Below are positions 1 to 64,000 of a stretch of DNA of 64,000 nt, piece after piece. Source of the DNA: Natronococcus sp. A-GB7. Lineage in GTDB: Archaea > Halobacteriota > Halobacteria > Halobacteriales > Natrialbaceae. The notes beneath the pieces were generated by a model. The model worked only from the letters and a program-made list of their open reading frames with translations. It was not told the DNA's origin and searched no databases. A program made the translations under genes and the position numbers. Numbering within the stretch: the first letter of the stretch is position 1; each line of letters begins with the position of its first letter. The DNA is taken from NCBI RefSeq assembly GCF_029688865.1, contig NZ_JARUKV010000025.1, positions 1 through 64,000 on the forward strand, written 5' to 3'.

Positions 1-161
1 CCGTGAACGATACGCGCTATCTATTCAACACGCCTCGCTCAATCTATCCAATAGCTGGTAGAAATCGCGTGCAAGATATAGAGATCGAATGCAGCGACGC
101 GACTTCGTTTGTTTCGAACAGCAATCGCTGCGGCAGCCGTGCTATGGTGTCTGCGTATGCC
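1..161. other. No gene recognised at left edge
   Basis: An open frame runs on the plus strand from base 3, but it reads through the 3' half of the well-supported minus-strand SRPBCC gene and its translation resembles no family. I treat this stretch as downstream sequence of that gene. Confidence 0.5.
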
Positions 162-632
162 TCACCCACCCTTCACCGCATCCGACTCTTGCTCTTTCTC
201 CAGAAGTCGCCTCAGATTCTCGCCTTCCTCTTTCATATGTTGATGAACAGCGTCAAATTCGTCCTGATTGAGCCGCTTTCCAATCGGCCCAGTTCGAATC
301 TTAATCTGTTGGGTAAAGACACACCCTTCACCGACAGGTTCGATGGTGAATTTGATGAAGGGAAGGAAAAACCCCATCAGGCGAGACGTGGGTTTGAGTT
401 CGACCCGACGATTTGATTCGACAGTCACGTACTCGACGGTCTTTTTCATCACCTCGCCACCGATTTCCTCCTCGAAGTATGCCAGTGTGCCTTCTTCCAC
501 GGGCACTCCTTCCACCCAGCGAAAGGTGATATGATCTGGATGCCAGGCTTCGTAATTCTGCTCCATCTCAGCGAAAAATTCGAATACGTCCTCAGGATCC
601 GCGCGAATGTGGGTTTCTGCTTCAAGGATCAT
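162..632 (-). CDS. SRPBCC-family (START-like) protein
   Basis: A 156-residue protein of the polyketide-cyclase/START helix-grip fold, which forms a hydrophobic cavity for small ligands. The N-terminus (ETHIRADPEDVFEFFAEME) is the usual start of this family, where helix 1 follows the first strand and residues of the form pedVFeff are conserved; the C-terminal helix (about residues 120-150) is also typical. I start at the ATG at 632, with GGAG about ten bases upstream, rather than at the in-frame TTG at 647. It is monocistronic and has no informative neighbours, so the ligand cannot be guessed. It could be a polyketide cyclase, aromatase or lipid binder. Confidence 0.8.
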   Translation of the reverse strand: MILEAETHIRADPEDVFEFFAEMEQNYEAWHPDHITFRWVEGVPVEEGTLAYFEEEIGGEVMKKTVEYVTVESNRRVELKPTSRLMGFFLPFIKFTIEPVGEGCVFTQQIKIRTGPIGKRLNQDEFDAVHQHMKEEGENLRRLLEKEQESDAVKGG

Positions 633-917
633 GGCGTGTAGCTCCAAATGTGAGTTGACTTAGTGTTGGTTCGTTAGGGGGTCTAATAATTACGGAGGTG
701 GCCCAGAAACGCGACTACTTTCGAATTGGTGTGTAGATTGGCTGCATCGAACGATTCGAATAGCCTTTGATTTTGCTTCTGACCGTGCCACATTCGCGCT
801 GTGTATTCAGCACGGCTCTCTCAACATCCATAGTAGTTGATGGAAGAGACGGCGTTAGGTGCGTATACGTAACGATTCGCCCGACCCGGAGTCGAGAACG
901 ATGATGCACTCGCTTCC

Positions 918-1994
918 CTAGTCGACCGACCGGGGCGGCGTCTCCTCGAGCTGATCCGACGACCCACCGTCCGCGACGTCCTCGTCGGGTCGATCGTACG
1001 GGCTCACCTCGAGCGGGGCGTTCTCCTCGCGGTCGAGCCAGATGGCGATCCCGAGCGCCACTGTCCCGACCAGTCCGGCGACGAAGGAGGCGACCGCGCC
1101 CGTGAAGCTCTCGGTGCCACGGACCGCTCGAGCGAGCGAGCCGACCAGTCCGGCGAGCCCACCGGCCAGCCCGGTCGCACCGGCGCCGTAGAAGACGACC
1201 GTAGGGTGAAAGCTCCGGACAATATAGCGCGTTTTGAGGCGCCACAGGAAGCTCCGGAGCAACAGCAAGGAGACGAATCGGACGAACGACGAGTAGCCGA
1301 TGCTCGACTCCTCCTCGCCGTAGACGGCCGTCATGGGAACGTCCGCGACGCGAAGCTCCGCGACGTTGAGGTGGGTCAGGAGGTGGTTGAGGAAGCCGTA
1401 CTCGTCGGTGATCGCCTCGAGGTCGAGCGTCTCGATCGCCTCCCTGGAGATGGCGGTGTACCCGTTCTGGGGGTCCGACAGCGTCCAGTAGCCGGTGGCG
1501 AACTTCGAGAGCCCGGTGAGGGCGGCGTTGCCGATAAACCGGAACGTCGACATCGAGGCGCGGTCGCCGGGGGTCAACAGTCGGTTGCCCTTCGCGTAGT
1601 CGGCCTCGCCGTCGACGACGGGGTCGAGGATCCGATCGAGGATCGCGGGGTCCATCTGAGCGTCGCCGTTCATCACGGCGACGACGTCGATCCCGTCGGC
1701 CGCGGCCCGCTCGTAGCCGGTCTTGACCGCGCCGCCGTACCCTCTGTTTTCCTCGTGGCGGATCGGAACGACCCGCCGGCCGTCGCCGCCGTCGGCGATC
1801 GCTCGCGCCGGCTCGGTCGCCTCGTTGATCCGCGCTGCGGTCCGACGGATGACTGCCCAGGAGTCGTCCGGCGAGGCGTCGTCGACGGCGTAGATCCGAT
1901 CGACGTAGTCGGGAACCGTCTCGATGACGCGACCGACGAACGCCGCCTCGTCGTAGGCGGTGACGACCACCGCGATCGAGCGTCCCTTATACAT
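918..1994 (-). CDS. GT2-family glycosyltransferase (dolichol-phosphate sugar transferase type)
   Basis: A 358-residue glycosyltransferase with the GT-A fold. It should transfer a sugar from a nucleotide donor to a polyprenyl/dolichol phosphate or a growing lipid-linked glycan at the inner membrane face. The N-terminal VVVTAYDEAAFVG and the NGDAQMDP donor/metal motif (about residues 115-125) are typical of DPM1/AglJ-like enzymes, and two hydrophobic segments follow near the C-terminus (about residues 270-325). The ATG at 1994 overlaps the end of the upstream dehydrogenase (ATG within ATGTATAA). The longer open frame upstream of it is out-of-frame shadow. As the last gene of the operon it probably uses the diacetamido-uronate made by the four genes before it; the acceptor is unknown. 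Confidence 0.88.
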   Translation of the reverse strand: MYKGRSIAVVVTAYDEAAFVGRVIETVPDYVDRIYAVDDASPDDSWAVIRRTAARINEATEPARAIADGGDGRRVVPIRHEENRGYGGAVKTGYERAAADGIDVVAVMNGDAQMDPAILDRILDPVVDGEADYAKGNRLLTPGDRASMSTFRFIGNAALTGLSKFATGYWTLSDPQNGYTAISREAIETLDLEAITDEYGFLNHLLTHLNVAELRVADVPMTAVYGEEESSIGYSSFVRFVSLLLLRSFLWRLKTRYIVRSFHPTVVFYGAGATGLAGGLAGLVGSLARAVRGTESFTGAVASFVAGLVGTVALGIAIWLDREENAPLEVSPYDRPDEDVADGGSSDQLEETPPRSVD

Positions 1995-3438
1995 CGGTCC
2001 CACCGTCCGTCCGTCCGGGCTCGATCGCTTCCGACCGCGACCTCCTCGAGCCGTCGCCGTCTCCGAGCGGGGCCGACCCATCGTGGGAACCCGCGAACGT
2101 GTAGTGGCTGTGAGCCGTTCCCGAAAGGTCGAGGGCGTCCCGGCCGTCGACGACGACCATCGGCTCGAGATCGGGCCATGGAATCGCCTCGAACTCCTCG
2201 TGAGCCGTGACGAGGATCGCGCCGTCGAACGACTCCTCGGGCAGGTCCTCGAGGGCGACCGGGCGGGCGCCGTACTCGGCGGGATCGACCAGCGGATCGA
2301 CGCCGGCGACGTCGGCCCCCGCCTCGCGGAGCGCGTCGACGACGCCTAGCGCGGGCGAGGCGCGGGTCTCCTCGACACCGGCCCGGTAGGTGATCCCGAG
2401 GACGAGCACCGAGGCGTCGGCGAGATCGGTGCCGGCGTCGGTCGCCGCGAGCCGGTCGGCGAGGCGATCGACCATCACCGACGGCATCGCGTCGTTGAGA
2501 TCGCGGGCGGTTCGCATCACCGGCATCGGCTCTTCGAACCGCGAGAGCAGGAAGTGGGGGTAGTAGGGGATGCAGTGGCCCCCGACGCCGGGACCGGGCT
2601 CGTGGAGCTGACAGACCGAGAGCCCGTTCGCGGTGTCGATCGCCTCCCGTACCGAGATCCCGAGCTCGTCCGCGAGCCGTCCCAGCTCGTTGGCGAGCGC
2701 GATGTTGACGTCGCGGTAGACTCCTTCGAACACCTTCACGGCCTCCGCGGTCGTCGCGTCCGACACCGCGTGGACCTCGTTGCTCGTGAGCTCGCCGTAG
2801 ATCAGTTCGGCCGCGCGGGTGCTCGCCGCGTCGACGCCACCGACGACCTTCGGGTAGCGTCCCCGAATGTCCCGCAGCGCAGATCCCGAGGCCGTCCGCT
2901 CGGGACAGAACGCGAGCCCGAACTCGCCGCGCTCGAGGCCGCTCTCTTGAACCAGATGCGGGAGCAGGACGTCCCGACAGGAGCCGGGTGGCAGCGTCGA
3001 CTCGGCGACGACGAGGTCGCCGGGATCGAGTCCGGCGGCGACGTCCTCGACCACCGACTCGACGGTCGTCAGGTCGGGCGAGTCGTCCTCGGCGAGCAGC
3101 GTCGGGACGATGATCACGTGGATCCCGGCCTCGGCGGCTGCCGCGGCGCCGTCGGTCGTCGCCGCGAGCCGACCGCGCTCGACCTGGTCGGCGACGAGGG
3201 CGTCGAGCCCCGGTTCGCCGACGACGTGGCTCTCACCGTCGTCGAGGCGCTCGACGACCGCGGGATCGATGTCGACGCCGGTGACGTTGCCCGTCGTCTC
3301 GGCGTAGACGCCCGCGAGGGGGAGTCCCATCTTGCCGAGCCCGTAGACGGCGACGGGGATCTCGCCGGCGGTCAGTCGGTCCCGAAGCTCGCGTGACGGG
3401 AGATCCGAGCCGTAGATCACCGGTTCGAGGGAGGTCAT
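1987..3438 (-). CDS. Nucleotide-sugar 6-dehydrogenase (UDP-GlcNAc/UDP-ManNAc dehydrogenase type)
   Basis: A 483-residue enzyme of the UDP-glucose/GDP-mannose dehydrogenase family, which oxidises C6 of a UDP-sugar to a uronate with two NAD+. The Rossmann motif GLGKMG lies near residue 35 after VAVY, and the catalytic cysteine sits in GGHCIPYYP (about residue 285). The three domains (NAD-binding, central dimerisation, UDP-binding) are all present at normal length. The ATG at 3438 overlaps the TGA of the preceding oxidoreductase (ATGA); the long open frame upstream is shadow of that gene. In the diacetamido-uronate pathway it plays the WbpA/WbpO role. From sequence alone the substrate could be UDP-GlcNAc or UDP-ManNAc. 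Confidence 0.92.
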   Translation of the reverse strand: MTSLEPVIYGSDLPSRELRDRLTAGEIPVAVYGLGKMGLPLAGVYAETTGNVTGVDIDPAVVERLDDGESHVVGEPGLDALVADQVERGRLAATTDGAAAAAEAGIHVIIVPTLLAEDDSPDLTTVESVVEDVAAGLDPGDLVVAESTLPPGSCRDVLLPHLVQESGLERGEFGLAFCPERTASGSALRDIRGRYPKVVGGVDAASTRAAELIYGELTSNEVHAVSDATTAEAVKVFEGVYRDVNIALANELGRLADELGISVREAIDTANGLSVCQLHEPGPGVGGHCIPYYPHFLLSRFEEPMPVMRTARDLNDAMPSVMVDRLADRLAATDAGTDLADASVLVLGITYRAGVEETRASPALGVVDALREAGADVAGVDPLVDPAEYGARPVALEDLPEESFDGAILVTAHEEFEAIPWPDLEPMVVVDGRDALDLSGTAHSHYTFAGSHDGSAPLGDGDGSRRSRSEAIEPGRTDGGTDV

Positions 3439-4415
3439 CGGGCGTTCACCTCGGGTTCGCGCCTCCTGTTTCCGAGCCGCGAATCGATCGCCTGGACCGT
3501 CTCGAGGGCCGCGATCCCGTCCTCGGCGGTCACTTCGGGCTCCGATCCGGTACGGACGGCCTCGACGAACGACTCGAGCTCGCACCGCAGCGGTTCGCTC
3601 GTCGCGATCCGCGGGCGTTCGACCACGCTCTCGTGGCGGTAGCGGTTCTGCCCGTCGTCGGTCAGGTACTCGGGGTAGGAGTCGCGGTGGATCAGCACGG
3701 ACTGCTCGAGGTAGTCGACCTCGACGAGACACTCCCGGGCGGTGACGGTGAGTTTCCGAACCTTCTTCTGGGTCACCCGGCTCGCGGTCAGCGTCGCGAC
3801 GATGTCGCCGTACTCCATCGTCGCCGTCGCGTACCGTCCGTCGGCCGCCCCGATCGCCGAGATCGACGTCGGCTTCCGCCCGAGGAGGGCGCCGACGACG
3901 TCGACGTCGTGGATCATCAGGTCGAAGACGACGTCGCCGGGCGCGTCGCGGTTGATCGGCGGACCGAGCCGTTCGGCCTCGATCCCGATGATCTCGAGGT
4001 CGTCGAGGAGCTCCTCGAGCATTCCGACCGCGGGATTGAACCGTTCGATGTGGCCGACCTGCAGGACTCGTCCGGCGTTCCGTGCCTGGTCGGCGAGGGC
4101 GCGCCCCTCCGCGACCGAGCCCGCGATCGGTTTCTCGACCAGCACGTCGACGCCGGCCTCGAGACACCGCGAGACGACCTCGGCGTGTGCGTGAGTCGGC
4201 ACGGCGACGGTGACTGCGTCGACCCGCTCGAGCAGCGCCTCGAGGGAGACGGCGTCGGTTCCGTGCTCGGCGGCGACCCGCCGGGCGACCTCTCGGTCGC
4301 GGTCGGCGACGCCGACGAGATCGACGGTTCGGAGCTCGCTGTACACCCGCGCGTGGTTCTCGCCCATCGAGCCGGCGCCGACGACGCCGGCTCTGACGGT
4401 AGATTGGTCGGTCAT
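3435..4415 (-). CDS. Gfo/Idh/MocA-family sugar 3-dehydrogenase (WbpB-like)
   Basis: A 326-residue NAD(P)-dependent oxidoreductase. It has the Rossmann motif GVVGAGSMGENHARVY at residues 9-24, the EKP motif (VLVEKPIAGS, about residue 95) that supplies the substrate-binding lysine, and the family C-terminal alpha/beta domain. In the WbpA-B-E-D pathway the equivalent enzyme oxidises C3 of the UDP-N-acetyl-hexosaminuronate to a 3-keto sugar, the substrate for the aminotransferase encoded just upstream. Both ends overlap neighbours as ATGA, so translation is likely coupled. Substrate assignment rests on context. Confidence 0.9.
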   Translation of the reverse strand: MTDQSTVRAGVVGAGSMGENHARVYSELRTVDLVGVADRDREVARRVAAEHGTDAVSLEALLERVDAVTVAVPTHAHAEVVSRCLEAGVDVLVEKPIAGSVAEGRALADQARNAGRVLQVGHIERFNPAVGMLEELLDDLEIIGIEAERLGPPINRDAPGDVVFDLMIHDVDVVGALLGRKPTSISAIGAADGRYATATMEYGDIVATLTASRVTQKKVRKLTVTARECLVEVDYLEQSVLIHRDSYPEYLTDDGQNRYRHESVVERPRIATSEPLRCELESFVEAVRTGSEPEVTAEDGIAALETVQAIDSRLGNRRREPEVNAR

Positions 4416-5593
4416 TGCGTATCGTAGTGGTCCCACACCGCTTCGACGACGGTTCGTCGGTCCTCGGCCGAGAGCGACGGGTGAACGGGGAGGGAAAGCA
4501 CCTCGTCGGCGGCCCGTTCTGCCTCGGGGAACGTCGCCGCGGCCGTGCTGACCGACTCGTAGGCCGGCTGGCGGTGGATCGGTCGGTCGTAGTAGATTCC
4601 GGTGTCGATACTCCGGTCCGCGAGCGACTCGGCGAGCGCGTCCCGATCGGTCGTGCGAACCGTGTACTGGTGGTAGACGTGCCGATACCGGGGCGGTTCG
4701 GTCGGCGTCTCGAGGGGGAGTTCGACGAACGCCTCGTCGTAGGCGGCCGCGTGCTCCCGGCGGGCGCGATTGAACGACGAGAGCCGCTCGAGCTGGACGC
4801 GACCGATCGCGGCCGCGACGCCCGTTAACCGGAAGTTGTGGCCGAGTTCGAGGTGGTCGTAGCCGCCGGTGCCGGTCTCGCCCCGGCCGTGGTTGACGTA
4901 CCGGGCCGCTCGGTCGGCGACGTCCTCGCGATCGGTCGTGATCATCCCGCCCTCGGCAGTTGTCATGTTCTTGGTCGGGTAAAACGAGAAGCAGGCGGCG
5001 TCGCCCAGCGAGCCGACCCGGCTCCCCTCGCACTTCGCGCCGTGGGCCTGACAGGCGTCCTCGAGGAGGAACAGGTCGTACTCGTCGGCGAGCTCGAGCA
5101 GTGTGGGCACGTTCGCGGGCAGTCCGTAGAGATGAACCGGTAGCAGGCCGACGACGTCCTCCCGGTCGCGCAGTACTCGTTCGACGGCGTTCGGATCCAG
5201 CGCGTACGTCTCGGGGTCGATATCGGCGAACACCGGCGTCCCGCCCGCGAGCCGGATCGCGTTCGCGCTCGCGACGAAGGAAAACGGGGAGGTGACGACC
5301 GCGTCGCCGTCCTCGAGCCCCAGCGCCTCGAGGGCGGTCACCAGCGCCGTCGTCCCGTTCGAGGTCGCGACGGCGCGGTCGGTGCCACAGAAGCCGGCGA
5401 ACTCGCGCTCGAAGGCCCGGACCTCGGGGCCGTCCGCGAGCGCACCGCTCTCGAGGACCTCCCGGACGCGGTCGATCGCATCCGGACCGAGTTCGGGGTC
5501 GGCGATCGGAACCCCGTCGTCGCTCGGCTCGTCGGTTACGTGCTCGATACTCGTCTCGGCGTCGATCTCGGGGTTGGTTTCTGTGTCGGTCAT
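4412..5593 (-). CDS. DegT/DnrJ/EryC1 PLP aminotransferase (WbpE-like)
   Basis: A 393-residue fold-type-I aminotransferase of the sugar aminotransferase family. The pyridoxal-phosphate lysine is in SFYPTKNMTTAEGG (about residue 200), and the typical SNGTTAL motif near residue 80 and EDACQAHGA near residue 175 are present. The first about 28 residues are an acidic extension before the family core begins at GVPIADPELGPDA. In the proposed pathway it aminates the 3-keto-uronate using glutamate. Start ATG at 5593 overlaps the acetyltransferase stop (ATGA). A second, divergent DegT protein is encoded at 34042-35238. Confidence 0.92.
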   Translation of the reverse strand: MTDTETNPEIDAETSIEHVTDEPSDDGVPIADPELGPDAIDRVREVLESGALADGPEVRAFEREFAGFCGTDRAVATSNGTTALVTALEALGLEDGDAVVTSPFSFVASANAIRLAGGTPVFADIDPETYALDPNAVERVLRDREDVVGLLPVHLYGLPANVPTLLELADEYDLFLLEDACQAHGAKCEGSRVGSLGDAACFSFYPTKNMTTAEGGMITTDREDVADRAARYVNHGRGETGTGGYDHLELGHNFRLTGVAAAIGRVQLERLSSFNRARREHAAAYDEAFVELPLETPTEPPRYRHVYHQYTVRTTDRDALAESLADRSIDTGIYYDRPIHRQPAYESVSTAAATFPEAERAADEVLSLPVHPSLSAEDRRTVVEAVWDHYDTQ

Positions 5594-6168
5594 TCGAGCT
5601 GGTTCGGTCCCTCGAGGGGGGCGGGAAGCGATCTGGTTCGGGCCGGTGCGCCCACGGCGAGGCTGTCGGCAGGGACGTCCTCGACGACGACGGCGCCGGC
5701 CGCGACGAACGCGTTCTCGCCGACGGTCACGCCCGGCAGGATCGTCGCGTTCGCGCCGACCGAGGCGCCGTCCTCGAGGGTCGGTCCCTCGAGGTCGACC
5801 TCGGTCCGGACGGGGTACTCGTCGTTCGTCATGACGGCGCCGGGGCCGACGAAGACGTTGTCGCCGATCGTCGTCTCGGTCGGCACGTAGACGTTCGTCT
5901 GGAGGCTGACGTGCGAGCCGATCGTCGTCTCGCCGTCGATAACGGTCTTCGTGCCCACGAGCACGTCGTCGCCGATCGTGGTTCGCTCGCGAATCAACAC
6001 GTCGTGGCCGGTGGTGAACCCGTCGCCGATCGTCACGTCGCCGTAGACGATCGAGCCGGCCCTGATCGTCGCGTCGGCGCCGATCCTGGTCGGTTCCTCG
6101 AACTCGCCGTGGTCGATCGTCGCGTCGTCGGCGATCGTACAGCCGTCGCCAGAGACGAACCGCGTCAC
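5590..6168 (-). CDS. Hexapeptide-repeat N-acetyltransferase (WbpD-like)
   Basis: A 192-residue left-handed beta-helix acyltransferase built of hexapeptide repeats (for example RIGADA, TIGDGF, TIGDDV, TIGSHV) across about residues 20-165. It should acetylate the new 3-amino group from acetyl-CoA, the last step to the diacetamido-uronate. I choose the GTG at 6168 because a strong GGAGG lies nine bases upstream and the family similarity begins at once (VTRFVSGDGC); an in-frame ATG at 6276 would add 36 residues without similarity. It is the first gene of the five-gene operon. A leader of about 120 bases separates it from the ATAACAAAG promoter element at 6289-6300. Confidence 0.87.
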   Translation of the reverse strand: MTRFVSGDGCTIADDATIDHGEFEEPTRIGADATIRAGSIVYGDVTIGDGFTTGHDVLIRERTTIGDDVLVGTKTVIDGETTIGSHVSLQTNVYVPTETTIGDNVFVGPGAVMTNDEYPVRTEVDLEGPTLEDGASVGANATILPGVTVGENAFVAAGAVVVEDVPADSLAVGAPARTRSLPAPLEGPNQLE

Positions 6169-6576
6169 GGCGACCAGCCTCCGCGCGGGAACGCGCCGGT
6201 CCGTCCCTGCACTCGTCGGTCGTGTCTGAGTACTCTCATAGATGCTCGATACCCGGATGGGTGATCGTCCGGACACAGCCGGTAGCGAGGCTTTGTTATC
6301 CCCGGCTTGACGGTCGCGTAGTCCCGTACTACGTCGCCCCTGAAGGGACGGAACGAACCGGTACCCTCGAGGACTCGATCGATCGGCGCCGGCGACCGCG
6401 AGGTCGATCGGCCGGAATCGTCGCTACCGACGTCAATCACGGCTTCTGACCGGTATATAGCGATTTCGCCCGGGTAGCCGCGAGATAGTAAAGGGCTGTT
6501 CCGTTCCACTCGGTGGTGTGAGCTATCCGATCAGACCCGATCTCCGGGCACGAGAGACGGGATCGCGAGGGAACCC
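6169..6576. other. Divergent intergenic region (glycan operon / DUF7344 gene)
   Basis: About 400 bases between divergent genes with no convincing coding frame. It carries the minus-strand promoter-like ATAACAAAG element at 6289-6300 and an AT-rich GGTATATAGCG near 6449-6459 that could serve as a TATA box on either strand. The open frames here contain atypical residues and match nothing I know. Confidence 0.6.
6289..6300 (-). promoter_or_regulatory. Promoter-like element GATAACAAAGCC upstream of glycan operon
   Basis: Read on the minus strand this is GATAACAAAGCC. The same ATAACAAA core occurs upstream of the DUF1616 gene (8521-8531), the PadR gene (8931-8940) and, on the plus strand, the CBS-epimerase gene (35269-35278). 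It could be a shared TATA/BRE variant or activator site for surface-glycan genes. The distance to the start codon (about 120 bases) implies a long leader. Confidence 0.45.
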
Positions 6577-7113
6577 ATGACCGACCGAGAGTTCAGCCAG
6601 GCCGAACTGTTCGACGTGTTCAGCAACGCGCGCAGACGCCAGGCGGTCAGGTATCTGAAACGGCAGGGCGGAAGCTGCGATCTCGCGCCGCTGGTCGAAC
6701 AGGTCGCCGCCTGGGAGAACGAGATCGGTACCGACGACGTGACGCGAACCCAGCGCCGTCGCGTCTACATCTCGCTGTACCAGACCCACCTGCCGATGCT
6801 CGAGGATCACGGGATCGTCGACTGGGACCCGGATACGCACACGATCGATCTTCTCCCCAGCAGCGAGGTGTTCGAACCCTACCTCGACCGACGGCTCGGC
6901 TACCAGCGACCCTGGCACCGGATCTACGCGGCGGTAACGGCACTCGGCGTCGTCGCGCTGGCGCTCACCTGGCTGTCCGTCGGGCCCGCGACGGCGACGC
7001 TTGCCCCCGCGGTCGCGATCGCGCTCTGTCTCGCCGTGCTATCCGTGTCGATCGTCCACCGCGCCTCGAGGCAGCCGGAATCGAGGCTGTCGTTCGGTGT
7101 TGCGGGCCGGTAA
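6577..7113 (+). CDS. DUF7344 winged-helix membrane protein
   Basis: A 178-residue protein. It has an N-terminal winged-helix domain (about residues 8-95) with the family signature LFDVFSNARRRQAVRYL and a conserved RRRVYISLYQTHLPMLEDHGIVDW, then two transmembrane helices (about residues 112-160). This is the DUF7344 architecture, found only in haloarchaea and often near cell-surface polysaccharide genes. It is probably a membrane-tethered DNA-binding regulator. A second paralogue lies at 10273-10776. It is transcribed divergently from the glycan operon, so regulation of that operon is a reasonable guess but not shown. Confidence 0.88.
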   Translation: MTDREFSQAELFDVFSNARRRQAVRYLKRQGGSCDLAPLVEQVAAWENEIGTDDVTRTQRRRVYISLYQTHLPMLEDHGIVDWDPDTHTIDLLPSSEVFEPYLDRRLGYQRPWHRIYAAVTALGVVALALTWLSVGPATATLAPAVAIALCLAVLSVSIVHRASRQPESRLSFGVAGR

Positions 7114-7411
7114 CCCTTCTAAACCCCTTTCGAGACCTCACGACGACCCCTCGGCCGGTCGCCCGATCCCTCGTCGCGGCGGACGGCTCGAGAAGCCACG
7201 GATCGAACCGCCTCCGCGGATAGCGCATCTACGCTCGCCGGAACGTCAGTCGGTGTGTTCGCGTGATCGCGGCCGCTGTGATCGTCGAGCCGCGTTCGGG
7301 CTCCCGTCGGCTCCGAGCCGACCCGAAACGGCTCCGACGGCGAGTACGGGTTCGGTCATCCTGTCGAGGTAGGCGGTGTGGCGGCCGACACGAGCGCGGT
7401 CGTCGGTCCCG

Positions 7412-8434
7412 TCAGTCCGCCGGCTCCGGCTCCTCCGGTTCCTCCGGCTCCTCGGCGACGGTTACCCAGAAGTAGGTCTCCTCGAGGGCGTCCTCGTTGG
7501 TCGCTCCGATCGGCGGGTCGCCCTCGAACAGCAGGACGCTGATCCGAACCGTCTCTCCTGGTTCGGCCGTCGGCGCGACCGGGTACGTGCCGTCGTCGGT
7601 CTCGCCTCCCGGGACTGCGGTCTCGATCCGCTCGTGGTCCGTGCTATCGACGATCTCGCCGCCCTCGATCGCCTGCTCCTGGACGACAACCGTGTACTCC
7701 CGGGTCTCATCGCCGCCGTTCTCGACCTCGATGGTCACTGGCACCGACTCGCCCGGCGCGACCTCGTCGGGGAACTCCCCGGCGACGAGGTCGCCGTCCT
7801 CGGTCTCCGAGTACAGCGACAGCTGGTCGTAGCCACCGGCCGAGGCCGGAAAGAGAAACGCGGCGACGAGCAGCCCGACGGCGAGAGCGATCGCGATCCC
7901 GAGAACGACCGACGACACCGTCACGCCGCGGCCGTCGGTGCCGCCCAGTCGCTCGCGGATCGTTCGGATCGAGACGGTAAACCGGACGGCAGCGGGCGTC
8001 CGGAGCCGACGGACGACCCCGAGCTGTGCTAGCCCGATCGTGACGACCGCGAGCCCGCCGGCGACCGACGCCGCCTCGAGCTCCCAGCCGGCAAAGGGGA
8101 GCGCGATCACGGTGATCGGCCCGAGGGCCAGCGAGAGCGCGACGGCGAGCCCGAGGCGCTCGACGGTGTCGATCCCGCGTGGCCGACGGTCGGTCGGGGT
8201 CGTCGCCGTCTGCCGGGCGGCCCGTTCCCCTGCCGGAAACAGCACCGAGACGAGCGCGTATCCGGGCAGGAACAGCGCGAGCGGAAACGTCACCAGCAGC
8301 CGCGGTGCGGTCTCCGGATCGAAGCTCGTGACGGCGAGATACGAGAGCGCCGCCGCCAGCGAGACCAGCGCGAGGTCAAGGGGGTACCACCGGAGGCGTC
8401 CAAACCGCGTTTCCGTGCTCGTGGGGTGGCTCAC
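7412..8434 (-). CDS. DUF1616 membrane protein
   Basis: A 340-residue protein. Five or so hydrophobic helices lie in the first about 205 residues (DLALVSLAAALSYLAV, FPLALFLPGYALVSVLFP and others), followed by an extracytoplasmic beta-rich domain (about residues 210-325) ending in a proline/glutamate tail (EEPEEPEEPEPAD). The FLPGYALVSVLFP stretch is the DUF1616 signature. Members are encoded beside archaeal polysaccharide and S-layer glycosylation loci, but no activity is established. A minus-strand ATAACAAAG element lies about 90 bases upstream. Confidence 0.87.
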   Translation of the reverse strand: MSHPTSTETRFGRLRWYPLDLALVSLAAALSYLAVTSFDPETAPRLLVTFPLALFLPGYALVSVLFPAGERAARQTATTPTDRRPRGIDTVERLGLAVALSLALGPITVIALPFAGWELEAASVAGGLAVVTIGLAQLGVVRRLRTPAAVRFTVSIRTIRERLGGTDGRGVTVSSVVLGIAIALAVGLLVAAFLFPASAGGYDQLSLYSETEDGDLVAGEFPDEVAPGESVPVTIEVENGGDETREYTVVVQEQAIEGGEIVDSTDHERIETAVPGGETDDGTYPVAPTAEPGETVRISVLLFEGDPPIGATNEDALEETYFWVTVAEEPEEPEEPEPAD

Positions 8435-8520
8435 GCGTCGGTCACCACGGCTGATCCGTCGGTCTGCGCCTCGAGGGCGGAGGGTCGTACCATAGATCGT
8501 TGGGCCAGTCCTCGCTCGCG

Positions 8521-8531
8521 GGCTTTGTTAT
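8521..8531 (-). promoter_or_regulatory. Promoter-like ATAACAAAGCC upstream of DUF1616 gene
   Basis: Minus-strand ATAACAAAGCC, preceded by GTAGTACGGAC. A GTAGTACGGG lies further upstream of the 6289-6300 copy as well, so the similarity may extend beyond the core. About 90 bases separate it from the ATG at 8434. Confidence 0.45.
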
Positions 8532-8620
8532 GTCCGTACTACCGAATATCGTGGCCGATCGCGGTCACACGGTCCGGAACGCGGCTCTCGGCTTCGGCCG
8601 TCAGCGCTCGTAGAATCGAC

Positions 8621-8896
8621 CTACAGGTCGACGTACTGTCGTTCCCACTCGCGGCGTTCGCTGATCTGCTCGTGGCCCTCGTCGGTGATCGCGTAGTAGT
8701 TGGTCCGCCTGTCGAGCTCTCCCTTCTCGACGAGCTCCTTGTTGACGAGCGTGTCGAGGTTCGGGTACAGTCGACCGTGATTGATCTCCGAACTGTAGTA
8801 CTGTTCGACCTCGTCTTTGACCGTCTGTCCGGATGGACGATCGGCGCCCGCGATCACGTACAGGAGGTCGCGCTGAAAGCCGGTCAGATCGTGCAT
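8621..8896 (-). CDS. PadR-family transcriptional regulator
   Basis: A 91-residue winged-helix protein. It opens with DLTGFQRDLLYVIAG, the standard start of haloarchaeal PadR-like proteins. The recognition region HGRLYPNLDTLVNKELVEKGELDRRTNYYAITDEG (hyphenless span about residues 40-74) carries the wing and the conserved RxNxYxIT element. There is no effector domain, so it is a minimal PadR. A GATAACAAAT promoter element begins 34 bases upstream. Its position between the DUF1616 gene and other regulators suggests a role in surface-gene control, which is inference. Confidence 0.9.
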   Translation of the reverse strand: MHDLTGFQRDLLYVIAGADRPSGQTVKDEVEQYYSSEINHGRLYPNLDTLVNKELVEKGELDRRTNYYAITDEGHEQISERREWERQYVDL

Positions 8897-8930
8897 TGCT
8901 CAATCACAGTGACCGTTCCACTGAGTAGAT

Positions 8931-8940
8931 ATTTGTTATC
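8931..8940 (-). promoter_or_regulatory. Promoter-like GATAACAAAT upstream of padR-like gene
   Basis: Minus-strand GATAACAAAT with its centre about 40 bases before the PadR ATG, a suitable distance for a TATA-type element with a short leader. Fits the set at 6289, 8521 and 35269. Confidence 0.5.
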
Positions 8941-9074
8941 CGTATCATACAGCCGCGCTAGTAGTTCGTTCCCGTCTGACGGCTCCAATTAAAATGATTC
9001 TGTAGACGACGATCGTTCGTTTCGGGACGTTTCTCGGGCTCTCGAACGGTCCCGTTCGGCGTCCGCCACCGGCG

Positions 9075-9404
9075 TCACTCGGATTTCGACAGGGAAACGT
9101 CGATCCCGCTCGAGTCGATCCGGACCGACAGGCCCTCTACCGTTGCCTCGTACGCCGTCGTGTGCGAGCCGTTCTCCTCGAACCGGACGCACTCCTCCAG
9201 CAGGTCGCTCTCGAGGAGGTTGTTGATGCGCCGATAGACGGTCGCCGAGGAGCTGTCGGTCCGTCCCGTGAGCTCCTTTGCCGTCTTCGGACCGTCGCTG
9301 GTCGCGACGAGGATCGTCCGTGCACAGTCGTCACCGAGCACGTTGAGCTGCACCGACGGATTCGAGTCCGATTCCGCTCGTGTATTGGTCGCTTGCGTTG
9401 ACAT
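9075..9404 (-). CDS. ArsR-like winged-helix DNA-binding protein
   Basis: A 109-residue protein of the ArsR-like helix-turn-helix superfamily. After about 20 polar residues comes the core NVLGDDCARTILVATSDGPKTAKELT with the recognition helix SSATVYRRINNLLESDLL (about residues 55-72), then a beta wing. I start at the ATG at 9404 (MSTQATNT); an in-frame ATG four codons upstream is possible. It resembles the haloarchaeal single-domain regulators encoded next to stress or surface genes. No metal-binding cysteine box is visible. Confidence 0.82.
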   Translation of the reverse strand: MSTQATNTRAESDSNPSVQLNVLGDDCARTILVATSDGPKTAKELTGRTDSSSATVYRRINNLLESDLLEECVRFEENGSHTTAYEATVEGLSVRIDSSGIDVSLSKSE

Positions 9405-9904
9405 AGTCGTGATCACCCATCTTCGCCGGGACCGTCGTTCGTCTCCGGATAGTCCGGCCCCGGCCGGTAGAGCCGCGGCGTGTCGCGATCCGCGATTACG
9501 GCGCCGCGTTCCGACACGTAGATCGGTAAGCGGTAGTGGTATTTGAGAACGGTGGACCTTACACTCAGTTTCAAAATCGCCTGCGGCAGAAACTATAGAT
9601 TTCGGTCGGGAAACGGATACTTTCGGCCGATCTCGGCGAGAGAAATCGAGATAGCGTCCGACAAACGAACGAGAACGCGGCTGAATTCACCTTGAGGTCG
9701 GAACGAACCGATATCGGGAATCGTGCCGGAGACGGGCTGTAGAGCCCAAAATAGGCCATAAACGACGGATTTCCGGAGCTGTCGAGCCGGTTCGGGGGTG
9801 AACGGTCTGTGTCCTTTATTCACGTTTGCTCCCCTGAATCCGATGAGACCGGATGGCTCGACGAACGAACTCGTCCGTCGCTCATCCGTGTACACCCACA
9901 ACCT
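9405..9904. other. 500-base intergenic region without recognised gene
   Basis: Several open frames cross it, but none has a plausible start, haloarchaeal acidic composition or family similarity. Composition is lower in GC than in neighbouring genes from about 9550 to 9830. It must hold the promoters of the flanking genes, but I cannot pick a box with confidence. Confidence 0.5.
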
Positions 9905-10093
9905 ATGAAACGAACACAACACGGCTGGAAACCGATGGAATCGTCGTCGGCAGGCGCCCGCTGTCGAAACTGTGGGACACACGTCACCCAGCAGTTCGCT
10001 CGAGTCTTCGGAGACAACGGTGACGTCGTCCACGGCTGTCCGGCCTGCACGACGTATCGTGAGATGCAATCGGGCGGACACCTACCCAGGTAG
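9905..10093 (+). CDS. Small DUF7563-type zinc-binding protein
   Basis: A 62-residue protein with two CxxC pairs (CRNCGTHVTQQFARVFGDN and HGCPACTTYREM) flanking the conserved FARVFGDN. This is the haloarchaeal DUF7563 pattern of a single zinc-ribbon. I start at the ATG at 9905; the ATG at 9935, just before the zinc finger, is equally possible. The function of the family is unknown; nucleic-acid or protein binding is the usual guess for such mini zinc fingers. Confidence 0.75.
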   Translation: MKRTQHGWKPMESSSAGARCRNCGTHVTQQFARVFGDNGDVVHGCPACTTYREMQSGGHLPR

Positions 10094-10272
10094 CAGCCCG
10101 ACCGTTCTCGCCGTGTTAGTTTCCTGTCCGGATCGATGGAAGATAATCCTTCCGAACGGACCGATTGGGAATTAATACCGCAGGTTGAAGTCGGTGGTCG
10201 GTGAAACCCATGCGTATGTCAGTGGGTGGTGGACCGGTCGGTAACCGTACGTCTTCGAACGCTCTTTGATCA

Positions 10273-10776
10273 ATGTCCGTCCAGACGAACCGAACCGACT
10301 CACTCGAGGAAAGCGAGATTTTTCACATCCTGGGCAACGACCGGCGGCGAGCGATCGTCCAGCTGCTCGCCGAGGAGGCCGGACAGGTCGACGTCTCCGA
10401 GATCGCGACCGAGATCGCGTCGACCGAATCGGAGTCGGCGTCGGTTCCGAACAACCTCTACAAGAGCGTCTACGTCTCCCTCCAGCAGACTCACCTCCCA
10501 CAGCTCCAGGAGGATTCGGTCATCGAGTACGACTCCGACGCGAAGACGATCCGCGCCGGACCGAACTTCGACGACGTCCTCACGTACGTCGACGACGAGA
10601 CGACCGATCGCTCGTCGACCCTTCGCCTCCATCTGGCGCTCTGTCTGATCGGCCTGCTCCTGATCGCGGTGGCCGGCCTCGACGGGGTCGTCGGCTCGAC
10701 TCTGGATCCCGTGCTCTCGAGCGTGCTCGTTCTGCTGATCGTCGCCGCGAGCAGCCTCTACCAGCTGCTCGGCTAG
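10273..10776 (+). CDS. DUF7344 winged-helix membrane protein (second paralogue)
   Basis: A 167-residue protein with the same architecture as the product of 6577-7113. The winged helix spans about residues 10-100 (SEIFHILGNDRRRAIVQLL; NNLYKSVYVSLQQTHLPQL), followed by two hydrophobic helices (about residues 118-165) that end the protein. The two copies differ strongly in sequence, so this is an old paralogy or independent gain, not a recent duplication. Probably a membrane-tethered regulator. Confidence 0.87.
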   Translation: MSVQTNRTDSLEESEIFHILGNDRRRAIVQLLAEEAGQVDVSEIATEIASTESESASVPNNLYKSVYVSLQQTHLPQLQEDSVIEYDSDAKTIRAGPNFDDVLTYVDDETTDRSSTLRLHLALCLIGLLLIAVAGLDGVVGSTLDPVLSSVLVLLIVAASSLYQLLG

Positions 10777-10807
10777 CGGTTCGGTTGCGACCTATCGAAG
10801 AATCGGG

Positions 10808-11272
10808 TTATTCGTTTCTGGCTCGTTCCGGCGACTTCGAGGCCGTCGGCTCGTGGCCGGGGAGACAGACCAGGTTCTCCCGGCCGAGTCGGAGCTTCGT
10901 TACCTCCTCTTCCTCCTCGAGTTCGGCCAGCAGCCGGCTCACTTTCGCCTTCGACCAGTCGACCGAGTCGACGATCCTCGACTGTTTCATCCGGCCGCCG
11001 TTCTCCCTGATGAGTTCGCAGACCCGCTCCCGGTCCGTCACGAATTCGTCGTTTCGCTGCGGGTCCGACTCCGCGCCGAGCCCCGACGTCGCCGCGAGCT
11101 GGTTCCGGGCGACGAGCGCGCCGCCGAGCATCATCAGTGCGACGAGCCCGGCGACGGCCGCGAGATGCGGATCCCAGACGAGTCCCGGAGCCGACACAAC
11201 GCCGAGGGTGACCCCCTCGCTGGTCGACGGAACGAGCGCGGTAATGACGGGTTCGGAGAGCGCGTGGATCAT
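10808..11272 (-). CDS. Membrane-anchored helix-turn-helix regulator (DUF7343-like)
   Basis: A 154-residue protein. The N-terminal hydrophobic region (about residues 15-58, including LAAVAGLVALMMLGGALVA) is followed by a winged helix at about residues 78-135 with MKQSRIVDSVDWSKAKVSRLL as helix-turn-helix. The wHTH form (RVCELIRENGG...VDWSKAKVSR) is shared with haloarchaeal IclR/MarR-like membrane regulators. It is convergent with the DUF7344 gene. An AT-rich stretch (ATTTATAAAAAATAC on the minus strand, about 11352-11366) lies 80-95 bases upstream and may contain its promoter. Confidence 0.83.
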   Translation of the reverse strand: MIHALSEPVITALVPSTSEGVTLGVVSAPGLVWDPHLAAVAGLVALMMLGGALVARNQLAATSGLGAESDPQRNDEFVTDRERVCELIRENGGRMKQSRIVDSVDWSKAKVSRLLAELEEEEEVTKLRLGRENLVCLPGHEPTASKSPERARNE

Positions 11273-11485
11273 GGTGGCTGGAGAGATCGGTCCGTGTTAC
11301 TGCGATCCGCGGAACGACCGTCTTACGCTGAACCGTCGACAGCACCCCACAAAGTATTTTTTATAAATCATGTATTGTTACTCCCAGCGCGGTATTTCAC
11401 GTTGTTGCTATTCTCAGACGACCTAATGCCAGTGTAGGGGGCTCCCCCTTCGATAAGAGAAAGTGATATTTCCGACCCGAGCAGC

Positions 11486-11839
11486 TTACGTTCCGGGGAC
11501 GCCGGCTGCCTCGAATCCGGTTACGCCGATAACGGCGAGGACGTAGAGAACGACGAGCACCGACAGCCAGGCGATAACCGTGATGACGATCGCCTCGATC
11601 CACCCGCCGGGGTAGCGGGCGTTGATCACCGCGAGGTAGGCGACGAACACGAGGAGCGGCCCCAGAAGCGGAATCCAGCCGAAGAAGAAGCCGACGACCG
11701 CCCACACGATCGCGCCGATGAGTGCGGTGATCAGGGCGTAGGTGTAGTCCTCGGTATCGACGACGACCTTCGCACCGACGAAGATGCCGAACGCGCCGAT
11801 CAGGAGGCTGACGACGAAAACGACGAGGCTGTCGATCAT
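11486..11839 (-). CDS. Small multi-pass membrane protein, function unknown
   Basis: A 117-residue, very hydrophobic protein with about four transmembrane helices (residues about 2-22, 35-55, 57-72 and 85-107). The residues between helices include ARYPGGWIEA. I start at ATG 11839 (MIDSLVVF); an ATG four codons upstream exists. It resembles small uncharacterised haloarchaeal integral membrane proteins, and I recognise no catalytic motif. Confidence 0.72.
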   Translation of the reverse strand: MIDSLVVFVVSLLIGAFGIFVGAKVVVDTEDYTYALITALIGAIVWAVVGFFFGWIPLLGPLLVFVAYLAVINARYPGGWIEAIVITVIAWLSVLVVLYVLAVIGVTGFEAAGVPGT

Positions 11840-12155
11840 GTTCCAACCCACCCCCGCCGAGCCGTTAGTTATCTCTCACCTACGCGAACCTGATCCGACG
11901 TTGAACCGGCCTCCTCGCCCGGTTTCGGACCGTTCGGCGCGCAGCCGACCAATCCGTTGATACCGGGGGAAAACCCACGATTATCGACACGAGCGCTCTC
12001 GGCTACCGTTCCGAACGCTCTCGAGTGCCGTTCCGGATCGCCCTACGCGAACGGTCGGTGTACTACCCGTTCCTCGAGCGTGATTCGGCCGCCCCGTCGT
12101 CGGTCCCGTCCGGGCAACAGAAGCTATATCCGGATCTCGCCGATAGATGAGGCCA
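11840..12155. promoter_or_regulatory. Divergent intergenic region with TATA box for amidohydrolase gene
   Basis: No gene seen. GCTATATCC at about 12122-12130 is a good TATA box centred about 30 bases before the ATG at 12156, consistent with an almost leaderless transcript of the amidohydrolase gene. No repeats of note. Confidence 0.6.
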
Positions 12156-13523
12156 ATGACCGTGGATCTCGTCGTTCGAAACTGCACCGTCGTCACACCG
12201 GCCGGACGGACCCCCGACACCGGCGTCGCGGTCGAGGACGGGACGATCGTCGCCGTCGGGCGCACCGATCGGCTCCCCGGTGCCGAGCGGGTCCTCGACG
12301 CCAACGGGAACGTCCTCGCTCCCGGCGTCGTCGACTGCCACATCCACAACCGCGAACCCGGTCTCGAGTACAAGGAGGACTGGGAGTCCGCAACGCGGGC
12401 GGCCGCAGCGGGCGGCGTGACGACCGTCGTCGGGATGCCGAACACCGATCCCGTCATCGACAGTCCCGAGCACCTCGAGTTGAAGTACGAACGGGGCGAG
12501 GCCGGCGCCCACGTCGACTTCCAGAGCTACGCCGTCGTCACGAGCGAGAACCTGGATCTGATCCCCGACCTCGACGACGCCGGCGTGCTCGGCTACAAGA
12601 TCTTCCTCGGCTCGACGGTCGGCGACGTCCCGCCGCCGACCGACGGCGAGATTCTCGAGGCGATGGAGCGGATCGGCGAGACGGGCAAGCGACTGGGCTT
12701 TCACGAGGAGAACGGCGAGATCATCGACCACTACACGGAGCGGTTCAAACGCGAGGGGCGAAACGAGCCGATCGACCACTCCCACTCGAGGCCCGTGATC
12801 GCCGAACGGGAGGCCGTCGAGCGGATGATCACCTTCGCCGAGGAGACCGACGCGAGCGTCCACATGTTCCACGTCTCCTCGGGCTCCGCGGCGGAAGCCG
12901 TCGCCCGCGGCAAGGATCGAGGGGTCGACGTCACCGCGGAGACGACACCCCACTACCTCTGGTTCACCGAGGACGTGATGCGCGAGAAGGGCAACGTCGC
13001 CCGGATCCAGCCGCCGATCCGCGACGCCGACGAGCGAGCGCGCCTCTGGGAGGTCGGCATGGACGGCGGCGTGATCGACTGCATCGCGACCGACCACGCG
13101 CCCCACACCCCCGAGGAGAAGAAGGTCGACGACCCGTTCGGGAACACCTGGGACGCGACCTCGGGGTTCGTCGGCCTCGAGACCGAGGTGCCCGTCGCGC
13201 TCAGCTTCGTCGACGAAGGACGGCTCACCCTCGAGGAGTGGGTGCGTCGCCACTCGACCCGCCCCGCCCAGGTATGGGGAATGTACCCACAGAAGGGGTC
13301 GCTGCAGGTCGGCACCGACGCCGACTTCACGATCGTCGACCCCGATACGGAGTGGACCCTCGAGAGCGCCGACGAGTTACACTCGAAGAACTGCGTGACG
13401 CCGTTCGTCGGGGAGTCGTTCGTCGGCAAGGCGACCGCGACGGTCGTCCGCGGTGAGATCGTCTACCAGGACGGCAACGTGGTTGGCGAGTCGGGGTACG
13501 GGACGCGGGTCGACGTCGACTGA
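12156..13523 (+). CDS. Cyclic amidohydrolase of the dihydroorotase/allantoinase family
   Basis: A 455-residue metal-dependent cyclic amidohydrolase. It has DCHIHNREPG (about residue 60; DxHxHxR retains the metal histidines and substrate arginine), GMPNTDP, the probable carbamylated lysine in GYKIFLGS (about residue 150), HVSSGS (about residue 240), and the catalytic aspartate region CIATDHAPHTPEEK (about residue 310). Neighbouring convergent pyrD favours dihydroorotase (pyrimidine synthesis). However, the C-terminal ELHSKN and the changed HNREPG (dihydroorotases usually have HFRxPG) also fit allantoinase or hydantoinase. I start at ATG 12156 (MTVDLVVRN), placed by the TATA box; ATG 12147 is in frame. 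The stop codon lies inside a repeat element. Confidence 0.83.
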   Translation: MTVDLVVRNCTVVTPAGRTPDTGVAVEDGTIVAVGRTDRLPGAERVLDANGNVLAPGVVDCHIHNREPGLEYKEDWESATRAAAAGGVTTVVGMPNTDPVIDSPEHLELKYERGEAGAHVDFQSYAVVTSENLDLIPDLDDAGVLGYKIFLGSTVGDVPPPTDGEILEAMERIGETGKRLGFHEENGEIIDHYTERFKREGRNEPIDHSHSRPVIAEREAVERMITFAEETDASVHMFHVSSGSAAEAVARGKDRGVDVTAETTPHYLWFTEDVMREKGNVARIQPPIRDADERARLWEVGMDGGVIDCIATDHAPHTPEEKKVDDPFGNTWDATSGFVGLETEVPVALSFVDEGRLTLEEWVRRHSTRPAQVWGMYPQKGSLQVGTDADFTIVDPDTEWTLESADELHSKNCVTPFVGESFVGKATATVVRGEIVYQDGNVVGESGYGTRVDVD

Positions 13524-13605
13524 TACGGACTGCTGTACCGATTTGCCGGTGCGACCGTAGAAACGGGTCGCAGTCGCCCCGGAAATGACTTACAGCGGTC
13601 CGTAT
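13521..13605 (+). repeat. Inverted-repeat element between amidohydrolase gene and pyrD
   Basis: An 85-base element. Its left arm ATACGGACTGCTGTA (13523-13537) and right arm TACAGCGGTCCGTAT (13591-13605) are inverted repeats matching at 14 of 15 positions. A smaller inner stem (GCGACC...GGTCGC, about 13552-13572) sits between. The left arm and the following CCGATTTGCCGG recur at 61881-61909. It lies between convergent genes and overlaps the amidohydrolase TGA, so it could act as a bidirectional terminator or be a small non-autonomous repeat. Confidence 0.65.
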
Positions 13606-13614
13606 GCGGCCGTC

Positions 13615-14685
13615 CTACTCGAGATCCGCGCCGACCGCGTCCTCGACCGACGAGAACCCGTCGCGCTCGAGCAGGTCGACCAGTCCGTGGTTGATCCGTT
13701 TTGCCGTCCCGGGACCGCCGTAGACGAACCCGGTGTAGAGCTGAACGAGCGAGGCGCCCGCGCGGATCTTCTCGTAGGCGCTTCTCGCCGAGTCGACGCC
13801 GCCGACGCCGACGATCGGCAGGTCGTCGTCGGTGTGTGTCGCCAGCGTCCGAATCACGGCCGTCGAGCGCTCCTCGAGCGGATCGCCGCTGAGACCGCCC
13901 CACTCCTCCCGACGCGGCGACTCGAGATCCTCCCGACTGGTTGTCGTGTTCGTCGCGACGATCCCGTCGAGGTCACAGTCCGCGACGATGTCGACGAGGT
14001 CGAGCATCGACTCCCTGGGCGAGTCGGGACCGATCTTGACCAGGATCGGGACGTCGTCGTCGTTTTCCGCCTCGAGAGCCTCGAAGATGTTCCGCAGGTG
14101 GTCAGGGGAGGCCTCGTCGAACTCGTCGGGCGTGTTCGGACACGAGACGTTGACGACGACGTAGTCGGCGAACGGCGAGAGCCGGACGAACACCCGCCGG
14201 TAGTCCTCGACCGCCTCCCGTTCGCTCGAGGAGTTCATCTTGCCGACGTTGACCCCGAGCGGAATCTGTGGCGGGCCGTCTCGCTCGAGGCGATCCCGGA
14301 CCTGCTCCATCCCGTCGCCGTTGAACCCCATCCGGTTGATCATCGCCCCGTCCTCCTGCAGTCGGAACAGCCGCGGCCGGTCGTTGCCGGACTGGGGGTA
14401 GGGCGTGACGGTTCCGATCTCGACGAACCCGAACCCGAGCGCCTCGAGGGCGTGTGTCACTTCGGCGTTCTTGTCGAACCCTGCGGCCACGCCGACGGGG
14501 CTCCCGAACCGGCAGCCGAACAGCTCGGTCTCGAGGGCGGGATGGGCGTACCGATAGGTCGAGGCGAGGAGGGCTCGAGTCGTCCACGTCGACTGCGCCG
14601 CTCGTAGCGCCCGTTTGCCGAGAACGTGGGCCGTCTCGGCGGGGAGTTTGAACGCGAGCGGGCGAACTCGCGAGTACAGCGTCAT
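13615..14685 (-). CDS. pyrD: Dihydroorotate dehydrogenase, class 2 (quinone)
   Basis: A 356-residue FMN enzyme oxidising dihydroorotate to orotate, with electrons passed to membrane quinone. The class-2 N-terminal extension (MTLYSRVRPLAFKLPAETAH) and motif GSPVGVAAGFDKNAE, then TPYPQSGNDRPRLFRL and INRMGFNGDG, are diagnostic. NVSCPNTP (about residue 180) contains the class-2 catalytic serine region, and VGVGGVDSARSAYEKIRAG binds the FMN phosphate. Full length for the family. The convergent amidohydrolase may supply the substrate. Confidence 0.96.
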   Translation of the reverse strand: MTLYSRVRPLAFKLPAETAHVLGKRALRAAQSTWTTRALLASTYRYAHPALETELFGCRFGSPVGVAAGFDKNAEVTHALEALGFGFVEIGTVTPYPQSGNDRPRLFRLQEDGAMINRMGFNGDGMEQVRDRLERDGPPQIPLGVNVGKMNSSSEREAVEDYRRVFVRLSPFADYVVVNVSCPNTPDEFDEASPDHLRNIFEALEAENDDDVPILVKIGPDSPRESMLDLVDIVADCDLDGIVATNTTTSREDLESPRREEWGGLSGDPLEERSTAVIRTLATHTDDDLPIVGVGGVDSARSAYEKIRAGASLVQLYTGFVYGGPGTAKRINHGLVDLLERDGFSSVEDAVGADLE

Positions 14686-14748
14686 TGGTTACTACTGGGA
14701 ACAGCGGGAAGGTAAACCCCTCGGAACCCGTGTTCGGCGCTCGGAGCC

Positions 14749-15918
14749 TCAGGGGCTCTCGAGCAGCGCCATGATCGCCCCGCCGCCGCCGACGCTCATC
14801 CCGACGAGCCCGCGCTCGAGGCCCTCGTCCCGGAGCTGGTACGCCAGACTGGTCGCCAGCATCCCGCCGGAGGCGCCGATCGGGTGGCCGAACGCGACCG
14901 CACCGCCGCGGGGGTTCATCCGTTCGCGTGGAACGCCGAGTCGGTCCATAACGTACACCGACTGGGCCGCGAACGCCTCGTTGATCCAGAACGCGTCGAC
15001 GTCGTCCGCCTCGAGGGCGTTTCGCTCGAGCAGACTCGCGACGACGTCGCCGACGGCCTCGTTGAACTCGTCGGGGTCCCGGTAGACCAGTTCGTAGTCG
15101 GCGACGGTCGCCATCGGCTCGAGCCCGCGGTCTGCCGCGACGTCTGCGTCAGCCAGCAGCACCGCGCCCGCGCCGTCGCTGAGCTTCGAGGCGTTGCCCG
15201 GCGTGATCGTTCCGTCCTCGCGAAAGGAGGTCGGAAGCTCGGCGAGATCGGCCAGCGTCGAGTCGGGACGCGGTCCCTCGTCGGTGTCGATCGTCTCTCC
15301 GCCCGCCTCTACGGGGACGACCTCGTCGTCGAACGCGCCCGACTCGATCGCCTCCGCAGCCAGGCGGTGGCTCTCGAGGGCGTACTCGTCCTGTGCCTCA
15401 CGGGGGACACCCTCGCGGTCGACGAGACGTTCGGTGATCTCGCCCATGTGGACATCGAGATTGACGTCCCACAGCGAGTCCATGATCATCGAGTCCTTCA
15501 GCGTCGCGTCGCCGTGACGCCGTCCCGTGCGGTAGTCCGGCAGGATCCAGGGGGCGTTGGTCATCGACTCGAAGCCGCCGGCGACGGCGAACTCGGCTCG
15601 CCCGGCTGCGATACGGTCGACCGCCAGTGCGATCGCCCGCAGCCCAGAGCCCGAGGCCTCGTTGACCGTCGTCGTCGGCGTCTCGTTTGGCAGATCGGAC
15701 TCGACGACGGCCTGCCGACCCGGCACCTGTCCGATCCCGGCCTGGATCGCGTTCCCCAGCGCTACCCAGTCGATCTCCTCCCCGGAAACGGTAGTTCGCT
15801 CGAGCAAACCGTCCAGCGCCGTCCGTCCCAGTTCGACGGCCTCGACGTCGGCGAGCGATCCGAGCAGCGTGCCGTGGGGTGTCCGTGCGCCGTCGACGAC
15901 GACGATCTCACCTGTCAT
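14749..15918 (-). CDS. Thiolase-family acetyl-CoA acetyltransferase with Ser in place of both active-site Cys
   Basis: A 389-residue thiolase (acetyl-CoA C-acetyltransferase/beta-ketothiolase fold). INEAFAAQ (about residue 310) and GGAVAFGHPIGASGG (histidine about residue 345) are the normal catalytic motifs. The nucleophile motif, usually NxxCGSG, reads NEASGSG, giving serine 89 (codon TCG at 15652-15654). The C-terminal CIGGG motif reads SVGGGG (serine 375). Haloarchaeal beta-ketothiolases with a Ser-His-His triad have been described, to my recollection, so the enzyme is probably active. Those work with a small OB-fold partner, and none is encoded nearby. Start ATG 15918 lies 26 bases after the ferredoxin gene; upstream open frame is shadow. 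Confidence 0.9.
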   Translation of the reverse strand: MTGEIVVVDGARTPHGTLLGSLADVEAVELGRTALDGLLERTTVSGEEIDWVALGNAIQAGIGQVPGRQAVVESDLPNETPTTTVNEASGSGLRAIALAVDRIAAGRAEFAVAGGFESMTNAPWILPDYRTGRRHGDATLKDSMIMDSLWDVNLDVHMGEITERLVDREGVPREAQDEYALESHRLAAEAIESGAFDDEVVPVEAGGETIDTDEGPRPDSTLADLAELPTSFREDGTITPGNASKLSDGAGAVLLADADVAADRGLEPMATVADYELVYRDPDEFNEAVGDVVASLLERNALEADDVDAFWINEAFAAQSVYVMDRLGVPRERMNPRGGAVAFGHPIGASGGMLATSLAYQLRDEGLERGLVGMSVGGGGAIMALLESP

Positions 15919-15944
15919 ACGACCGGCAACGACGCCCAGCAGGA

Positions 15945-16325
15945 TCAATCGTGGGGGTGAGTCGCATCGAGCGAATCGCGATCGTCCGCGTCGGCCGCCC
16001 GCTCGTCGATCGAGTCGGCGTTCGGGCCGAACTCGCGTTCGAGCAGTTCGGGCACGTCCTCCGGGGTGACGTCGGCGTACCACTCGTCGCGAGGCTGGAT
16101 CGCGATCGCCACCCCGTCCTCGCTACAGAGGCCGAGACAGCCGGTCGTCGTGACGCCGACCGGCGACCAGAACGCACCACGCTCGCGGAGCCAGGATTTG
16201 ACCGCCGCGAGCGTCTCCTCGGCACCGACGTCGCCACAGCAGGCGTAGTCGGAGTCGCGGTCGTTCGTACAGACGAACACGCACGCGCCGAGACGTTCCC
16301 GCTGTCGGGTCGTTCGTCGTTGCAT
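15945..16325 (-). CDS. Thioredoxin-like [2Fe-2S] ferredoxin of the cobalamin/cobalt locus
   Basis: A 126-residue protein. It has the thioredoxin-like 2Fe-2S pattern: cysteines in VFVCTNDRD (about residue 19), YACCGDVGAE (about 28-29) and TGCLGLCSEDG (about 63 and 67), then an EWYADVTPEDVPELL tail, the usual C-terminus of this family. The last about 25 residues are a polar extension. It follows cbtA by two bases and is probably co-transcribed; such ferredoxins sit next to cobalamin-synthesis and cobalt-uptake genes in haloarchaea. Possible role: electron donor in corrin chemistry. Confidence 0.85.
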   Translation of the reverse strand: MQRRTTRQRERLGACVFVCTNDRDSDYACCGDVGAEETLAAVKSWLRERGAFWSPVGVTTTGCLGLCSEDGVAIAIQPRDEWYADVTPEDVPELLEREFGPNADSIDERAADADDRDSLDATHPHD

Positions 16326-16327
16326 GG

Positions 16328-17071
16328 TCAGGGGCTCGTCGAGCGACGGTCGTTCGGGCCGACAACACCGGCTGTCGACGTCGTCTCACGGCGTTCGAGC
16401 CAGCTCACCGATGCGGCGAGGATCCCCCAGATCGCGGCCTGGCTCAGCGCGGCCATCGCCTGGTACGCCGAGACGAGCTCGCCGGCCAGCTCGGGATGGC
16501 TCACGATCGTCGGTGCGACCGTCGAGAGGACGACCGCCGTCGCGACGATCGGTACCGTAGCGGCGACGATTCCGAGCGCCCGGTGTCGGGACGCGACCCA
16601 CCCGTACGAACCGATCGCTGCGGCCGAGACGAGCGCGCCGAGTGCGACGAGTCCGACGTAGATCGCCAGTCGCAGCTCGACGGTATACAGCTGCTCCGCG
16701 CCTGGGGCCGCGGGCGGGAGGACGAGCCACGGCGTCGCCGACACCGTCAGGAATCCGGCACCGGCGAGGACGAACGCGCTGCCCGTACCGCGGCCGGGAA
16801 GCGCCGGCTCGAGGAAGTACAGCGCGATCGCGAAGACGCCGCCGAGGAAGATCGCCCAGAGGACGCCGCTTCCGACGCTGACGATCGCCGTCGTCGTCTC
16901 GGAGACGGCGTGGGCGTGGTCGTGGCCGTGGCCGTGATCGTGACCGTGGTCGTGTTGTGCGTGGTGGAGATACTCGCTGAGCGGATTCGCGACGAACGCC
17001 ATGAACAGCCCGTACGCGAGGCCGGCGATCACACCTGCCTGCACGCCCCGGCGGAGGTAGTCGTAGAGCAT
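16328..17071 (-). CDS. cbtA: CbtA-family cobalt transporter subunit
   Basis: A 247-residue membrane protein with about six transmembrane helices. Between helix 1 (VQAGVIAGLAYGLFMAFVANP) and helix 2 is a histidine-rich stretch (HHAQHDHGHDHGHGHDHAHA, about residues 36-55) suited to metal capture. The N-terminal LRRGVQAGVIAGLAYGLFMA is the CbtA signature. CbtA with CbtB is the predicted cobalt uptake system of organisms making cobalamin. The gene lies four bases after cbtB. Confidence 0.93.
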   Translation of the reverse strand: MLYDYLRRGVQAGVIAGLAYGLFMAFVANPLSEYLHHAQHDHGHDHGHGHDHAHAVSETTTAIVSVGSGVLWAIFLGGVFAIALYFLEPALPGRGTGSAFVLAGAGFLTVSATPWLVLPPAAPGAEQLYTVELRLAIYVGLVALGALVSAAAIGSYGWVASRHRALGIVAATVPIVATAVVLSTVAPTIVSHPELAGELVSAYQAMAALSQAAIWGILAASVSWLERRETTSTAGVVGPNDRRSTSP

Positions 17072-17075
17072 CGGT

Positions 17076-17258
17076 TCAGTGGCAGGTGATCCCCGCCGCG
17101 TGCCGGAAGTTGTGCATCGCGTCGTGTGCGAGTGGGTCCTGCAGGAACACGAGGACGAACGCGATTCCCGCGGCGAACGTCAGGCCGGTTGCGGCCTGTA
17201 TTGGTGTTAGCACCGCACGTGCGGCGTCGATTCGGTCGGTGACGGTTTCCTCCGACAT
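17076..17258 (-). CDS. cbtB: CbtB-family cobalt transporter subunit
   Basis: A 60-residue protein with one transmembrane helix (about residues 24-40). The family C-terminus DAMHNFRHAAGITCH holds three histidines and a cysteine that probably bind Co2+. First gene of the cbtB-cbtA-ferredoxin operon. A TATA-like AAATATACTT on the minus strand (17281-17290) lies about 27 bases from the ATG, so the message is probably leaderless. An inverted repeat between that box and the start codon could be an operator. Confidence 0.93.
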   Translation of the reverse strand: MSEETVTDRIDAARAVLTPIQAATGLTFAAGIAFVLVFLQDPLAHDAMHNFRHAAGITCH

Positions 17259-17290
17259 ACAAATCAGCTTTGTCTACTGAAAGTATATTT
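17259..17290 (-). promoter_or_regulatory. cbtB promoter with palindromic candidate operator
   Basis: Minus-strand AAATATACTT at 17281-17290 is placed like a TATA box. ACAAA-N5-TTTGT at 17259-17273 is a perfect 5-base inverted repeat that directly abuts the ATG, at the expected transcription start. A regulator bound there would block initiation. No B12-riboswitch-like structure is visible. Confidence 0.5.
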
Positions 17291-17515
17291 GTAAAGGTTG
17301 TGGTCCGATGCCGAATCGCTCGACCGACGGCGAACGCACCGGTTAGCGCGTCTGTTCGACCGGCAACCGGACGTTCGGTCGGCAAAACTCCGCTAAGCCA
17401 TCCGATTCGAACATCCCTTTCGGGTTCGTTTCGAAACTCTCGCGTTCGGTCCGACTGGCGGATAACGAAATCGTTTTCCTACGGCTACCGCTTGACTCGA
17501 CTAACAACGAGAGCC

Positions 17516-17563
17516 ATGAGTGTACAACGACGGTCGCGCGGAGGGAGTTACCGTGGCGGCTGA
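17516..17563 (+). other. Possible 15-codon leader ORF overlapping mrpE start
   Basis: ATG at 17516 opens a 15-residue basic peptide (MSVQRRSRGG...) whose TGA at 17561-17563 lies just past the mrpE GTG at 17553. It would place ribosomes onto the GGAGGG that precedes that GTG. It may be the leaderless first cistron or mere chance. Confidence 0.3.
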
Positions 17564-18590
17564 ACGAATCCTCGTCCCCCTGTCCGAGACGGTCACCGTC
17601 AGACAGACGGTCGGGTACGCCATCCGGTCCGGACTCGAGCGAGCCGACGACCTCGAGTGTCACCTGGTCGTCGCGCTGCCAAGCGATAGGGAGATGCCGG
17701 AGGGACAGACCGAGGTGGAGACGGCGAGATCCCTCCTCTCGAGGGCCGAGAGCTGGGCGCGAGAGGACGCGGACAGTTCGTCGGTCACTATCGAAACGGC
17801 CGTACTCGGCGACGAGGAGTATCTCTTCGGTCCCAGGGACTTCGTCGGGACGTTCAGCGAGTACGCCGACGATCACGACATCGATCGCGTCGTCCTCGAT
17901 CCGGAGTACGAACCGGGCGCAACGGCCGGACTGCTCCAGCCCATCGAGCGCGAACTCGAGGCCGTCGGACTCCCCTACGAGGAGGCCCCGGTCGAGCGTC
18001 CCGCCCGCCACGAACAGCTGATCGGGGACGGGACCCAGCAGTTCGACCGACTGTTCGCGATGTTCTGGATCTCCTACGGGTTCTACCTCGTGCTCGGCGA
18101 TCCGACCTACTGGTTCGATCTGGTCACGGGTGCGGCCGTCGCCGGCATCGTCGCCGTCGCGCTGGCGAACGTGACGTTCACGTTCCCGCTCGGTCGCGTC
18201 CGATCTCCGGTTCGGACGGTCCGATTCGGGCTCTACGTCCCGTACCTGCTGTTCGAGATCATCAAGGCGAACCTCGCCATCTCGATCGTCATCCTGCGGC
18301 CGTCGATGCCGATCGACCCGAAGCTGACCCGGGTCAACGCCCACGTCAGGAGCGGGCTCCCGCTGCTGGCGCTTGCCAACAGCATCACGCTCACTCCTGG
18401 AACGCTAACGATCCGTGCCGACGACCAGCGGCTGGTCGTCCACTCGCTGATCGCAAGCGCCCGCGACGACCTGTTCGACGGCGCGCTCGAGCGCGCGGTC
18501 CGGTTCGTCTTTCACGGGAGAGAGTCGGCGGCGATCGCCTCGCCGCGCGAACGGGGCGACGCCGAAATCATCGGAGGTGACGAGCTGTGA
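17553..18590 (+). CDS. mrpE: Mrp/Mnh antiporter subunit E with N-terminal USP-like domain
   Basis: A 345-residue protein. Residues about 1-165 (RILVPLSETVTVRQTVGYAI...) resemble a universal-stress-protein/UspA fold. Residues about 180-330 are the MrpE domain with two or three helices and the signature LLFEIIKANLAISIVILRP then NSITLTPGTLTI. I start at GTG 17553 because GGAGGG lies seven bases upstream; a GTG at 17520 is also in frame. First gene of the nine-gene operon. MrpE stabilises the antiporter complex in the membrane. The stop overlaps the next start. Confidence 0.9.
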   Translation: MAAERILVPLSETVTVRQTVGYAIRSGLERADDLECHLVVALPSDREMPEGQTEVETARSLLSRAESWAREDADSSSVTIETAVLGDEEYLFGPRDFVGTFSEYADDHDIDRVVLDPEYEPGATAGLLQPIERELEAVGLPYEEAPVERPARHEQLIGDGTQQFDRLFAMFWISYGFYLVLGDPTYWFDLVTGAAVAGIVAVALANVTFTFPLGRVRSPVRTVRFGLYVPYLLFEIIKANLAISIVILRPSMPIDPKLTRVNAHVRSGLPLLALANSITLTPGTLTIRADDQRLVVHSLIASARDDLFDGALERAVRFVFHGRESAAIASPRERGDAEIIGGDEL

Positions 18591-18868
18591 CCGCCGAGCT
18601 GATCAACGAGATCTTCCTCGGCGCCGCGGCGCTGTTCGTCGTGCTGGCGATCCTAATGTTCTACCGCGTCGTCGCCGGTCCGACGACCCAGGATCGGCTG
18701 CTGGCGGTGAACGTGCTGGGAACGAACACGGTCGTCATCCTCGCCCTGCTGGCCGCGGGGCTCGACGAGCCGTGGTTCCTCGACATCGCGCTGATCTACG
18801 CCCTGCTTAACTTCCTGATGGCGATCGCCATCTCGAAGTTCACGGTCGAACGGGGTGGTGTGCTGTGA
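18587..18868 (+). CDS. mrpF: Mrp/Mnh antiporter subunit F
   Basis: A 93-residue protein with three transmembrane helices. The signature FYRVVAGPTTQDRLLAVNVLGTN sits in the first loop, followed by FLDIALIYALLNFLMAIAISKF. GTG start overlapping the mrpE TGA, and the end overlaps the mrpG start, so translation is coupled. Small accessory membrane subunit, equivalent to MbhB of the membrane-bound hydrogenase. Confidence 0.95.
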   Translation: MTAELINEIFLGAAALFVVLAILMFYRVVAGPTTQDRLLAVNVLGTNTVVILALLAAGLDEPWFLDIALIYALLNFLMAIAISKFTVERGGVL

Positions 18869-19230
18869 TCGAGGGACTCGTCGAGGCGATCCCCTTCTTC
18901 GAGGAGCTGCGCTTCTGGGCGATCGTCATCCTCGTCGCCTTCGGACTGTTCTTTACGTTCGTCTCCGCGGTGGGCGTCATCCGCCTGCCGGACGTCTACT
19001 CGCGGGCCCACACGGCCTCCCAGACCGACACCCTCGGCGCGGGGCTCGCACTCGCCGCCGTCGCGCTGGCGCTGGGCTGGCAGAACGCGACGGTCTACAC
19101 CGTTCTCTTGCTGTTCTTCGTGTTCATCACGAACCCGACGGCGGCCCACGCGATCGCCCGCTCGGCGGCCGAGTCGGGGATCACGCCCTGGGAGAAGGAG
19201 ACCGACGAGGAGGTGACCAGCGATGATTGA
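18865..19230 (+). CDS. mrpG: Mrp/Mnh antiporter subunit G
   Basis: A 121-residue protein with three transmembrane helices. The signature is VIRLPDVYSRAHTASQTDTLG (split across about residues 34-54) and FVFITNPTAAHAIARSA. GTG start overlapping mrpF by four bases. Equivalent to MbhC. Normal length with a short acidic tail (TDEEVTSDD). Confidence 0.95.
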   Translation: MIEGLVEAIPFFEELRFWAIVILVAFGLFFTFVSAVGVIRLPDVYSRAHTASQTDTLGAGLALAAVALALGWQNATVYTVLLLFFVFITNPTAAHAIARSAAESGITPWEKETDEEVTSDD

Positions 19231-19777
19231 GACCGCCGTCGCGTACACGCTTGCGATCTTCATCCTCCTGGCCGCGGTCACGACCGCGCTGTTCCGGGAC
19301 GTGCTGTCGGCGATCGTCGTCTTCGGCGCCTACAGCCTGGGGATGGCGATCCTCTACACGTTCCTGCTGGCGCCCGACGTCGCGATGACCGAGGCCGCGA
19401 TCGGCGCCGGCGTGACGACGATCCTGCTGCTGTTGACGATCGCGCGAACGACCCGACCGTCGACGGACGAACTGTTCGAACAGATCAACGTGCCGGCGGT
19501 AGTTGTCGCCGGCGGGTTCGTCGTCGTCCTCATGACGCTGCTCCCGGACATGTACGCCGTCGGTGACCCCGACGCGCCCGTCTGGGGCGGCGGGGTGCTC
19601 ACCGAGACGCCCTCGCTATACTACATCCAGGAGACCTACGCCGATACGGGCGCCCAGAACGCCGTGTCCGCGGTGCTCGCCTCCTACCGAGGGTTCGACA
19701 CCTTCGGCGAGGCAGTCGTCGTCTTCGCGGCCGGCATCGCAGTTCTGCTCGTGCTGAAACGGGAGGTGTTCACATAA
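19223..19777 (+). CDS. DUF4040 antiporter subunit (MrpA C-terminal / MbhD-MbhE equivalent)
   Basis: A 184-residue membrane protein. The N-terminal half is the DUF4040/MbhD domain (AIVVFGAYSLGMAILYTFLLAPDVAMTEAAIGAG, about residues 30-63). The C-terminal part carries the MbhE-like AVLASYRGFDTFGEAVVVFAA (about residues 150-170). In bacterial Mrp these two blocks are the end of the giant MrpA subunit; here they form one separate gene. Overlaps mrpG by eight bases and ends one base into the next gene. Confidence 0.92.
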   Translation: MIETAVAYTLAIFILLAAVTTALFRDVLSAIVVFGAYSLGMAILYTFLLAPDVAMTEAAIGAGVTTILLLLTIARTTRPSTDELFEQINVPAVVVAGGFVVVLMTLLPDMYAVGDPDAPVWGGGVLTETPSLYYIQETYADTGAQNAVSAVLASYRGFDTFGEAVVVFAAGIAVLLVLKREVFT

Positions 19778-20274
19778 TGTCTGACTCCGACTACGGCGAT
19801 ACCTACACTGAGAGCCAGGTGATCATGACCTCCGTCAAGATCATCGCACCGTTTACCCTGACCTACGGCATGTTCCTTTCGCTCCACGGAGCCGACACTC
19901 CGGGCGGGAGCTTCCAGGGCGGGACTATCATCGGCGTCACCGTCCTCATGCTCGCGTTCGCGTTCGGCATCGAGTCGACCCGCCGCTGGCTGCGCAATTC
20001 CTTCGTCGTCGGCCTCATCACCGGCGGCGTCGCCATCTTCATCGGGACCGGGTTCGCGACGATGGCGCTCGGGTACAACTTCCTCGAGTACAACGCCTTC
20101 GTCGACACGTTCGGCATCGCCCACTACTGGGGGATGGAGGCGATCGAGGTCGGCGGCGTCGCCCTGATCGTCGCCGGCGTCATCATGACGCTGTTCTTCG
20201 CGACGGCGTCGGGGTTTACGCCGGTCAGCCACGACTCCGACTACCACCGGACGGAGGTGCGCGACGATGATTGA
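19777..20274 (+). CDS. mrpB: Mrp/Mnh antiporter subunit B
   Basis: A 165-residue protein with four transmembrane helices and the MnhB signature LSLHGADTPGGSFQGGTIIGV (in residues about 35-55), where the GGxFQGG element is invariant. The C-terminus is a short hydrophilic tail. Equivalent to MbhF. Overlaps the preceding stop and the following start. Confidence 0.95.
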   Translation: MSDSDYGDTYTESQVIMTSVKIIAPFTLTYGMFLSLHGADTPGGSFQGGTIIGVTVLMLAFAFGIESTRRWLRNSFVVGLITGGVAIFIGTGFATMALGYNFLEYNAFVDTFGIAHYWGMEAIEVGGVALIVAGVIMTLFFATASGFTPVSHDSDYHRTEVRDDD

Positions 20275-20647
20275 GGGTGCAGTCGACGTGCTGGCGACGC
20301 GGTACGCCTACGCCCTGATGTTCGTCCTGATGGGCGTCGGCATGTACATGATGATCGCCAATCAGAACCTCGTAAAGAAGCTGATCGGGGTCAACCTCTT
20401 CCAGACCGCGATCTTCCTGTTTTTCGTCGCGGTCGCCTACGTCGAGGGCGGCCGAGCGCCGATCGTTCCCGCAGACGGGAGCGACCCGGGGCTGATGGCG
20501 AGTCCGCTCCCGCACGTGATCGTGCTGACCGCCATCGTCGTCGGTATCGCACTGACCGCGGTCGGCCTCGCGCTGATCGTCCGCATCCACGCGGAGTACG
20601 GAACGCTCCGCGAGGACACCCTCCGGGAGGTGCGTGCCGATGAGTAG
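20267..20647 (+). CDS. mrpC: Mrp/Mnh antiporter subunit C (NuoK-like)
   Basis: A 126-residue NuoK homologue with three transmembrane helices. MYMMIANQNLVKKLIGVNLFQTAIFLFF matches the family helix 2 region, and DPLPHVIVLTAIVVGIALTAVG is represented by PLPHVIVLTAIVVGIALT. Corresponds to MbhG. Overlaps both neighbours by a few bases. Confidence 0.95.
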   Translation: MIEGAVDVLATRYAYALMFVLMGVGMYMMIANQNLVKKLIGVNLFQTAIFLFFVAVAYVEGGRAPIVPADGSDPGLMASPLPHVIVLTAIVVGIALTAVGLALIVRIHAEYGTLREDTLREVRADE

Positions 20648-22205
20648 CGCGGAACTCCTCCCGGCCCTGCTGATCGCGGTGCCGATTCTGATGGCCGCCG
20701 TCCCGATCGCGCTCGGCCTGTGGTTCGACCGGACCGGCTGGTCGGTCACGGCGCTGACGACGGTCGGGCTGGTCGCGGGAACGGCCTACCTCGCGAACGC
20801 GGTGTACGCACAGGACCGAGTCGTCCACGTGCTGGGCGGCTGGGACACCCCTCAGGGGATCGGCATCGAACTCGTCGCCGACCCGTTCTCGACGCTGATT
20901 ATCGCGCTCGTGACCGTCACCGCCGCCGGGCTTCTCGCGTACACCCGCGTCGGCGGCCCGCGCGGGAACACGTTCTACGCCGGCTACCTGCTGCTCGTCG
21001 GCGGGCTGATCGGCCTCTCGCTGACAGGCGACGTCTTCAACATGTTCGTCTTCCTCGAGATCGTCGGGCTCGGCACGTACGCCATGATTTCGAGTGGCGA
21101 CGGTCCCGAGTCGGCCGTCGCGGCCCTGAAGTACCTCATCCTGGGAACCGTCGGCGCCTCGCTGTACCTGATCGGCGTCGGCTTCCTGTTCATGGCGACC
21201 GGCGCCCTGAACATGGAGGTCCTCGGCGAGGCGATCCCGCAGGTCGCCGCGGAGGGCGGCAGCGATCTGACGCTGCTGCGGGCCGGCTTCGCCTTCATCT
21301 TCGTCGGCTTCGCGATCAAGGTCGCCCAGTGGCCGCTTCACACCTGGCAGCCCGACGCCTACCAGCACGCCCCCGACGGCGTGACGCCGCTGATCGCGGC
21401 GCTGGTCTCGACGGTGTCGGCGTACGCGCTCGGCCGCGTGATGTTCGACGTCTTCGGCGTCGAATTTATCGCGACGACGCCGTACGCCCAGGAGATCGTC
21501 GTCACCGTCGGCGCCGTCAGCGTGATCGCCGGCAGCACGCTCGCGGTGATCCAGCGGGACGTCAAACGGATGTTCGCCTACTCGTCGGTCTCGCAGTTCG
21601 GGCTGGTCGTCGCCGCCTACGGCGCCCTTACGGAAACGGCGCTGGTCGGCGCGATCATCCACCTGATCGGCCACGGCGTCATGAAAGCCGGGCTGTTCGT
21701 CGCCGCCGGAGTCATCGCGGTCAGCTACGGCGTCCGCACCGTCGACGAGTACGCCGGCCTCGCGGACAACAGACCGTTCGTCGCCGGCTCGACCGCGCTC
21801 CTGTTGATCGCGCTGATCGGGATCCCGCCGTCGGCCGGCTTCATTGGCAAGTGGTATATCGCCGTCGGCGCCGTCGAGGCCGAGCTGTGGTCGATCGCAG
21901 CGGTCGTCTTCCTCAGCACGATGCTGACGCTCGCGTACTCGGCCAGGCTGCTCGAGAAGATGTACTTCACACCCGCCGCACCCGTCGAGTCCCCACACGG
22001 TACGGGCGTCGCGACGGATGGGGGTGGAGGCGGTTCCGGAATCCTCATCGATTCCGGCCGGTTCACTCGCGGCTCGCCCGAGGACGTCTCCCTCGGGATG
22101 CTCGCCTTGCTCGTCGCCATCGCGATTTCGGCCGTGCTGCTCGGCTTCGCCGGTGGCGCGCTCTTCGAGTGGCTCGAGCCGTTCACCTCGGAGGTGTTTA
22201 ACTAA
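20640..22205 (+). CDS. mrpD: Mrp/Mnh antiporter subunit D (proton-conducting, NuoN/NuoM-like)
   Basis: A 521-residue protein with about 14 transmembrane helices of the proton_antipo_M family. It carries the essential glutamate in FVFLEIVGLGTYAMIS (about residue 137), the lysine in AIKVAQWPLHTWQPDAY and the broken-helix region HLIGHGVMKAGLFVAAGVI. A glycine-rich hydrophilic loop (GVATDGGGGGSG, about residue 460) precedes the last helix. Start ATG 20640 (MSSAELL) overlaps mrpC. Core ion-translocating subunit, equivalent to MbhH. Confidence 0.95.
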   Translation: MSSAELLPALLIAVPILMAAVPIALGLWFDRTGWSVTALTTVGLVAGTAYLANAVYAQDRVVHVLGGWDTPQGIGIELVADPFSTLIIALVTVTAAGLLAYTRVGGPRGNTFYAGYLLLVGGLIGLSLTGDVFNMFVFLEIVGLGTYAMISSGDGPESAVAALKYLILGTVGASLYLIGVGFLFMATGALNMEVLGEAIPQVAAEGGSDLTLLRAGFAFIFVGFAIKVAQWPLHTWQPDAYQHAPDGVTPLIAALVSTVSAYALGRVMFDVFGVEFIATTPYAQEIVVTVGAVSVIAGSTLAVIQRDVKRMFAYSSVSQFGLVVAAYGALTETALVGAIIHLIGHGVMKAGLFVAAGVIAVSYGVRTVDEYAGLADNRPFVAGSTALLLIALIGIPPSAGFIGKWYIAVGAVEAELWSIAAVVFLSTMLTLAYSARLLEKMYFTPAAPVESPHGTGVATDGGGGGSGILIDSGRFTRGSPEDVSLGMLALLVAIAISAVLLGFAGGALFEWLEPFTSEVFN

Positions 22206-24209
22206 ATGACTGAAGCATCCGTACTGCCGCTCGCCGCCGTCCTCGTCTCGGCGGTCGCGATGGTTCTGATTATCGCGTCGTATCGCTACCCGAACGTCCG
22301 AGAGGGCTGGTCGGTGCTAGCCGCGCTGGCGAAGTTCGGCATCGTGCTGAGCATGCTTCCCGGCGTGATGGACGGCACCGTCTACTACTGGAGTCTCAGC
22401 GAGTCGCTCGGCGTCGAGTTCCTCGCCGGAATCGACTTCGTCCTGCGGGCCGACCCGCTGGGGATGCTGTTCGCGATGCTCGCGAGCTTTCTGTGGATCT
22501 TTACCTCCTTCTACGCGGCGGGGTACATGCGCGGGCTCGACGAGCACGCCCAGACCCGCTTCTTCGCCTCCTTCGCGGCCAGCCTGTCGACGGCGATCGG
22601 GATCGCCTTCGCGGGGAACCTGGTGACGATCTTCCTCTTCTACGAGCTGCTCTCGCTTGTCACCTACCCGCTGGTCGCCCACAACGAGGACGACGAGGCC
22701 CGTATCGCGGGTCGGAAGTACCTCACCTACACGTTCTTCGGCGGCGGGGTCTTTCTGCTTGCCGGCACCGTCATGACCTACTGGCTCACCCAGCAGGCCG
22801 GCGATCCGACCGTCGCGTTCGAAGCCGGCGGTATCGAGGCCCTCGCGACGGCCGCCCAGGCCGATCCCGCGATCGCCCAGGCCGCGTTCTACCTGCTGAT
22901 CGCCGGCTTCGGCGTCAAGGCCGCGGTGATGCCGCTTCACTCCTGGCTGGCCGACGCGATGGTCGCGCCAACCCCGGTTTCCGGACTGCTCCACGCGGTC
23001 GCGGTCGTCAAGTCCGGCGCCTTCGGCGTCGCTCGAGTGATCCTCGAGGTGTTCGGACCCGGACTCATCCACGACCTCCCGCTGTCGGTTCCCGGCATCG
23101 GCGAGGTCGGACTGAACGTTCCCGTCGCGATTCTGGCCGCGTTCACCCTGACCGCGGCGAGTATCATCGCGATGCGGAAAGACCACCTCAAACGCCGGCT
23201 GGCGTTCTCGACGACGGCCCAGCTCTCTTACATCGTGCTCGGGCTCTCGATGCTCCATCCGTACGCGATCCTGGGAGCGCTGTTCCACATCCCCGCTCAC
23301 GCGTTCGGGAAGCTCACCCTGTTCTTCTGTGCGGGGGCGGTCCACGTCGAGACCCACACCGACTACGTCAGCGAGATGGCCGGCATCGGCAAACGGATGC
23401 CGCTGACGATGTCCGCCTTCGCTATCGGCGCAGCCGGAATGGCCGGCATGCCGCTGATCGCCGGCTTCGTCAGCAAGTTCTACATGCTGATCGGCTCCGG
23501 CTCGGTCGGCGGCGGCTACTGGATCTTCGCGAGCGCGCTGATCGTCTCGGGGATTCTGAACATCGCCTACCTCTGGCCCGTCGTCTACACCGCCTTCTTC
23601 GAGAGCGAGGACCGCCACGACGCGAAACCCCTGCTCGAGTTCCCGGCGGGCGGCAAGCGCGAATCGTACTTCGCCGACGAGGAGGAGGTTGCGACGGACG
23701 GCGGGAACCCGTCCGGTGACCGGCCACACGACGAGGGACAGCCGCAGCCGGCCGATCGCGACGACGAGTCCGAGGCGAAGGGGGCCGGCACGCCAGCCAA
23801 ACCCGAGGACGCCGACGAACGCGACGAGCCGAAGACGCACGGTGAGGCTAACGACGGCGAGTTCGAGTACGCCGTCGATCAGTACCCGAGCGACGCCGAC
23901 GTTCCCGGCACCCCGGGAACCCACGGCGACCACGCCGACGACCACCACGATCACGGTGATCATCACGACCACCACGGCGGCGCGCCGCCGGGCGGCTGGG
24001 AGCGCCACAAGCCGTTCGTCGAGAGCACCTGGCTCATGATGTTCCCGATTACCGTCATCGCCGTCGGCGCGGTCACGCTCGGCGTGATTCCGGACTACGC
24101 GATCTTCCTGGATCTCGCGACCTACATCGTCGAGACGACCTTCGGCGTGGAGTTCGCGGAGCTGCGTGAGATGGGCTGGCCGGAAGCCCTCGAGGTGATG
24201 GACGAATGA
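22206..24209 (+). CDS. Second large antiporter-like subunit with acidic/His-rich cytosolic insert
   Basis: A 667-residue NuoL/NuoM-family protein. Glutamate in FYELLSLVTYPLVAHN (about residue 145), lysine in FGVKAAVMPLHSWLADAMVAPTPVSG and HIPAHAFGKLTLFFCAGAV are the proton-channel motifs. Between the penultimate and last helices (residues about 465-600) is a long hydrophilic insert rich in Asp/Glu, ending in a run of His-Asp pairs (HGDHADDHHDHGDHHDHH) before GGWERHKPF. Bacterial MrpD/MrpA lacks this. It may bind divalent metal or tune surface charge. Start follows the mrpD stop directly; end overlaps the next gene as ATGA. Confidence 0.9.
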   Translation: MTEASVLPLAAVLVSAVAMVLIIASYRYPNVREGWSVLAALAKFGIVLSMLPGVMDGTVYYWSLSESLGVEFLAGIDFVLRADPLGMLFAMLASFLWIFTSFYAAGYMRGLDEHAQTRFFASFAASLSTAIGIAFAGNLVTIFLFYELLSLVTYPLVAHNEDDEARIAGRKYLTYTFFGGGVFLLAGTVMTYWLTQQAGDPTVAFEAGGIEALATAAQADPAIAQAAFYLLIAGFGVKAAVMPLHSWLADAMVAPTPVSGLLHAVAVVKSGAFGVARVILEVFGPGLIHDLPLSVPGIGEVGLNVPVAILAAFTLTAASIIAMRKDHLKRRLAFSTTAQLSYIVLGLSMLHPYAILGALFHIPAHAFGKLTLFFCAGAVHVETHTDYVSEMAGIGKRMPLTMSAFAIGAAGMAGMPLIAGFVSKFYMLIGSGSVGGGYWIFASALIVSGILNIAYLWPVVYTAFFESEDRHDAKPLLEFPAGGKRESYFADEEEVATDGGNPSGDRPHDEGQPQPADRDDESEAKGAGTPAKPEDADERDEPKTHGEANDGEFEYAVDQYPSDADVPGTPGTHGDHADDHHDHGDHHDHHGGAPPGGWERHKPFVESTWLMMFPITVIAVGAVTLGVIPDYAIFLDLATYIVETTFGVEFAELREMGWPEALEVMDE

Positions 24210-26065
24210 TCGAATCCGAACTCCTGACGATGGCTTACCCGCCGCTCGTGGTCTTTGCGGCGGCGCTGCTCGCGCTCGTCCTCCCGCGGATACTCGGCTT
24301 CGCCGTCGGCGCGCTGAGTCTCGCATCCGTGGTCGCAGTCGCGCTGTTCGCCCCCGACGGCGCCCTGCTGTCGGGCACCTTCCTCGGCTTCGCCGATGTC
24401 CAGCCGTTCTACATCGACGAGTTCACCCGGATGATGGGCGTCGCGCTCGGGTTCCTCGGCACGTTCGCCGTGATCTACGCCTACTCGAGCGAGGCATCCA
24501 AGCGAATGACCGCCATCGCGCTGACCTACGTTGCCAGCGCGCTCGGGGCGGCGTTCGCCGGCGACTGGCTCTCGCTGGTCTTCATGTGGGAGATCATGGC
24601 GCTGACGAGCACGCTGCTCGTCTGGAACTACGGCGGCGACGCCGTCCGCGCGGGCTATCGCTACGCGCTGGCACACGGGATCGGCGGCAGCCTGGTGCTG
24701 TTCGCGGTGACAGCCCACTACGCACAGGTCGGCTCGTTCGTCTTCGGCGAGGGCGTCGAGTACACCGACGCGCTGCTGGCCGGCGGGATGGCCGACGGGC
24801 TCCCGATGCTGCTCGCGATCGTCGGCATCGGCGTCAACGTCGCGTTCGTCGGCTTCCACACCTGGCTTCCGGACACCTACCCGCGTCCGCACTTCGCGGC
24901 CTCGGTGTTCCTCGCGGCCTTTACGACGAAGACCAGCGCCTACATCCTCCTGCGGGCGGTTCCGGAGGGGAACGTCTACCTCGCGTACATGGGCGGGCTG
25001 ATGGCCGTCTACGGCGTCGTCTTCGCCCTACTCCAGCACGACATGCGCGCGCTGCTGTCGTATCACATCCAGGCCCAGCTCGGCTACATGGTCGCCGGGA
25101 TCGGGATCGGGACGACGATCGGTGCCGCCGGCGCGATGGGGCACCTGTTCAACAACGTCCTGTACAAGAGCCTGCTGTTCATGGCCGTCGGGGTCGTCAT
25201 CTACCGCACGAACGAGAACGACCTCTACAAGCTTGGCGGGCTCTGGCGCGAGATGCCCCTGACCGCGATCGCCTTCTTCATCGGCGCGCTGTCGATCACC
25301 GCCGTCCCCGGCTTCAGCGGCTTCATCAGCAAGGGGATGGTGCTCGACGCTGCCGATCCGAGCTACTACGGCGCACCCGAGTACGAGGCGCTGTACTGGT
25401 TGCTGTTTATCGGCGCGGTCGGGACCTTCCTCTCGTTCATCAAGCTCGGCTTCTACGTCTTCTTCCACGGCGAGAGCGATCGATCGGTCAAGGACTCGAA
25501 GGTCGGACAGACGGCGGCGATGCTGTCGGTCGGCGGGGCCTGCGTCGTGCTCGGACTGCCGGCGGTCGGCTGGCCCGTGTTCACCGACATCCTCCCGCTG
25601 GTCGACGGCACGCAGTTCCTCGGTCCGGGCGGCGAGGAACAGCCGCTCACGCCGTACAGCATGGGCCACCTGCAGGACGCGGCGATCCTGATCGCCATCT
25701 CGGCGGTCGGATTCAAGCTCATCCGCAAACCGCTGTCGAAGATGGACTACTCCGACCCCGCGCTGATCGTCAATCCCGCGGGATACCACCTCGGTCGGAG
25801 CTCGATGCTCGCGGTCACCGAGCTGTACGCCGCGGTCGACCGCGCGGCCGTCAGCTTCGTCACGAGCTGTTACTGGATCGGGGACAACCCCGTACTGGCA
25901 GTCGACGCGGCGGCTCGCCGACTGCCGAACTGGATCGTCGACGTCGAGGAACGGCGCCCCGCCGACGGCGGCCGCCCGTCGACGATCCATCTCCGGGCCA
26001 GCATCGGTCTGACAGTGCTCGTGCTAACGCTCGTGTTGACGGTCATCCTCTGGCTGCTGATCTAG
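24206..26065 (+). CDS. Third large antiporter-like subunit (MrpA/NuoL-like)
   Basis: A 619-residue protein with about 15 transmembrane helices. WEIMALTSTLLVWNYGGD (about residue 130) has the channel glutamate and VAFVGFHTWLPDTYPRPHFAASVFLAAFTTKTSAY (about residues 212-246) the lysines. FNNVLYKSLLFMAVGVVIYRT is the broken helix. It has the MrpA N-terminal-type core without the MrpA C-terminal domains, which are encoded separately at 19223-19777. Last gene of the operon; about 50 bases downstream is the convergent recombinase gene. Confidence 0.92.
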   Translation: MIESELLTMAYPPLVVFAAALLALVLPRILGFAVGALSLASVVAVALFAPDGALLSGTFLGFADVQPFYIDEFTRMMGVALGFLGTFAVIYAYSSEASKRMTAIALTYVASALGAAFAGDWLSLVFMWEIMALTSTLLVWNYGGDAVRAGYRYALAHGIGGSLVLFAVTAHYAQVGSFVFGEGVEYTDALLAGGMADGLPMLLAIVGIGVNVAFVGFHTWLPDTYPRPHFAASVFLAAFTTKTSAYILLRAVPEGNVYLAYMGGLMAVYGVVFALLQHDMRALLSYHIQAQLGYMVAGIGIGTTIGAAGAMGHLFNNVLYKSLLFMAVGVVIYRTNENDLYKLGGLWREMPLTAIAFFIGALSITAVPGFSGFISKGMVLDAADPSYYGAPEYEALYWLLFIGAVGTFLSFIKLGFYVFFHGESDRSVKDSKVGQTAAMLSVGGACVVLGLPAVGWPVFTDILPLVDGTQFLGPGGEEQPLTPYSMGHLQDAAILIAISAVGFKLIRKPLSKMDYSDPALIVNPAGYHLGRSSMLAVTELYAAVDRAAVSFVTSCYWIGDNPVLAVDAAARRLPNWIVDVEERRPADGGRPSTIHLRASIGLTVLVLTLVLTVILWLLI

Positions 26066-26119
26066 CGACTCGGCTCGCTCCGTTGGCGAAAACGAGACGC
26101 GTCTTCCCTCTTCACTTCC

Positions 26120-27235
26120 TCAGTTCGATTCTTCGTCCTCGCGGGCATCGACGACCTCGAAAACCGGGCGTCGCTGCGGAACGGCGATCGTCTGCTCGAG
26201 CACCGTCGCTCGAAGCGCGGGACTCGAGCCCGACGCCTCGCGCCGGTAGCCGACCGGCCGATCGCCACGGAGGTCCCTCGGGGTCGGCGACTCCTCGCCG
26301 GCGACCCCGGCGTCCTCGCAGAGCCGCCGTAGCACCGACCGGGCTCCCTCCGTCGTGATCGCCGGGGGCGCGATCGCGCGCTCGCGGGCCAGCTCGGTCG
26401 CCGTCGACTCGTCCATTATGGACTCGATCTCGCCTTCTTCGTGGCCCCGTTCGGCGAGCACGTCCCGCACCCGACGGGCGATCGAGGGCGCGTGGCGGGT
26501 CGGGAACAGCGGCCAGTCGTTCGCGGGGGGATCGAGTGCGACCCGGTACCGTCGCAGCGGCGTCCTGACCGGGGCCGGCAGCGGCACCTCCTCGAGTCGC
26601 TGGGAGCGACCGAGCACCCGGATCGTCCCGGTGTAGAAGTCGACGTCCTCCCAGACGGCGCCCGTCCGTCGGTCGTCCCGGGGAACTCGGAACAGCTCGC
26701 TTCCCCGCACGTCCGAGTAGACGAGCAACGCGACCAGCGCGTACTCCCGGAGCCGACCGCATCGTTCCTCGCGGTCGAACCCGTCGCTCGAGGCCTCGAT
26801 CGCGCGCTCGCGGACGTGGCGCTCGAGGGTTCGTCTGCGCTCCGCGCTCCACCCCTCTCCGGCGTCGCCCTCGATCGTCACCGGGAGCGCGGCCGTCGCG
26901 GTCTCGTCGGCCGCGGGGTTCGCCTCGAGGATTCCCCCGCGAACGCACCACGAGAGGAAGGCGCGAACGACCGCGTAGTAGGTTCCTGCCGTCGAGGGCG
27001 CGTACGCGCCGCTCTCGGTTCGGTCGCGGAGTTCCTCGGCGTACGCCCGCATGTGATCGGGCGCCAGATCGAACACCGATCGGATTCCTCGTTCCTCGGC
27101 GAGCCACTCGACCCACCGGCGGAGGACCGACTCGGCGTTGGCCGCGTACGTCCCGGCACCGGGACCGTCGGGATCGCCGCGGGCCTTTCGCTGGAGGTAG
27201 GCGTCGACGGCGTCGGCGACCGCGACGTCGGTCAC
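26120..27235 (-). CDS. Tyrosine-recombinase-like protein lacking canonical catalytic residues
   Basis: A 371-residue protein with an N-terminal SAM-like core-binding domain (about residues 5-110; STAGTYYAVVRAFLSWCVRGG) and a C-terminal integrase fold. The box I arginine is present (VYSDVRGSELFRV, about residue 190). The later catalytic set is not: where HxLR-H is expected the sequence reads TPRDLRGDRP, and no HxxR/W or nucleophilic tyrosine follows near the C-terminus (LEQTIAVPQRRPVFEV). So it can probably bind DNA but not recombine it. Normal GC and no flanking att-like repeats or phage genes. A similar haloarchaeal family exists, so this is likely an old domesticated protein and not a recent prophage remnant. 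Confidence 0.8.
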   Translation of the reverse strand: MTDVAVADAVDAYLQRKARGDPDGPGAGTYAANAESVLRRWVEWLAEERGIRSVFDLAPDHMRAYAEELRDRTESGAYAPSTAGTYYAVVRAFLSWCVRGGILEANPAADETATAALPVTIEGDAGEGWSAERRRTLERHVRERAIEASSDGFDREERCGRLREYALVALLVYSDVRGSELFRVPRDDRRTGAVWEDVDFYTGTIRVLGRSQRLEEVPLPAPVRTPLRRYRVALDPPANDWPLFPTRHAPSIARRVRDVLAERGHEEGEIESIMDESTATELARERAIAPPAITTEGARSVLRRLCEDAGVAGEESPTPRDLRGDRPVGYRREASGSSPALRATVLEQTIAVPQRRPVFEVVDAREDEESN

Positions 27236-27319
27236 GCGGTCCCCGCCCCGTTCGTGCGATCGTCGCCGACGTACATCTCGTTCGAAACGGTATCGCCGGA
27301 GTATCCTAAATCTGGCCTC

Positions 27320-27694
27320 CTACGATCGCTCGCGCTCGAGGGAGAGTTCCCTCGTTTCGACGCCCGCCCGTTCGGCCCGCTCGTTCGAGTCAAGCAGATG
27401 CTCGAGTTTCGCCTCGAACTCCGCCTCCGAGAGCTCGCCGGCGGCGTAGCGGTTCTGTAGCTCGGTGACGGGATCGACCGGCTCTCGACGGGGTTCGTCG
27501 GCGTCGGTCGCGTCCCCGCTGCCGACCCGTTCGGTCAGGTACCAGACGAGAAAGACGCTGACGACCAGCAGGGCGGTGATCGCGACGGCATAGATCGGGC
27601 CGGCGAACAGCAGTGCAGCGATGATGACGATGTCGGCGAGTACGAACTTGATCGCGAAAATTTCGGTGAGACTGTAGCCGCCGTCGCTGCCCAT
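27320..27694 (-). CDS. SHOCT-domain membrane protein
   Basis: A 124-residue protein with two transmembrane helices (about residues 10-55), a polar linker and a C-terminal SHOCT motif (TELQNRYAAGELSEAEFEAKLEHLL, about residues 82-106). I start at ATG 27694 (MGSDGGYSL); longer frame upstream is noise. SHOCT domains are small oligomerisation modules at protein termini; the function here is unknown. Confidence 0.87.
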   Translation of the reverse strand: MGSDGGYSLTEIFAIKFVLADIVIIAALLFAGPIYAVAITALLVVSVFLVWYLTERVGSGDATDADEPRREPVDPVTELQNRYAAGELSEAEFEAKLEHLLDSNERAERAGVETRELSLERERS

Positions 27695-27819
27695 ACCCGA
27701 ACTAGGTCGGTGACGAAAATAACTGTGGGGGAGACGACCACGAACCGGCCGAGTCCCGAGAATCCGAGGCGGTCGCTTCGAAGAGAAGCGGTAATGGATC
27801 CGGCGACCGTGAAACAACT

Positions 27820-28200
27820 ATGCGCACCAGTCTCGCCGTTCCGGACGAGATCCTCGAGGAGTTCGATGCGACCTGGCAGGCCGAGGGGCTCGACTCGCGG
27901 TCGCGGGCCGTTCGCGAGGCGATGGCCGAGTACGTCGAACGGCACCGAACCCTCGAGACGACGACCGGGTCCGTAACCGGGGTCGTCGTCTTCGACTACG
28001 AACACGAGCGCGTGATCGAGCGGCTCCACGACGTCCAGCACGATTACCAGGAGGCGATCATCTCGACCAGTCACGCCCACCAGGGCGACTGGTGTCTCGA
28101 GACGGTGTTCGTCGACGGCGAGGCCGAACGGATCAGACAGCTCATCTACCGGTTGAAGGATTTCGACGGCGTGCAGCGGGTTCGGTTCATGTTCCTGTAA
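27820..28200 (+). CDS. NikR-like ribbon-helix-helix metal regulator
   Basis: A 126-residue protein. An N-terminal ribbon-helix-helix (MRTSLAVPDEILEEFDATW...SRSRAVREAM, residues 1-43) is followed by an ACT-like metal domain. The NikR nickel ligands are recognisable: histidine in DVQHDYQ, HAH in STSHAHQGDWC, and that cysteine. The HxH-to-Cys spacing is one residue shorter than in Escherichia coli and Helicobacter NikR. It probably senses Ni2+ or a related metal and represses uptake genes. A 6-base inverted repeat CGCTTC-N5-GAAGCG (27774-27790) 30 bases upstream may be an autoregulatory site. No nickel genes adjoin it. Confidence 0.87.
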   Translation: MRTSLAVPDEILEEFDATWQAEGLDSRSRAVREAMAEYVERHRTLETTTGSVTGVVVFDYEHERVIERLHDVQHDYQEAIISTSHAHQGDWCLETVFVDGEAERIRQLIYRLKDFDGVQRVRFMFL

Positions 28201-28286
28201 CGCTTCGCCGCGATCGCACGGAGCGAGGACGGCCAGGCTGGGATCGTCGAACCGAAGTAGTCGCTCTCGTCAGCTCGAGGGAGTTC

Positions 28287-28339
28287 CGTATACCCGCATG
28301 TCGTATACGCCCGACGACGGTCGATCGGTCACCGATCGA
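28287..28339. repeat. Two consecutive inverted repeats in convergent intergenic region
   Basis: CGTATAC-N9-GTATACG at 28287-28309 and TCGATCGGT-C-ACCGATCGA at 28321-28339 are both perfect. They lie between the convergent nikR-like and phosphatase genes. Transcription-terminator stems or protein sites are both possible. Confidence 0.5.
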
Positions 28340-28393
28340 GAGCAGAAGAGTGTGCTACCGAGCACGAACTGACGAGCGCCTCGAAGGAGCGCG

Positions 28394-29695
28394 CTACCGG
28401 ATCGTCTTCGGCACGAGGCCGACGTCGCTTCGCTCGAGGGCAACCTCGCCGCCGAATCGGTGCTGTGACCCCGTCCCGCTTTCCTCGAGTCGATCGACGA
28501 CCTCGCCGTCGGGGCCGACCGCCTCGAACCGTCGGGAGCCGTCCGCGGAGAGTTCCACGTCGATCACGTGCAGGGCGCTCTCGCTCACCGCGAGGCACGG
28601 CCGTTCCGCCGGAGTGTACGGCTCCCTGGCCTCGCGCCCCCACGCGCCGTCGCCGAGGTAGAGCACGCCGTCCTCGTCGGGCTCCCCGTCGAGCAGGCGG
28701 TGGGTGCGCTTGTAGGTGTGGTCGTCGTGCTCGAAGGCGACGTCGACGTCGTACGCCTCGAGCAGCGGCACCCAGTGCTCGCGGATGCTCCCGCGCTCCT
28801 CGTCGTCGAGGTCCTTGGCCGACGGGAAGGCGGGGACGTGGTAGGCCGCCAGGAGGTGCTCGCGATCGCTTCGCTCGGCCAGGGCGCGCTCGAACCACTC
28901 CGTCTGGGTTCCCGCGACCTCGGCGGTGTGGTTCGAGTCGAGGAGCAGGATCGACAGTTCGTCGCCGATATCGAGCGCCCAGTAGGCCCGATCCTCCTGG
29001 ACGTTGTCGAACAGCGAGTAGAAGTACGGCGCGTCTTCGGGCGTGCCGTAGTACTCTCGATCGCGGAGTTCGTGATCGCCGATAGCGGCGACCAGCGGGA
29101 CGAGACGGTCGCCCGATCGCATGTGCTCGTGCCAGTGCTCGAGGAAGGTGACCCACTTCTCGACGTCGTAGCCGTCGGCGTACGCGAGGTCGCCCCCGAC
29201 GAGGCCGAACAGCGGATCCCGCGAGGCCGCCTGCTCGTGGAGCCGGGGGACGACATCGTCGGTCCCGATGTCTCCGCCTTCCGCGAACGAGAGCGAATCG
29301 TCAACTTCGTCGGGGGCAGTGTGGACCGAAAGGTCGGTTTCGTCGCCATCGACCGCGATTCGGTAGGACGTGTCGGGCTCGAGGTCGGTTATCTCCGCCC
29401 GGTGGCGGAGTAGCTCCGAGTCGCCGAACGGGTCGACGCCGCTTCGGGCGTCGGCGCTGGAGCCGTCGCCGGCCGCCAGCTCGACCGAGACGCCGTCGTG
29501 ATCGTCCGCGTCCTCGAGCCACTGCAGCGTGACCGCGTCGCTTGGATCGCGTCCGCGCCACGTCGCGATCAGCGTCGACAGGTCGTTCCTAGGTGTCTCG
29601 TCGTCGTCGAACTCGAAGCTCGCGCAGCCGGCGAGGCCGGCGGTTCCGACGCCAACGAACTGGAGGAACCGCCGGCGAGTGGAAGTAGTGGCCAT
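28394..29695 (-). CDS. Tat-exported lipoprotein metallophosphatase (purple acid phosphatase-like)
   Basis: A 433-residue protein. A Tat signal (TRRRFLQF) is followed by a lipobox LAGC (cysteine about residue 24), so it is exported folded and lipid-anchored. Residues about 35-125 resemble the fibronectin-like N-domain of purple acid phosphatases. The metal-binding motifs are GDIGTDD, GGDLAYADG, GDHELRD, AYHVPAF and EHDDHTYKR. The last two differ from the textbook GxHxH form but keep metal-capable residues. Likely releases phosphate outside the cell. Convergent with the nikR-like gene. Confidence 0.87.
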   Translation of the reverse strand: MATTSTRRRFLQFVGVGTAGLAGCASFEFDDDETPRNDLSTLIATWRGRDPSDAVTLQWLEDADDHDGVSVELAAGDGSSADARSGVDPFGDSELLRHRAEITDLEPDTSYRIAVDGDETDLSVHTAPDEVDDSLSFAEGGDIGTDDVVPRLHEQAASRDPLFGLVGGDLAYADGYDVEKWVTFLEHWHEHMRSGDRLVPLVAAIGDHELRDREYYGTPEDAPYFYSLFDNVQEDRAYWALDIGDELSILLLDSNHTAEVAGTQTEWFERALAERSDREHLLAAYHVPAFPSAKDLDDEERGSIREHWVPLLEAYDVDVAFEHDDHTYKRTHRLLDGEPDEDGVLYLGDGAWGREAREPYTPAERPCLAVSESALHVIDVELSADGSRRFEAVGPDGEVVDRLEESGTGSQHRFGGEVALERSDVGLVPKTIR

Positions 29696-29789
29696 GACCG
29701 AACTCTGGGTACACTGCCGCCGTCCCGACCAATACGGATTTCGGAGGCGAGCAGCCCCGCGATACGTCCTGCGATCGCCGTGTCACCGC

Positions 29790-31091
29790 TCAGTCAGCAT
29801 CCGGAAGCAGATCGGTTTCTCCGCTCCAGGACCCGCTCGTGAAGTCGACGCCGCCGTTCCAGTGTCCGACGAGCGTCGCCACGGCCAGGTCACCGGTGAC
29901 GTTGGTCATCGTCCGTATTCGATCGAGCAGCGGATCGATTCCGGCGATGAACCCGACGACCGCAACCGGGAGGCCGACCTGCGTGAGGACGAGCGTCATC
30001 AGGATCAATCCGGCACTCGGCACACCCGCCGTGCCGATCCCCGCAAGCACCGCGATGGCGACGACGGTGACCTGCTCGACGAGCGTCAACGAGGCGCCGA
30101 CGATGTTCGCCGCGAAAATCGCGACGATCCCCAGATACATCCCCGTTCCGTCCATGTTGATCGTCGCGCCGAGCGGGAGCGAGAAGCTGTAAACGCCCTC
30201 GTTGAGGTGGAGATTGTTATCGGCGTTCGACATCGAGACCGGCAGCGTCGCGCTCGAAGAACTGATACTCGCCGCGGTCATCAACGCATCCTTGATCCCG
30301 ACGAGGAACGCGATCGGCGACTGCTGGGTCAGAAGCAGGATCATGACGCCGAGATAGACGACTGCGATATGGATCGCGACGGCGAGAACCAGCGTTAACG
30401 CCAGCATCCCGAAGGTGCTGAACACTTCGGTTCCGGCCTCGGCGAACGCGACGGCCATGAGCGCGAAAATGCCGATCACACCGTACTCCATGATCCCCCA
30501 GACGACCTTGAAGAGGGCTTTCGAGCCCGCGTCGGCTACGTTGAACACGGTTTCGACGCCGTCTCGAACGCTTTCGTCGTCGGTGCTTTCACGAAGGAGT
30601 ACGAGCGCGAGTCCGAAGACGATGACGAAGAAGATCGTCGCCAAGATATCGCCCGTCGCCATCGCTTCGATCGGGTTCTCCGGGACGATCCCCAGAAAGA
30701 CGTCCATGAAGCTGGGGGCTTCGTCGGCCTCGAAGTCGGCATCCGTCAACGTCATTCCCGTTCCGGGCTCGATGAGGTTCGCGACGGCCAGTCCGATCGT
30801 CACCGCGATCATCGAGGAAACCGCGTAGATCGCGACCACCTGACCGCCGATCTTGCCGAGCGACGTCGGCGACAGCTCTTTGATTCCCATGAGCAGCGTG
30901 AAGATGATGATCGGAACGACGATCATGCTCAGCAGCCGAACGAACAGATCGCCGAGTGGCTCGAGGACGGTCACCGGTTCGCCGACGGTCAGACCGACGA
31001 CCGAACCGAGGACGAACGCCGCTCCGATCCGGTAGACGATCGCCACTGATCGGTATCGTTTCCACCAGTGACTGACAGTATCAAAAACCAT
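29790..31091 (-). CDS. Dicarboxylate/amino acid:cation symporter (DAACS/SLC1 family)
   Basis: A 433-residue transporter with eight transmembrane helices and two re-entrant loops. The serine-rich hairpin is AASISSSSATLPVSM (about residues 265-279) and the NMDGTG motif is TINMDGTGMYLG (about residue 305), followed by GTAGVPSAGLILMT. These define glutamate/aspartate/dicarboxylate:Na+ (or H+) symporters. I start at ATG 31091 (MVFDTVSHWWKRY). Substrate (glutamate, aspartate or C4-dicarboxylate) not decidable from sequence. Confidence 0.93.
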   Translation of the reverse strand: MVFDTVSHWWKRYRSVAIVYRIGAAFVLGSVVGLTVGEPVTVLEPLGDLFVRLLSMIVVPIIIFTLLMGIKELSPTSLGKIGGQVVAIYAVSSMIAVTIGLAVANLIEPGTGMTLTDADFEADEAPSFMDVFLGIVPENPIEAMATGDILATIFFVIVFGLALVLLRESTDDESVRDGVETVFNVADAGSKALFKVVWGIMEYGVIGIFALMAVAFAEAGTEVFSTFGMLALTLVLAVAIHIAVVYLGVMILLLTQQSPIAFLVGIKDALMTAASISSSSATLPVSMSNADNNLHLNEGVYSFSLPLGATINMDGTGMYLGIVAIFAANIVGASLTLVEQVTVVAIAVLAGIGTAGVPSAGLILMTLVLTQVGLPVAVVGFIAGIDPLLDRIRTMTNVTGDLAVATLVGHWNGGVDFTSGSWSGETDLLPDAD

Positions 31092-31513
31092 ATCTCCTGA
31101 TAGATAGTTATGATTACGGGAAACGGCTCGGCCTGCACAATACTGTCGTGAGCCGTTCGGAAAGAGGGAGGTGACTGAACCAACGGCCGGACGGCGGAGC
31201 AAAGAAACGGTTCATTCGACGCCGTACAGAGAGCGATCGGACGCCCGTTCCGCTGATCCCAAACGCTATACGCGAAACAGACGATCGGGCACGGAGCTGT
31301 GGGACCGACAGCCGGATGCGTAAGCTCGGCTCGACCGGAGGCGACTCGCCGTCGTCAGCGTCGGCTGCCGGTTCGTCATCGGAGCGCTCGTGCTCGATCC
31401 GAGCACACGCACCCGGTATTGCAGCGAGCGGCCGTTTCGGGGTCCGGCCATCGAAGCCATCCCTGGGGAGCCGCGGCCCGCACCTTCTTTGGAAACCGCC
31501 GCGCAGAGGTGGT
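31092..31513. other. 420-base intergenic region without recognised gene
   Basis: It separates the divergent symporter and USP genes. Open frames in it are arginine-rich and read like shadows. The ATCTCCTGATAGATAG stretch at 31091-31106, next to the symporter start, is AT-rich. Confidence 0.5.
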
Positions 31514-31894
31514 ATGCAGCTGCTCGTCGGCACCGACTCCGTACACGCGACCGCGGCGATCTGTGACTACCTCGAGAACAGACTGACGGACATAGACGAC
31601 GTTCGGGTCGTCGCGACGGCGGAATCCGGTGACGGGACGGCCGAACGCGACGGCAAGGAAGCGCTGAACGTCGCACCCGTTCGACTGGCCGCGGCCGGAA
31701 GCGTCGAGACCGAGTTTCGAGAGGGGGAGGCCGTCTCGGAGCTGCTCGAGGCCGCCGCGGCCGTCGACGCGGACGAGATCGTGGTCGGGGCCAGCGGCGC
31801 TGACTCTGCAGTAGCGGTCGGATCGACGACACGAACGCTGCTCGAGCGGGCCTCCCGTCCCGTCGTCGTCGTTCCGGTGCCTTCCCTCGAGTAA
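31514..31894 (+). CDS. Universal stress protein (UspA family)
   Basis: A 126-residue single USP domain. It starts LLVGTDSVHATAAI and ends with the nucleotide-binding VVGASGADSAVAVGSTTRTLL and PVVVVPV, matching the Gx2Gx9G(S/T) ATP-binding pattern. GAGGTGG lies just before the ATG at 31514; longer upstream frame lacks similarity. Convergent with the MATE gene. Role in stress signalling or nucleotide binding is inferred from family only. Confidence 0.85.
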   Translation: MQLLVGTDSVHATAAICDYLENRLTDIDDVRVVATAESGDGTAERDGKEALNVAPVRLAAAGSVETEFREGEAVSELLEAAAAVDADEIVVGASGADSAVAVGSTTRTLLERASRPVVVVPVPSLE

Positions 31895-31895
31895 C

Positions 31896-33404
31896 TCAGT
31901 CGTCGCTGGGCGCCGCGCCGGGACGATACCCCCGACTGATCGCCTTCCAGCGCCCGGTCGAGAACCGGTAGTAGTTGATGGCCGCGGGCGCGGCCGTTTC
32001 GGCGATGAAGGCGAGGTACAGTCCCGTCAGTCCGAGTGCGGGAATCGAGACGCCGGGGGTCGAAAGCCCCAGGATCGGAATCGTCGCCGAGGGGACCGTC
32101 AGTCCCGCGGCGCCCAGATACGCGAGCGGGATCGCGAGCCCGAACATACCGACGAGCTGGCTGTAGAAGGGCCACCGAGTGTCGCCGCTGGCCTTGAGCG
32201 CGCCCTCGGCGCCCGTCGAGATCCCCTTGAGGACGATCGCCAGGCAGGCCGCGTAGATCAGCGCGACGGCGGTCGGGACCGAGAGTTCGGCCGGGTCGTC
32301 GGTGAAGGCGAGGACGATCGGTTCCGCGAACGCGAAGACGATCGCCGCCGCGACGACGTAGACGGCGACGGCGAAGAGGACGATCTCGCGGCCGTAGCGC
32401 TCGGCGGTCCCCTCGCGACCGTTGCCAAGCTCCTGGCCGACGAGGCTCGAGGCGGCGAGGCCGAAGCCCCAGCCGGGCGTGTTCATCAGCCCCCAGATGC
32501 GCCGGGCGATGACGTAGGCGGCGACGACCTGCGGGCCGAACAGCGCGACGATCGCGAGCATGGGGAACTCGGCGACCGTCCAGACGGATTTGGTCCCCAT
32601 GACGGGGAGCCCGATCGAGGTCAGGTCACGGATGGTCTCGCCGTGGAAGTAGCCGCCGAACGGATCGACGCTGAACGGGAAGGTTCCGATCCCGGGGAGC
32701 CAGCCCGCGGTGAGGCCTATCGCGAAGGTCGCGGTGACGACGACGTTCGCCAGTACCGTTCCGAGGGCGGCGCCCGCGACGCCGAGGCCGAGTCCGAAGA
32801 TGAGGACGGCGTTGAGTCCGATGTTCGCGGCAGCGCCACCGGCACGGACGACCATCGGCGTCCAGGCGTCGTCCATTCCGACGAACGTGCGGCTCCCGAT
32901 GAGGTTCAGCCCCGCGAACGGCACTCCGAGGCCGACGATCTGGAGGTAGGTTGCGCCCTGCGAGATCGTCTCGGGATCGTTACCGATGATCGAGATCAGC
33001 TCGGTCGGGTACGTCCAGAACAGCGCCGTCACCGGGAGCGTGAGGAGCACGACCAGCACGGCACTCGAGCGAACGGCCTGCCCGAGCGAGTCGAAGGCTT
33101 CGGCGCCGTAGCGCTGGGAGACGAGCGCGATCGTCCCGCCGGCGACCCCGCCGCCGATGGCGAAGGCCAGTCCCCAGAAGGGGGCGGCGAAGCCGACGCC
33201 GGCGATCGCCGTCGAGCCGACGGCGACGCCGACCATCGCGACGTCGACGGCGTTTTTCGACATCCGGGCGAGCCCCGTGAGGACGCGGGGCCAGGCGAGG
33301 TTCGTCGTCCGGCGCGCTCGCTCGGAGCTAATGAGTCCGAACCGGGCGAGCGCCAGCCCGATCCAGAGGATTACCAGTCGGATCGGATTCGGAGACCGGA
33401 CCAC
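31896..33404 (-). CDS. MATE-family efflux transporter
   Basis: A 502-residue protein with 12 transmembrane helices in two homologous halves. NAVDVAMVGVAVGSTAIAGVGFA (about residues 51-73) and GWGFGLAASSLVGQELGNGR (about residues 315-334) are the classic MATE positions. It exports organic cations or metabolites using Na+ or H+ gradient. GTG start at 33404. N-terminal polar/hydrophobic segment (about 45 residues) precedes the usual first core helix. Confidence 0.93.
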   Translation of the reverse strand: MVRSPNPIRLVILWIGLALARFGLISSERARRTTNLAWPRVLTGLARMSKNAVDVAMVGVAVGSTAIAGVGFAAPFWGLAFAIGGGVAGGTIALVSQRYGAEAFDSLGQAVRSSAVLVVLLTLPVTALFWTYPTELISIIGNDPETISQGATYLQIVGLGVPFAGLNLIGSRTFVGMDDAWTPMVVRAGGAAANIGLNAVLIFGLGLGVAGAALGTVLANVVVTATFAIGLTAGWLPGIGTFPFSVDPFGGYFHGETIRDLTSIGLPVMGTKSVWTVAEFPMLAIVALFGPQVVAAYVIARRIWGLMNTPGWGFGLAASSLVGQELGNGREGTAERYGREIVLFAVAVYVVAAAIVFAFAEPIVLAFTDDPAELSVPTAVALIYAACLAIVLKGISTGAEGALKASGDTRWPFYSQLVGMFGLAIPLAYLGAAGLTVPSATIPILGLSTPGVSIPALGLTGLYLAFIAETAAPAAINYYRFSTGRWKAISRGYRPGAAPSDD

Positions 33405-33491
33405 GAGAATCTATCGTCCGTAGCAGACTGCGGTAAAAGTGTTTTCTCGCCGCGGCAGAGGGCACCGCTTTCGAATGCGAGGGACTGACGC

Positions 33492-33893
33492 TCACTCGAC
33501 GACGAGCACCGGTCTCGTCGAGTCGGTCGCGACCCGCTCGGAGACGCTCTTTCGGAGGAAGCGATCCAGCCCTCGATTGCGACCCATGACGATGAGATCG
33601 ACGTCGTGTTCGTCGGCGTACTGGAGGATCGCCTTGTGTCGTAGGCCGTGTGTCACCGTCGTCCGGACGTCCTCGAGGCCAGCGTCGGCGGCCCGCGTGG
33701 CGACGTAGTCGACGGCCTCCCCGCCGGCGACCTCCAGGTCCTCGAAGTCCACTCCCGGCGCGATCGCCGCGGAGTTGACGACGTACAGCGCGTGAACGGT
33801 CGAGCCGTGGACGCGAGCGAGGTCGATCGCCTCGTCGATCGCCCGATCAGTGTTCTCCCGGCCGTCCGTCGGAATCAGTACCGAATCGTACAT
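33492..33893 (-). CDS. Universal stress protein (UspA family), second
   Basis: A 133-residue single USP domain with MYDSVLIPTDGRENTDRAIDEA at the start and the ATP-binding LIVMGRNRGLDRFLRKSVSERV near the end, followed by PVLVVE. I start at ATG 33893; an upstream in-frame start would add nine residues. Divergent from the DegT gene. Confidence 0.92.
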   Translation of the reverse strand: MYDSVLIPTDGRENTDRAIDEAIDLARVHGSTVHALYVVNSAAIAPGVDFEDLEVAGGEAVDYVATRAADAGLEDVRTTVTHGLRHKAILQYADEHDVDLIVMGRNRGLDRFLRKSVSERVATDSTRPVLVVE

Positions 33894-34041
33894 GCGTGAC
33901 CGTTCGGTCAGGACGACCAAAAGCGGTCGGTCGACTCGGGCGTCGAACTCGAGGGACGAACGACGGTCGGCGACCGAAACGACCCCGTTCGATCAGGTAG
34001 TGAACGGCTACTTACCTTTCGGATCCTCGAACCCGACGTCG

Positions 34042-35238
34042 ATGAGCGACGACATTCCGCTGTTCGAGATCGCCTGGGACGAACGCGACGTACGGAACGC
34101 GGTCGACTCCATCACGCGGGGCTCGTACTGGGCCAACGGACCTTACGTCGAGGCGTTCGAGGACGGCCTCGAGCGCTACCTCGGCGTCGAGCACGCCGTA
34201 ACGGTCAACTCCGGAACGACGGCGCTGGTCGCGGCCCTCGAGGCCCACGGGGTCGGCGAGGACGACGAGGTCGTCGTCCCGGCGTTTACCTTCATCGCGA
34301 CGGCCAACGCCGTCCGTCTCGTCGGCGCCCGGCCCGTGTTCGCCGACATCGAATCGGAGACCTACGGGTTGGACCCGGCGGCCGTCGCCGATGCGGTCAC
34401 CGAGCGGACGGCTGCGATCGTGCCGGTCCATCCATACGGCGCACCCTGCCGGATCGACGCCCTCGCGGCGGTCGCGGCCGAGGCGGACGTTCCGCTGATC
34501 GAGGACGCCGCCGAGGCGTTCGGGAGCACCTACCGGGGGAAGGCGGTCGGCACGTTCGGCGAGACCGCGGCGCTGAGTTTCTGCCAGAACAAGATCCTGC
34601 CGACCGGCGAGGGCGGCGCCGTCGTCACCGACGACGACGAACTCGCGCGCCGGCTCGAGCGGTTTCGCTCCCATGGGCGGGCCTCAGCGGAGTACTTCGA
34701 CTCGGCCGCGAGCGGCGACTACGTCGGGCTCGGTACGAACATCCGGATGTCGGATCTCGTCGCCGCCGTCGGCTGTGCACAGCTCGAGAAGGTCGACGAA
34801 CTGATCGCCGAGCGTCGACGGGTTGCCGGACGGTACGCCGCTGGGCTGTCCGGGATCGACGGCGTCGAACCCCACCCCGAGCCGGCCGACGCGTACCACG
34901 TCCGCCAGCTCTACACCGTGACGCTGGCTCCGGGCGTCGACCGCGAGGCCGTCATCGAGACGCTGTCCGAACGCGGGATCGCCTCGAAGATCTACTGGGA
35001 TCCGCCGGTTCACCTGACCGACGCGTACCGGGACCGACACGAGCCTGGCTCGCTGCCCGTGACTGAGGCCGTTAGCGGGTGCGTTCTCTCCCTTCCGATC
35101 GCTCCCGTTCTCGACAACGACGCCGTCGACCGCGTCGTCGCCGGCCTCAGGGCTGCACTCGAGTCACAGTCGATCGGCGGCGCGGCCGACGGGATCGGGT
35201 CGGCGGTCGGTACCGACGGCTCTCGATCGAGACAGTAA
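34042..35238 (+). CDS. DegT/DnrJ/EryC1 PLP aminotransferase, second
   Basis: A 398-residue sugar aminotransferase. NSGTTALVAALEAHG (about residue 53), AFTFIATANAVRLVGARPVF, EDAAEAFGS and the pyridoxal-phosphate lysine in SFCQNKILPTGEGG (about residue 182) are present. The C-terminal about 25 residues are a low-complexity extension. ATG 34042 follows by 20 bases an AT-rich TACTTACC that may be promoter. Followed by the CBS-epimerase gene, so the two probably act on one nucleotide sugar, amine at C3 or C4 unknown. Confidence 0.92.
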   Translation: MSDDIPLFEIAWDERDVRNAVDSITRGSYWANGPYVEAFEDGLERYLGVEHAVTVNSGTTALVAALEAHGVGEDDEVVVPAFTFIATANAVRLVGARPVFADIESETYGLDPAAVADAVTERTAAIVPVHPYGAPCRIDALAAVAAEADVPLIEDAAEAFGSTYRGKAVGTFGETAALSFCQNKILPTGEGGAVVTDDDELARRLERFRSHGRASAEYFDSAASGDYVGLGTNIRMSDLVAAVGCAQLEKVDELIAERRRVAGRYAAGLSGIDGVEPHPEPADAYHVRQLYTVTLAPGVDREAVIETLSERGIASKIYWDPPVHLTDAYRDRHEPGSLPVTEAVSGCVLSLPIAPVLDNDAVDRVVAGLRAALESQSIGGAADGIGSAVGTDGSRSRQ

Positions 35239-35268
35239 CGGACGGCTGACCGTCGTGCCAGTCGATGC

Positions 35269-35278
35269 ATAACAAAGC
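35269..35278 (+). promoter_or_regulatory. Promoter-like ATAACAAAGC upstream of CBS-epimerase gene
   Basis: Plus-strand ATAACAAAGC about 75 bases before the ATG at 35352. Same core as the elements upstream of the glycan operon, DUF1616 and padR-like genes, and also with a long leader. Confidence 0.45.
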
Positions 35279-35351
35279 AACTCTTTCTGGTTCGGCGAAA
35301 CAGTGCGTCGAACCGGCTGGAATCGGCACTCGGCGTACCGCACGTACAACC

Positions 35352-36782
35352 ATGAGATGGGTACCAATCACGGGCGACGGGACGTCGATCCGGGAGGCGA
35401 TCGCTCGGATCGATCGCACCGGTGGACGTGGCGTCGTCGTCGACGGTCAGAATCGACCCGCAGAAGCTGTACCGAGCGAGCAACTCAGGACGGCGCTGTT
35501 CGAGGGAGCGACCCCGGACGCGCCGGTTTCGTCGATCGTCGACGGAACGGCGGAACCGGACGTCGAACTGGAGTCGAACGCCGACGCCGGGCTCGAGGGG
35601 GTCACCGACGGAACGATCCGCGAGGCGCCGATGGAGATCGAAGCCGAACGCGCTTCCGAGCCGGATGGCCGCGCCGTCGAGACCGTGCTCGTCGTCGGCG
35701 GTGCCGGCTACGTTGGCTCGGTGTTGTGTCGGAAACTTCTCGAGGACGGCTTTACCGTCCGCGTCCTCGACCCGCTCATGTACGGAAACGGCGGTATCGC
35801 CGCACTCGAGGGGCGCGATCGGTTCGCGCTGTACCGGGGTGACGCCCGCTCAGTCGACGACGTTCTCGAGGCGATCGAGGGGGTCGACGCCGTCGTCCAC
35901 CTCGGCGGAATCGTCGGGGATCCCGCTACCGCGCTCGATCCGCGAAAGACCCTCGAGTACAACCTCCACTCGACGCAGCTACTGGCGTCGATCTGCAAGT
36001 ACCACGGACTCAACCGGTTCCTGTTCGCCTCGACTTGCAGCGTCTACGGACGAACCGACGGGGCCGGGCGGTGTACCGAGGACGACCCCCTCAATCCGGT
36101 CTCGCTGTACGCGCGAGCGAAGATTCAGTCCGAGCGGGCCCTCCGGGAACTCGCCGACGAGCGGTTCGCCCCGACGGTCCTCAGGATGGCGACGGTGTAC
36201 GGCTACTCGCCGCGGATGCGCTTCGACCTCGTCGGGAACGTGTTGCCAGCGAAGGCACACGAGAAGGGCGTCGTTCCCGTCTTCGGGGGCGACCAGTACC
36301 GCCCGAACGTCCACGTCGAGGACGTCGCGCGGGCGTACCAGGCGTGTCTGACCGCTCCCTTCGAGGACGTCGCCGGGGAGACGTTCAACGTCGGTTCGAA
36401 CGAACAGAACTACCGGATCGACGAGCTCGCGACCGTCGTCGCCGACGCGTTCCCCGAGGCCGAAATCGAGTACCACGACGATCGGACCGACGAGCGCAGC
36501 TACCGGGTCGAGTTCGAGAAGCTCCGCTCGAGGCTCGGCTTCGAGCCCACTCGAACGATCCGCGACCACTGCCTCGAGCTCAGGGCCGCCTTCGAAGCCG
36601 ACGCGTTCGGAGCGACGACGGCGACGAAGTACAGTAACTGCGCGACCCTCGAGAGTGCGCCGTCGTACGAGGAGACCGACGCGGTGATCGAGAGCGGCGA
36701 GCCGCCCGTCCTCGAGGAGCGAGACGAGTCGACCCCGCTCGAGGCGGAGATCGGGGAACGGCGGTCCGGCGGAACTCGCTGA
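35352..36782 (+). CDS. NAD-dependent sugar epimerase/dehydratase with N-terminal CBS-like segment
   Basis: A 476-residue protein. Residues about 1-65 (ITGDGTSIREAIARIDRTGGRGVVVDG) read like a single CBS motif, as found in front of sugar-nucleotide enzymes. Residues about 115-410 are an extended SDR: VLVVGGAGYVGSVLCRKLL (NAD), STCSVYG, and YxxxK in SLYARAKIQSE. The tail (about 410-476) is acidic and without similarity. Probably an epimerase or 4,6-dehydratase acting with the aminotransferase before it. Start ATG 35352 (MRWVPITG). Confidence 0.88.
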   Translation: MRWVPITGDGTSIREAIARIDRTGGRGVVVDGQNRPAEAVPSEQLRTALFEGATPDAPVSSIVDGTAEPDVELESNADAGLEGVTDGTIREAPMEIEAERASEPDGRAVETVLVVGGAGYVGSVLCRKLLEDGFTVRVLDPLMYGNGGIAALEGRDRFALYRGDARSVDDVLEAIEGVDAVVHLGGIVGDPATALDPRKTLEYNLHSTQLLASICKYHGLNRFLFASTCSVYGRTDGAGRCTEDDPLNPVSLYARAKIQSERALRELADERFAPTVLRMATVYGYSPRMRFDLVGNVLPAKAHEKGVVPVFGGDQYRPNVHVEDVARAYQACLTAPFEDVAGETFNVGSNEQNYRIDELATVVADAFPEAEIEYHDDRTDERSYRVEFEKLRSRLGFEPTRTIRDHCLELRAAFEADAFGATTATKYSNCATLESAPSYEETDAVIESGEPPVLEERDESTPLEAEIGERRSGGTR

Positions 36783-36814
36783 GTCTGCCGAGGAAGACAC
36801 AACGAGATCGGATG

Positions 36815-36930
36815 TCGATGCGACCCACGCCGCGACTGCGGAAACACGTACGGTGAACGTACTCTCATTGGAGAAAGACTATGGAGATATCGAGGTGAAA
36901 CGAGTTCCGCTAGAACCTGCCGATGAATGA
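36815..36930 (+). pseudogene. Truncated vapC remnant (C-terminal 37 codons)
   Basis: An open frame beginning after the epimerase gene encodes the last 37 residues of a PIN-domain toxin in frame to a TGA at 36928-36930, differing from the intact VapC at 38084-38467 at five positions. The toxin's N-terminal two-thirds is missing, and no start codon or antitoxin precedes it. It is part of a 172-base copy that continues into an aroQ tail (36815-36986). Confidence 0.85.
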
Positions 36931-36986
36931 CGTAGCAATACTTCCGCCGCGTGCTACCGATTCTCGCGTTGCTTGACCTTGTTCAG
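36815..36986. repeat. 172-base direct repeat, copy 1 (vapC tail + aroQ tail)
   Basis: Aligns without gaps to 38352-38523 with about 20 mismatches counted by eye. The last 34 bases (36953-36986) are the 3' end of a chorismate mutase gene read on the minus strand (LNKVKQRENR then TAG), orphaned here. The copy stops at the same aroQ codon as copies 2 and 3. Confidence 0.9.
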
Positions 36987-37041
36987 GTCTCGGACTGATG
37001 TTACAGATCTCGTCTACTTTGCCGGTTTCTGGTGCATCTAT

Positions 37042-37326
37042 TCAGTCGTCGTCAGCGGTATACGCGCCTCCGCGACGTTTGATTCGAGCAACGACCATTC
37101 GGTACTCGTCTTGATCGAACGTGACCGCGAGACGGAACTCACCAATACGTACCTTACGGCGTGGACTGTTCTGGAGCGGTTCGCCATAGTCCGGTGGGTC
37201 TCGCCACGGAGAATCGACGATTTCGTCGAGTTTGTCGATAATGCGTTGCTGCTCGTTCGGATTGAGTGCATCGAGGTCGTCCTGTGCTTTCGATGCGAGT
37301 TCCCACGCCCACCCGTCGTCACTCAT
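37042..37326 (-). CDS. RelE/ParE-family toxin
   Basis: A 94-residue toxin of the RelE/ParE superfamily, which in the RelE branch cleaves mRNA at the ribosome. Helical N-terminus (AQDDLDALNPNEQQRIIDKLDEI), then SPRRKVRIGEFRLAVTF and RMVVARIKRRGGAY, the beta-sheet and basic C-terminus with RIG-RL and the RIKRR element. I start at ATG 37326, which overlaps the antitoxin stop by eight bases (ATGAGTGA); the longer frame would extend into the antitoxin gene. Bracketed by aroQ-tail repeats. Confidence 0.9.
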   Translation of the reverse strand: MSDDGWAWELASKAQDDLDALNPNEQQRIIDKLDEIVDSPWRDPPDYGEPLQNSPRRKVRIGEFRLAVTFDQDEYRMVVARIKRRGGAYTADDD

Positions 37327-37603
37327 TCGTGTCGCTAGTGCCGAATCGTTCACGTGCTTCTTCGGCGCTCATCGTCCGTTCTTCACGAACGTCTTCTTCA
37401 GCTTTGAGGAGCGCAACGAGTTCATCGCGGTCGAACGTAGGGTGTTCGACGGCATCGCGTAAGGTATACCGAATAAATTCGCTCCGGCTGTTGAATCCTC
37501 GTCCTTGCCACGTGTCTTCGATCTCGTTGAGAAATGACCGTGTGACTTTGAAGTTTACCGTAACGATCTCGTCGTCGCCGTTGTTTGTGGCCGCTTCGGA
37601 CAT
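37319..37603 (-). CDS. Ribbon-helix-helix antitoxin
   Basis: A 94-residue protein. The RHH DNA-binding domain (VTVNFKVTRSFLNEIEDTW...FNSRSEFIRYTLRDAV, about residues 14-52) is followed by an acidic C-terminal tail (DRDELVALLKAEEDVREERTMSAEEARERFG) that should wrap the toxin. Upstream of and overlapping the RelE-like gene, the normal antitoxin-first order; the complex probably autoregulates. Confidence 0.9.
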   Translation of the reverse strand: MSEAATNNGDDEIVTVNFKVTRSFLNEIEDTWQGRGFNSRSEFIRYTLRDAVEHPTFDRDELVALLKAEEDVREERTMSAEEARERFGTSDTNE

Positions 37604-37705
37604 ACGTTTGTATTACCTGCGTGTTACTGTAGGTGTTTCGGCGTCCGAACGCTGAAGCTGTTGGCGAGGAGAAACAGTAGTAGATCCGTAAGATTAGTGT
37701 CGTTT

Positions 37706-37739
37706 GCTACCGGTTCTCACGCTGCTCTACTTTGTTCAG
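37706..37739. repeat. 34-base aroQ 3'-end repeat, copy 3
   Basis: Reads on the minus strand as the last ten codons and TAG of chorismate mutase. All differences from the native gene end (38490-38523) are synonymous (AAA/AAG, GTA/GTG, CGT/CGC, AAC/AAT, CGG/CGA). It sits between the two toxin-antitoxin modules and ends at the same codon as the other two copies. Confidence 0.85.
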
Positions 37740-37841
37740 ATAGACAATATCCAATGTGCGAACAGATGAAACACTGATGTCCGTACCATCAATTCTCTAC
37801 TGGTGGTAAGATTCTTTGTCTGTGGTACCGTAGTCGCACCT

Positions 37842-38087
37842 ATGTCAGCAGAAACGGACGGGCAGGGGAGGTTGTACATTCCCAAAGATGTACGAGAAAA
37901 ATACGGCGAGAAGTATCACATCGTCACGTACGAGGACAGAATCGAACTCGTTCCGGTTGCGGACGACCCCCTCGCTGCAGTCCGTGAAGCGGCAGGCGAG
38001 TTACGTGATGCGTCTGTCGACGATATTCGCGCGGATATCGAAGCAGAAGCGGAAGCTGAGGCCCGTGAGAAAGGGGACGATAGATGA
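37842..38087 (+). CDS. vapB: SpoVT/AbrB-type VapB antitoxin
   Basis: An 81-residue protein. The swapped-hairpin DNA-binding domain (GQGRLYIPKDVREKYGEKYHIVTYEDRIELVPV, about residues 6-39) is followed by an alanine/glutamate-rich helical tail for toxin binding. Start ATG 37842 (MSAETDG). Its TGA overlaps the vapC ATG (ATGA), the usual VapBC coupling. Confidence 0.9.
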   Translation: MSAETDGQGRLYIPKDVREKYGEKYHIVTYEDRIELVPVADDPLAAVREAAGELRDASVDDIRADIEAEAEAEAREKGDDR

Positions 38088-38467
38088 CGGTCTACGTCGA
38101 AACCGACTTTCTACTCGCGCTCGCCAAAGATTCGGACTGGTTGCAGCAATCAGCAGAAGAAGCACTCGACGAGTACGACGTAGAAACGTCGGCCTTCTCC
38201 TATCTCGAACTCCTCCTCGCCCGGGAACGGTACGAGTTCGATTACGTCCCACTCGTGGCAAATCTGCTCGAACTCGTCCCTGTCCGAGACGAGGAAGAGC
38301 GACAAATCGTTCTGAAGGCTGTCAACTACTACGACGAGGGAATGACGCCGTTCGATGCGTTCCACGCCGCAACTGCAGAAACACGTACGCTGAACGTACT
38401 CTCATCGGAGAAAGACTACGAAGACATCGAGGTGAAACTAGTCCCGTTAGAACCGGCCGATGAATGA
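38084..38467 (+). CDS. vapC: PIN-domain VapC toxin
   Basis: A 127-residue PIN-domain ribonuclease. The acidic active-site set is present: D8 in VETDFLLALAKD, glutamate in SYLELLLA (about residue 42), aspartate in TPFDAFHAA (about 91) and aspartate in SEKDYED (about 111). It should cleave tRNA or rRNA when released from VapB. Its end is convergent with aroQ, 23 bases apart. The C-terminal third is duplicated at 36815-36930. Confidence 0.92.
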   Translation: MTVYVETDFLLALAKDSDWLQQSAEEALDEYDVETSAFSYLELLLARERYEFDYVPLVANLLELVPVRDEEERQIVLKAVNYYDEGMTPFDAFHAATAETRTLNVLSSEKDYEDIEVKLVPLEPADE

Positions 38468-38523
38468 CGTAGCAACACCTCTGCCGCGTGCTATCGATTC
38501 TCGCGCTGCTCCACCTTGTTCAG
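38352..38523. repeat. 172-base direct repeat, copy 2 (native vapC and aroQ ends)
   Basis: Contains the end of the intact vapC, the 23-base spacer and the last ten codons and stop of the intact aroQ gene. Reference copy for the orphan copies at 36815-36986 and 37706-37739. Confidence 0.9.
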
Positions 38524-38817
38524 TTCGATCAGCAGCCGGAAGATCGCTTTCACGAGGTTCGCGTCGACGTCGAACTGCTCGGCGTTGTGACCCGCTCGCT
38601 CCATCACCTGCTCCTCCTGTTTCTCGTCGGTCGTCGGCAGGCCCTTCTCGTCTTTGACCGCCGCGATCGTGTCCGCGACGTAGGTTCGCTGGGCGATCAG
38701 CTCGACGATCTCGCGATCGATTGTCTGGATCTCCTCGCGGAGTTCGTCGAGGTCCATCTCTTCGGGCGCTCGATCCGTCGACTCGGTTCCGTTCGTGTCG
38801 GTATCGTTCGGTGTCAT
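38491..38817 (-). CDS. aroQ: Chorismate mutase (AroQ class)
   Basis: A 108-residue protein. After an acidic linker of about 20 residues the AroQ helical fold begins (MDLDELREEIQTIDREIVELIAQRTYVADTIAAVKDEKG, split here by position about 21-60) and ends LIELNKVEQRENR. The arginine in the first helix and the lysine of AVK are the substrate-contacting positions. Converts chorismate to prephenate. Co-transcribed after shikimate kinase (ATGA overlap). Its 3' end is the repeated unit of the neighbouring toxin-antitoxin region. Confidence 0.93.
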   Translation of the reverse strand: MTPNDTDTNGTESTDRAPEEMDLDELREEIQTIDREIVELIAQRTYVADTIAAVKDEKGLPTTDEKQEEQVMERAGHNAEQFDVDANLVKAIFRLLIELNKVEQRENR

Positions 38818-39683
38818 GTGGTTCGTGTCCCGTCGGTTCGCGTCGTCAGTAGCCGCGTCGTTCCGTCCCGCTCGTCCCATCGTTCGCGGATCTCCTCGAG
38901 CGTCGACCGGTCGCCGACGGCCACGTAGCTCGGCCCTGTTCCCGACAGCGAGACGCCGGCGGCGTCGGGCATCGCCTCGAGCATCGGTCCCGTCGGGAAC
39001 TCGAGAGCGCCACAGAACGCGAAGCCGTTGACGGTCATCGCCTCGCCGTAGCGGCCCTCGAGGGCCAGCTCCTCGACGAGCTCGGCCATCGGCGCGATCC
39101 GCTCGCAGGCCGAGACGTCGGCGTCGGCGCTGAAAGCCTGTTCAGGCGGGGTGTACACAAGCGCGTCCCAGTCGACGGGTTCGCGGGCGAGCAGCTCGTC
39201 GGTCGCGTTGTCCGTGACCGTCACCCCACCGAGCATGCTCGCGCTGGCGTCGTCGAACGCTCCCGTCGCCGTGACGCCGGCGTCGCGGGCCGCCCGCACG
39301 CCGAGCCGGCAGGCATCGATCCGATCGACGGCGTCGGTGATCTCGAGGGCGTCGAGGGTCGCCAGCACCGTGGCGTTGGCCGCGGCGCTCGAGCTCTTGA
39401 GCCCGGCGGCCATCGGGATCTCGCTCTCCGTCCGGACCCGAGCGCCGACGTCGCCGGTGAGCCCCGCGGCGTCGGCGTACTCCTTGAGGGCGAGCTCGGC
39501 GCAGCGTTCGACGAGCCCGGTGTCGGCGTCCGGCTGCTCGGCGACGGTGCCGACGACCTCGCCGTCGGTCGTCAGCTCGACCGTCGCGGTCGTCTCGAGA
39601 TCGATCGCGAACGCCGATCCGCGACCGGTCGCGAGCGCGTTCAGCACGGTTCCGGCCGCCGACGCAACAGCCCGGCCATCCAT
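38814..39683 (-). CDS. Archaeal shikimate kinase (GHMP family)
   Basis: A 289-residue GHMP-type kinase, unrelated to bacterial AroK. IPMAAGLKSSSAAANATVLATL (about residues 93-114) is the ATP loop PxxxGLxSSxA. TGAFDDASASMLGG and SGTGPSYVAVG are the other GHMP motifs. Phosphorylates shikimate in aromatic amino acid synthesis, and the following gene takes chorismate to prephenate. Start ATG 39683 (MDGRAVAS); the longer frame covers upstream shadow. Confidence 0.94.
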   Translation of the reverse strand: MDGRAVASAAGTVLNALATGRGSAFAIDLETTATVELTTDGEVVGTVAEQPDADTGLVERCAELALKEYADAAGLTGDVGARVRTESEIPMAAGLKSSSAAANATVLATLDALEITDAVDRIDACRLGVRAARDAGVTATGAFDDASASMLGGVTVTDNATDELLAREPVDWDALVYTPPEQAFSADADVSACERIAPMAELVEELALEGRYGEAMTVNGFAFCGALEFPTGPMLEAMPDAAGVSLSGTGPSYVAVGDRSTLEEIRERWDERDGTTRLLTTRTDGTRTT

Positions 39684-39820
39684 ACCGGTCCCTCTCGCCC
39701 GGGCCGTATTTAGGCTGGCGATCACGGCGAGTAGTGGCTCCGGTTGAGTGCGGGCACGCCCCGGCGTTCGACCGGGACCGCGAACGCACCGTTTTTCTCC
39801 GGCCCGGTCGAACCGGACGT

Positions 39821-40252
39821 ATGAGCCAGCGCAGCAACGTCGCACCCAGCACGATCGGCGTCGACTTCGTCGAGGGTGGCGTCGTCGTCGAGTACCTCGA
39901 CGGACGGGACGTCTTCTACCACGGTCCGCCGAAACCCGTCGAGCGGACGGTGAAGACACCTCCGGGAAAGGAGGTCCACGTCCTGGTCACGGATCCCGAC
40001 GGCGTCGAGGGCGTCATGACCTACGTCAACGACCGCAACACCCAGGCGGAGATCCTCGAGTCGACCGGCGTCGGCCGGGTGATGCTCGAGGGTGACGACG
40101 AGGAGGTGCTGTTCCCGGGCGTGACGGTATCGACAACGGCCTACGCGATCCAGGTCGAGGCCGAGCCGTCGACGGTCGACGGCCGCGTCTTCGTCTTCGC
40201 CGAGGACGAGATGAGCGAACACGCCTACGAACTCGTCGAGGCTGTCGACTGA
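39821..40252 (+). CDS. DUF5796-family protein
   Basis: A 143-residue acidic protein conserved in haloarchaea (DUF5796). Beta-rich, with GVDFVEGGVVVEYLDGRDVFYHGPP at the start and conserved HVLVTDPDGVEGVMTYVNDRNTQ. No catalytic motif known. Its TGA overlaps the ATG of the next gene, so the two are co-transcribed. Function unknown. Confidence 0.8.
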   Translation: MSQRSNVAPSTIGVDFVEGGVVVEYLDGRDVFYHGPPKPVERTVKTPPGKEVHVLVTDPDGVEGVMTYVNDRNTQAEILESTGVGRVMLEGDDEEVLFPGVTVSTTAYAIQVEAEPSTVDGRVFVFAEDEMSEHAYELVEAVD

Positions 40253-40497
40253 TGCCCTTACAGAAGTCCTGGCGGGAGCTGGATCGGGACGCCGTCGCCC
40301 GCGCACCCGACCGACCCGGCGTCTACGAACTCGGCGACGGCTCCGGGACCGTCCTGTCGATCGATCACGGCGTGTTGCAGGACGAACTCAAGACGGCGCT
40401 CGCCTACGGGGACGGCGACCGCGTCCGCTGGACGGAGACGCACACCTTAGAGCAGGCCAGAGAGCTCGCGGCCGACCACCGCGAACGCCTCGAGTAG
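40252..40497 (+). CDS. Small GIY-YIG-fold-like protein (DUF7508-like)
   Basis: An 81-residue protein. APDRPGVYELGDGSGTVLSIDHG looks like the first strand and turn of a GIY-YIG domain (as in PxxPGVYxF), but the second YIG strand and the catalytic arginine/glutamate are absent, so nuclease activity is unlikely. Coupled to the DUF5796 gene by one-base overlap. Function unknown. Confidence 0.75.
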   Translation: MPLQKSWRELDRDAVARAPDRPGVYELGDGSGTVLSIDHGVLQDELKTALAYGDGDRVRWTETHTLEQARELAADHRERLE

Positions 40498-40539
40498 CGG
40501 GCGTTCGTTTTCGGCCGCTCGGACGGACGGCAGTCCGTC

Positions 40540-40674
40540 TCACTGGATGTACGACGGGTCGCTGCCGTCGCAGTGTTTCTCGTGTTCCGTGGCGTCGGAC
40601 TGCTCGTCGAACAGCAGCCCGCAGGTTTCACACTCGAACCAGGTGGCGTCGTCTCGTTCGGTCTGGACCACCAT
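40540..40674 (-). CDS. Small C2H2-type zinc finger protein (DUF7128-like)
   Basis: A 44-residue protein made almost entirely of one zinc finger: FECETCGLLF, then HEKHC, giving CxxC and HxxxC/H ligands. Start ATG 40674 (MVVQTERDD). Too short for most gene finders but well conserved in haloarchaea. Antisense to the 5' leader of the AAA ATPase gene's upstream frame, with no overlap to its chosen start. Confidence 0.78.
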   Translation of the reverse strand: MVVQTERDDATWFECETCGLLFDEQSDATEHEKHCDGSDPSYIQ

Positions 40675-40780
40675 GTCCGAAGATGTGATACGGACCCCCA
40701 AAGGCGTTTCTCCGGCAGCGGCCGACGATCCCGTCGGCTCGAGGACAATTCTCAAGACCACGGGCGCGGAACCACCCTCC

Positions 40781-42982
40781 ATGAGCGGGTCCGACGCTGA
40801 CGGAGTGGGGCTATCGGTTCGGGCGGCCGAGAAACGCGACGCCGGCCGCGGCGTCGCGCGGATTCCCGAACGCGCGCGCCGGGAGCTGGGGGTTTTAAGC
40901 GGCGATACGGTCGTGATCGAGGGCGAGAAAACGACGGTCGCGAAGATGTGGCCCGCCGATCCGTCGGTCCCCGAAACCGCGATCCAGATCGACGGCGACA
41001 CGCGTGCGAACGCCGGCGTCCACGTCGGGGACACGGTCACGGTTCGTCCGAAGGACACCTCCACGATCCAGGAGGCGACGCGGGTCACGCTGTCACCCCC
41101 GCCGTCGATCACCGACGGGGAACGGCAGGTCGCCGAGCGCGACGCTGCCAAGAAGCTCCGGAACCGGCCCGTCCGAGCCGGCGAGCAGATCCGGATCGAG
41201 GGCGTCAGCCAGAACCCGTTTACCGTCGTCGACACGACGCCCGCCGGCGATGTTCGGATCTCGAGTACGACCACGATTCGCATCGCTGGTCCCGACGCCC
41301 GAGCAAGCGCCGCCGGCGACAGTTCTCGAAACGCGAGCTCGGGCGCCTCGAGCGAGAGTACAGAGGACGGCTCGGTCTCCGCGGAGGGAACGACGGGGCC
41401 GACCTACGAGGACATCGGCGGGTTAGACGAGGAACTCGAGCAGGTCCGGGAGATGATCGAACTCCCGCTGTCCGAACCCGAACTGTTCCGGCGACTCGGC
41501 GTCGAACCGCCGTCGGGCGTGTTGCTGTACGGTCCGCCGGGGACGGGAAAGACGCTGATCGCCCGCGCGGTCGCGAACGAAGTAGACGCGTCGTTCGAGA
41601 CGATCTCCGGCCCGGAGATCATGTCGAAGTACAAAGGGGAGAGCGAGGAACAGCTCAGGGAGGTGTTCGAGCGCGCCCGCGAGAACGCGCCGACCATCAT
41701 CTTCTTCGACGAGATCGACTCCATCGCGGGCGCCCGCGGCGATGACGAGGGCGCCGAGAACCGCATCGTCGGCCAGCTGCTGACGCTGATGGACGGCCTC
41801 GACGCCCGCGGCGAGGTGATCGTCATCGGCGCGACGAACCGCGTCGACGCGATCGACCCCGCGCTACGTCGGGGCGGTCGCTTCGACCGCGAGATCCAGA
41901 TCGGCGTTCCCGACGAGACGGGCCGGAGGGAGATCCTCGAGGTCCACACCCGCGGGATGCCCCTCGCCGACGACGTCAGCGTCGAGGCCGTCGCCCGGCG
42001 AACCCACGGGTTCGTCGGTGCCGACCTCGATGCGGTCGCCAGCGAGGCCGCGATGGCCGCGATCCGGGAACGTCCGGCCGAGGCCGACGACCGCGAGGAG
42101 TGGAACCGGGATCCGAAGGTGACGAGGGCGCACTTCGACACTGCCCTCGCGTCCGTCGAACCCTCCGCGATGCGCGAGTACGTCGCCGAGTCGCCCGAAA
42201 CCGACTTCGAGGACGTGGGCGGGCTCGAGGACGCAAAGGAGACGCTGCGAGAGTCCGTCGAGTGGCCCCTGACGTACGATCGACTGTTCGAGGAGACGAA
42301 CACCGAACCGCCCTCGGGCGTCCTGCTGTACGGCCCGCCCGGAACGGGGAAGACGCTGCTGGCTCGTGCGCTCGCCGGCGAGACCGACGTCAACTTCGTC
42401 CGGGTCGACGGCCCCGAGATCGTCGACCGCTACGTCGGCGAATCGGAGAAGGCGATCCGCAAGGTGTTCGAACGGGCTCGCCAGGCCGCCCCGTCGATCG
42501 TCTTCTTCGACGAGATCGACGCCATCACCGCGGCCCGAGGTGCGGGCCAGAACGAGGTCACGGAACGGGTCGTCTCCCAGCTGCTGACCGAACTCGACGG
42601 GATGCGCGAGAACCCAAACCTCGTCGTGCTGGCCGCGACGAACCGCAAGGACCAGATCGATCCCGCCCTCCTCCGACCAGGTCGCCTCGACACGCACGTC
42701 CTCGTCGGCGAACCTGACCTCGAGGCCCGCGAGAAGGTCCTCGCGGTCCACGCCGGCGACAAGCCCCTGGCCGACGACGTCGATCTCGCGGAGCTGGCGG
42801 CCGACCTCGAGGGGTACACCGGCGCCGACCTCGAGGCGCTGGTTCGGACGGCGTCGATGAAGGCGATCCGCGAGGTCGCGACGGCCTACGACCCCGAGGA
42901 AGCCAACGAACGGGCCGGCGAGGTCCTGATCGAGCGTCGCCACCTCGAGGCGGCACGCGAGGAGACGACTGCGTCCGGCTAA
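40781..42982 (+). CDS. CDC48/VAT-family AAA+ ATPase
   Basis: A 733-residue unfoldase. An N-terminal double-psi barrel/beta-clam domain (about residues 5-180; LSVRAAEKRDAGRGVARIPERAR) is followed by two AAA modules, each with GPPGTGKT (about residues 253 and 519) and FFDEID Walker B, plus arginine fingers. It threads ubiquitin-like or damaged substrates toward the proteasome. A serine-rich linker (about residues 185-205) is unusual in length. I start at ATG 40781 (MSGSDADG); longer upstream frame lacks similarity. Several haloarchaea have more than one CDC48 paralogue. Confidence 0.95.
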   Translation: MSGSDADGVGLSVRAAEKRDAGRGVARIPERARRELGVLSGDTVVIEGEKTTVAKMWPADPSVPETAIQIDGDTRANAGVHVGDTVTVRPKDTSTIQEATRVTLSPPPSITDGERQVAERDAAKKLRNRPVRAGEQIRIEGVSQNPFTVVDTTPAGDVRISSTTTIRIAGPDARASAAGDSSRNASSGASSESTEDGSVSAEGTTGPTYEDIGGLDEELEQVREMIELPLSEPELFRRLGVEPPSGVLLYGPPGTGKTLIARAVANEVDASFETISGPEIMSKYKGESEEQLREVFERARENAPTIIFFDEIDSIAGARGDDEGAENRIVGQLLTLMDGLDARGEVIVIGATNRVDAIDPALRRGGRFDREIQIGVPDETGRREILEVHTRGMPLADDVSVEAVARRTHGFVGADLDAVASEAAMAAIRERPAEADDREEWNRDPKVTRAHFDTALASVEPSAMREYVAESPETDFEDVGGLEDAKETLRESVEWPLTYDRLFEETNTEPPSGVLLYGPPGTGKTLLARALAGETDVNFVRVDGPEIVDRYVGESEKAIRKVFERARQAAPSIVFFDEIDAITAARGAGQNEVTERVVSQLLTELDGMRENPNLVVLAATNRKDQIDPALLRPGRLDTHVLVGEPDLEAREKVLAVHAGDKPLADDVDLAELAADLEGYTGADLEALVRTASMKAIREVATAYDPEEANERAGEVLIERRHLEAAREETTASG

Positions 42983-43148
42983 GGCCGTGTTCGGTCCACC
43001 GGCGCCTCGCCGAGACGTTCGTCGCCGGGGTGAGGCAACCGGAAAGCGACTTCCCCATTTTATACCGCATGGCGTAGCCGAAAGGGTAGTTATCCCGCTC
43101 CGCACCGAATCGGAATAACCGTGATGATCGATCAAAAGGGCGATTGCG

Positions 43149-43361
43149 ATGACTGACTCGGAGAACGGAGTCGAACGAGCGGCGGCGATCTGCGGGCACT
43201 GCGGGGACGCTATCGCGGTCCGGATCGACGCGAGCGGAGAAATGCGACCGATCGGTAGCGAAAAGGGGGAGTGCTGTTCCTGCGCGGAGCCCGACCTTCG
43301 CGCCATGAACGACGCGACGGAGGTCCTGGACGACCCGCGGTCGACCGACCGTTCGGAGTGA
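43149..43361 (+). CDS. Small zinc-binding protein, function unknown
   Basis: A 70-residue acidic protein with ICGHCGDAI and CCSCAEPD, two CxxC-like pairs about 30 residues apart that can form one zinc site. The ATG at 43149 is preceded by AT-rich TTTTATACC (43058-43066), too far for a leaderless promoter, but GAACGGA... no clear ribosome site is seen. Probably a haloarchaeal mini-zinc-finger protein. Confidence 0.6.
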   Translation: MTDSENGVERAAAICGHCGDAIAVRIDASGEMRPIGSEKGECCSCAEPDLRAMNDATEVLDDPRSTDRSE

Positions 43362-43368
43362 GCGTTCG

Positions 43369-44106
43369 TTACGGCGGAGCGGCCGCGGCGTCGCCGTCCT
43401 CGAAATCGCGTTCCGACTCCTCGAGTCCCGTCTCGAGCAGCGCATCCTCGTCGGGTTCGACGACGACCGTCTCGCCGGCCGTCGTCGAATCGCCCGGCTC
43501 GACGGTGATGTCCTCGCGGTCGACGCTCGGGGGGAAGACGAGATCGACGCGGCTGCCGAAGGCGATGTGGCCCAGCCGCTGCCCGCGCTCGAGGTCGTCG
43601 TCGGGTTCGACGTAGGGGAAGATCCGACGGGCGAACGCGCCGGCGACGAACGTGACCGTCGACGCGGCCGCGTTCCGGTCGGCGCTCGAGTCGCCGCCAG
43701 CGACCTCGAGGTCGGGGAGGTGGGGCGAGTCAGCCTCGAACTCGACGTGGACCCGCTCGTTGCGCTCTGACTCCTTCGAGAACGCCGGGCGGTGCGCGCC
43801 GGAGACGTGCTCGACGTCGGTCACCCGGCCCTCGAAGGGTGCGCGGACGACGTGGACGTGCCAGACGTTCATGAAGATCCCCAAGCGAACGCGCTCGTCC
43901 TCCTCGCGCAACACTGAGACGGTTCCGTCGGCGGGTGCAACGACCCCCGTCGGCGGCGGGTTCCGGTCCGGATCGCGGAAGAAGGCGAGCGTCGCGACCC
44001 CTGCGAGGAGGGCCGCGACGCTGGCCGCGACGCTGAACAGCAACGCGAACGGTGCGGCGAGAAGGGGTGGGAGCGCGTACTTCCAGGCCCCGGGAGCGAC
44101 GTTCAT
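43369..44106 (-). CDS. Archaetidylserine decarboxylase (PSD family)
   Basis: A 245-residue pyruvoyl-dependent decarboxylase. Two N-terminal helices (about residues 8-40) anchor it. VVAPADGTVSVLRE and FMNVWHVHVVRAP are the family cores, and the autocleavage site is in HIAFGSRVDLVFP (serine becomes the pyruvoyl group, about residue 185). It makes archaetidylethanolamine, the lipid proposed as attachment target in the archaeosortase ArtA/PGF-CTERM system. A PGF-CTERM protein lies at 49826-50872. The acidic C-terminal tail of about 30 residues is extra. ATG 44106 chosen; ATG 44118 also possible. Confidence 0.9.
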   Translation of the reverse strand: MNVAPGAWKYALPPLLAAPFALLFSVAASVAALLAGVATLAFFRDPDRNPPPTGVVAPADGTVSVLREEDERVRLGIFMNVWHVHVVRAPFEGRVTDVEHVSGAHRPAFSKESERNERVHVEFEADSPHLPDLEVAGGDSSADRNAAASTVTFVAGAFARRIFPYVEPDDDLERGQRLGHIAFGSRVDLVFPPSVDREDITVEPGDSTTAGETVVVEPDEDALLETGLEESERDFEDGDAAAAPP

Positions 44107-44149
44107 GTCTCGAGCCATGCGAGCGAGTCGTATGGTCGTTACGGACGGG

Positions 44150-46179
44150 TCAGGATTCGGTCGCGGGAAGCGTGAAGACAAACGTCGCGCCCTCCCCGGG
44201 CTCGGAGTCGACGCGGATCCGACCGCCGTGACGCTCGACGATCCGACGACAGATCGCGAGCCCGATCCCGGTTCCGTCGTACTCCTCGTGACCGTGCAGT
44301 CGCTGGAACACCTCGAAGACGCGCCCCTGCTCGTCGGGGTCGATCCCGATCCCCTCGTCGCGAACCGCGATCTCCCACCGGTTCCCGTCGCGATCGGCGC
44401 CGACGTGGACGCGGGGGGGCTCGTCCCCGCTGTACTCGATCGCGTTCGACAGGAGGTTCTGGAGCAGTTGCCGAAGCTGGCTGGCGTCGCCCTGTACGGT
44501 CGGCAGCGGCTCCGCCGTTATCTCGGCGCCGCGTCGCTCGATCATCACCTGCAGGTCCGTCAGCACGTCCTCGAGGACGGTCTCGAGCTCGATCGGTTCG
44601 AACGGATCGCCCTGCGAGTCGATCCGGGAGTACGCGAGCAGGCCGTCGATCATCTCGCGCATTCGGTCGGCGCCGTCGACGGCGTACTCGATGAACTCCT
44701 CGCCGTCCGCGTCGAGCTCGTCCGCGTAGCGACTCTCGATCAGTTCGAGGTAGCTCGATACCATCCGTAACGGCTCCTGAAGGTCGTGGGAGGCTGCGTA
44801 GGCGAACTGCTCCAAGCGCTCGTTCGAGGCCTCGAGACCGACGCAACCGTCTCGTTGAGCCGACGCTCGTAGCGCCGACGCTCGAGGGCGGTCGCCAGGA
44901 TCGTCGCGACGCCGTCGAGGAAGTCCACGTCGTGATCGGCGAACTCGCGTGGTCCGTCGTCGTAGGCCGCGAGGACGCCCCACGAGTCGGCGACCGGTCC
45001 GATCGCCGCGCCGACGCCGCTGTGGAGGGGTCGGTCCGAGAGCAGTGGTGCGCCGTCGAAGCGGTCGTCCGTTTCGAACGCCTCGACGACGATCGGTTCG
45101 TCGCCGCCGCGTGCGGCGGCCGCCAGCGAGTCGCCCGGCGACACCGAGGTGAGTTCGCCCTCGTGAAGGGCGTCGCCGCAGCCGGTGGCGGCCCGGACCC
45201 GGAAGCTCGCGTCGCGGCTCCGCGAGCCGGTTGCGTCGGTCTCGAGGACGGCACAGCACTCGACATCGAGCGCCGCAGCAACGAGGTCGGTCGCCTTCGC
45301 GAACAGTTCGTCGACGTCCCCGTTCTCGAGGGCGTACCGGCTGAGGTAGGCGAGCGTCTCCAGCTGGGCGACCTTCGCGGTCAGCGTTTCCTCGGCCTCC
45401 TTTCGCGGCGAGATATCTCGAAAGAGGCCGACGAAGTACCGGTCGCCGTCGTGGAAGAAGTCGTTGAGCGAGACGCCGAGCGGAACTTCGTGACCGTCGC
45501 CGTGCTGGCCCGGAAGCTCCACGTAGGTCCAGTCGAGGTTTCGCTCCCCGGTCTCGAGGTACCGTTGTAAGGCGTCGAGGTGGGTCTGGCGGAGTCGCGG
45601 CGGGATGATCTCCACCTTGCTCGAGCCGACGAGCGCTTCGGGATCGTGGCCGAGGATCCGCTCGACCGCGGGGTTTGCGTATCGGATCTCGCTGTCCGTG
45701 TCGAGGACGATGATCCCGTCGGACAGCGCGTCGGCCAGCGCCTCGAACGTCCGTCCGTAGGTCGGCTCGGCCGTCGTTTCCCGCGTCGGCCGCGGATCGA
45801 CGATCGCGATCGCGCCCGGTTCCGAGTCGGACTCGCTCGTCGGCACCCGCTCGAGGCTGATCCCGACGTCGACGACGGTCCCCGAGCGGGTCAGCACCGA
45901 ACCCGTCGTCGACAATGATACCTGATTCCCCTCCGCTACTGACCTCTCGATCGACGCGCTCCCCTCGCCGAGAAGCGCCGAGAACTGCCGTCCGATCAGT
46001 TCCGGGCGGTCGTAGCCCGACAGGGAGGCGAACGCCTCGGTGACGTCGTCGATCGTCCCCGCCGGTGTCAGGCGGACGCCCGGAACGTCGGCGGCCTCGA
46101 GCAGCGAGAGACGGCTCCCGGTCGGCCGCGTCGGCTGCGCCGCGTTGTCGACTGGCTCGTCGGGAGGCCCAGAGTCCAT
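44150..46179 (-). pseudogene. PAS-GAF sensor histidine kinase broken by a frameshift
   Basis: Two overlapping frames give one kinase. Frame one (from 46179): two PAS domains (about residues 25-130 and 145-270; IIVLDTDSEIRYANPAVERILGHDPE), then GAF (about 280-445), ending RRYERRLNETVA. The sequence then continues in another frame as SNERLEQFAYAASHDLQEPLR (HisKA, phospho-His in ASHDL), NLLSNAIEYS, DEGIGI and GTGIGLAI (HATPase). The shift lies at about 44835-44848 and corresponds to one missing base. With no shift the first reading frame ends at 44740, losing the kinase core. It could be a real mutation, a sequencing error or recoding. Confidence 0.85.
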
Positions 46180-46260
46180 AGACGGGGAATCAAGTCGGTT
46201 CGCGGATAAGGCCGTTGCCGGAAACGGACGACCGGTTCGTCGTGTTCGGATCTCGGCTGA

Positions 46261-49086
46261 TCAATCCCAGAACGACTGCGTGCGGGCGTACTCGCGTTCC
46301 TTCGAGAGGATGTCGCGATAGAAGTCGGCCTCGTTCTCCCGGAGCTTGCTGATGATCCGAGCCGCGTTGTGCGGACCGACCCCTCGGGCGGCCATCGCGA
46401 TCACGGCCTGCTTGCCGTGACTCTGGACCAGACTGGCGCTGTGGAACGCCCGTTCGGTCATCTCCTCCTGTTCTTCGTCCTTCTTTTCCGCCCGGACGGC
46501 CTGTACGACCTCGTCAGCCCACGGGTTCAGCGACGCGATCCGGGTCGAGCCGCAGTCGGGACACTCGGGCTGGTCGGCGACGCGGCGGACCTTCGTCTTG
46601 ACCTTCCACTCGTGGCAGTGGGTACACAGCAAGATGACGCGGTCGTCCCGAATGCGCTCCTTGACCGTCTCGATCACGCTGGCGTCGGCGTTCTCCGGCG
46701 CGAGCAGCTCCTTTCCGGACGAGCGACCGCCCGTCCCGACGGCGGTGTGGCCGCGATGAGTGGCCAGCTCGAGTTCGTCCGACTGGATCGCCTCGAGCAC
46801 GCGTCCCGCGTGCGCGACGTCCAGGTCCTCGTGGAACACCTCGCGGATCGACTCGTCGTACATCGGCGTATCCTCGAGTGCCTTCAGCAGCCGTTCGTTC
46901 GACGTTCGGCCCGACCCCTGCCAGCGCTTGAGCGCGCCGAACTTCGCCGAGACCTGGGCGAGCCGGAAGGCCAGCGCGTCCGACCCCTTGAGTCCGAGCT
47001 CGACGATCGTTCCGACGTGGTCGGGGTCGGTGTCCTCGAGCACCGCCAGCACGTCGCTCGTCGCGATCGACGTCGGCACCTCGAGTTCGATTCTGTAGGG
47101 ATCGGTCTCGAGACCGACAGAGGAGCCGGCCTGCTGGCCCAGCAGCGACGAGAGCACGCGGCCGAGCGTCTCGTTCGTCTTGTGGCCGAAGGGAGCGTTG
47201 AGCACGATCGTTCGGCCCTGACGCTCTAAGACGAGCCGGTCGGCCGTCGGCATCGGCGCCTCGCTCTCGACGTGGTCCGCGAGCTGCGAGCAGGCCTCGG
47301 TGAGCGTGTGCTCGTCGGCGGGATACCGACCCGCGAGCTCGCGGCCGACCGCAGTGGCGTCGGCGCCCTGCTTCAGTTGCGGTTCGGCTACGGCACGGAT
47401 CTCGCCGACCTCGCCGGCGACGGCCGCGGGGACGGGGATCTCCTGGCCGATCCAGGAGGGAACCTCGCCCGCGGGGTCCTCGATCGGGCTCACCTTCACC
47501 CGGCCCTCCTCGTCGTCGATCTCGGCGATACGCCACATCTCGCCCCGTTGGATGAACACCTCGCCGGGCTGGGCGAAGTTGACGACGAACTGCTCGTCCA
47601 AGGTCCCGATCTGGCTCCCCGACGCGATGTCGTGGACCTCGTAGGTCTCCTCGTCGGGGATCATCGAGAGGTTCGCGTAGACGTACTGCCAGGTGCCGCC
47701 GGTCGTCTCGATGCGGTCCTCGCTCTCGTCGAACCAGACGATCCGGTTGCGGTGGAGTTCGCCGAGGATCTCGCGGATCGTCGCCTCGGTGACGTCCCGG
47801 AACGGGTACGCCCGGGTGATCGTCTCGACGGCATCCTCGAGGCGGGTGTCGCCGCGGCTCTGGACGAACGCCGGCAGCTGATTGGCGACGACGTCGAGGC
47901 TGCCCTCGTGGATCGCGGCGGGTTCGACCTCGCCGTCTCGAGCGCGCCGAGCGATCGACAGCGCCTCGAACGTGTCGTCGGGGCGGGTCGTCACGATCGT
48001 CCCGCTGGAAACCTCGTCCTGGCGGTGGCCCGCACGGCCGATCCGCTGGAGCAGGCGAGCGACCTGGCGCGGACTCTGGTACTGGATCACGTGGTCGACC
48101 CGGCCGACGTCGATCCCCAGCTCCATCGAGGAGGTACAGAGCAGCCCGTCGAGCTCGCCGGCCTTGAACCGGTCCTCGACGTCGATTCGGGCCTCCTTCG
48201 AGAGCGAGCCGTGATGGATCCCGATCGGCAACTCGAGTTCGGTGAACCGCGAGCCAAGCGCCTCGGCCGTCTGGCGCGTGTTGACGAAGATCAGCGTCGA
48301 CTCGTGTTCGTCTACGAGGTCCCGGATCAGCCGGACGTGACTCGCCGTCGAGGCGTCGGTGACGAGCTTGCCGGACAGCTCCTCGTCCTCCTCGGTGATT
48401 TCGGGGTTGCGGACCGTGACGTCGACGTTGTTTCCGACGTCGATCTCCCGGATCTCGCAGGCGCGCCCGCCCGTCAGGAACTGCCCGACGGAGTCGGGAT
48501 CGCCGACGGTCGCCGAGAGGCCGATCCGCTGCATGTTGCCGGCGAGGTCGTGGAGTCGCTCGAGTGCGATCGACAGCTGTGCACCCCGCTTCGAGGCGGC
48601 GAGCTCGTGAACCTCGTCGATCACGACGTGGGAGACGTCCCCGAGTGCCTCCCGGAGTCGCTCCCCGGTGAGCATCGCCTGGACGGTCTCGGGGGTCGTC
48701 ACCAGGATATCGGGTGGATCCTCGGCCTGCTTGCTCCGCTGGTACTGGGTTGTGTCACCGTGGCGGACCGCAACCTCGAGGTCGAGGTACTCGCCCCACC
48801 ACTCGAGGCGTTCGCGCATGTCGCGGTTGAGCGCCCGCAGCGGCGTGACGTAGAGCGCGCCGAACCCCTCGGGGCGGTCCGCTACGAGGTGATCGAAGAC
48901 GGGTAACATCGCCGTCTCGGTCTTGCCGCTCCCGGTCGGCGCGATCACGAGCGTGTTCTCGCCGGCCGACAGCGGCGGAATCGCCAGCCGCTGGGGCGCC
49001 GTCGGCGTCGAGAACCCGCGCTCGGAAAGCGCCCCGCGGACCGTCGAGCCGAGGTGTGTGAAGGCGGCGACGTCTCCCTCAGTCAT
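46261..49086 (-). CDS. lhr: Lhr-type superfamily 2 DNA/RNA helicase
   Basis: A 941-residue ATP-dependent helicase. Walker A IAPTGSGKTE (about residue 45), DEVH box (VVIDEVHEL, about residue 150), SATVGDP, the RecA2 motif LQRIGRAGHR (about residue 365), then the Lhr winged-helix and core domains. A C-terminal zinc site (LCTHCHEWK...CPDCGST, about residues 820-860) and a HhH-like end (ARGVGPHNAARIISKL) complete it, matching the archaeal aLhr2 type in length and layout. Probably acts in DNA repair or RNA/DNA hybrid unwinding. Start ATG 49086 (MTEGDVAAF). Confidence 0.93.
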   Translation of the reverse strand: MTEGDVAAFTHLGSTVRGALSERGFSTPTAPQRLAIPPLSAGENTLVIAPTGSGKTETAMLPVFDHLVADRPEGFGALYVTPLRALNRDMRERLEWWGEYLDLEVAVRHGDTTQYQRSKQAEDPPDILVTTPETVQAMLTGERLREALGDVSHVVIDEVHELAASKRGAQLSIALERLHDLAGNMQRIGLSATVGDPDSVGQFLTGGRACEIREIDVGNNVDVTVRNPEITEEDEELSGKLVTDASTASHVRLIRDLVDEHESTLIFVNTRQTAEALGSRFTELELPIGIHHGSLSKEARIDVEDRFKAGELDGLLCTSSMELGIDVGRVDHVIQYQSPRQVARLLQRIGRAGHRQDEVSSGTIVTTRPDDTFEALSIARRARDGEVEPAAIHEGSLDVVANQLPAFVQSRGDTRLEDAVETITRAYPFRDVTEATIREILGELHRNRIVWFDESEDRIETTGGTWQYVYANLSMIPDEETYEVHDIASGSQIGTLDEQFVVNFAQPGEVFIQRGEMWRIAEIDDEEGRVKVSPIEDPAGEVPSWIGQEIPVPAAVAGEVGEIRAVAEPQLKQGADATAVGRELAGRYPADEHTLTEACSQLADHVESEAPMPTADRLVLERQGRTIVLNAPFGHKTNETLGRVLSSLLGQQAGSSVGLETDPYRIELEVPTSIATSDVLAVLEDTDPDHVGTIVELGLKGSDALAFRLAQVSAKFGALKRWQGSGRTSNERLLKALEDTPMYDESIREVFHEDLDVAHAGRVLEAIQSDELELATHRGHTAVGTGGRSSGKELLAPENADASVIETVKERIRDDRVILLCTHCHEWKVKTKVRRVADQPECPDCGSTRIASLNPWADEVVQAVRAEKKDEEQEEMTERAFHSASLVQSHGKQAVIAMAARGVGPHNAARIISKLRENEADFYRDILSKEREYARTQSFWD

Positions 49087-49158
49087 CGACGCTCCTACGG
49101 ACGTAGGGCGGATAAGCGCCACGTTCTCCGCACGACTCGCGGTCCGAAATTTCGACGG

Positions 49159-49581
49159 TCACTCCTCGCGCCCGTCCCCGCGGAGCTCCTCGGCGACGTC
49201 TTCGTCGACCGTCATTTCACCCGGTGTTGCTGGCTCCTCCTGGACGTCCTCGGTCGCTCGCTCGTCGATCGCCTCGCTCGAGCGTCGCTCGTCGGCGACG
49301 TCGGCGTTCAGCTGATCATCGTCGATCGGCTCGGCCCCGTCGTCGGTCCGCTCCGATGGGGGCCCCCCTCGCGGCGTCGACCGACCCCGGCGTTGGCGCA
49401 CGCCGTCGGCGACCGCGGACGGCCCGCTCGACTCGAGACGCCGGGCGATCGCATCGGCGGTCAGGATGGCCCCGGCGCCGACGATCGCCAGCCCGACGGC
49501 TCGAGCGACGAGCGATCGGTCGGCCGCGGACGGCTCCGGTCGATCGTTCGACTTCGCTCTGCGAAGCTGTCGAAGACTCAT
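49159..49581 (-). CDS. Small membrane-anchored acidic protein, function unknown
   Basis: A 140-residue protein with one hydrophobic segment (VARAVGLAIVGAGAILTADAI, about residues 25-45) and a long disordered acidic C-terminus (GAEPIDDDQLNADVADERR...). I start at ATG 49581 (MSLRQLRR). No family recognised. Located just upstream of the Lhr gene on the same strand. Confidence 0.55.
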   Translation of the reverse strand: MSLRQLRRAKSNDRPEPSAADRSLVARAVGLAIVGAGAILTADAIARRLESSGPSAVADGVRQRRGRSTPRGGPPSERTDDGAEPIDDDQLNADVADERRSSEAIDERATEDVQEEPATPGEMTVDEDVAEELRGDGREE

Positions 49582-49825
49582 TGAGCGTTCTATCAGGGGT
49601 ATCGGCAAGTCGGTTCGGCCCGCGAGAGCAAGCCCACTAGCAGCCGGTTAATCCGATGTATCAGGCAGTTAAGCCGGTTTAGGAGGCGAATAGTATACAG
49701 GCATCTCCGATATCATCTGATTAGATGAAATTCATTAAATTAGAACAGTCTCGACATCGGAGTTGTATTGGTTCGACGGTCGATTCCGAAGGGGGATCGA
49801 ACGGACGGGGAGAACGGGGTGGCCG

Positions 49826-50872
49826 ATGAGTCACGACGGACGAACCGTCGTCCTCGTCGGCGTGCTCGCGGTGTTCGCGGCCGCGCTCGCGACAACCGTT
49901 CTCGTCGGCGGGACCGTCGCCGTCGCCTCCGACGACGCCTCGAGCGAAGCGACCCTCGAGACGAACGCAGTGCAGTCGTCGACGACGGCCGTCTCCGAGC
50001 CCGCCGCCGAGATGCCGGTCCCGGAACCGGGTGACGAGTACTACGAGGCCGCCGCCCCCGATGGGAGCTGGATCAGCTACATCAATCCCCAGGACGAGTA
50101 CCGAAACCCGTATCTCGGCGACGGCTCCGGAAAGATCTGCGTGACGCTCGTCAACGAGGCGGGCGAACCGGTCGTCGGCGAGAGCGTCCCGAACACGACC
50201 GCGACCGTGCCGACCGGCGACGAACTCGAGTGGCACTCGAGTGCGGACCCGATGGTCGTCGAGTACTCGCTGACCGACAACTACGACCGACCGCTCGACG
50301 CCGACCAGTTCGGGACGAACGCAGAGCTCCCGCAGGGTGACGGCTACATGGACTCCCACTGCATCGAGATGCACGGCCAGCCCGAGGACGGAACCATCGA
50401 GTACGGCGAGGTCGAAATCGACGGCGAGCACGCCGACGACATCGAGGTCGCCGGCTACATCCAGCAGGCACACGAGGCCTGGGACAGCGACGTCGATCCG
50501 CTCGAGGACGCCGAGTCCTACGAGGAAGCGGGCGGCAGCTGGACGTACAAGACAGACGGCTCGCACGGCCAGGCCGTCGTCGTGCTGCAGCTGTCGGGCG
50601 AGGTCGACGACTCGAGCGACGAACCCGAGGAGCGGACCGAGTCGACCACCGAGAACAGCACCGACTCGAACGAGTCATCAGAGGACGATGCCGGCGTCGC
50701 CGACGACGACGGTGCCGACGGAGACGACGCGACGGGCGACGACTCGAGCGACGACGCCACTGACGACGACGGTAACGGGAGCGACGACGCCGACGGACTG
50801 CCCGGCTTCGGCGTCGGCGTCGCCGTGGCCGCACTGGCTGTGGCCGCCGTCGCGGTCTCTCGACGGCCGTAG
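49826..50872 (+). CDS. Secreted PGF-CTERM surface protein
   Basis: A 348-residue protein with a signal peptide (about residues 8-33, VVLVGVLAVFAAALATTVLVGG). An extracellular acidic domain (about 35-260; DGSWISYINPQDEYRNPY, KICVTLVNEAGEPVVGESV) has a WSY-like start. A low-complexity Ser/Asp/Glu linker then leads to a C-terminal LPGFGVGVAVAALAVAAVAVSRRP (broken here after about 20 residues), the PGF-CTERM tripartite sorting signal: PGF, hydrophobic helix, basic tail. ArtA cuts it and attaches the protein to archaeal lipid. No enzymatic motif seen. AT-rich promoter-like TCATTAAATTAGAA lies at about 49732-49745. Confidence 0.88.
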   Translation: MSHDGRTVVLVGVLAVFAAALATTVLVGGTVAVASDDASSEATLETNAVQSSTTAVSEPAAEMPVPEPGDEYYEAAAPDGSWISYINPQDEYRNPYLGDGSGKICVTLVNEAGEPVVGESVPNTTATVPTGDELEWHSSADPMVVEYSLTDNYDRPLDADQFGTNAELPQGDGYMDSHCIEMHGQPEDGTIEYGEVEIDGEHADDIEVAGYIQQAHEAWDSDVDPLEDAESYEEAGGSWTYKTDGSHGQAVVVLQLSGEVDDSSDEPEERTESTTENSTDSNESSEDDAGVADDDGADGDDATGDDSSDDATDDDGNGSDDADGLPGFGVGVAVAALAVAAVAVSRRP

Positions 50873-50979
50873 TTCCGGCCCGAAACCCACACCGCATGCG
50901 ATCGACCTCGAGCCCGCTCGATTCGGCAACGGGAACTCCGTACCATTTACCGCCTTCGGCGACCGAGCTCGAGGTACCG

Positions 50980-51246
50980 ATGACCGACGACAGCGACGAA
51001 TGGATGGATCCCGTCGACGAGGAGCTCCTCCGACTGCTCCGAGACGAGGAGCTGTTCATGCCCGACCAGCTCGCCGAGGAGCTCGAACCCCGCGCCCCCC
51101 ACGTCGCCTACCGATGTCGCGAGCTCGCGAAGTACGGACTCGCGACGAAACACGCGATGGGGATGTACGACATCAGCGACCTGGGCAAGCAGTATCTCGC
51201 GGGCGAGGTCGATCCGAACGAACTCGAACCCGAGGACGACTCGTAG
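50980..51246 (+). CDS. PhiH1-repressor-like winged-helix protein
   Basis: An 88-residue winged-helix protein. MDPVDEELLRLLRDEELFMPDQLAEEL gives helices 1-2, PHVAYRCRELAKYGLATKHAMGMYDISDLGKQYL the recognition helix, wing and final helix. The acidic tail DPNELEPEDDS is typical of haloarchaeal PhiH1 repressor homologues. I start at ATG 50980 (MTDDSDEWM). Regulated genes unknown. Confidence 0.85.
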   Translation: MTDDSDEWMDPVDEELLRLLRDEELFMPDQLAEELEPRAPHVAYRCRELAKYGLATKHAMGMYDISDLGKQYLAGEVDPNELEPEDDS

Positions 51247-51256
51247 CTGCCCGCTC

Positions 51257-51604
51257 TCACTCCGCGACGGTCTCGGGAACGCGCTCCTCGAGGAAGGAGA
51301 GGACGGCGTCGGTTTGCATGAACCCCTCGGCGAGTCGACCCACTTCTTCGCCGTCGTCGAACAACACGAGCGTCGGCACCGAGCGAATGTCGAACCGATC
51401 GACGAGCGTGATGTCGTTGCCTGGGTTGAGCAAGGCGATAGAGACGTCGGCGGCGCGAGCGACGTTCCCGAGCACCGGTACCATCGCGTTACACCGCTCG
51501 CAGCCCTTCGTGTAGAACTCCACGAGGGCGACGTCGTGCTCGTCGACGAACGCCTCGAGGTCCTCGCCGTCCTCGAGGCGAGCCGGTTTCGCTGACTCGT
51601 CCAT
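51257..51604 (-). CDS. Thioredoxin family protein
   Basis: A 115-residue thioredoxin fold. The redox motif is C35-E-R-C38 in YTKGCERCNAM, not the usual WCGPC, and the cis-proline is in RSVPTLVLFDDG (about residue 77). CERC suggests an altered redox potential or a partner other than standard thioredoxin reductase. I start at ATG 51604 (MDESAKPARL); the longer frame has no similarity. Convergent with the winged-helix gene. Confidence 0.9.
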   Translation of the reverse strand: MDESAKPARLEDGEDLEAFVDEHDVALVEFYTKGCERCNAMVPVLGNVARAADVSIALLNPGNDITLVDRFDIRSVPTLVLFDDGEEVGRLAEGFMQTDAVLSFLEERVPETVAE

Positions 51605-51839
51605 ACCCCGGGTACGGTCTCGCGACTGAAACCGGTAGTGCCGACGCGCGACGGGTGTTCTCGGCCGAAACGATCGAACAGTTACCTGACCGTTCGGGCA
51701 GAGAAATCCATTATATACCGACATTCGTTATTCCAAATTCCGAATGGGGTCGCTATCGTGTGACTAACTCGCCCGGATCAGTTCAAGAAACGATCATTGA
51801 CAAAAGGGGCTTTACGCGTCGAACCCTTACTGACTTGCA

Positions 51840-52142
51840 ATGAGCATCGGTCACGACTGCGAGCCCTCCGAGAGGTGGAAGGCGACGCTGTACTGCTGGG
51901 GGTGTAACCACGCGAGCCCCGCCGATGGTGACTGGGCTCGCGAACCCCGAGGGAAAACGGTCGCGCTCGTCTGCCCCGACTGCGGAACGGTTCTCGACGA
52001 GCGACCCCGCGAGAACGACGGTCCCAGTCCCCTCGAAGCGTGGGGCCGGGTCGTCAGAACCTCGGTCTCGGTCTGGCAGGCGAGCGTCGGCGTCGGCACA
52101 CGGATCTCGGCGGCACCCTTCGACCGACGTGACGAGCGGTGA
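51840..52142 (+). CDS. Small zinc-ribbon protein, function unknown
   Basis: A 100-residue protein with LYCWGCNHAS (about residue 17) and ALVCPDCGTVL (about residue 42), two CxxC pairs forming one zinc ribbon, then a loosely conserved C-terminus (WGRVVRTSVSVWQAS). Haloarchaeal. Divergent in context from thioredoxin gene and upstream of glnA. No function known. Confidence 0.65.
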   Translation: MSIGHDCEPSERWKATLYCWGCNHASPADGDWAREPRGKTVALVCPDCGTVLDERPRENDGPSPLEAWGRVVRTSVSVWQASVGVGTRISAAPFDRRDER

Positions 52143-52283
52143 TCGCCAGTATCGGTTCGACGTTCGAAGCTTTTCCTTCCGATTCCCCGCCGTCTTTCGA
52201 CCCGATCCCCACCAGACAGCAGGTGGAATTTACGATTGTCCAACTCTAGTTCGGCTCGAGTATATTCGCCCACAACAGTAGAG

Positions 52284-52292
52284 CTTTAATAG
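52284..52292 (+). promoter_or_regulatory. glnA promoter TATA box
   Basis: CTTTAATAG centred about 34 bases before the ATG at 52322. The preceding GTAGAG is purine-rich as expected of a BRE. Predicted start about 52314 gives a leader of a few bases. Confidence 0.55.
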
Positions 52293-52321
52293 TGGGATCC
52301 GTTGGATAAGTCGAGTAGAAG

Positions 52322-53677
52322 ATGTCAGATGGGAACCTGACCACAGCAGAGCAGGACGTACTGGATCAGATCGAATCGAAGGACGTCGACTTCCTTCGGC
52401 TGCAGTTTACGGACATTCTCGGCACGGTAAAGAACGTCTCCGTTCCGGCCCGCCAGGCCGAGAAGGCGTTCACCGAAGGGATCTACTTCGACGGCTCCTC
52501 GATCGAGGGCTTCGTCCGCATTCAGGAGTCGGACATGCGCCTCAAGCCCGACCCCGAGACGTTCGCCGTCCTCCCCTGGAGGGACAAGGAGGACAGCGCC
52601 GCCGCACGGATGATCTGTGACGTGATCGACACCTCGACGGGCGAGCCGTTCGAGGGCGATCCGCGGTACATCCTCAAGCAGGCCCTCGACCGCGCCAAGG
52701 AGATGGGCTACACCGTCAACGCCGCTCCCGAGCCGGAGTTCTTCCTGTTCGAGGAGGACGAGGACGGCCACGCGACGACCAAGACCAACGACCACGGCGG
52801 CTACTTCGACCTCGCGCCGAAGGACCTCGCCAGCGACGTTCGCCGAGATATCATCTACGGCCTCGAGGACATGGGCTTCGAGGTCGAGGCGAGCCACCAC
52901 GAGGTCGCACAGGGTCAACACGAGATCAACTTCGAGTACGACGACGCGCTGACGACGGCCGACAACGTCGGAACGTTCCGGACCGTCGTTCGGGCCATCG
53001 CCGCCCAGCACGGCTACCACGCGACGTTCATGCCGAAACCGATTCCGAAGGTCAACGGCTCGGGAATGCACACTCACCTCTCGCTTTTCACCGAGGACGG
53101 CGAGAACGCGTTCCACGACGACGACGACGAGTTCGACCTGAGCGAGGAGGCCCACGCGTTCACCGCAGGGATCCTCGAGCACGCGCCGGCGATCACGGCC
53201 GTCTCGAACCCGACGGTCAACAGCTACAAGCGCCTGGTGCCCGGCTACGAGGCACCGGTCTACGTCGCCTGGTCGGACCGCAACCGCTCGGCGCTGATCC
53301 GCAAGCCCGCCGCCCGCGTCCCGGCCGCGAGCCGCATCGAGGCGCGCTTCCCCGACCCCTCGTGTAACCCGTACCTCGCGCTCGCCACACTCATTCACGC
53401 CGGTCTCGAGGGCATCGAGAACGACCTCGACTGTCCGGACCCGGTCCGCGAGAACATCTACGACTTCGACGAGCAGAAACGCGAGGAGTACGGTATCGAA
53501 ACCCTCCCCTCGAACCTCGGCGAGGCCGTCGATGCCCTCGAGGAGGACGAGGTCGTCTACGACGCCTTGGGCGAGCACATCGCCGAGAAGTTCGTCGAGG
53601 CCAAGCGCCAGGAGTTCGAGGAGTACCTCATCGACGTCTCCGACTGGGAGCTCGACCGCTACCTCGAGAAGTACTGA
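52322..53677 (+). CDS. glnA: Glutamine synthetase, type I
   Basis: A 451-residue glutamine synthetase making glutamine from glutamate, ammonia and ATP, the entry point of nitrogen assimilation. [20 protein letters not shown] (about residues 59-78) binds the metal, [10 protein letters not shown] (about 137) and [11 protein letters not shown] (about 243) the substrate, and [12 protein letters not shown] (about 320) ATP. Length is that of the GSI-alpha class without an obvious adenylylation site tyrosine. A T-rich CGTGTTTTTTAC, 38 bases past the stop, may be its terminator, or TATA box of the next gene. Confidence 0.97.
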
Positions 53678-53714
53678 CCGGCGACGACGAACCGCCGCCG
53701 GCCGATTCTCCGTG

Positions 53715-53720
53715 TTTTTT
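53715..53720 (+). terminator. T6 tract after glnA
   Basis: Six T residues 38 bases after the glnA stop, the usual archaeal intrinsic termination signal. The same run (GTTTTTTACG) sits about 30 bases before the ATG at 53747 and could equally be that gene's TATA box. Confidence 0.4.
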
Positions 53721-53746
53721 ACGCTCGCGACCGAACGGGTCCGACG

Positions 53747-54037
53747 ATGGAGCCGTCCGACAAACCGACGCCGCCAGACGACCTCGAGCCGGAGCTCCGC
53801 GCGGTCCTCGAGGCGCTCGCCGACTCCGATCCCGAGACGATCCGGTCCGTCGCCGATCACGCCGACGCGCTGGCGACCTGGGCGGAGTCTCGCCCGTCCG
53901 ACGGAGACGACGACGCGTACCCGAACGGCGTCCCCGAGCGGGCGACGGTGTCCACGATAGCGGTCGATGGCGTGGAGTATCGCTACTACCAGTGGCGAGA
54001 GGGCGACGAGATCAGATCGAAAACAGAGCGCAGGTGA
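53747..54037 (+). CDS. Small conserved haloarchaeal protein, function unknown
   Basis: A 96-residue acidic protein. Helical N-terminal half (LEPELRAVLEALADSDPETIRSVADHADALATWAE, about residues 13-47), then a short beta region (ERATVSTIAVDGVEYRYYQWREGDEI). The latter repeats the IAVDGVEYRYYQWR pattern seen in other haloarchaeal proteins I cannot name. Downstream of glnA on the same strand. No function. Confidence 0.65.
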   Translation: MEPSDKPTPPDDLEPELRAVLEALADSDPETIRSVADHADALATWAESRPSDGDDDAYPNGVPERATVSTIAVDGVEYRYYQWREGDEIRSKTERR

Positions 54038-54043
54038 ACGGCC

Positions 54044-54328
54044 CTACTCCTCGTCGTCGACCCGGACTGTCGTCAGGGTTTCTCGATCGCCGAGCAGTTC
54101 GAACGTGAAGCCGGCACCGTCGCGCTGGATCTGAACGTCGAGTTCGGTGACGTCGGCCGTTATCTCCTCGCTCCGAGAGACCGCTTCGTCGCGATCCGGC
54201 GCCTCGACGTCGAAGTCGTCGTAGGAGAGGTGAGTCGACTCCTCGATCAGCCCCTCGCTGTCGTAGACGTCGGCGTCGAGACCTGCGTCTGACTCTCGAA
54301 CCTCGAGTCGGTACGTTTCGAGCGACAT
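54044..54328 (-). CDS. Small acidic haloarchaeal protein, function unknown
   Basis: A 94-residue beta-rich protein (SLETYRLEVRESDAGLDADVYDSEG...; ITADVTELDVQIQRDGAGFTFELLGDRETLTTVRVDD). Regular strand pattern and acidic surface suggest a stable folded domain. I do not recognise the family. Convergent with the gene at 53747. Confidence 0.65.
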   Translation of the reverse strand: MSLETYRLEVRESDAGLDADVYDSEGLIEESTHLSYDDFDVEAPDRDEAVSRSEEITADVTELDVQIQRDGAGFTFELLGDRETLTTVRVDDEE

Positions 54329-54366
54329 ACGCCACAGTTCCCGCGGCCGAGGGATGCCGATTCGGC

Positions 54367-54852
54367 TTACATGCGCTGGCCGCCCGGGTTCTCGTCCGCC
54401 GACTCCCCCCGTCGCTCGTAGGACTCGGGATCCTCGCCGGGAGCGAGCGTCGCCGCCTCGATGCGCCCGACACCCTTGACCGTCCGGACGCCGTCGACGC
54501 CGGGCGCGACGAACCGCGTCGCGTGATCGCCGACCGCCGAGAGCGGGCGACCGCCCTTCGCGACCGCGAGCAGCCCCTCGAGGGCGTCCTCGACGGCAAT
54601 ACAGGCTCGAAGTCCATCCCGGGAGTCGACGAGCAGGTGGGTCGTCTCGGGCGGCGCCGCGGCCGACTCGAGCAGGATCGGAACCGGCACGCCCCGCCAG
54701 CGTTCGGTGAACCGGTCGCCCGTGGCACAGACGATCTCGATCTCGCGGCTCCGGTGTTCGAGCGCGGCGAGGTCGGTCCCGTCGAGGGTCGTCGTTCGGG
54801 TCCCGACGAGACGGATCGGTCGCTCGAGCGCTCGGGTAGCAGCGTCGCTCAT
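54367..54852 (-). CDS. Molybdopterin-binding sulfite-oxidase-like domain protein
   Basis: A 161-residue protein with the oxidoreductase molybdopterin-binding (SUOX) fold. VCATGDRFTERWRGVPVPILLE (about residues 38-59) has the cysteine that ligates molybdenum and the W-x-G-V/I-P-x-x-x-L element. HLLVDSRDGLRACIAVEDAL and the substrate-side FVAPGVDGVRTVKGVGRIE complete the fold. It is shorter than full YedY-type enzymes, so it may pair with another subunit. Substrate unknown. Confidence 0.82.
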   Translation of the reverse strand: MSDAATRALERPIRLVGTRTTTLDGTDLAALEHRSREIEIVCATGDRFTERWRGVPVPILLESAAAPPETTHLLVDSRDGLRACIAVEDALEGLLAVAKGGRPLSAVGDHATRFVAPGVDGVRTVKGVGRIEAATLAPGEDPESYERRGESADENPGGQRM

Positions 54853-54918
54853 AGCTGTCGTTTGAGGCGGATCGGTACTACCCGTTCCGGGCGTTCCCAG
54901 TCGCTGGGATCGGCGTTG

Positions 54919-55710
54919 CTAGAGGTCGCGATAGGGCCCGAGCCGGGTGCCATCAAGCAGGTACGCCTCGCCTGCCGCGAGCCCGTCGGGGAGAAACGGC
55001 GAGAGAAACGACTGGCCCGGGACGTTCACCCACGTGCCGCCGACGAGGTCGTTGAACGCCGGCAGCACGATCGCTCGCGGGGGCGTCCCCCCGTCGAACC
55101 AGGAGAGAGCCGCGTACTCCGCTCGGTCCCGAAACGGCTCCGGATCGAGCCGGCCGCGGAGCCACACCGGTTCGGCCCGGCTACCGCCGATCTCGTCCTC
55201 GAGGCGCACGCACGGGTGTTCGTGGCCCAGACAGAGCACGTCGGTCTCGAGGGCCGCCGGCGCGGGCCAGGTGTGGCCGTGACAGACGCCGACCGATCCG
55301 ATCGCCGTCCCGGCGCCCGGAACCACCGTCGCGTCCCCGACCCAGTCCTCGATTCCGCCGTCGTGGTTCCCCTTCACCACCGTCGCCTCGACGGTCGACG
55401 GGAGCGACTCGAACAGCACCTCGAGTTCGCCGCGCTCGGCGCCGCCGGGATCGCCGATCGAGTGCATCAGGTCGCCGAGAACGACCAGCCGGTCGACGCC
55501 GGTTCGCTCGAGCAATGCGAGCAGTCGCTCGCGGCGGTCGGGCGCCCGGCTTGGGACGTCGACGCCGCGCTCGACGCGCAGGCCGGCCTCGTAGCCGGCG
55601 TGATAGTCCGCGAGCAACAGTGCGCGCTCGTCGCCGACCGTCGCGACGGCGGCCGGCTCGTCGGGAACGGGTTCGACGGTGGGCTCCGGTCGGCTCGCGT
55701 CGTCCCCCAT
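54919..55710 (-). CDS. Metallophosphoesterase (archaeal DNA-repair-associated type)
   Basis: A 263-residue calcineurin-like phosphoesterase. ADYHAGYE (replacing DxH), VVLGDLMHS, KGNHDGG, CHGHTWP and LGHEHPCV are the five metal motifs, all present in order (about residues 34-160). This family is usually encoded near Lhr helicase or RPA genes; here it adjoins the RPA-associated gene on the same strand (stop of that gene is eight bases away). Probably a DNA/nucleotide phosphodiesterase. Confidence 0.9.
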   Translation of the reverse strand: MGDDASRPEPTVEPVPDEPAAVATVGDERALLLADYHAGYEAGLRVERGVDVPSRAPDRRERLLALLERTGVDRLVVLGDLMHSIGDPGGAERGELEVLFESLPSTVEATVVKGNHDGGIEDWVGDATVVPGAGTAIGSVGVCHGHTWPAPAALETDVLCLGHEHPCVRLEDEIGGSRAEPVWLRGRLDPEPFRDRAEYAALSWFDGGTPPRAIVLPAFNDLVGGTWVNVPGQSFLSPFLPDGLAAGEAYLLDGTRLGPYRDL

Positions 55711-55717
55711 CGTCCGG

Positions 55718-57460
55718 TCAGATCGCCTTCAGCGTTCCGTCAGCGGGCTCGTAACACTGTCCGCCCATCAGGGCCTCCTCGATGGCGTCCTCGACGGCAC
55801 CCTCGTCGATGCCGGTCTCGGACGCGACGGTTTCGACGACCGTGGACCGGTCCGCGCCGTCGCCGTCATCCAGCTCGGACATCGTCTCGACGACCGCCGC
55901 CTCGAGGTCGACCGACGCCGGCTCCTCGTCCTCGTCGTCCGCGTCGGTCTCGACATCGGTGTCCGGCTCGTCGGTGCTCGAGGGGGCGTCCGCCTCCGGC
56001 TCGGGGTCCGGTTCGGCCGCCGACCCGAGGGCCGAGGCCTCCCCGGGTTCCTCGTCGGTCCCGGCGTCGGCGTCAGCGTCGGGCTCCGGAACGTCGATAT
56101 CGTTCTCGCCGGGGTCGTCGACCTCCGTTCCGGTCGCGAACTCCGCGCCGAACTCCTCCTCGAGCTGTTCGCGCTCGTCGTCGTCCATCTCGTACATCCC
56201 GCCACCGTCGAAGTCGCCGAGCTCCTCGTCGTCGCTCCCGTCGGCCGTGGCCGTCGCTTCGGGGGCGTCGTCGGCTCCGAACTCGTCGGCCTCGGCGTCG
56301 TCGAACTCGGTTTCGTCGGTTCCGGCTGCGGTTTCGGTGTCCGCGGACGGGTCGTCGCTACCGATCTCGGTCTCGCTTTCGACGGGCGTCTCCGCGTCGG
56401 CCGGGACCTCCTCGCTGGCGGCGAACTCGTCGGCCGTCGCCGTTGTCACCGGCTCCGGTTCGTCCTCACCGGCGGTTACCTCGCTCGGGTCGGGTGCGTC
56501 GGTCTCAGTGGGCGCCGCATCGGACTCGTCGGCGTCGAACGCCGGGTCCTCGCCGGCGGCGTCGGTCGGCACGTCGTCGCTCTCGGTGAACTCGTCCGCC
56601 GTCGCCGTTGTCATCGACTCCGGCTCGTCCTCGCCCGCAGTTACCTCGGCGGGGTCGGGAGCCTCGTCTTCAGACGAGGCTCCAGCGGCGAGTTCGTCGG
56701 TCTCGGTCGAACCCAGGGCCGCCAGCGAGTCGAACGTCGCTCCGTGCTCCGGACTCGAGCCGTCGGGGTCGAGCGCGAGCCCGCTCACCTGGTCGCGCTC
56801 GCCCGCGACGACCTCGCAGGCCTCGAGCGCGCAGTCGCGGAGCGCGGCGAGGTAGTCCGGCGTCGTCCCGTAGTGATCCATCGCGAGCGGGATGCCGTCG
56901 GCGAGGCCGGATTCGACGCCGTCCTCGACCAGCGCGTCGGTCAGAGCGTCGCCGTCCGCATCGAGGCCCATCGCGGCCGCATAGGTGCCGATCCGCTCGA
57001 GGGTCTGCTCGGCGGCGCTGACGACCCAGCGGTCGCGCGTGTCGGCGTCGACCGTCGCGATCGATTCGGGTCGGATCGAGGTGTAGACCCGGTCCGCGTC
57101 GTCGGGCTGGAAGGTCCTGGCCTTGCCCGTCACCGCGACGAACGCCGGCGGCTCGATCGACTCGAGCGTCGCCAGCTCGTCGGGCTGGTACTGGCCGGCG
57201 TAGACGACGAACGCGCCCGTCGGGTCGACGACGCGGGCCCGCACCATCTCGTCGTTGACCGACGTGACCTCGGTGAGCGTGCCGGCGACGAAGACGCGGT
57301 TGAGCCGCGCGCCGGTCGGCGTGATCACGTAGTTGGGTGCTCGCTCCTCGTCGCTTTCGGCGTAGGACAGCGAGGCGTCGTCGTACTCGGCGGCGAACAG
57401 ACGGTAGGCGATCTCCCGTCCAGGGATCTCCTCGCCGTTCTCGTCGCCGTTCGCGCTCAT
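55718..57460 (-). CDS. RPA-associated protein (Rpap, OB-fold) with long acidic repeat region
   Basis: A 580-residue protein. The N-terminal OB-fold (about residues 25-150; LNRVFVAGTLTEVTSVNDEMVRARVVDPTGAFVVYAGQY) is that of the haloarchaeal RPA-associated proteins, which form a complex with RPA. A disordered Asp/Glu/Thr-rich region (about 240-480) contains a 25-residue unit repeated twice (VTAGEDEPE...TTATADEF, coding copies at 56588-56666 and 56423-56501). A winged-helix-like C-terminus follows (VVETVASETGIDEGAVEDAIEEAL). ATG 57460 overlaps the RPA stop (ATGA). Confidence 0.9.
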   Translation of the reverse strand: MSANGDENGEEIPGREIAYRLFAAEYDDASLSYAESDEERAPNYVITPTGARLNRVFVAGTLTEVTSVNDEMVRARVVDPTGAFVVYAGQYQPDELATLESIEPPAFVAVTGKARTFQPDDADRVYTSIRPESIATVDADTRDRWVVSAAEQTLERIGTYAAAMGLDADGDALTDALVEDGVESGLADGIPLAMDHYGTTPDYLAALRDCALEACEVVAGERDQVSGLALDPDGSSPEHGATFDSLAALGSTETDELAAGASSEDEAPDPAEVTAGEDEPESMTTATADEFTESDDVPTDAAGEDPAFDADESDAAPTETDAPDPSEVTAGEDEPEPVTTATADEFAASEEVPADAETPVESETEIGSDDPSADTETAAGTDETEFDDAEADEFGADDAPEATATADGSDDEELGDFDGGGMYEMDDDEREQLEEEFGAEFATGTEVDDPGENDIDVPEPDADADAGTDEEPGEASALGSAAEPDPEPEADAPSSTDEPDTDVETDADDEDEEPASVDLEAAVVETMSELDDGDGADRSTVVETVASETGIDEGAVEDAIEEALMGGQCYEPADGTLKAI

Positions 57461-58731
57461 GCGTCCACCTCCTCGAGGAAGGCCGTCGCGCGCGCGGCGG
57501 GATCGTCGTCGCTCTCTTCGAACGTTTCGGCGTCGAGATTGGCGCCGTACTCGTCGACCGAGAGGTGACCCCGAACGCGGTACTCCCGGCCCACGACGTT
57601 CTCGCGGATCTCGTCGGCGACGACCTCCTGGTCCATCGCCTCGCGGGCGGCCTCGAGGGCGTCCTCGAGATTCCCGCCGTAGACCTGCTGTGTGAGCTCG
57701 TCGTCCAGCACCGCGGTGACGGTGCCCGTGCCGTCGTCGAGGATCGCCTTCACCCGCAGGTCGTCGATTCCGTCGACGTCGCCGTGGGTCCGGCACTGAC
57801 CCTTCTGGATCACGCGGTAACACTCCGGACAGCGCTGGATGAGTCCCGAGCCGTCACGGATCGCGATGGCGTTGCCGACGAGTTCGACGTCGTAGATCCC
57901 GCCCGTACGGACGGCCTCGCCGACGTCCATCGTCGTCGCGTCGCTGCCGACGTCGATCTCCCGCTCGAGCGCGGAGACCCGCGAGAACTCCGAGACGTTG
58001 ACCTCGGGGACACCGCGGAACTCCTGGACGTAGGCGTTCTCGATGCGAACCGAGGCGCCCTCCTCGATTTCGGGGACCGGGTCCCAGTTCGTAAAGGGGA
58101 GTCGGCCGCTCTCGTCGCCGAGCACGCCACTGAGAATCTCGGTTTCGCCGTCTCGGCCGTCGATCGTCCGGCGCTCACAGTCGAGGACCGCGACCTCGAG
58201 GGTGCGCGCGCGGTCGCCCGCCTCGAGGTCGGCGAGTTCGGCCTCGCCGCCGATCTCGTACGGTACCTCGAGGGAGTCGCTCTCGAAGGAGAGCGCGGTG
58301 CTCTCGCCCACGTTGAGTTCGGGTTCGCCGTCCCACTCGCGGACGCCTGCGTTGCCCGCGGTGATCGTGTCGCCCGCCTCGAAGCCGAAGTCCTCCCAGG
58401 CGGTGTAGTCGATCCGTCCGGTCTCGTCGGCGAGCTGACCCTCCACGATGACGTGGTCGCTCCCCTGATAACGGATCGACCGTTTGCCCGCGGTGAGGAC
58501 GGTTCCCGTGACGGTGACCGAGCCGTCGTCGGGAGTGATGTCGGCGACGTTCTTCGCCGAGGGGGTTCCGCCCCCGCCGCTCGAGCCGTCGCCGTACTTC
58601 CGTCGGAGGCTCTGCTTTGCCTCGTCGACCGGGACGCTGTACTCCACTAAGTTCTGCAGGTCGGATTTGACCTCCTCTTTGTCGACACCGAGGTCGGAGG
58701 CGAGCTCCTCGGCATGATCGTCGAGTTCCAT
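57457..58731 (-). CDS. rpa: Replication factor A (RPA) large subunit, single-stranded DNA binding
   Basis: A 424-residue ssDNA-binding protein with three OB folds (about residues 60-160, 170-275 and 290-400) and a zinc finger in the third (RCPECYRVIQKGQCRTHGD, about residue 305). It coats single strands in replication and repair. I start at ATG 58731 (MELDDHAEE), as CGCTTTTCAGG at about 58752-58762 on the minus strand is positioned about 26 bases away like a TATA box; ATG 58740 is also in frame. Operon: RPA, Rpap, phosphoesterase. Confidence 0.94.
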   Translation of the reverse strand: MELDDHAEELASDLGVDKEEVKSDLQNLVEYSVPVDEAKQSLRRKYGDGSSGGGGTPSAKNVADITPDDGSVTVTGTVLTAGKRSIRYQGSDHVIVEGQLADETGRIDYTAWEDFGFEAGDTITAGNAGVREWDGEPELNVGESTALSFESDSLEVPYEIGGEAELADLEAGDRARTLEVAVLDCERRTIDGRDGETEILSGVLGDESGRLPFTNWDPVPEIEEGASVRIENAYVQEFRGVPEVNVSEFSRVSALEREIDVGSDATTMDVGEAVRTGGIYDVELVGNAIAIRDGSGLIQRCPECYRVIQKGQCRTHGDVDGIDDLRVKAILDDGTGTVTAVLDDELTQQVYGGNLEDALEAAREAMDQEVVADEIRENVVGREYRVRGHLSVDEYGANLDAETFEESDDDPAARATAFLEEVDA

Positions 58732-58857
58732 CACCGGCATTTCGTCGGGGGGCCTGAAAAGCGTTCCCGGAACACGGCGGAAGTGAAATCCGGACGGCGG
58801 GGGCTCGAGACGGCGAGCAAACGGTACGTTCATCCCGCCGCTTCGTGAACGTTGGGT

Positions 58858-59067
58858 ATGGAACGTATCGGCGCGGCGCTGGGCGGACTCGCCTTCGTCG
58901 CCCTGATCTTCGGCGGCCTCGTCGCGGTGCGGATCCTCACGCGGGCGCTGTACGCCGTCGTCTGGTTCGCCGAAACCGTCGCGACGTTCGGGTTCGCGCT
59001 GCTGATCGGGTACATCGTGTACCGAATTCTGCTCGGCTCGAGCGACGATCCGCGGCGGACGCGGTGA
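58858..59067 (+). CDS. Small two-helix membrane protein, function unknown
   Basis: A 69-residue protein with two transmembrane helices (about residues 6-28 and 35-56), ending in a basic tail. Divergent from rpa; similar small membrane proteins follow rpa in other haloarchaea. I start at ATG 58858 (MERIGAALGG), with the ATG at 58852 also possible. No function known. Confidence 0.6.
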   Translation: MERIGAALGGLAFVALIFGGLVAVRILTRALYAVVWFAETVATFGFALLIGYIVYRILLGSSDDPRRTR

Positions 59068-59096
59068 TCGCGTGCTCATCGCCTGCTGCGCTCGGT

Positions 59097-59561
59097 TCAG
59101 TATCCGAGATACTCGTTGAGCGTGGCAAACTCCTCGGGGGTGAGGACGACCTCCGCCGTCACGGCCTCGACCGCATCGAAGTCGTCGTCGAGCGTCAGAA
59201 TCGTGCTGATTCCCTCGGAGCGAGCGACCTCCGCGTAGTAGCCGTCCCACCCCTCGATATTCAGCGCACCGGCGAGCGAAAACCCCGAGCGGACGATGTC
59301 TTCCGGCATCTCGTCGTACCAGTGGATACGTCTCGCATCCATCAAATTCCGCATAAGTTCCGACGCCCGTTCGTTCGAAAACCCGTAGTACGACGAGAGC
59401 ACGTGGTGTGCTCCGACGACCGCGGCGTACGGAACGACGCCGTCGATTTCGCCCGTTATCGCGTCCCGGAGCGGCGAGAGGGCGGGTTCGCTGACCGGCG
59501 TTCCGGCGTGGGCAAGGGCGACGACGCCGACGTCGAAGAGGTACGGTCCGTCACTCTCCAT
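59097..59561 (-). CDS. PIN-domain toxin-like protein
   Basis: A 154-residue PIN domain. D10 in LFDVGVVALAH, aspartate in NIEGWDGYYAEVA and aspartates in ILTLDDDFD are in place. At the position of the usual second glutamate the sequence reads YAAVVGAHHVL with no acidic residue, so the active site may be three-acid or altered. Preceded by an AbrB-type antitoxin overlapping by 11 bases. Chromosomal VapC-like pair unrelated in sequence to the one at 37842-38467. Confidence 0.85.
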   Translation of the reverse strand: MESDGPYLFDVGVVALAHAGTPVSEPALSPLRDAITGEIDGVVPYAAVVGAHHVLSSYYGFSNERASELMRNLMDARRIHWYDEMPEDIVRSGFSLAGALNIEGWDGYYAEVARSEGISTILTLDDDFDAVEAVTAEVVLTPEEFATLNEYLGY

Positions 59562-59835
59562 CGTCGTCTACTCGTTGGGCCTGTCGGCGAATCGTGTCCG
59601 CGTGGTCCCTGGCGAGGGCGTCGAGATCCTCGTAGTCGCGTTGGGTCCGGTCGGCTGTGGCATCCTCGACGAGCGCCTCCAGTCGCTCGAGGACCACCTC
59701 CGGATCGCTCTCGGGTTCGACGACCACCTTCCCGTCCTCGGTGCGAACCTCCACCTCGGTTCCAGGCTCGATGTCGAACCGCTCTCGGACCTCCTTCGGG
59801 ATGACGATCCGTCCCTTCGAGTCTACCGTCGGCAT
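59551..59835 (-). CDS. AbrB-type antitoxin of the second PIN pair
   Basis: A 94-residue protein. Swapped-hairpin DNA-binding domain (VDSKGRIVIPKEVRERFDIEPGTEVEVRTEDGKVVVEP, about residues 4-41), then a helical acidic tail (DPEVVLERLEALVEDATADRTQRDYEDLDALARDHADTIR). Start ATG 59835 (MPTVDSKGR). Upstream sequence in this frame is the broken restriction-type gene, not part of this protein. Confidence 0.88.
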   Translation of the reverse strand: MPTVDSKGRIVIPKEVRERFDIEPGTEVEVRTEDGKVVVEPESDPEVVLERLEALVEDATADRTQRDYEDLDALARDHADTIRRQAQRVDDDGE

Positions 59836-59935
59836 ACTCCCACCGACGGTGGGAACGAGAGTAAGCGTTTCGGCTACGGACTGGGATAGCGAGTCCAGGG
59901 GAGCAGAGCGTTCGACCGCCTTTGGTTGTAATTCC

Positions 59936-60480
59936 TCAATCGTTGAACGTACTTGAAACGAACTCGTCGACGGAATGTGCGGCGAAGCTCGGAAGGAATT
60001 CGTCGGCGACGAACTGCCGTATCTCGCTCGTAGAGTGCGCTGGCTCGCCCTCGATGATGTCGTTTCCTTTTGCCACGGATTTAATTGCGTCCGAGAGATC
60101 GACAGTAGCGAGATCCCGTTTCGTTTCTCCGGTGTGGACGTCTTTTGCCCGGAGCACCCAGCGAAGACCGTCCGTGCCGATCGCGACGAGATAGCGTTTC
60201 TCGAGCGTCTCGAGGTACTTCGCGAACGTATCCGAATCGACGTAGTCCCGTACATCGTCGGTTGCGTGGTGTTGCATCCCATTGCTTGCTCTTCGTTTGC
60301 TGCTTTCGCCTCGAGGAGGCAAACGAGCCGTGGGAAGACGTTCTTGAGCAAGTAGTCGGGGCGCTTGATTTCGACGTTTCGATAGGTGCTCGGGCGACGA
60401 ACGAAGTGCGGGCCGGTTCCGGAGTAGCGGTTCGAAATCGGATTCCAGTAGCCGAGTCCATGAAGCACTGGTTCGATGAC
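59936..60480 (-). pseudogene. Broken HsdR_N-like restriction-type domain
   Basis: The frame from 60480 reads VIEPVLHGLGYWNPIS...KRPDYLLKNVFPRLVCLLEAKAANEE, the pattern of the N-terminal nuclease domain of type I R or Eco57I-type proteins (vxPxLxxLGw...RPDyxL...vxxEaK). At about 60300 it moves to another frame, NGMQHHATDDVRDYVDSDTFAKYLETLEKRYLVAIGTDG (split by position), continuing to FVADEFLPSF. So at least one frameshift breaks it, and the usual start and downstream methylase/helicase parts are missing. A decayed remnant beside an AbrB-PIN pair. Confidence 0.7.
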
Positions 60481-60623
60481 CTATTGTTCCTACCGTAACT
60501 AGACCAGCTGCGGTAGCTAACTCAGGCACCTATTGTACCTCACGGACTGTCGTTATCTTCCCCCCAAGCGAGCGTCCACCCGCAGCCCACGCCTTCTTTA
60601 GGAGCCGTCTCCCAGCAGGAGGT

Positions 60624-61289
60624 ATGCACGTCGTCGTCAACGCCGCCATGAGCGCGGACGGGAAGCTCTCCTCGAGACGCCGCGAACAGCTAGCCATCAG
60701 CGGCGAGGAGGACTTCGCGCGGGTGGACCGCCTCCGGGCCGACAGCGACGCCGTCGTCGTCGGCGTCGGGACCGTCCTCGCGGACGACCCCCACCTCACC
60801 GTCAAGGACGAGGCGCTGATCGCCGACCGACGCGACCGGGGCGACCCGGCCCACCCCGCCCGCGTGGTCGTCGACTCGACGGGACGGACCCCGCTGGACG
60901 CGGCCGTCCTCGACGACGCGGCGACGACCTACGTCTGTACGAGCGAGCGGGCGACGATCGACGATCGGATGGACCTCTCGAATCAGGCGGAGCTGATCAC
61001 GGCGGGTGACGATCGGGTCGACCTCCTGCGGGCGTTCGCGACGCTGCAGGGCCAGGGCCTCGAGCAAATCATGGTCGAGGGCGGGGGTGAACTCATCTTT
61101 TCGCTGTTCGAAGCCGGGCTCGTCGACGAGCTTCAGGTGTTCGTCGGCCCGAAGGTCATCGGCGGACGGGACGCCCCCACGCTGGCCGACGGCGAGGGGT
61201 TCGTCGCGGAGTTTCCCACTCTCGAGCTCGAGGGGCTCGAGCGCGTCGGTGAAGGGGCGCTGCTGACCTGGCGGACGGGCGAGCGCTAA
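60624..61289 (+). CDS. arfC: 2,5-diamino-6-(ribosylamino)-4(3H)-pyrimidinone 5'-phosphate reductase
   Basis: A 221-residue reductase of the RibD C-terminal/dihydrofolate reductase-like fold. NAAMSADGKLSS (residues 6-17), GVGTVLADDPHLT (about 48-60), RVVVDSTGRTP and VEGGGELIFSLFEAGLVDEL are the family motifs. It reduces the pyrimidine intermediate in archaeal riboflavin/F420 (and deazaflavin) synthesis with NAD(P)H. Normal length and alone in its unit. Confidence 0.94.
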   Translation: MHVVVNAAMSADGKLSSRRREQLAISGEEDFARVDRLRADSDAVVVGVGTVLADDPHLTVKDEALIADRRDRGDPAHPARVVVDSTGRTPLDAAVLDDAATTYVCTSERATIDDRMDLSNQAELITAGDDRVDLLRAFATLQGQGLEQIMVEGGGELIFSLFEAGLVDELQVFVGPKVIGGRDAPTLADGEGFVAEFPTLELEGLERVGEGALLTWRTGER

Positions 61290-61350
61290 ACCCCGAGCCG
61301 ACTCGAGTCCTCCCGTCACACATTTGCGCGCTCGTTCCCTACGACCGACC

Positions 61351-61884
61351 ATGGAACGAGCCACGTTCGGCGGCGGCTGTTTCTGGTGCGTCGAGGCGGC
61401 CTTCGAGCAACTCGAGGGCGTCGAATCGGTCACCTCCGGGTACGCGGGCGGCCACACCGAAAACCCCTCCTACAGAGCGGTCTGCTCCGGGAGCACGGGC
61501 CACGCGGAGGTCGTCCAGCTCGAGTACGATCCCGAGACGATAGCCTACGAGGACCTGCTCGAGGTCTTCTTTACGATCCACGACCCGACCACGAAGGACC
61601 GCGAGGGACCGGACGTCGGCAGCCAGTACCGCTCGGCGATCTACGCCCACGACGACGACCAGCTCGAGACCGCTCGGGCCTTCGCCGAGGAGCTCGAAAA
61701 GGAGGGGCTCTACGAGGGGATCGTCACCGAGATCGAACCGCTCGAGACGTTCTACGAGGCCGAGGAGCACCACCAGAACTACTTCGAGAAGAATCCCAAC
61801 GACGCCTACTGCTCGATGCACGCGGCGCCGAAAGTTGAGAAGGTCCGCGAGAAGTTCGCTGCGAAGGCGACGCCCGAGAACTGA
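61351..61884 (+). CDS. msrA: Peptide methionine sulfoxide reductase MsrA
   Basis: A 177-residue MsrA reducing methionine-S-sulfoxide. The catalytic cysteine is C10 in FGGGCFWCVEAAF. GYAGGHTENPSYRAVCSGSTGHAEVVQ and DPTTKDREGPDVGSQYRSAIY are family signatures, and the C-terminal CSMHAAPK keeps a cysteine that may resolve the disulfide. Start ATG 61351; longer frame lacks similarity. Its TGA lies within the repeat unit at 61881-61909. Confidence 0.95.
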   Translation: MERATFGGGCFWCVEAAFEQLEGVESVTSGYAGGHTENPSYRAVCSGSTGHAEVVQLEYDPETIAYEDLLEVFFTIHDPTTKDREGPDVGSQYRSAIYAHDDDQLETARAFAEELEKEGLYEGIVTEIEPLETFYEAEEHHQNYFEKNPNDAYCSMHAAPKVEKVREKFAAKATPEN

Positions 61885-61966
61885 TGCGGATCGCTGTACC
61901 GATGTGCCGGCGTGATCGCCGCCCGGATCGCGGTTACGCCGGAACTGGCGTACGGTAAACCGTACG
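61881..61966 (+). repeat. Second copy of the stop-codon repeat unit plus hairpins
   Basis: CTGATGCGGATCGCTGTACC and the next nine bases match the unit at 13520-13549 with four differences in 29. The unit again begins at a stop codon (msrA TGA). It is followed by a stem CCGGCGT...ACGCCGG (about 61908-61942) and the palindrome CGTACGGT-AA-ACCGTACG (61949-61966). It separates convergent msrA and the DUF7127 gene. Confidence 0.6.
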
Positions 61967-62017
61967 AAACTCGAGCGACGCGGTCGCTCGGGGAGACGCC
62001 GACCGTCCGGGAGTCCG

Positions 62018-62257
62018 TCACTCGGAGATCGTCAGGATCCCGTTGTTGGCGGTGACCTCGGTCGCGCCGGCGGGCAGATCGAACTGGAACTGCCGATCGT
62101 CCATGACGACGATCACCGTCTCGTCGACGACGTCGACGGACATGTCGGCGGCGTCGGAGCCGAAGTCGACGGTGATCACGCTACCGTCCTCGTCGTCCAG
62201 TTCGCGGACGACCGCATCGTCGGTGTGACCGTCTCGGAGCTGTTTTGGGACTCGCAT
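62018..62257 (-). CDS. DUF7127-family small protein (Hsp20-like fold)
   Basis: A 79-residue acidic protein. SVITVDFGSDAADMSVDVVDETVIVVMDDRQFQFDLPAGATEVTANNGILTISE has the strand order of an alpha-crystallin/Hsp20 domain (about residues 25-79), including the final NGILTI where Hsp20 has NGVLTI. DUF7127 proteins are haloarchaeal. Probably a small chaperone-like or scaffold protein. Convergent with msrA. Confidence 0.83.
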   Translation of the reverse strand: MRVPKQLRDGHTDDAVVRELDDEDGSVITVDFGSDAADMSVDVVDETVIVVMDDRQFQFDLPAGATEVTANNGILTISE

Positions 62258-62439
62258 GGTTCGGCTAGGTGCCCACCGACCGTAAGCACCACCCCCGCAG
62301 CATCCGGCCGTCCAACTCGACGTGTTAGGGCCACCAACCGACGAAAATCGAGAGTCATCGCTCGGTTTCGTACCGGGCCGGCCGTGCGCTCACTCGAAGG
62401 CCGTGCCGTCACAGGGGTTCGCGGCGTCGACCGATCCGT

Positions 62440-62865
62440 ATGCCAGTTGGCAAACTCGGCCCAGAAGACGTCGTAACTGCACAGCCAGACGACGACCTCG
62501 AGAGCGTCGCCGAACGCTTCGCCGAGGAGAACGTCGGCGCCGTCGTCGTCACCGAAGACGACGAGCCGACCGGGATCGTCACCGACCGCGACGTCGCCCT
62601 CGCGATTCCCAACCACGACGACGTGGGCTCGGTCTCGGTCGAGGACGCGATGACTGCCGATCCCGCGACGCTGCAGGAAGACGACGAAGCGGTCGAGATC
62701 TCGCGGGCGATCGAGGAGCACAACGCCCGACGGTTCCCGGTCGTCGACGACGACGGGACGCTGACCGGGATCGTCACGCTCGACGACCTCGTGGCGACGA
62801 TCGGCGAACAGCTCGAGAACGTCTCCGAGACGATCGAGGTCCAGTCGCCAGGCTACAGCCCGTAG
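62440..62865 (+). CDS. CBS-pair protein
   Basis: A 141-residue protein made of two CBS motifs (about residues 8-60, VVTAQPDDDLESVAERFAEENVGAVVVTEDDEPTGIVTDRDVALA, and 72-125, AMTADPATLQEDDEAVEISRAIEEHNARRFPVVDDDGTLTGIVTLDD, given here by position). The pair should bind an adenosine nucleotide or similar. Divergent from the DUF7127 gene. No partner domain. Confidence 0.92.
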   Translation: MPVGKLGPEDVVTAQPDDDLESVAERFAEENVGAVVVTEDDEPTGIVTDRDVALAIPNHDDVGSVSVEDAMTADPATLQEDDEAVEISRAIEEHNARRFPVVDDDGTLTGIVTLDDLVATIGEQLENVSETIEVQSPGYSP

Positions 62866-63067
62866 CGTTCCCGAAACCGATCCGTTTTCGACGGGTAAGC
62901 CGTCCCTTCTCCGAGCGTCTCCCGCTCGTTCGACCGAAACTGTCCGATAGCGACGTCGTCGCTCGAGCGGGGCGGAACGGCCGGCTCCGATCCATAAATC
63001 CTTGATCGCGATACAGAAACCACGCCGTAACAATGAGCGGGGAGGCCGTCGGCCCGTACGAGACTCC

Positions 63068-63835
63068 GTGACGATCAGCAACCGAGCGCTTCGAAAGGGG
63101 GCGTCGCCGACGCCGGACCGTACCGGTGACGGCGAATCGACGGCGGCCGTCCGGCTCGCCGGCGTGAGCCACGAGTACGGCACCGGCGGCGGGTTCCGCT
63201 CCCGATCGGATCGAACGGTAACGGCACTCGAGGACGTCTCGCTTTCGGTCGAGGCCGGCGAGACCGTCGGCCTCGAGGGACCGAGCGGGAGCGGGAAGTC
63301 GACGATCCTCCACGCGGTCGCCGGGCTGTTGGTGCCGACGGCGGGGACGGTCGCGCTACACGGAACCGACGTGACGGCGCTGTCGAACCGTCGGCGGACC
63401 CGCCTTCGGCGCGAACGCGTCGGGATCGTCTTCCAGCGGTTTCACCTCCTCCCCGCGCTGTCCGCGCGGGCGAACGTCGCGCTCCCGCTGGTACAGGCCG
63501 GGGTTCCGAAGGGGCGACGACGCGATCGCGCGAGACGGCTGCTCGAGCGAGTCGGGCTCGAGGACCGGATAACGCACCTGCCGGGCGAACTGAGCGGGGG
63601 CGAGCGACAGCGGGTCGCGATCGCGCGGGCGCTGGTGACCGATCCCGACGTGATCGTCGCGGACGAGCCGACCGGCGAATTAGACACCGCAACCGGGGAG
63701 ACGGTGCTCGAGGCGCTGACCGACATCGGTCGCGACCGGGCGATGCTGGTCGCCTCTCACGATGCCGAAACGCTCGCCGTCGCCGATCGGGTGGTCACGC
63801 TTCGTGACGGCGGGGTGGTCTCGGCCCGGCGATGA
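63068..63835 (+). CDS. ABC transporter ATP-binding protein (LolD/MacB type)
   Basis: A 255-residue ATPase. Walker A GPSGSGKST (about residue 70), Q-loop FQRFHLL, signature LSGGERQRVAIARAL (about residue 178), Walker B VIVADEPTG and the H-loop ASHDAE are all present. The start is uncertain: I choose GTG 63068; a TTG at 63002 is in frame. A small ATG ORF (63033-63071) ends by overlapping that GTG. The permease is expected downstream, but the next gene on this strand is not in the window; the following gene is on the other strand. Confidence 0.88.
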   Translation: MTISNRALRKGASPTPDRTGDGESTAAVRLAGVSHEYGTGGGFRSRSDRTVTALEDVSLSVEAGETVGLEGPSGSGKSTILHAVAGLLVPTAGTVALHGTDVTALSNRRRTRLRRERVGIVFQRFHLLPALSARANVALPLVQAGVPKGRRRDRARRLLERVGLEDRITHLPGELSGGERQRVAIARALVTDPDVIVADEPTGELDTATGETVLEALTDIGRDRAMLVASHDAETLAVADRVVTLRDGGVVSARR

Positions 63836-63859
63836 GTCTCCTCGACGAGCGCTTCGAAG

Positions 63860-64000
63860 TTACGAATCCTGGGTCCAGAGACCGACCAGCGGGTCGCTCG
63901 AGCCCTCTACCTCGACGCGCAGCGATCGGTCGTCGTCGAGGCCGATCGCGACCCGCTCGAAGTCGGTGACGTAGCGTGACTTTCGGTTGCGGCTGCGGCC
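63860..64000 (-). CDS. 3' end of an unidentified gene, cut by the window edge
   Basis: An open frame enters from the right edge and ends at TAA (63860-63862), giving the last 46 residues (RKSRYVTDFERVAIGLDDD, then SDPLVGLWTQDS). The acidic, regular composition fits a haloarchaeal protein, perhaps a regulator C-terminus, but I cannot name a family. Confidence 0.6.
   Translation of the reverse strand, partial: GRSRNRKSRYVTDFERVAIGLDDDRSLRVEVEGSSDPLVGLWTQDS

Follow-up and report, generated by a model that had tools for sequence, protein, structure and literature searches.

The question raised by this locus is why aroQ, the chorismate mutase gene, which is present as one copy in the genome, should be followed by further copies of its own 3' end. 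In the window, by which we mean the whole 64,000-nucleotide stretch of DNA that was analysed, aroQ and its orphan tails are interleaved with small toxin-antitoxin (TA) genes, and the following features were assigned, read downstream from aroQ.

38491 to 38880, minus strand: aroQ, chorismate mutase (Pfam CM_2, E 7.8e-20)
38491 to 38523, minus strand: present aroQ tail and newest junction, core CTGAACAAGGT, found by tail scan; a type A cassette tail
37740 to 38490, unstranded: interior of cassette 1, a vapBC-type TA unit (784 nt including its tail)
38084 to 38467, plus strand: PIN-domain toxin gene, VapC-type (Pfam PIN, E 3.4e-08)
37842 to 38087, plus strand: antitoxin gene of cassette 1, an ORF whose relatives are annotated as AbrB/MazE/SpoVT family
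37740 to 37773, minus strand: right end of cassette 1, class T consensus (..attggatattgtctat preceding the tail), conserved across unrelated cargo clusters
37707 to 37739, minus strand: copy 3, the displaced aroQ tail of the ParE cassette, predicted to be the previous working end
36987 to 37706, unstranded: interior of cassette 2, a ParE-type TA unit (753 nt including its tail)
37319 to 37603, minus strand: probable antitoxin gene of cassette 2, ribbon-helix-helix-like by eye, an ORF overlapping the toxin gene
37042 to 37353, minus strand: ParE/RelE-type toxin gene (Pfam ParE_toxin, E 5.9e-06)
36987 to 37020, minus strand: right end of cassette 2, class G consensus (..tgtaacatcagtccgagac preceding the tail)
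36954 to 36986, minus strand: copy 1, predicted to be the oldest displaced aroQ tail, with one Glu-to-Lys change
36815 to 36953, unstranded: older vapBC cassette remnant, truncated, an 88% repeat of 38352-38490

The native aroQ terminus is CTGAACAAGGTGGAGCAGCGCGAGAATCGATAG, which encodes the peptide LNKVEQRENR*. Copy 3 differs from it at tail positions 9, 12, 21, 27 and 30, and all five changes are third-codon and synonymous (K, V, R, N and R codons). Copy 1 differs synonymously at positions 12, 18 and 30, and at position 13 by a change of Glu to Lys. Both patterns had been reported in a preliminary description of this DNA and were reproduced by direct comparison. Copy 3 was also present where it had been placed, at 37706-37739, except that the tail itself is 37707-37739 and 37706 is one base extra. 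Copy 1 lies within a 175-nt repeat (36815-36989 versus 38352-38526, 88%) which also includes the vapC 3' end; in the older remnant this end is on the plus strand and reaches 36930. With their PIN and ParE toxin domains and small partner genes, the two pairs in the window can be classed as putative type II toxin-antitoxin systems. The label of the cassette 1 antitoxin is taken from an annotated homologue in Haloterrigena alkaliphila, and a Pfam search returned no match for this ORF or for the candidate antitoxin ORF of cassette 2.

The tail was searched for in 125 genomes of the family, Natrialbaceae, with a degenerate pattern, using the same pattern reversed as the control. There were 257 matches against none for the control, which excludes chance likeness of the tails, and 78 of the 125 genomes carried at least two. 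Each species is represented by a single genome in these counts, some of the assemblies are drafts whose arrays are interrupted at contig ends, and detection tolerates up to 3-5 mismatches, so that strongly decayed tails are missed. At 117 loci oriented by aroQ, 135 extra tails lay downstream of the gene on its own strand and none on the opposite strand. Outside the family a somewhat more permissive pattern, for which control matches were occasional only, matched at least twice in 105 of 290 Halobacteria genomes, and loci from families f3, f6 and f9 showed the same array arrangement as Natrialbaceae.

We propose that a class-wide system of site-specific integration uses the 3' end of aroQ as its attachment site and stacks cassettes there, each consisting of a tail and its cargo; from the sequence comparisons given below we put the probability of this reading at about 0.86. 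A free, probably circular unit would carry a recombinase core, YTGAACAARGT, a replacement aroQ tail and cargo, which would most often be a TA pair. The unit would recombine with the core in aroQ, so that the aroQ body would be joined to the incoming tail, whose near-identical peptide would keep aroQ functional, and the old tail would end up at the far side of the insert. Repeated events would give an aroQ body followed by tail plus cassette, old tail plus cassette and so on, with the newest unit usually beside aroQ.

Across 80 genomes, 128 complete tail-to-tail units were counted, every one on the strand of aroQ, and their lengths recur exactly. The 784-nt family comprises 21 complete copies in 13 genera and the 753-nt family 21 complete copies in 9 genera. 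Five TA clusters, classed by their representatives, hold 92 of the 128 units: MazF/PemK, PIN with an AbrB-type partner, ParE, VapB-VapC and PIN_2. PemK, PIN, VapB and PIN_2 domains were likewise found in cassettes elsewhere, and the typical TA cassette measures about 0.75-1.1 kb. The remaining cargo consists of small genes, for example acetyltransferases, metal or phosphate transporters and regulators. It is likely that TA cargo dominates because it is resistant to loss. In one cassette type (L034, L035, L068 and L083) the tail is followed by some 130 nt of conserved non-coding DNA, in which ATCTTCCGGTTGCTGTT appears near +60; the genes beyond it are unrelated and differ by genome, and the conserved DNA perhaps represents integrase arm sites.

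The fixed units bear on the possibility that cassettes came only in whole arrays or large islands which then suffered deletions, the small units never being separately mobile. In its favour, large integrase islands occupy this site too, and bacteria are known to have decayed tandem elements (CIMEs, PMC5704250). Against this, exact 753- and 784-nt units stand alone, and in varied orders, in many genera, and repeated deletions would have had to reproduce the same units each time. We consider this explanation unlikely, and independent movement of single cassettes the more probable reading.

Comparison between genera gave evidence of horizontal spread. Copies of the window's cassettes in other genera are 91-98% identical, whereas the aroQ bodies there share only about 70-85%. 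Cassette identity showed no relation to that of the aroQ body in the three largest families (Spearman 0.04, 0.03 and -0.10), with 0.37 in the fourth. Eight other genera (g3, g6, g10, g13, g14, g16, g17 and g28) have a counterpart of cassette 1 downstream of aroQ, at 91-94% over 728-751 nt. The ParE cassette and its counterpart in G105 (g23, Natronorubrum) share 98.1% identity, 98% over 720 nt, with the aroQ bodies at 75% (78% by BLAST). Three genomes outside the genus, G088, G105 and G122, have working aroQ ends that are letter-identical to copy 3. Comparing the tails with aroQ ends of other genera thus gave exact matches to copy 3, and supported the earlier proposals that the orphan tails evolved as real aroQ ends elsewhere and that they travel with toxin-antitoxin DNA; they have been in service as gene ends within Natronococcus as well as in other genera. 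Among long matches, 26 of 28 for the ParE cassette (at least 450 nt, 85%) and 22 of 24 for the vapBC cassette (at least 650 nt) were behind aroQ; of the four exceptions three are on aroQ-less contigs that carry a tail, and one is elsewhere in the chromosome of G088. This last relative of the ParE cassette (C1:277254-277834, L344) is far from aroQ, has no recognisable aroQ tail, and is the only copy that clearly stands apart from the arrays.

In order to relate tails to their surroundings, cassette types were defined as clusters of the DNA 3' of each tail. Tail positions 9, 12, 15 and above all 18-30 vary with the type of the downstream cassette, with mutual information of up to 0.71 bits (shuffled mean 0.08), and no clear dependence of tail bases on the class of the upstream sequence was observed. 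TGAACAA, at tail positions 2-8, is nearly invariant. Since the tail is linked to the cassette downstream of it and TGAACAA hardly varies, strand exchange can be placed, in all probability, within or beside this stretch. At class G right junctions, including that of cassette 2 with the next tail in the window, a perfect inverted repeat GACCT-GAACA-AGGTC surrounds the TGAACAA stretch, as seen directly and as a hairpin on folding. The right ends of 36 unrelated cargo clusters match one another at a median of 26/34 positions, compared with 15/34 for interior control segments. Two right-end consensus classes, T and G, are common to unrelated cassettes and to large aroQ islands: island right ends match cassette right ends at 33/34 positions in G082, 29/34 in G111, 24/34 in G014 and 32/34 in G260. 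As these ends are shared, cassettes and islands appear to use one attachment system.

The same junctions allow homologous recombination to be weighed, in which a foreign aroQ with TA genes downstream would recombine locally and the leftover ends would become orphan tails. Haloarchaea often recombine, and the differences among tails are those of real aroQ genes. The joins, however, share only about 11-17 bp, unit lengths are exact, the right ends common to unrelated cassettes are not aroQ sequence, and tails are exchanged whereas the part of the gene upstream of the core remains that of the host. These features make homologous recombination improbable as the source of the arrays.

The arrays of Natronococcus relatives, interpreted as products of site-specific integration, can be read as a sequence of arrivals. 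The ParE cassette, with a copy-3-like tail serving as the working end, is first in G001 (N. amylolyticus), G003, G005 and G008, and is second, with other units ahead of it, in the window genome, G002 (N. jeotgali), G004 (N. pandeyae) and G006, whose array ends at a contig end. A vapC 3' remnant follows the ParE cassette in the window genome, G001 and G004. The window genome, G001 and G006 have an identical remnant breakpoint, from which that of G005 deviates by no more than one base, so that the remnant is older than their split. The comparison of filled with unfilled Natronococcus sites indicates that copy 1 is the oldest scar and that the native tail was the last in. The order of arrival read from these arrays is therefore the vapC remnant with copy 1, then ParE with copy 3, then vapBC with the native tail. 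The native tail is, on this comparison, the newest arrival, the vapBC cassette having brought the present end and retired copy 3. This turns round the preliminary description, in which the orphan tails were the ones that had probably come in from other genomes: four Natronococcus relatives still have the equivalent of copy 3 as their working end, and the native tail came with the vapBC cassette that displaced it. Nor did that description recognise a precise, class-wide attachment site as the mechanism. G003 has an extra unit between the ParE cassette and the vapC remnant, and hence insertion is not invariably beside aroQ.

Displaced tails decay. Of 113 first tails, 104 encode an intact LNKVEQRxxR* peptide; the figures are 48 of 80 for second tails, 14 of 41 for third tails and 5 of 13 for later ones. 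Since intactness falls with rank, the synonymous-only changes are best explained by selection acting for as long as a tail is in use, with deterioration after its retirement. The earlier argument for purifying selection rather than decay accordingly survives in part: selection acts while the cassette is first, and decay sets in once it is displaced. Decay in place as the origin of synonymous-only changes can be ruled out, because retired tails lose the peptide with rank. The N. amylolyticus tail matching copy 1 retains Glu; the Glu-to-Lys change of copy 1 fits post-displacement decay on this account, and looks like decay after retirement.

Integrase genes were found at the same site in several genomes. 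A PF00589 tyrosine recombinase lies 62 nt from the aroQ stop in G082, with a 72-kb island; about 130 nt from the stop in G111, where a 61-kb island precedes four tails in a row; 1.9 kb from the stop in G014, with a 32-kb island; and 10.6 kb behind aroQ in G323, from another family. The aroQ-site integrases are related to one another; they gave Pfam PF00589 E values of 3e-11 and 4.6e-11, with PF00589 as the only domain, and are phage-type. The G082 and G014 enzymes are 41% identical and conserve R188, H309xxR312 and the C-terminal tyrosines; the motif of the island integrases is ARH, not RHT, and they were detected by Pfam search. By domain and by their R...HxxR...Y residues, the aroQ-site enzymes are thus predicted tyrosine recombinases. 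No integrase was found in the parts of the G260 island that were examined. In most cassettes no sign of a larger element was seen. In the array of G075, a tail that matches the G082 island at its left end precedes a remnant of such an integrase, which would fit an origin by decay from a larger conjugative or mobilizable element. In G082, G014 and G111 (L165, L166 and L296) the AroQ C-terminus is changed to REKSQDSDQIRDYNK, REIK and NYHIRDENDTQWDDN endings. As the islands change the C-terminus instead of restoring it, the last residues of AroQ seem to be dispensable.

The genome of the window showed no PF00589 match near the array and no close relative of the aroQ-island integrase family (P0001). 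It has a resident 353-aa tyrosine recombinase (L295:4140-5201, contig C14), about 33% identical to the island integrase, which could be a candidate trans-acting enzyme. Distant relatives of P0001 are present in 122 of the 125 family genomes. The P0001 family itself occurs in 57 of 391 class genomes, mostly away from aroQ. At 12 loci with P0001-family integrases, no aroQ tail was seen beside the C-terminal end, except in G111, and the nearest plasmid-borne enzymes are distant (at most 36% identity over part of the protein). A P0001-family integrase of a visiting island, or the resident relative, may move the integrase-less cassettes in trans.

Several of these features recall integrons, and a true integron, with attC cassettes, an IntI integrase and the aroQ tail as attI, was considered. 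The aroQ array shares with integrons a series of small, TA-rich mobile units, an enzyme that is mostly absent, and a newest unit that usually lies near the fixed end; moreover, archaeal integrons exist (PMC9668308). However, only 76 of 241 tails have GTTRRRY or its complement close to the core, and three junctions that were folded gave no long attC-type hairpin (z -1.0, 0.8 and -2.6). The enzymes at the site are phage-type with islands of 32-72 kb, no IntI was found at the array, the core lies within a protein-coding gene, and the archaeal integron paper makes no mention of Halobacteria (PMC9668308). Integron membership is consequently unsupported, by attC motif, by hairpin and by adjacent IntI alike, and we regard this explanation as very improbable. 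Local tandem duplication of the aroQ end followed by drift would explain why copies are side by side on one strand, and is excluded for practical purposes, since arrays are found across the class and copy 3 with its cassette is closer to other genera than to the local aroQ end, copy 3 being identical to working ends in G088, G105 and G122; the refuting test set in the preliminary description thus also goes against duplication. Returning to site-specific integration at aroQ, it may be that the arrays constitute an integron-like haloarchaeal gene-capture platform of independent origin, with the aroQ 3' end as a permanent dock where visiting or resident tyrosine recombinases insert single-gene or TA cassettes in trans, and where aroQ codons belong to the attachment site and are swapped with every capture; we hold this broader view tentatively, at slightly less than even odds.

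Replacement of a gene's end by an incoming element has precedents in bacteria. In E. coli, phage 21 and e14 replace the 3' end of icd with element DNA, and the changes are mostly synonymous. At aroQ the 3' end is similarly swapped and the old end is left at the far side; unlike the single large prophage, aroQ has a serial cassette array. SCC elements in staphylococci use the last codons of rlmH/orfX as the attachment site and replace them, by means of the Ccr serine recombinases. The aroQ arrays resemble SCC in that the end of a housekeeping gene is replaced, and in their tandem composites and recombinase-less remnants. They differ in the gene (aroQ, not rlmH), the archaeal host and the much smaller units, and the enzymes found at aroQ by the PF00589 search are tyrosine, not serine, recombinases.

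Closer in organisation are CIMEs of the ICESt1 type, integrase-less elements between att sites that accrete in tandem (PMC5704250). The aroQ array likewise stacks integrase-less units at the 3' end of a gene: direct-repeat att sites bound the 128 units, integrase-bearing elements occupy the same site in G082, G111, G014 and G323, and the right ends match for the first three. Unlike CIMEs, the aroQ units are single genes or TA pairs of recurring exact length spread over a whole archaeal class, and conjugation genes were not found in them. Archaeal tyrosine integrases, according to the excerpted part of PMC8371274, use mostly tRNA genes as sites, together with several coding genes or intergenic sites, and tandem integrations at one locus have been reported there. 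The aroQ-site enzymes share the Pfam domain and the integration at a gene end with these, and aroQ is not among the sites named in the excerpted part of that paper (PMC8371274). We would therefore file the aroQ array with the integrative elements of tyrosine recombinases at gene 3' ends, as a putative class-wide cassette array. Searches of the open-access literature turned up no account of the aroQ integration site or its array; an earlier account in a subscription journal is possible.

If this assignment is correct, there is one address at which recent gene acquisition in haloarchaea can be read in order, the retired ends marking relative age. How tiny TA modules without mobility genes spread between genera, a long-standing question, would become testable. 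The arrays would add an archaeal cassette-stacking system built on a core metabolic gene, and integrases with a short predicted site could become tools for halophiles. Trees and selection tests which include the last ten or so codons of aroQ should be treated with caution, as these mix two histories.

With regard to carriers, no IMG/VR virus contig with an aroQ tail or an island integrase was found. This result speaks against the proposed system, as do the absence of a close P0001 relative from the window genome, the tail-less ParE relative of G088 and the position of the extra unit in G003. Eleven tail matches were on plasmids; the three that were examined all sit behind chorismate mutase on an aroQ-bearing replicon, and were rejected as free plasmid carriers of the tail. 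A tail match in Halobacterium sp. DL1 was about 5.4 kb behind that strain's own chorismate mutase. In Haloterrigena, Natronorubrum and Halomontanus, chorismate mutase and its array are on secondary replicons of about 160-400 kb (records include NZ_CP084320.1, NC_013747.1 and NZ_CP119800.1), and in two secondary-replicon records examined chorismate mutase is accompanied by shikimate kinase.
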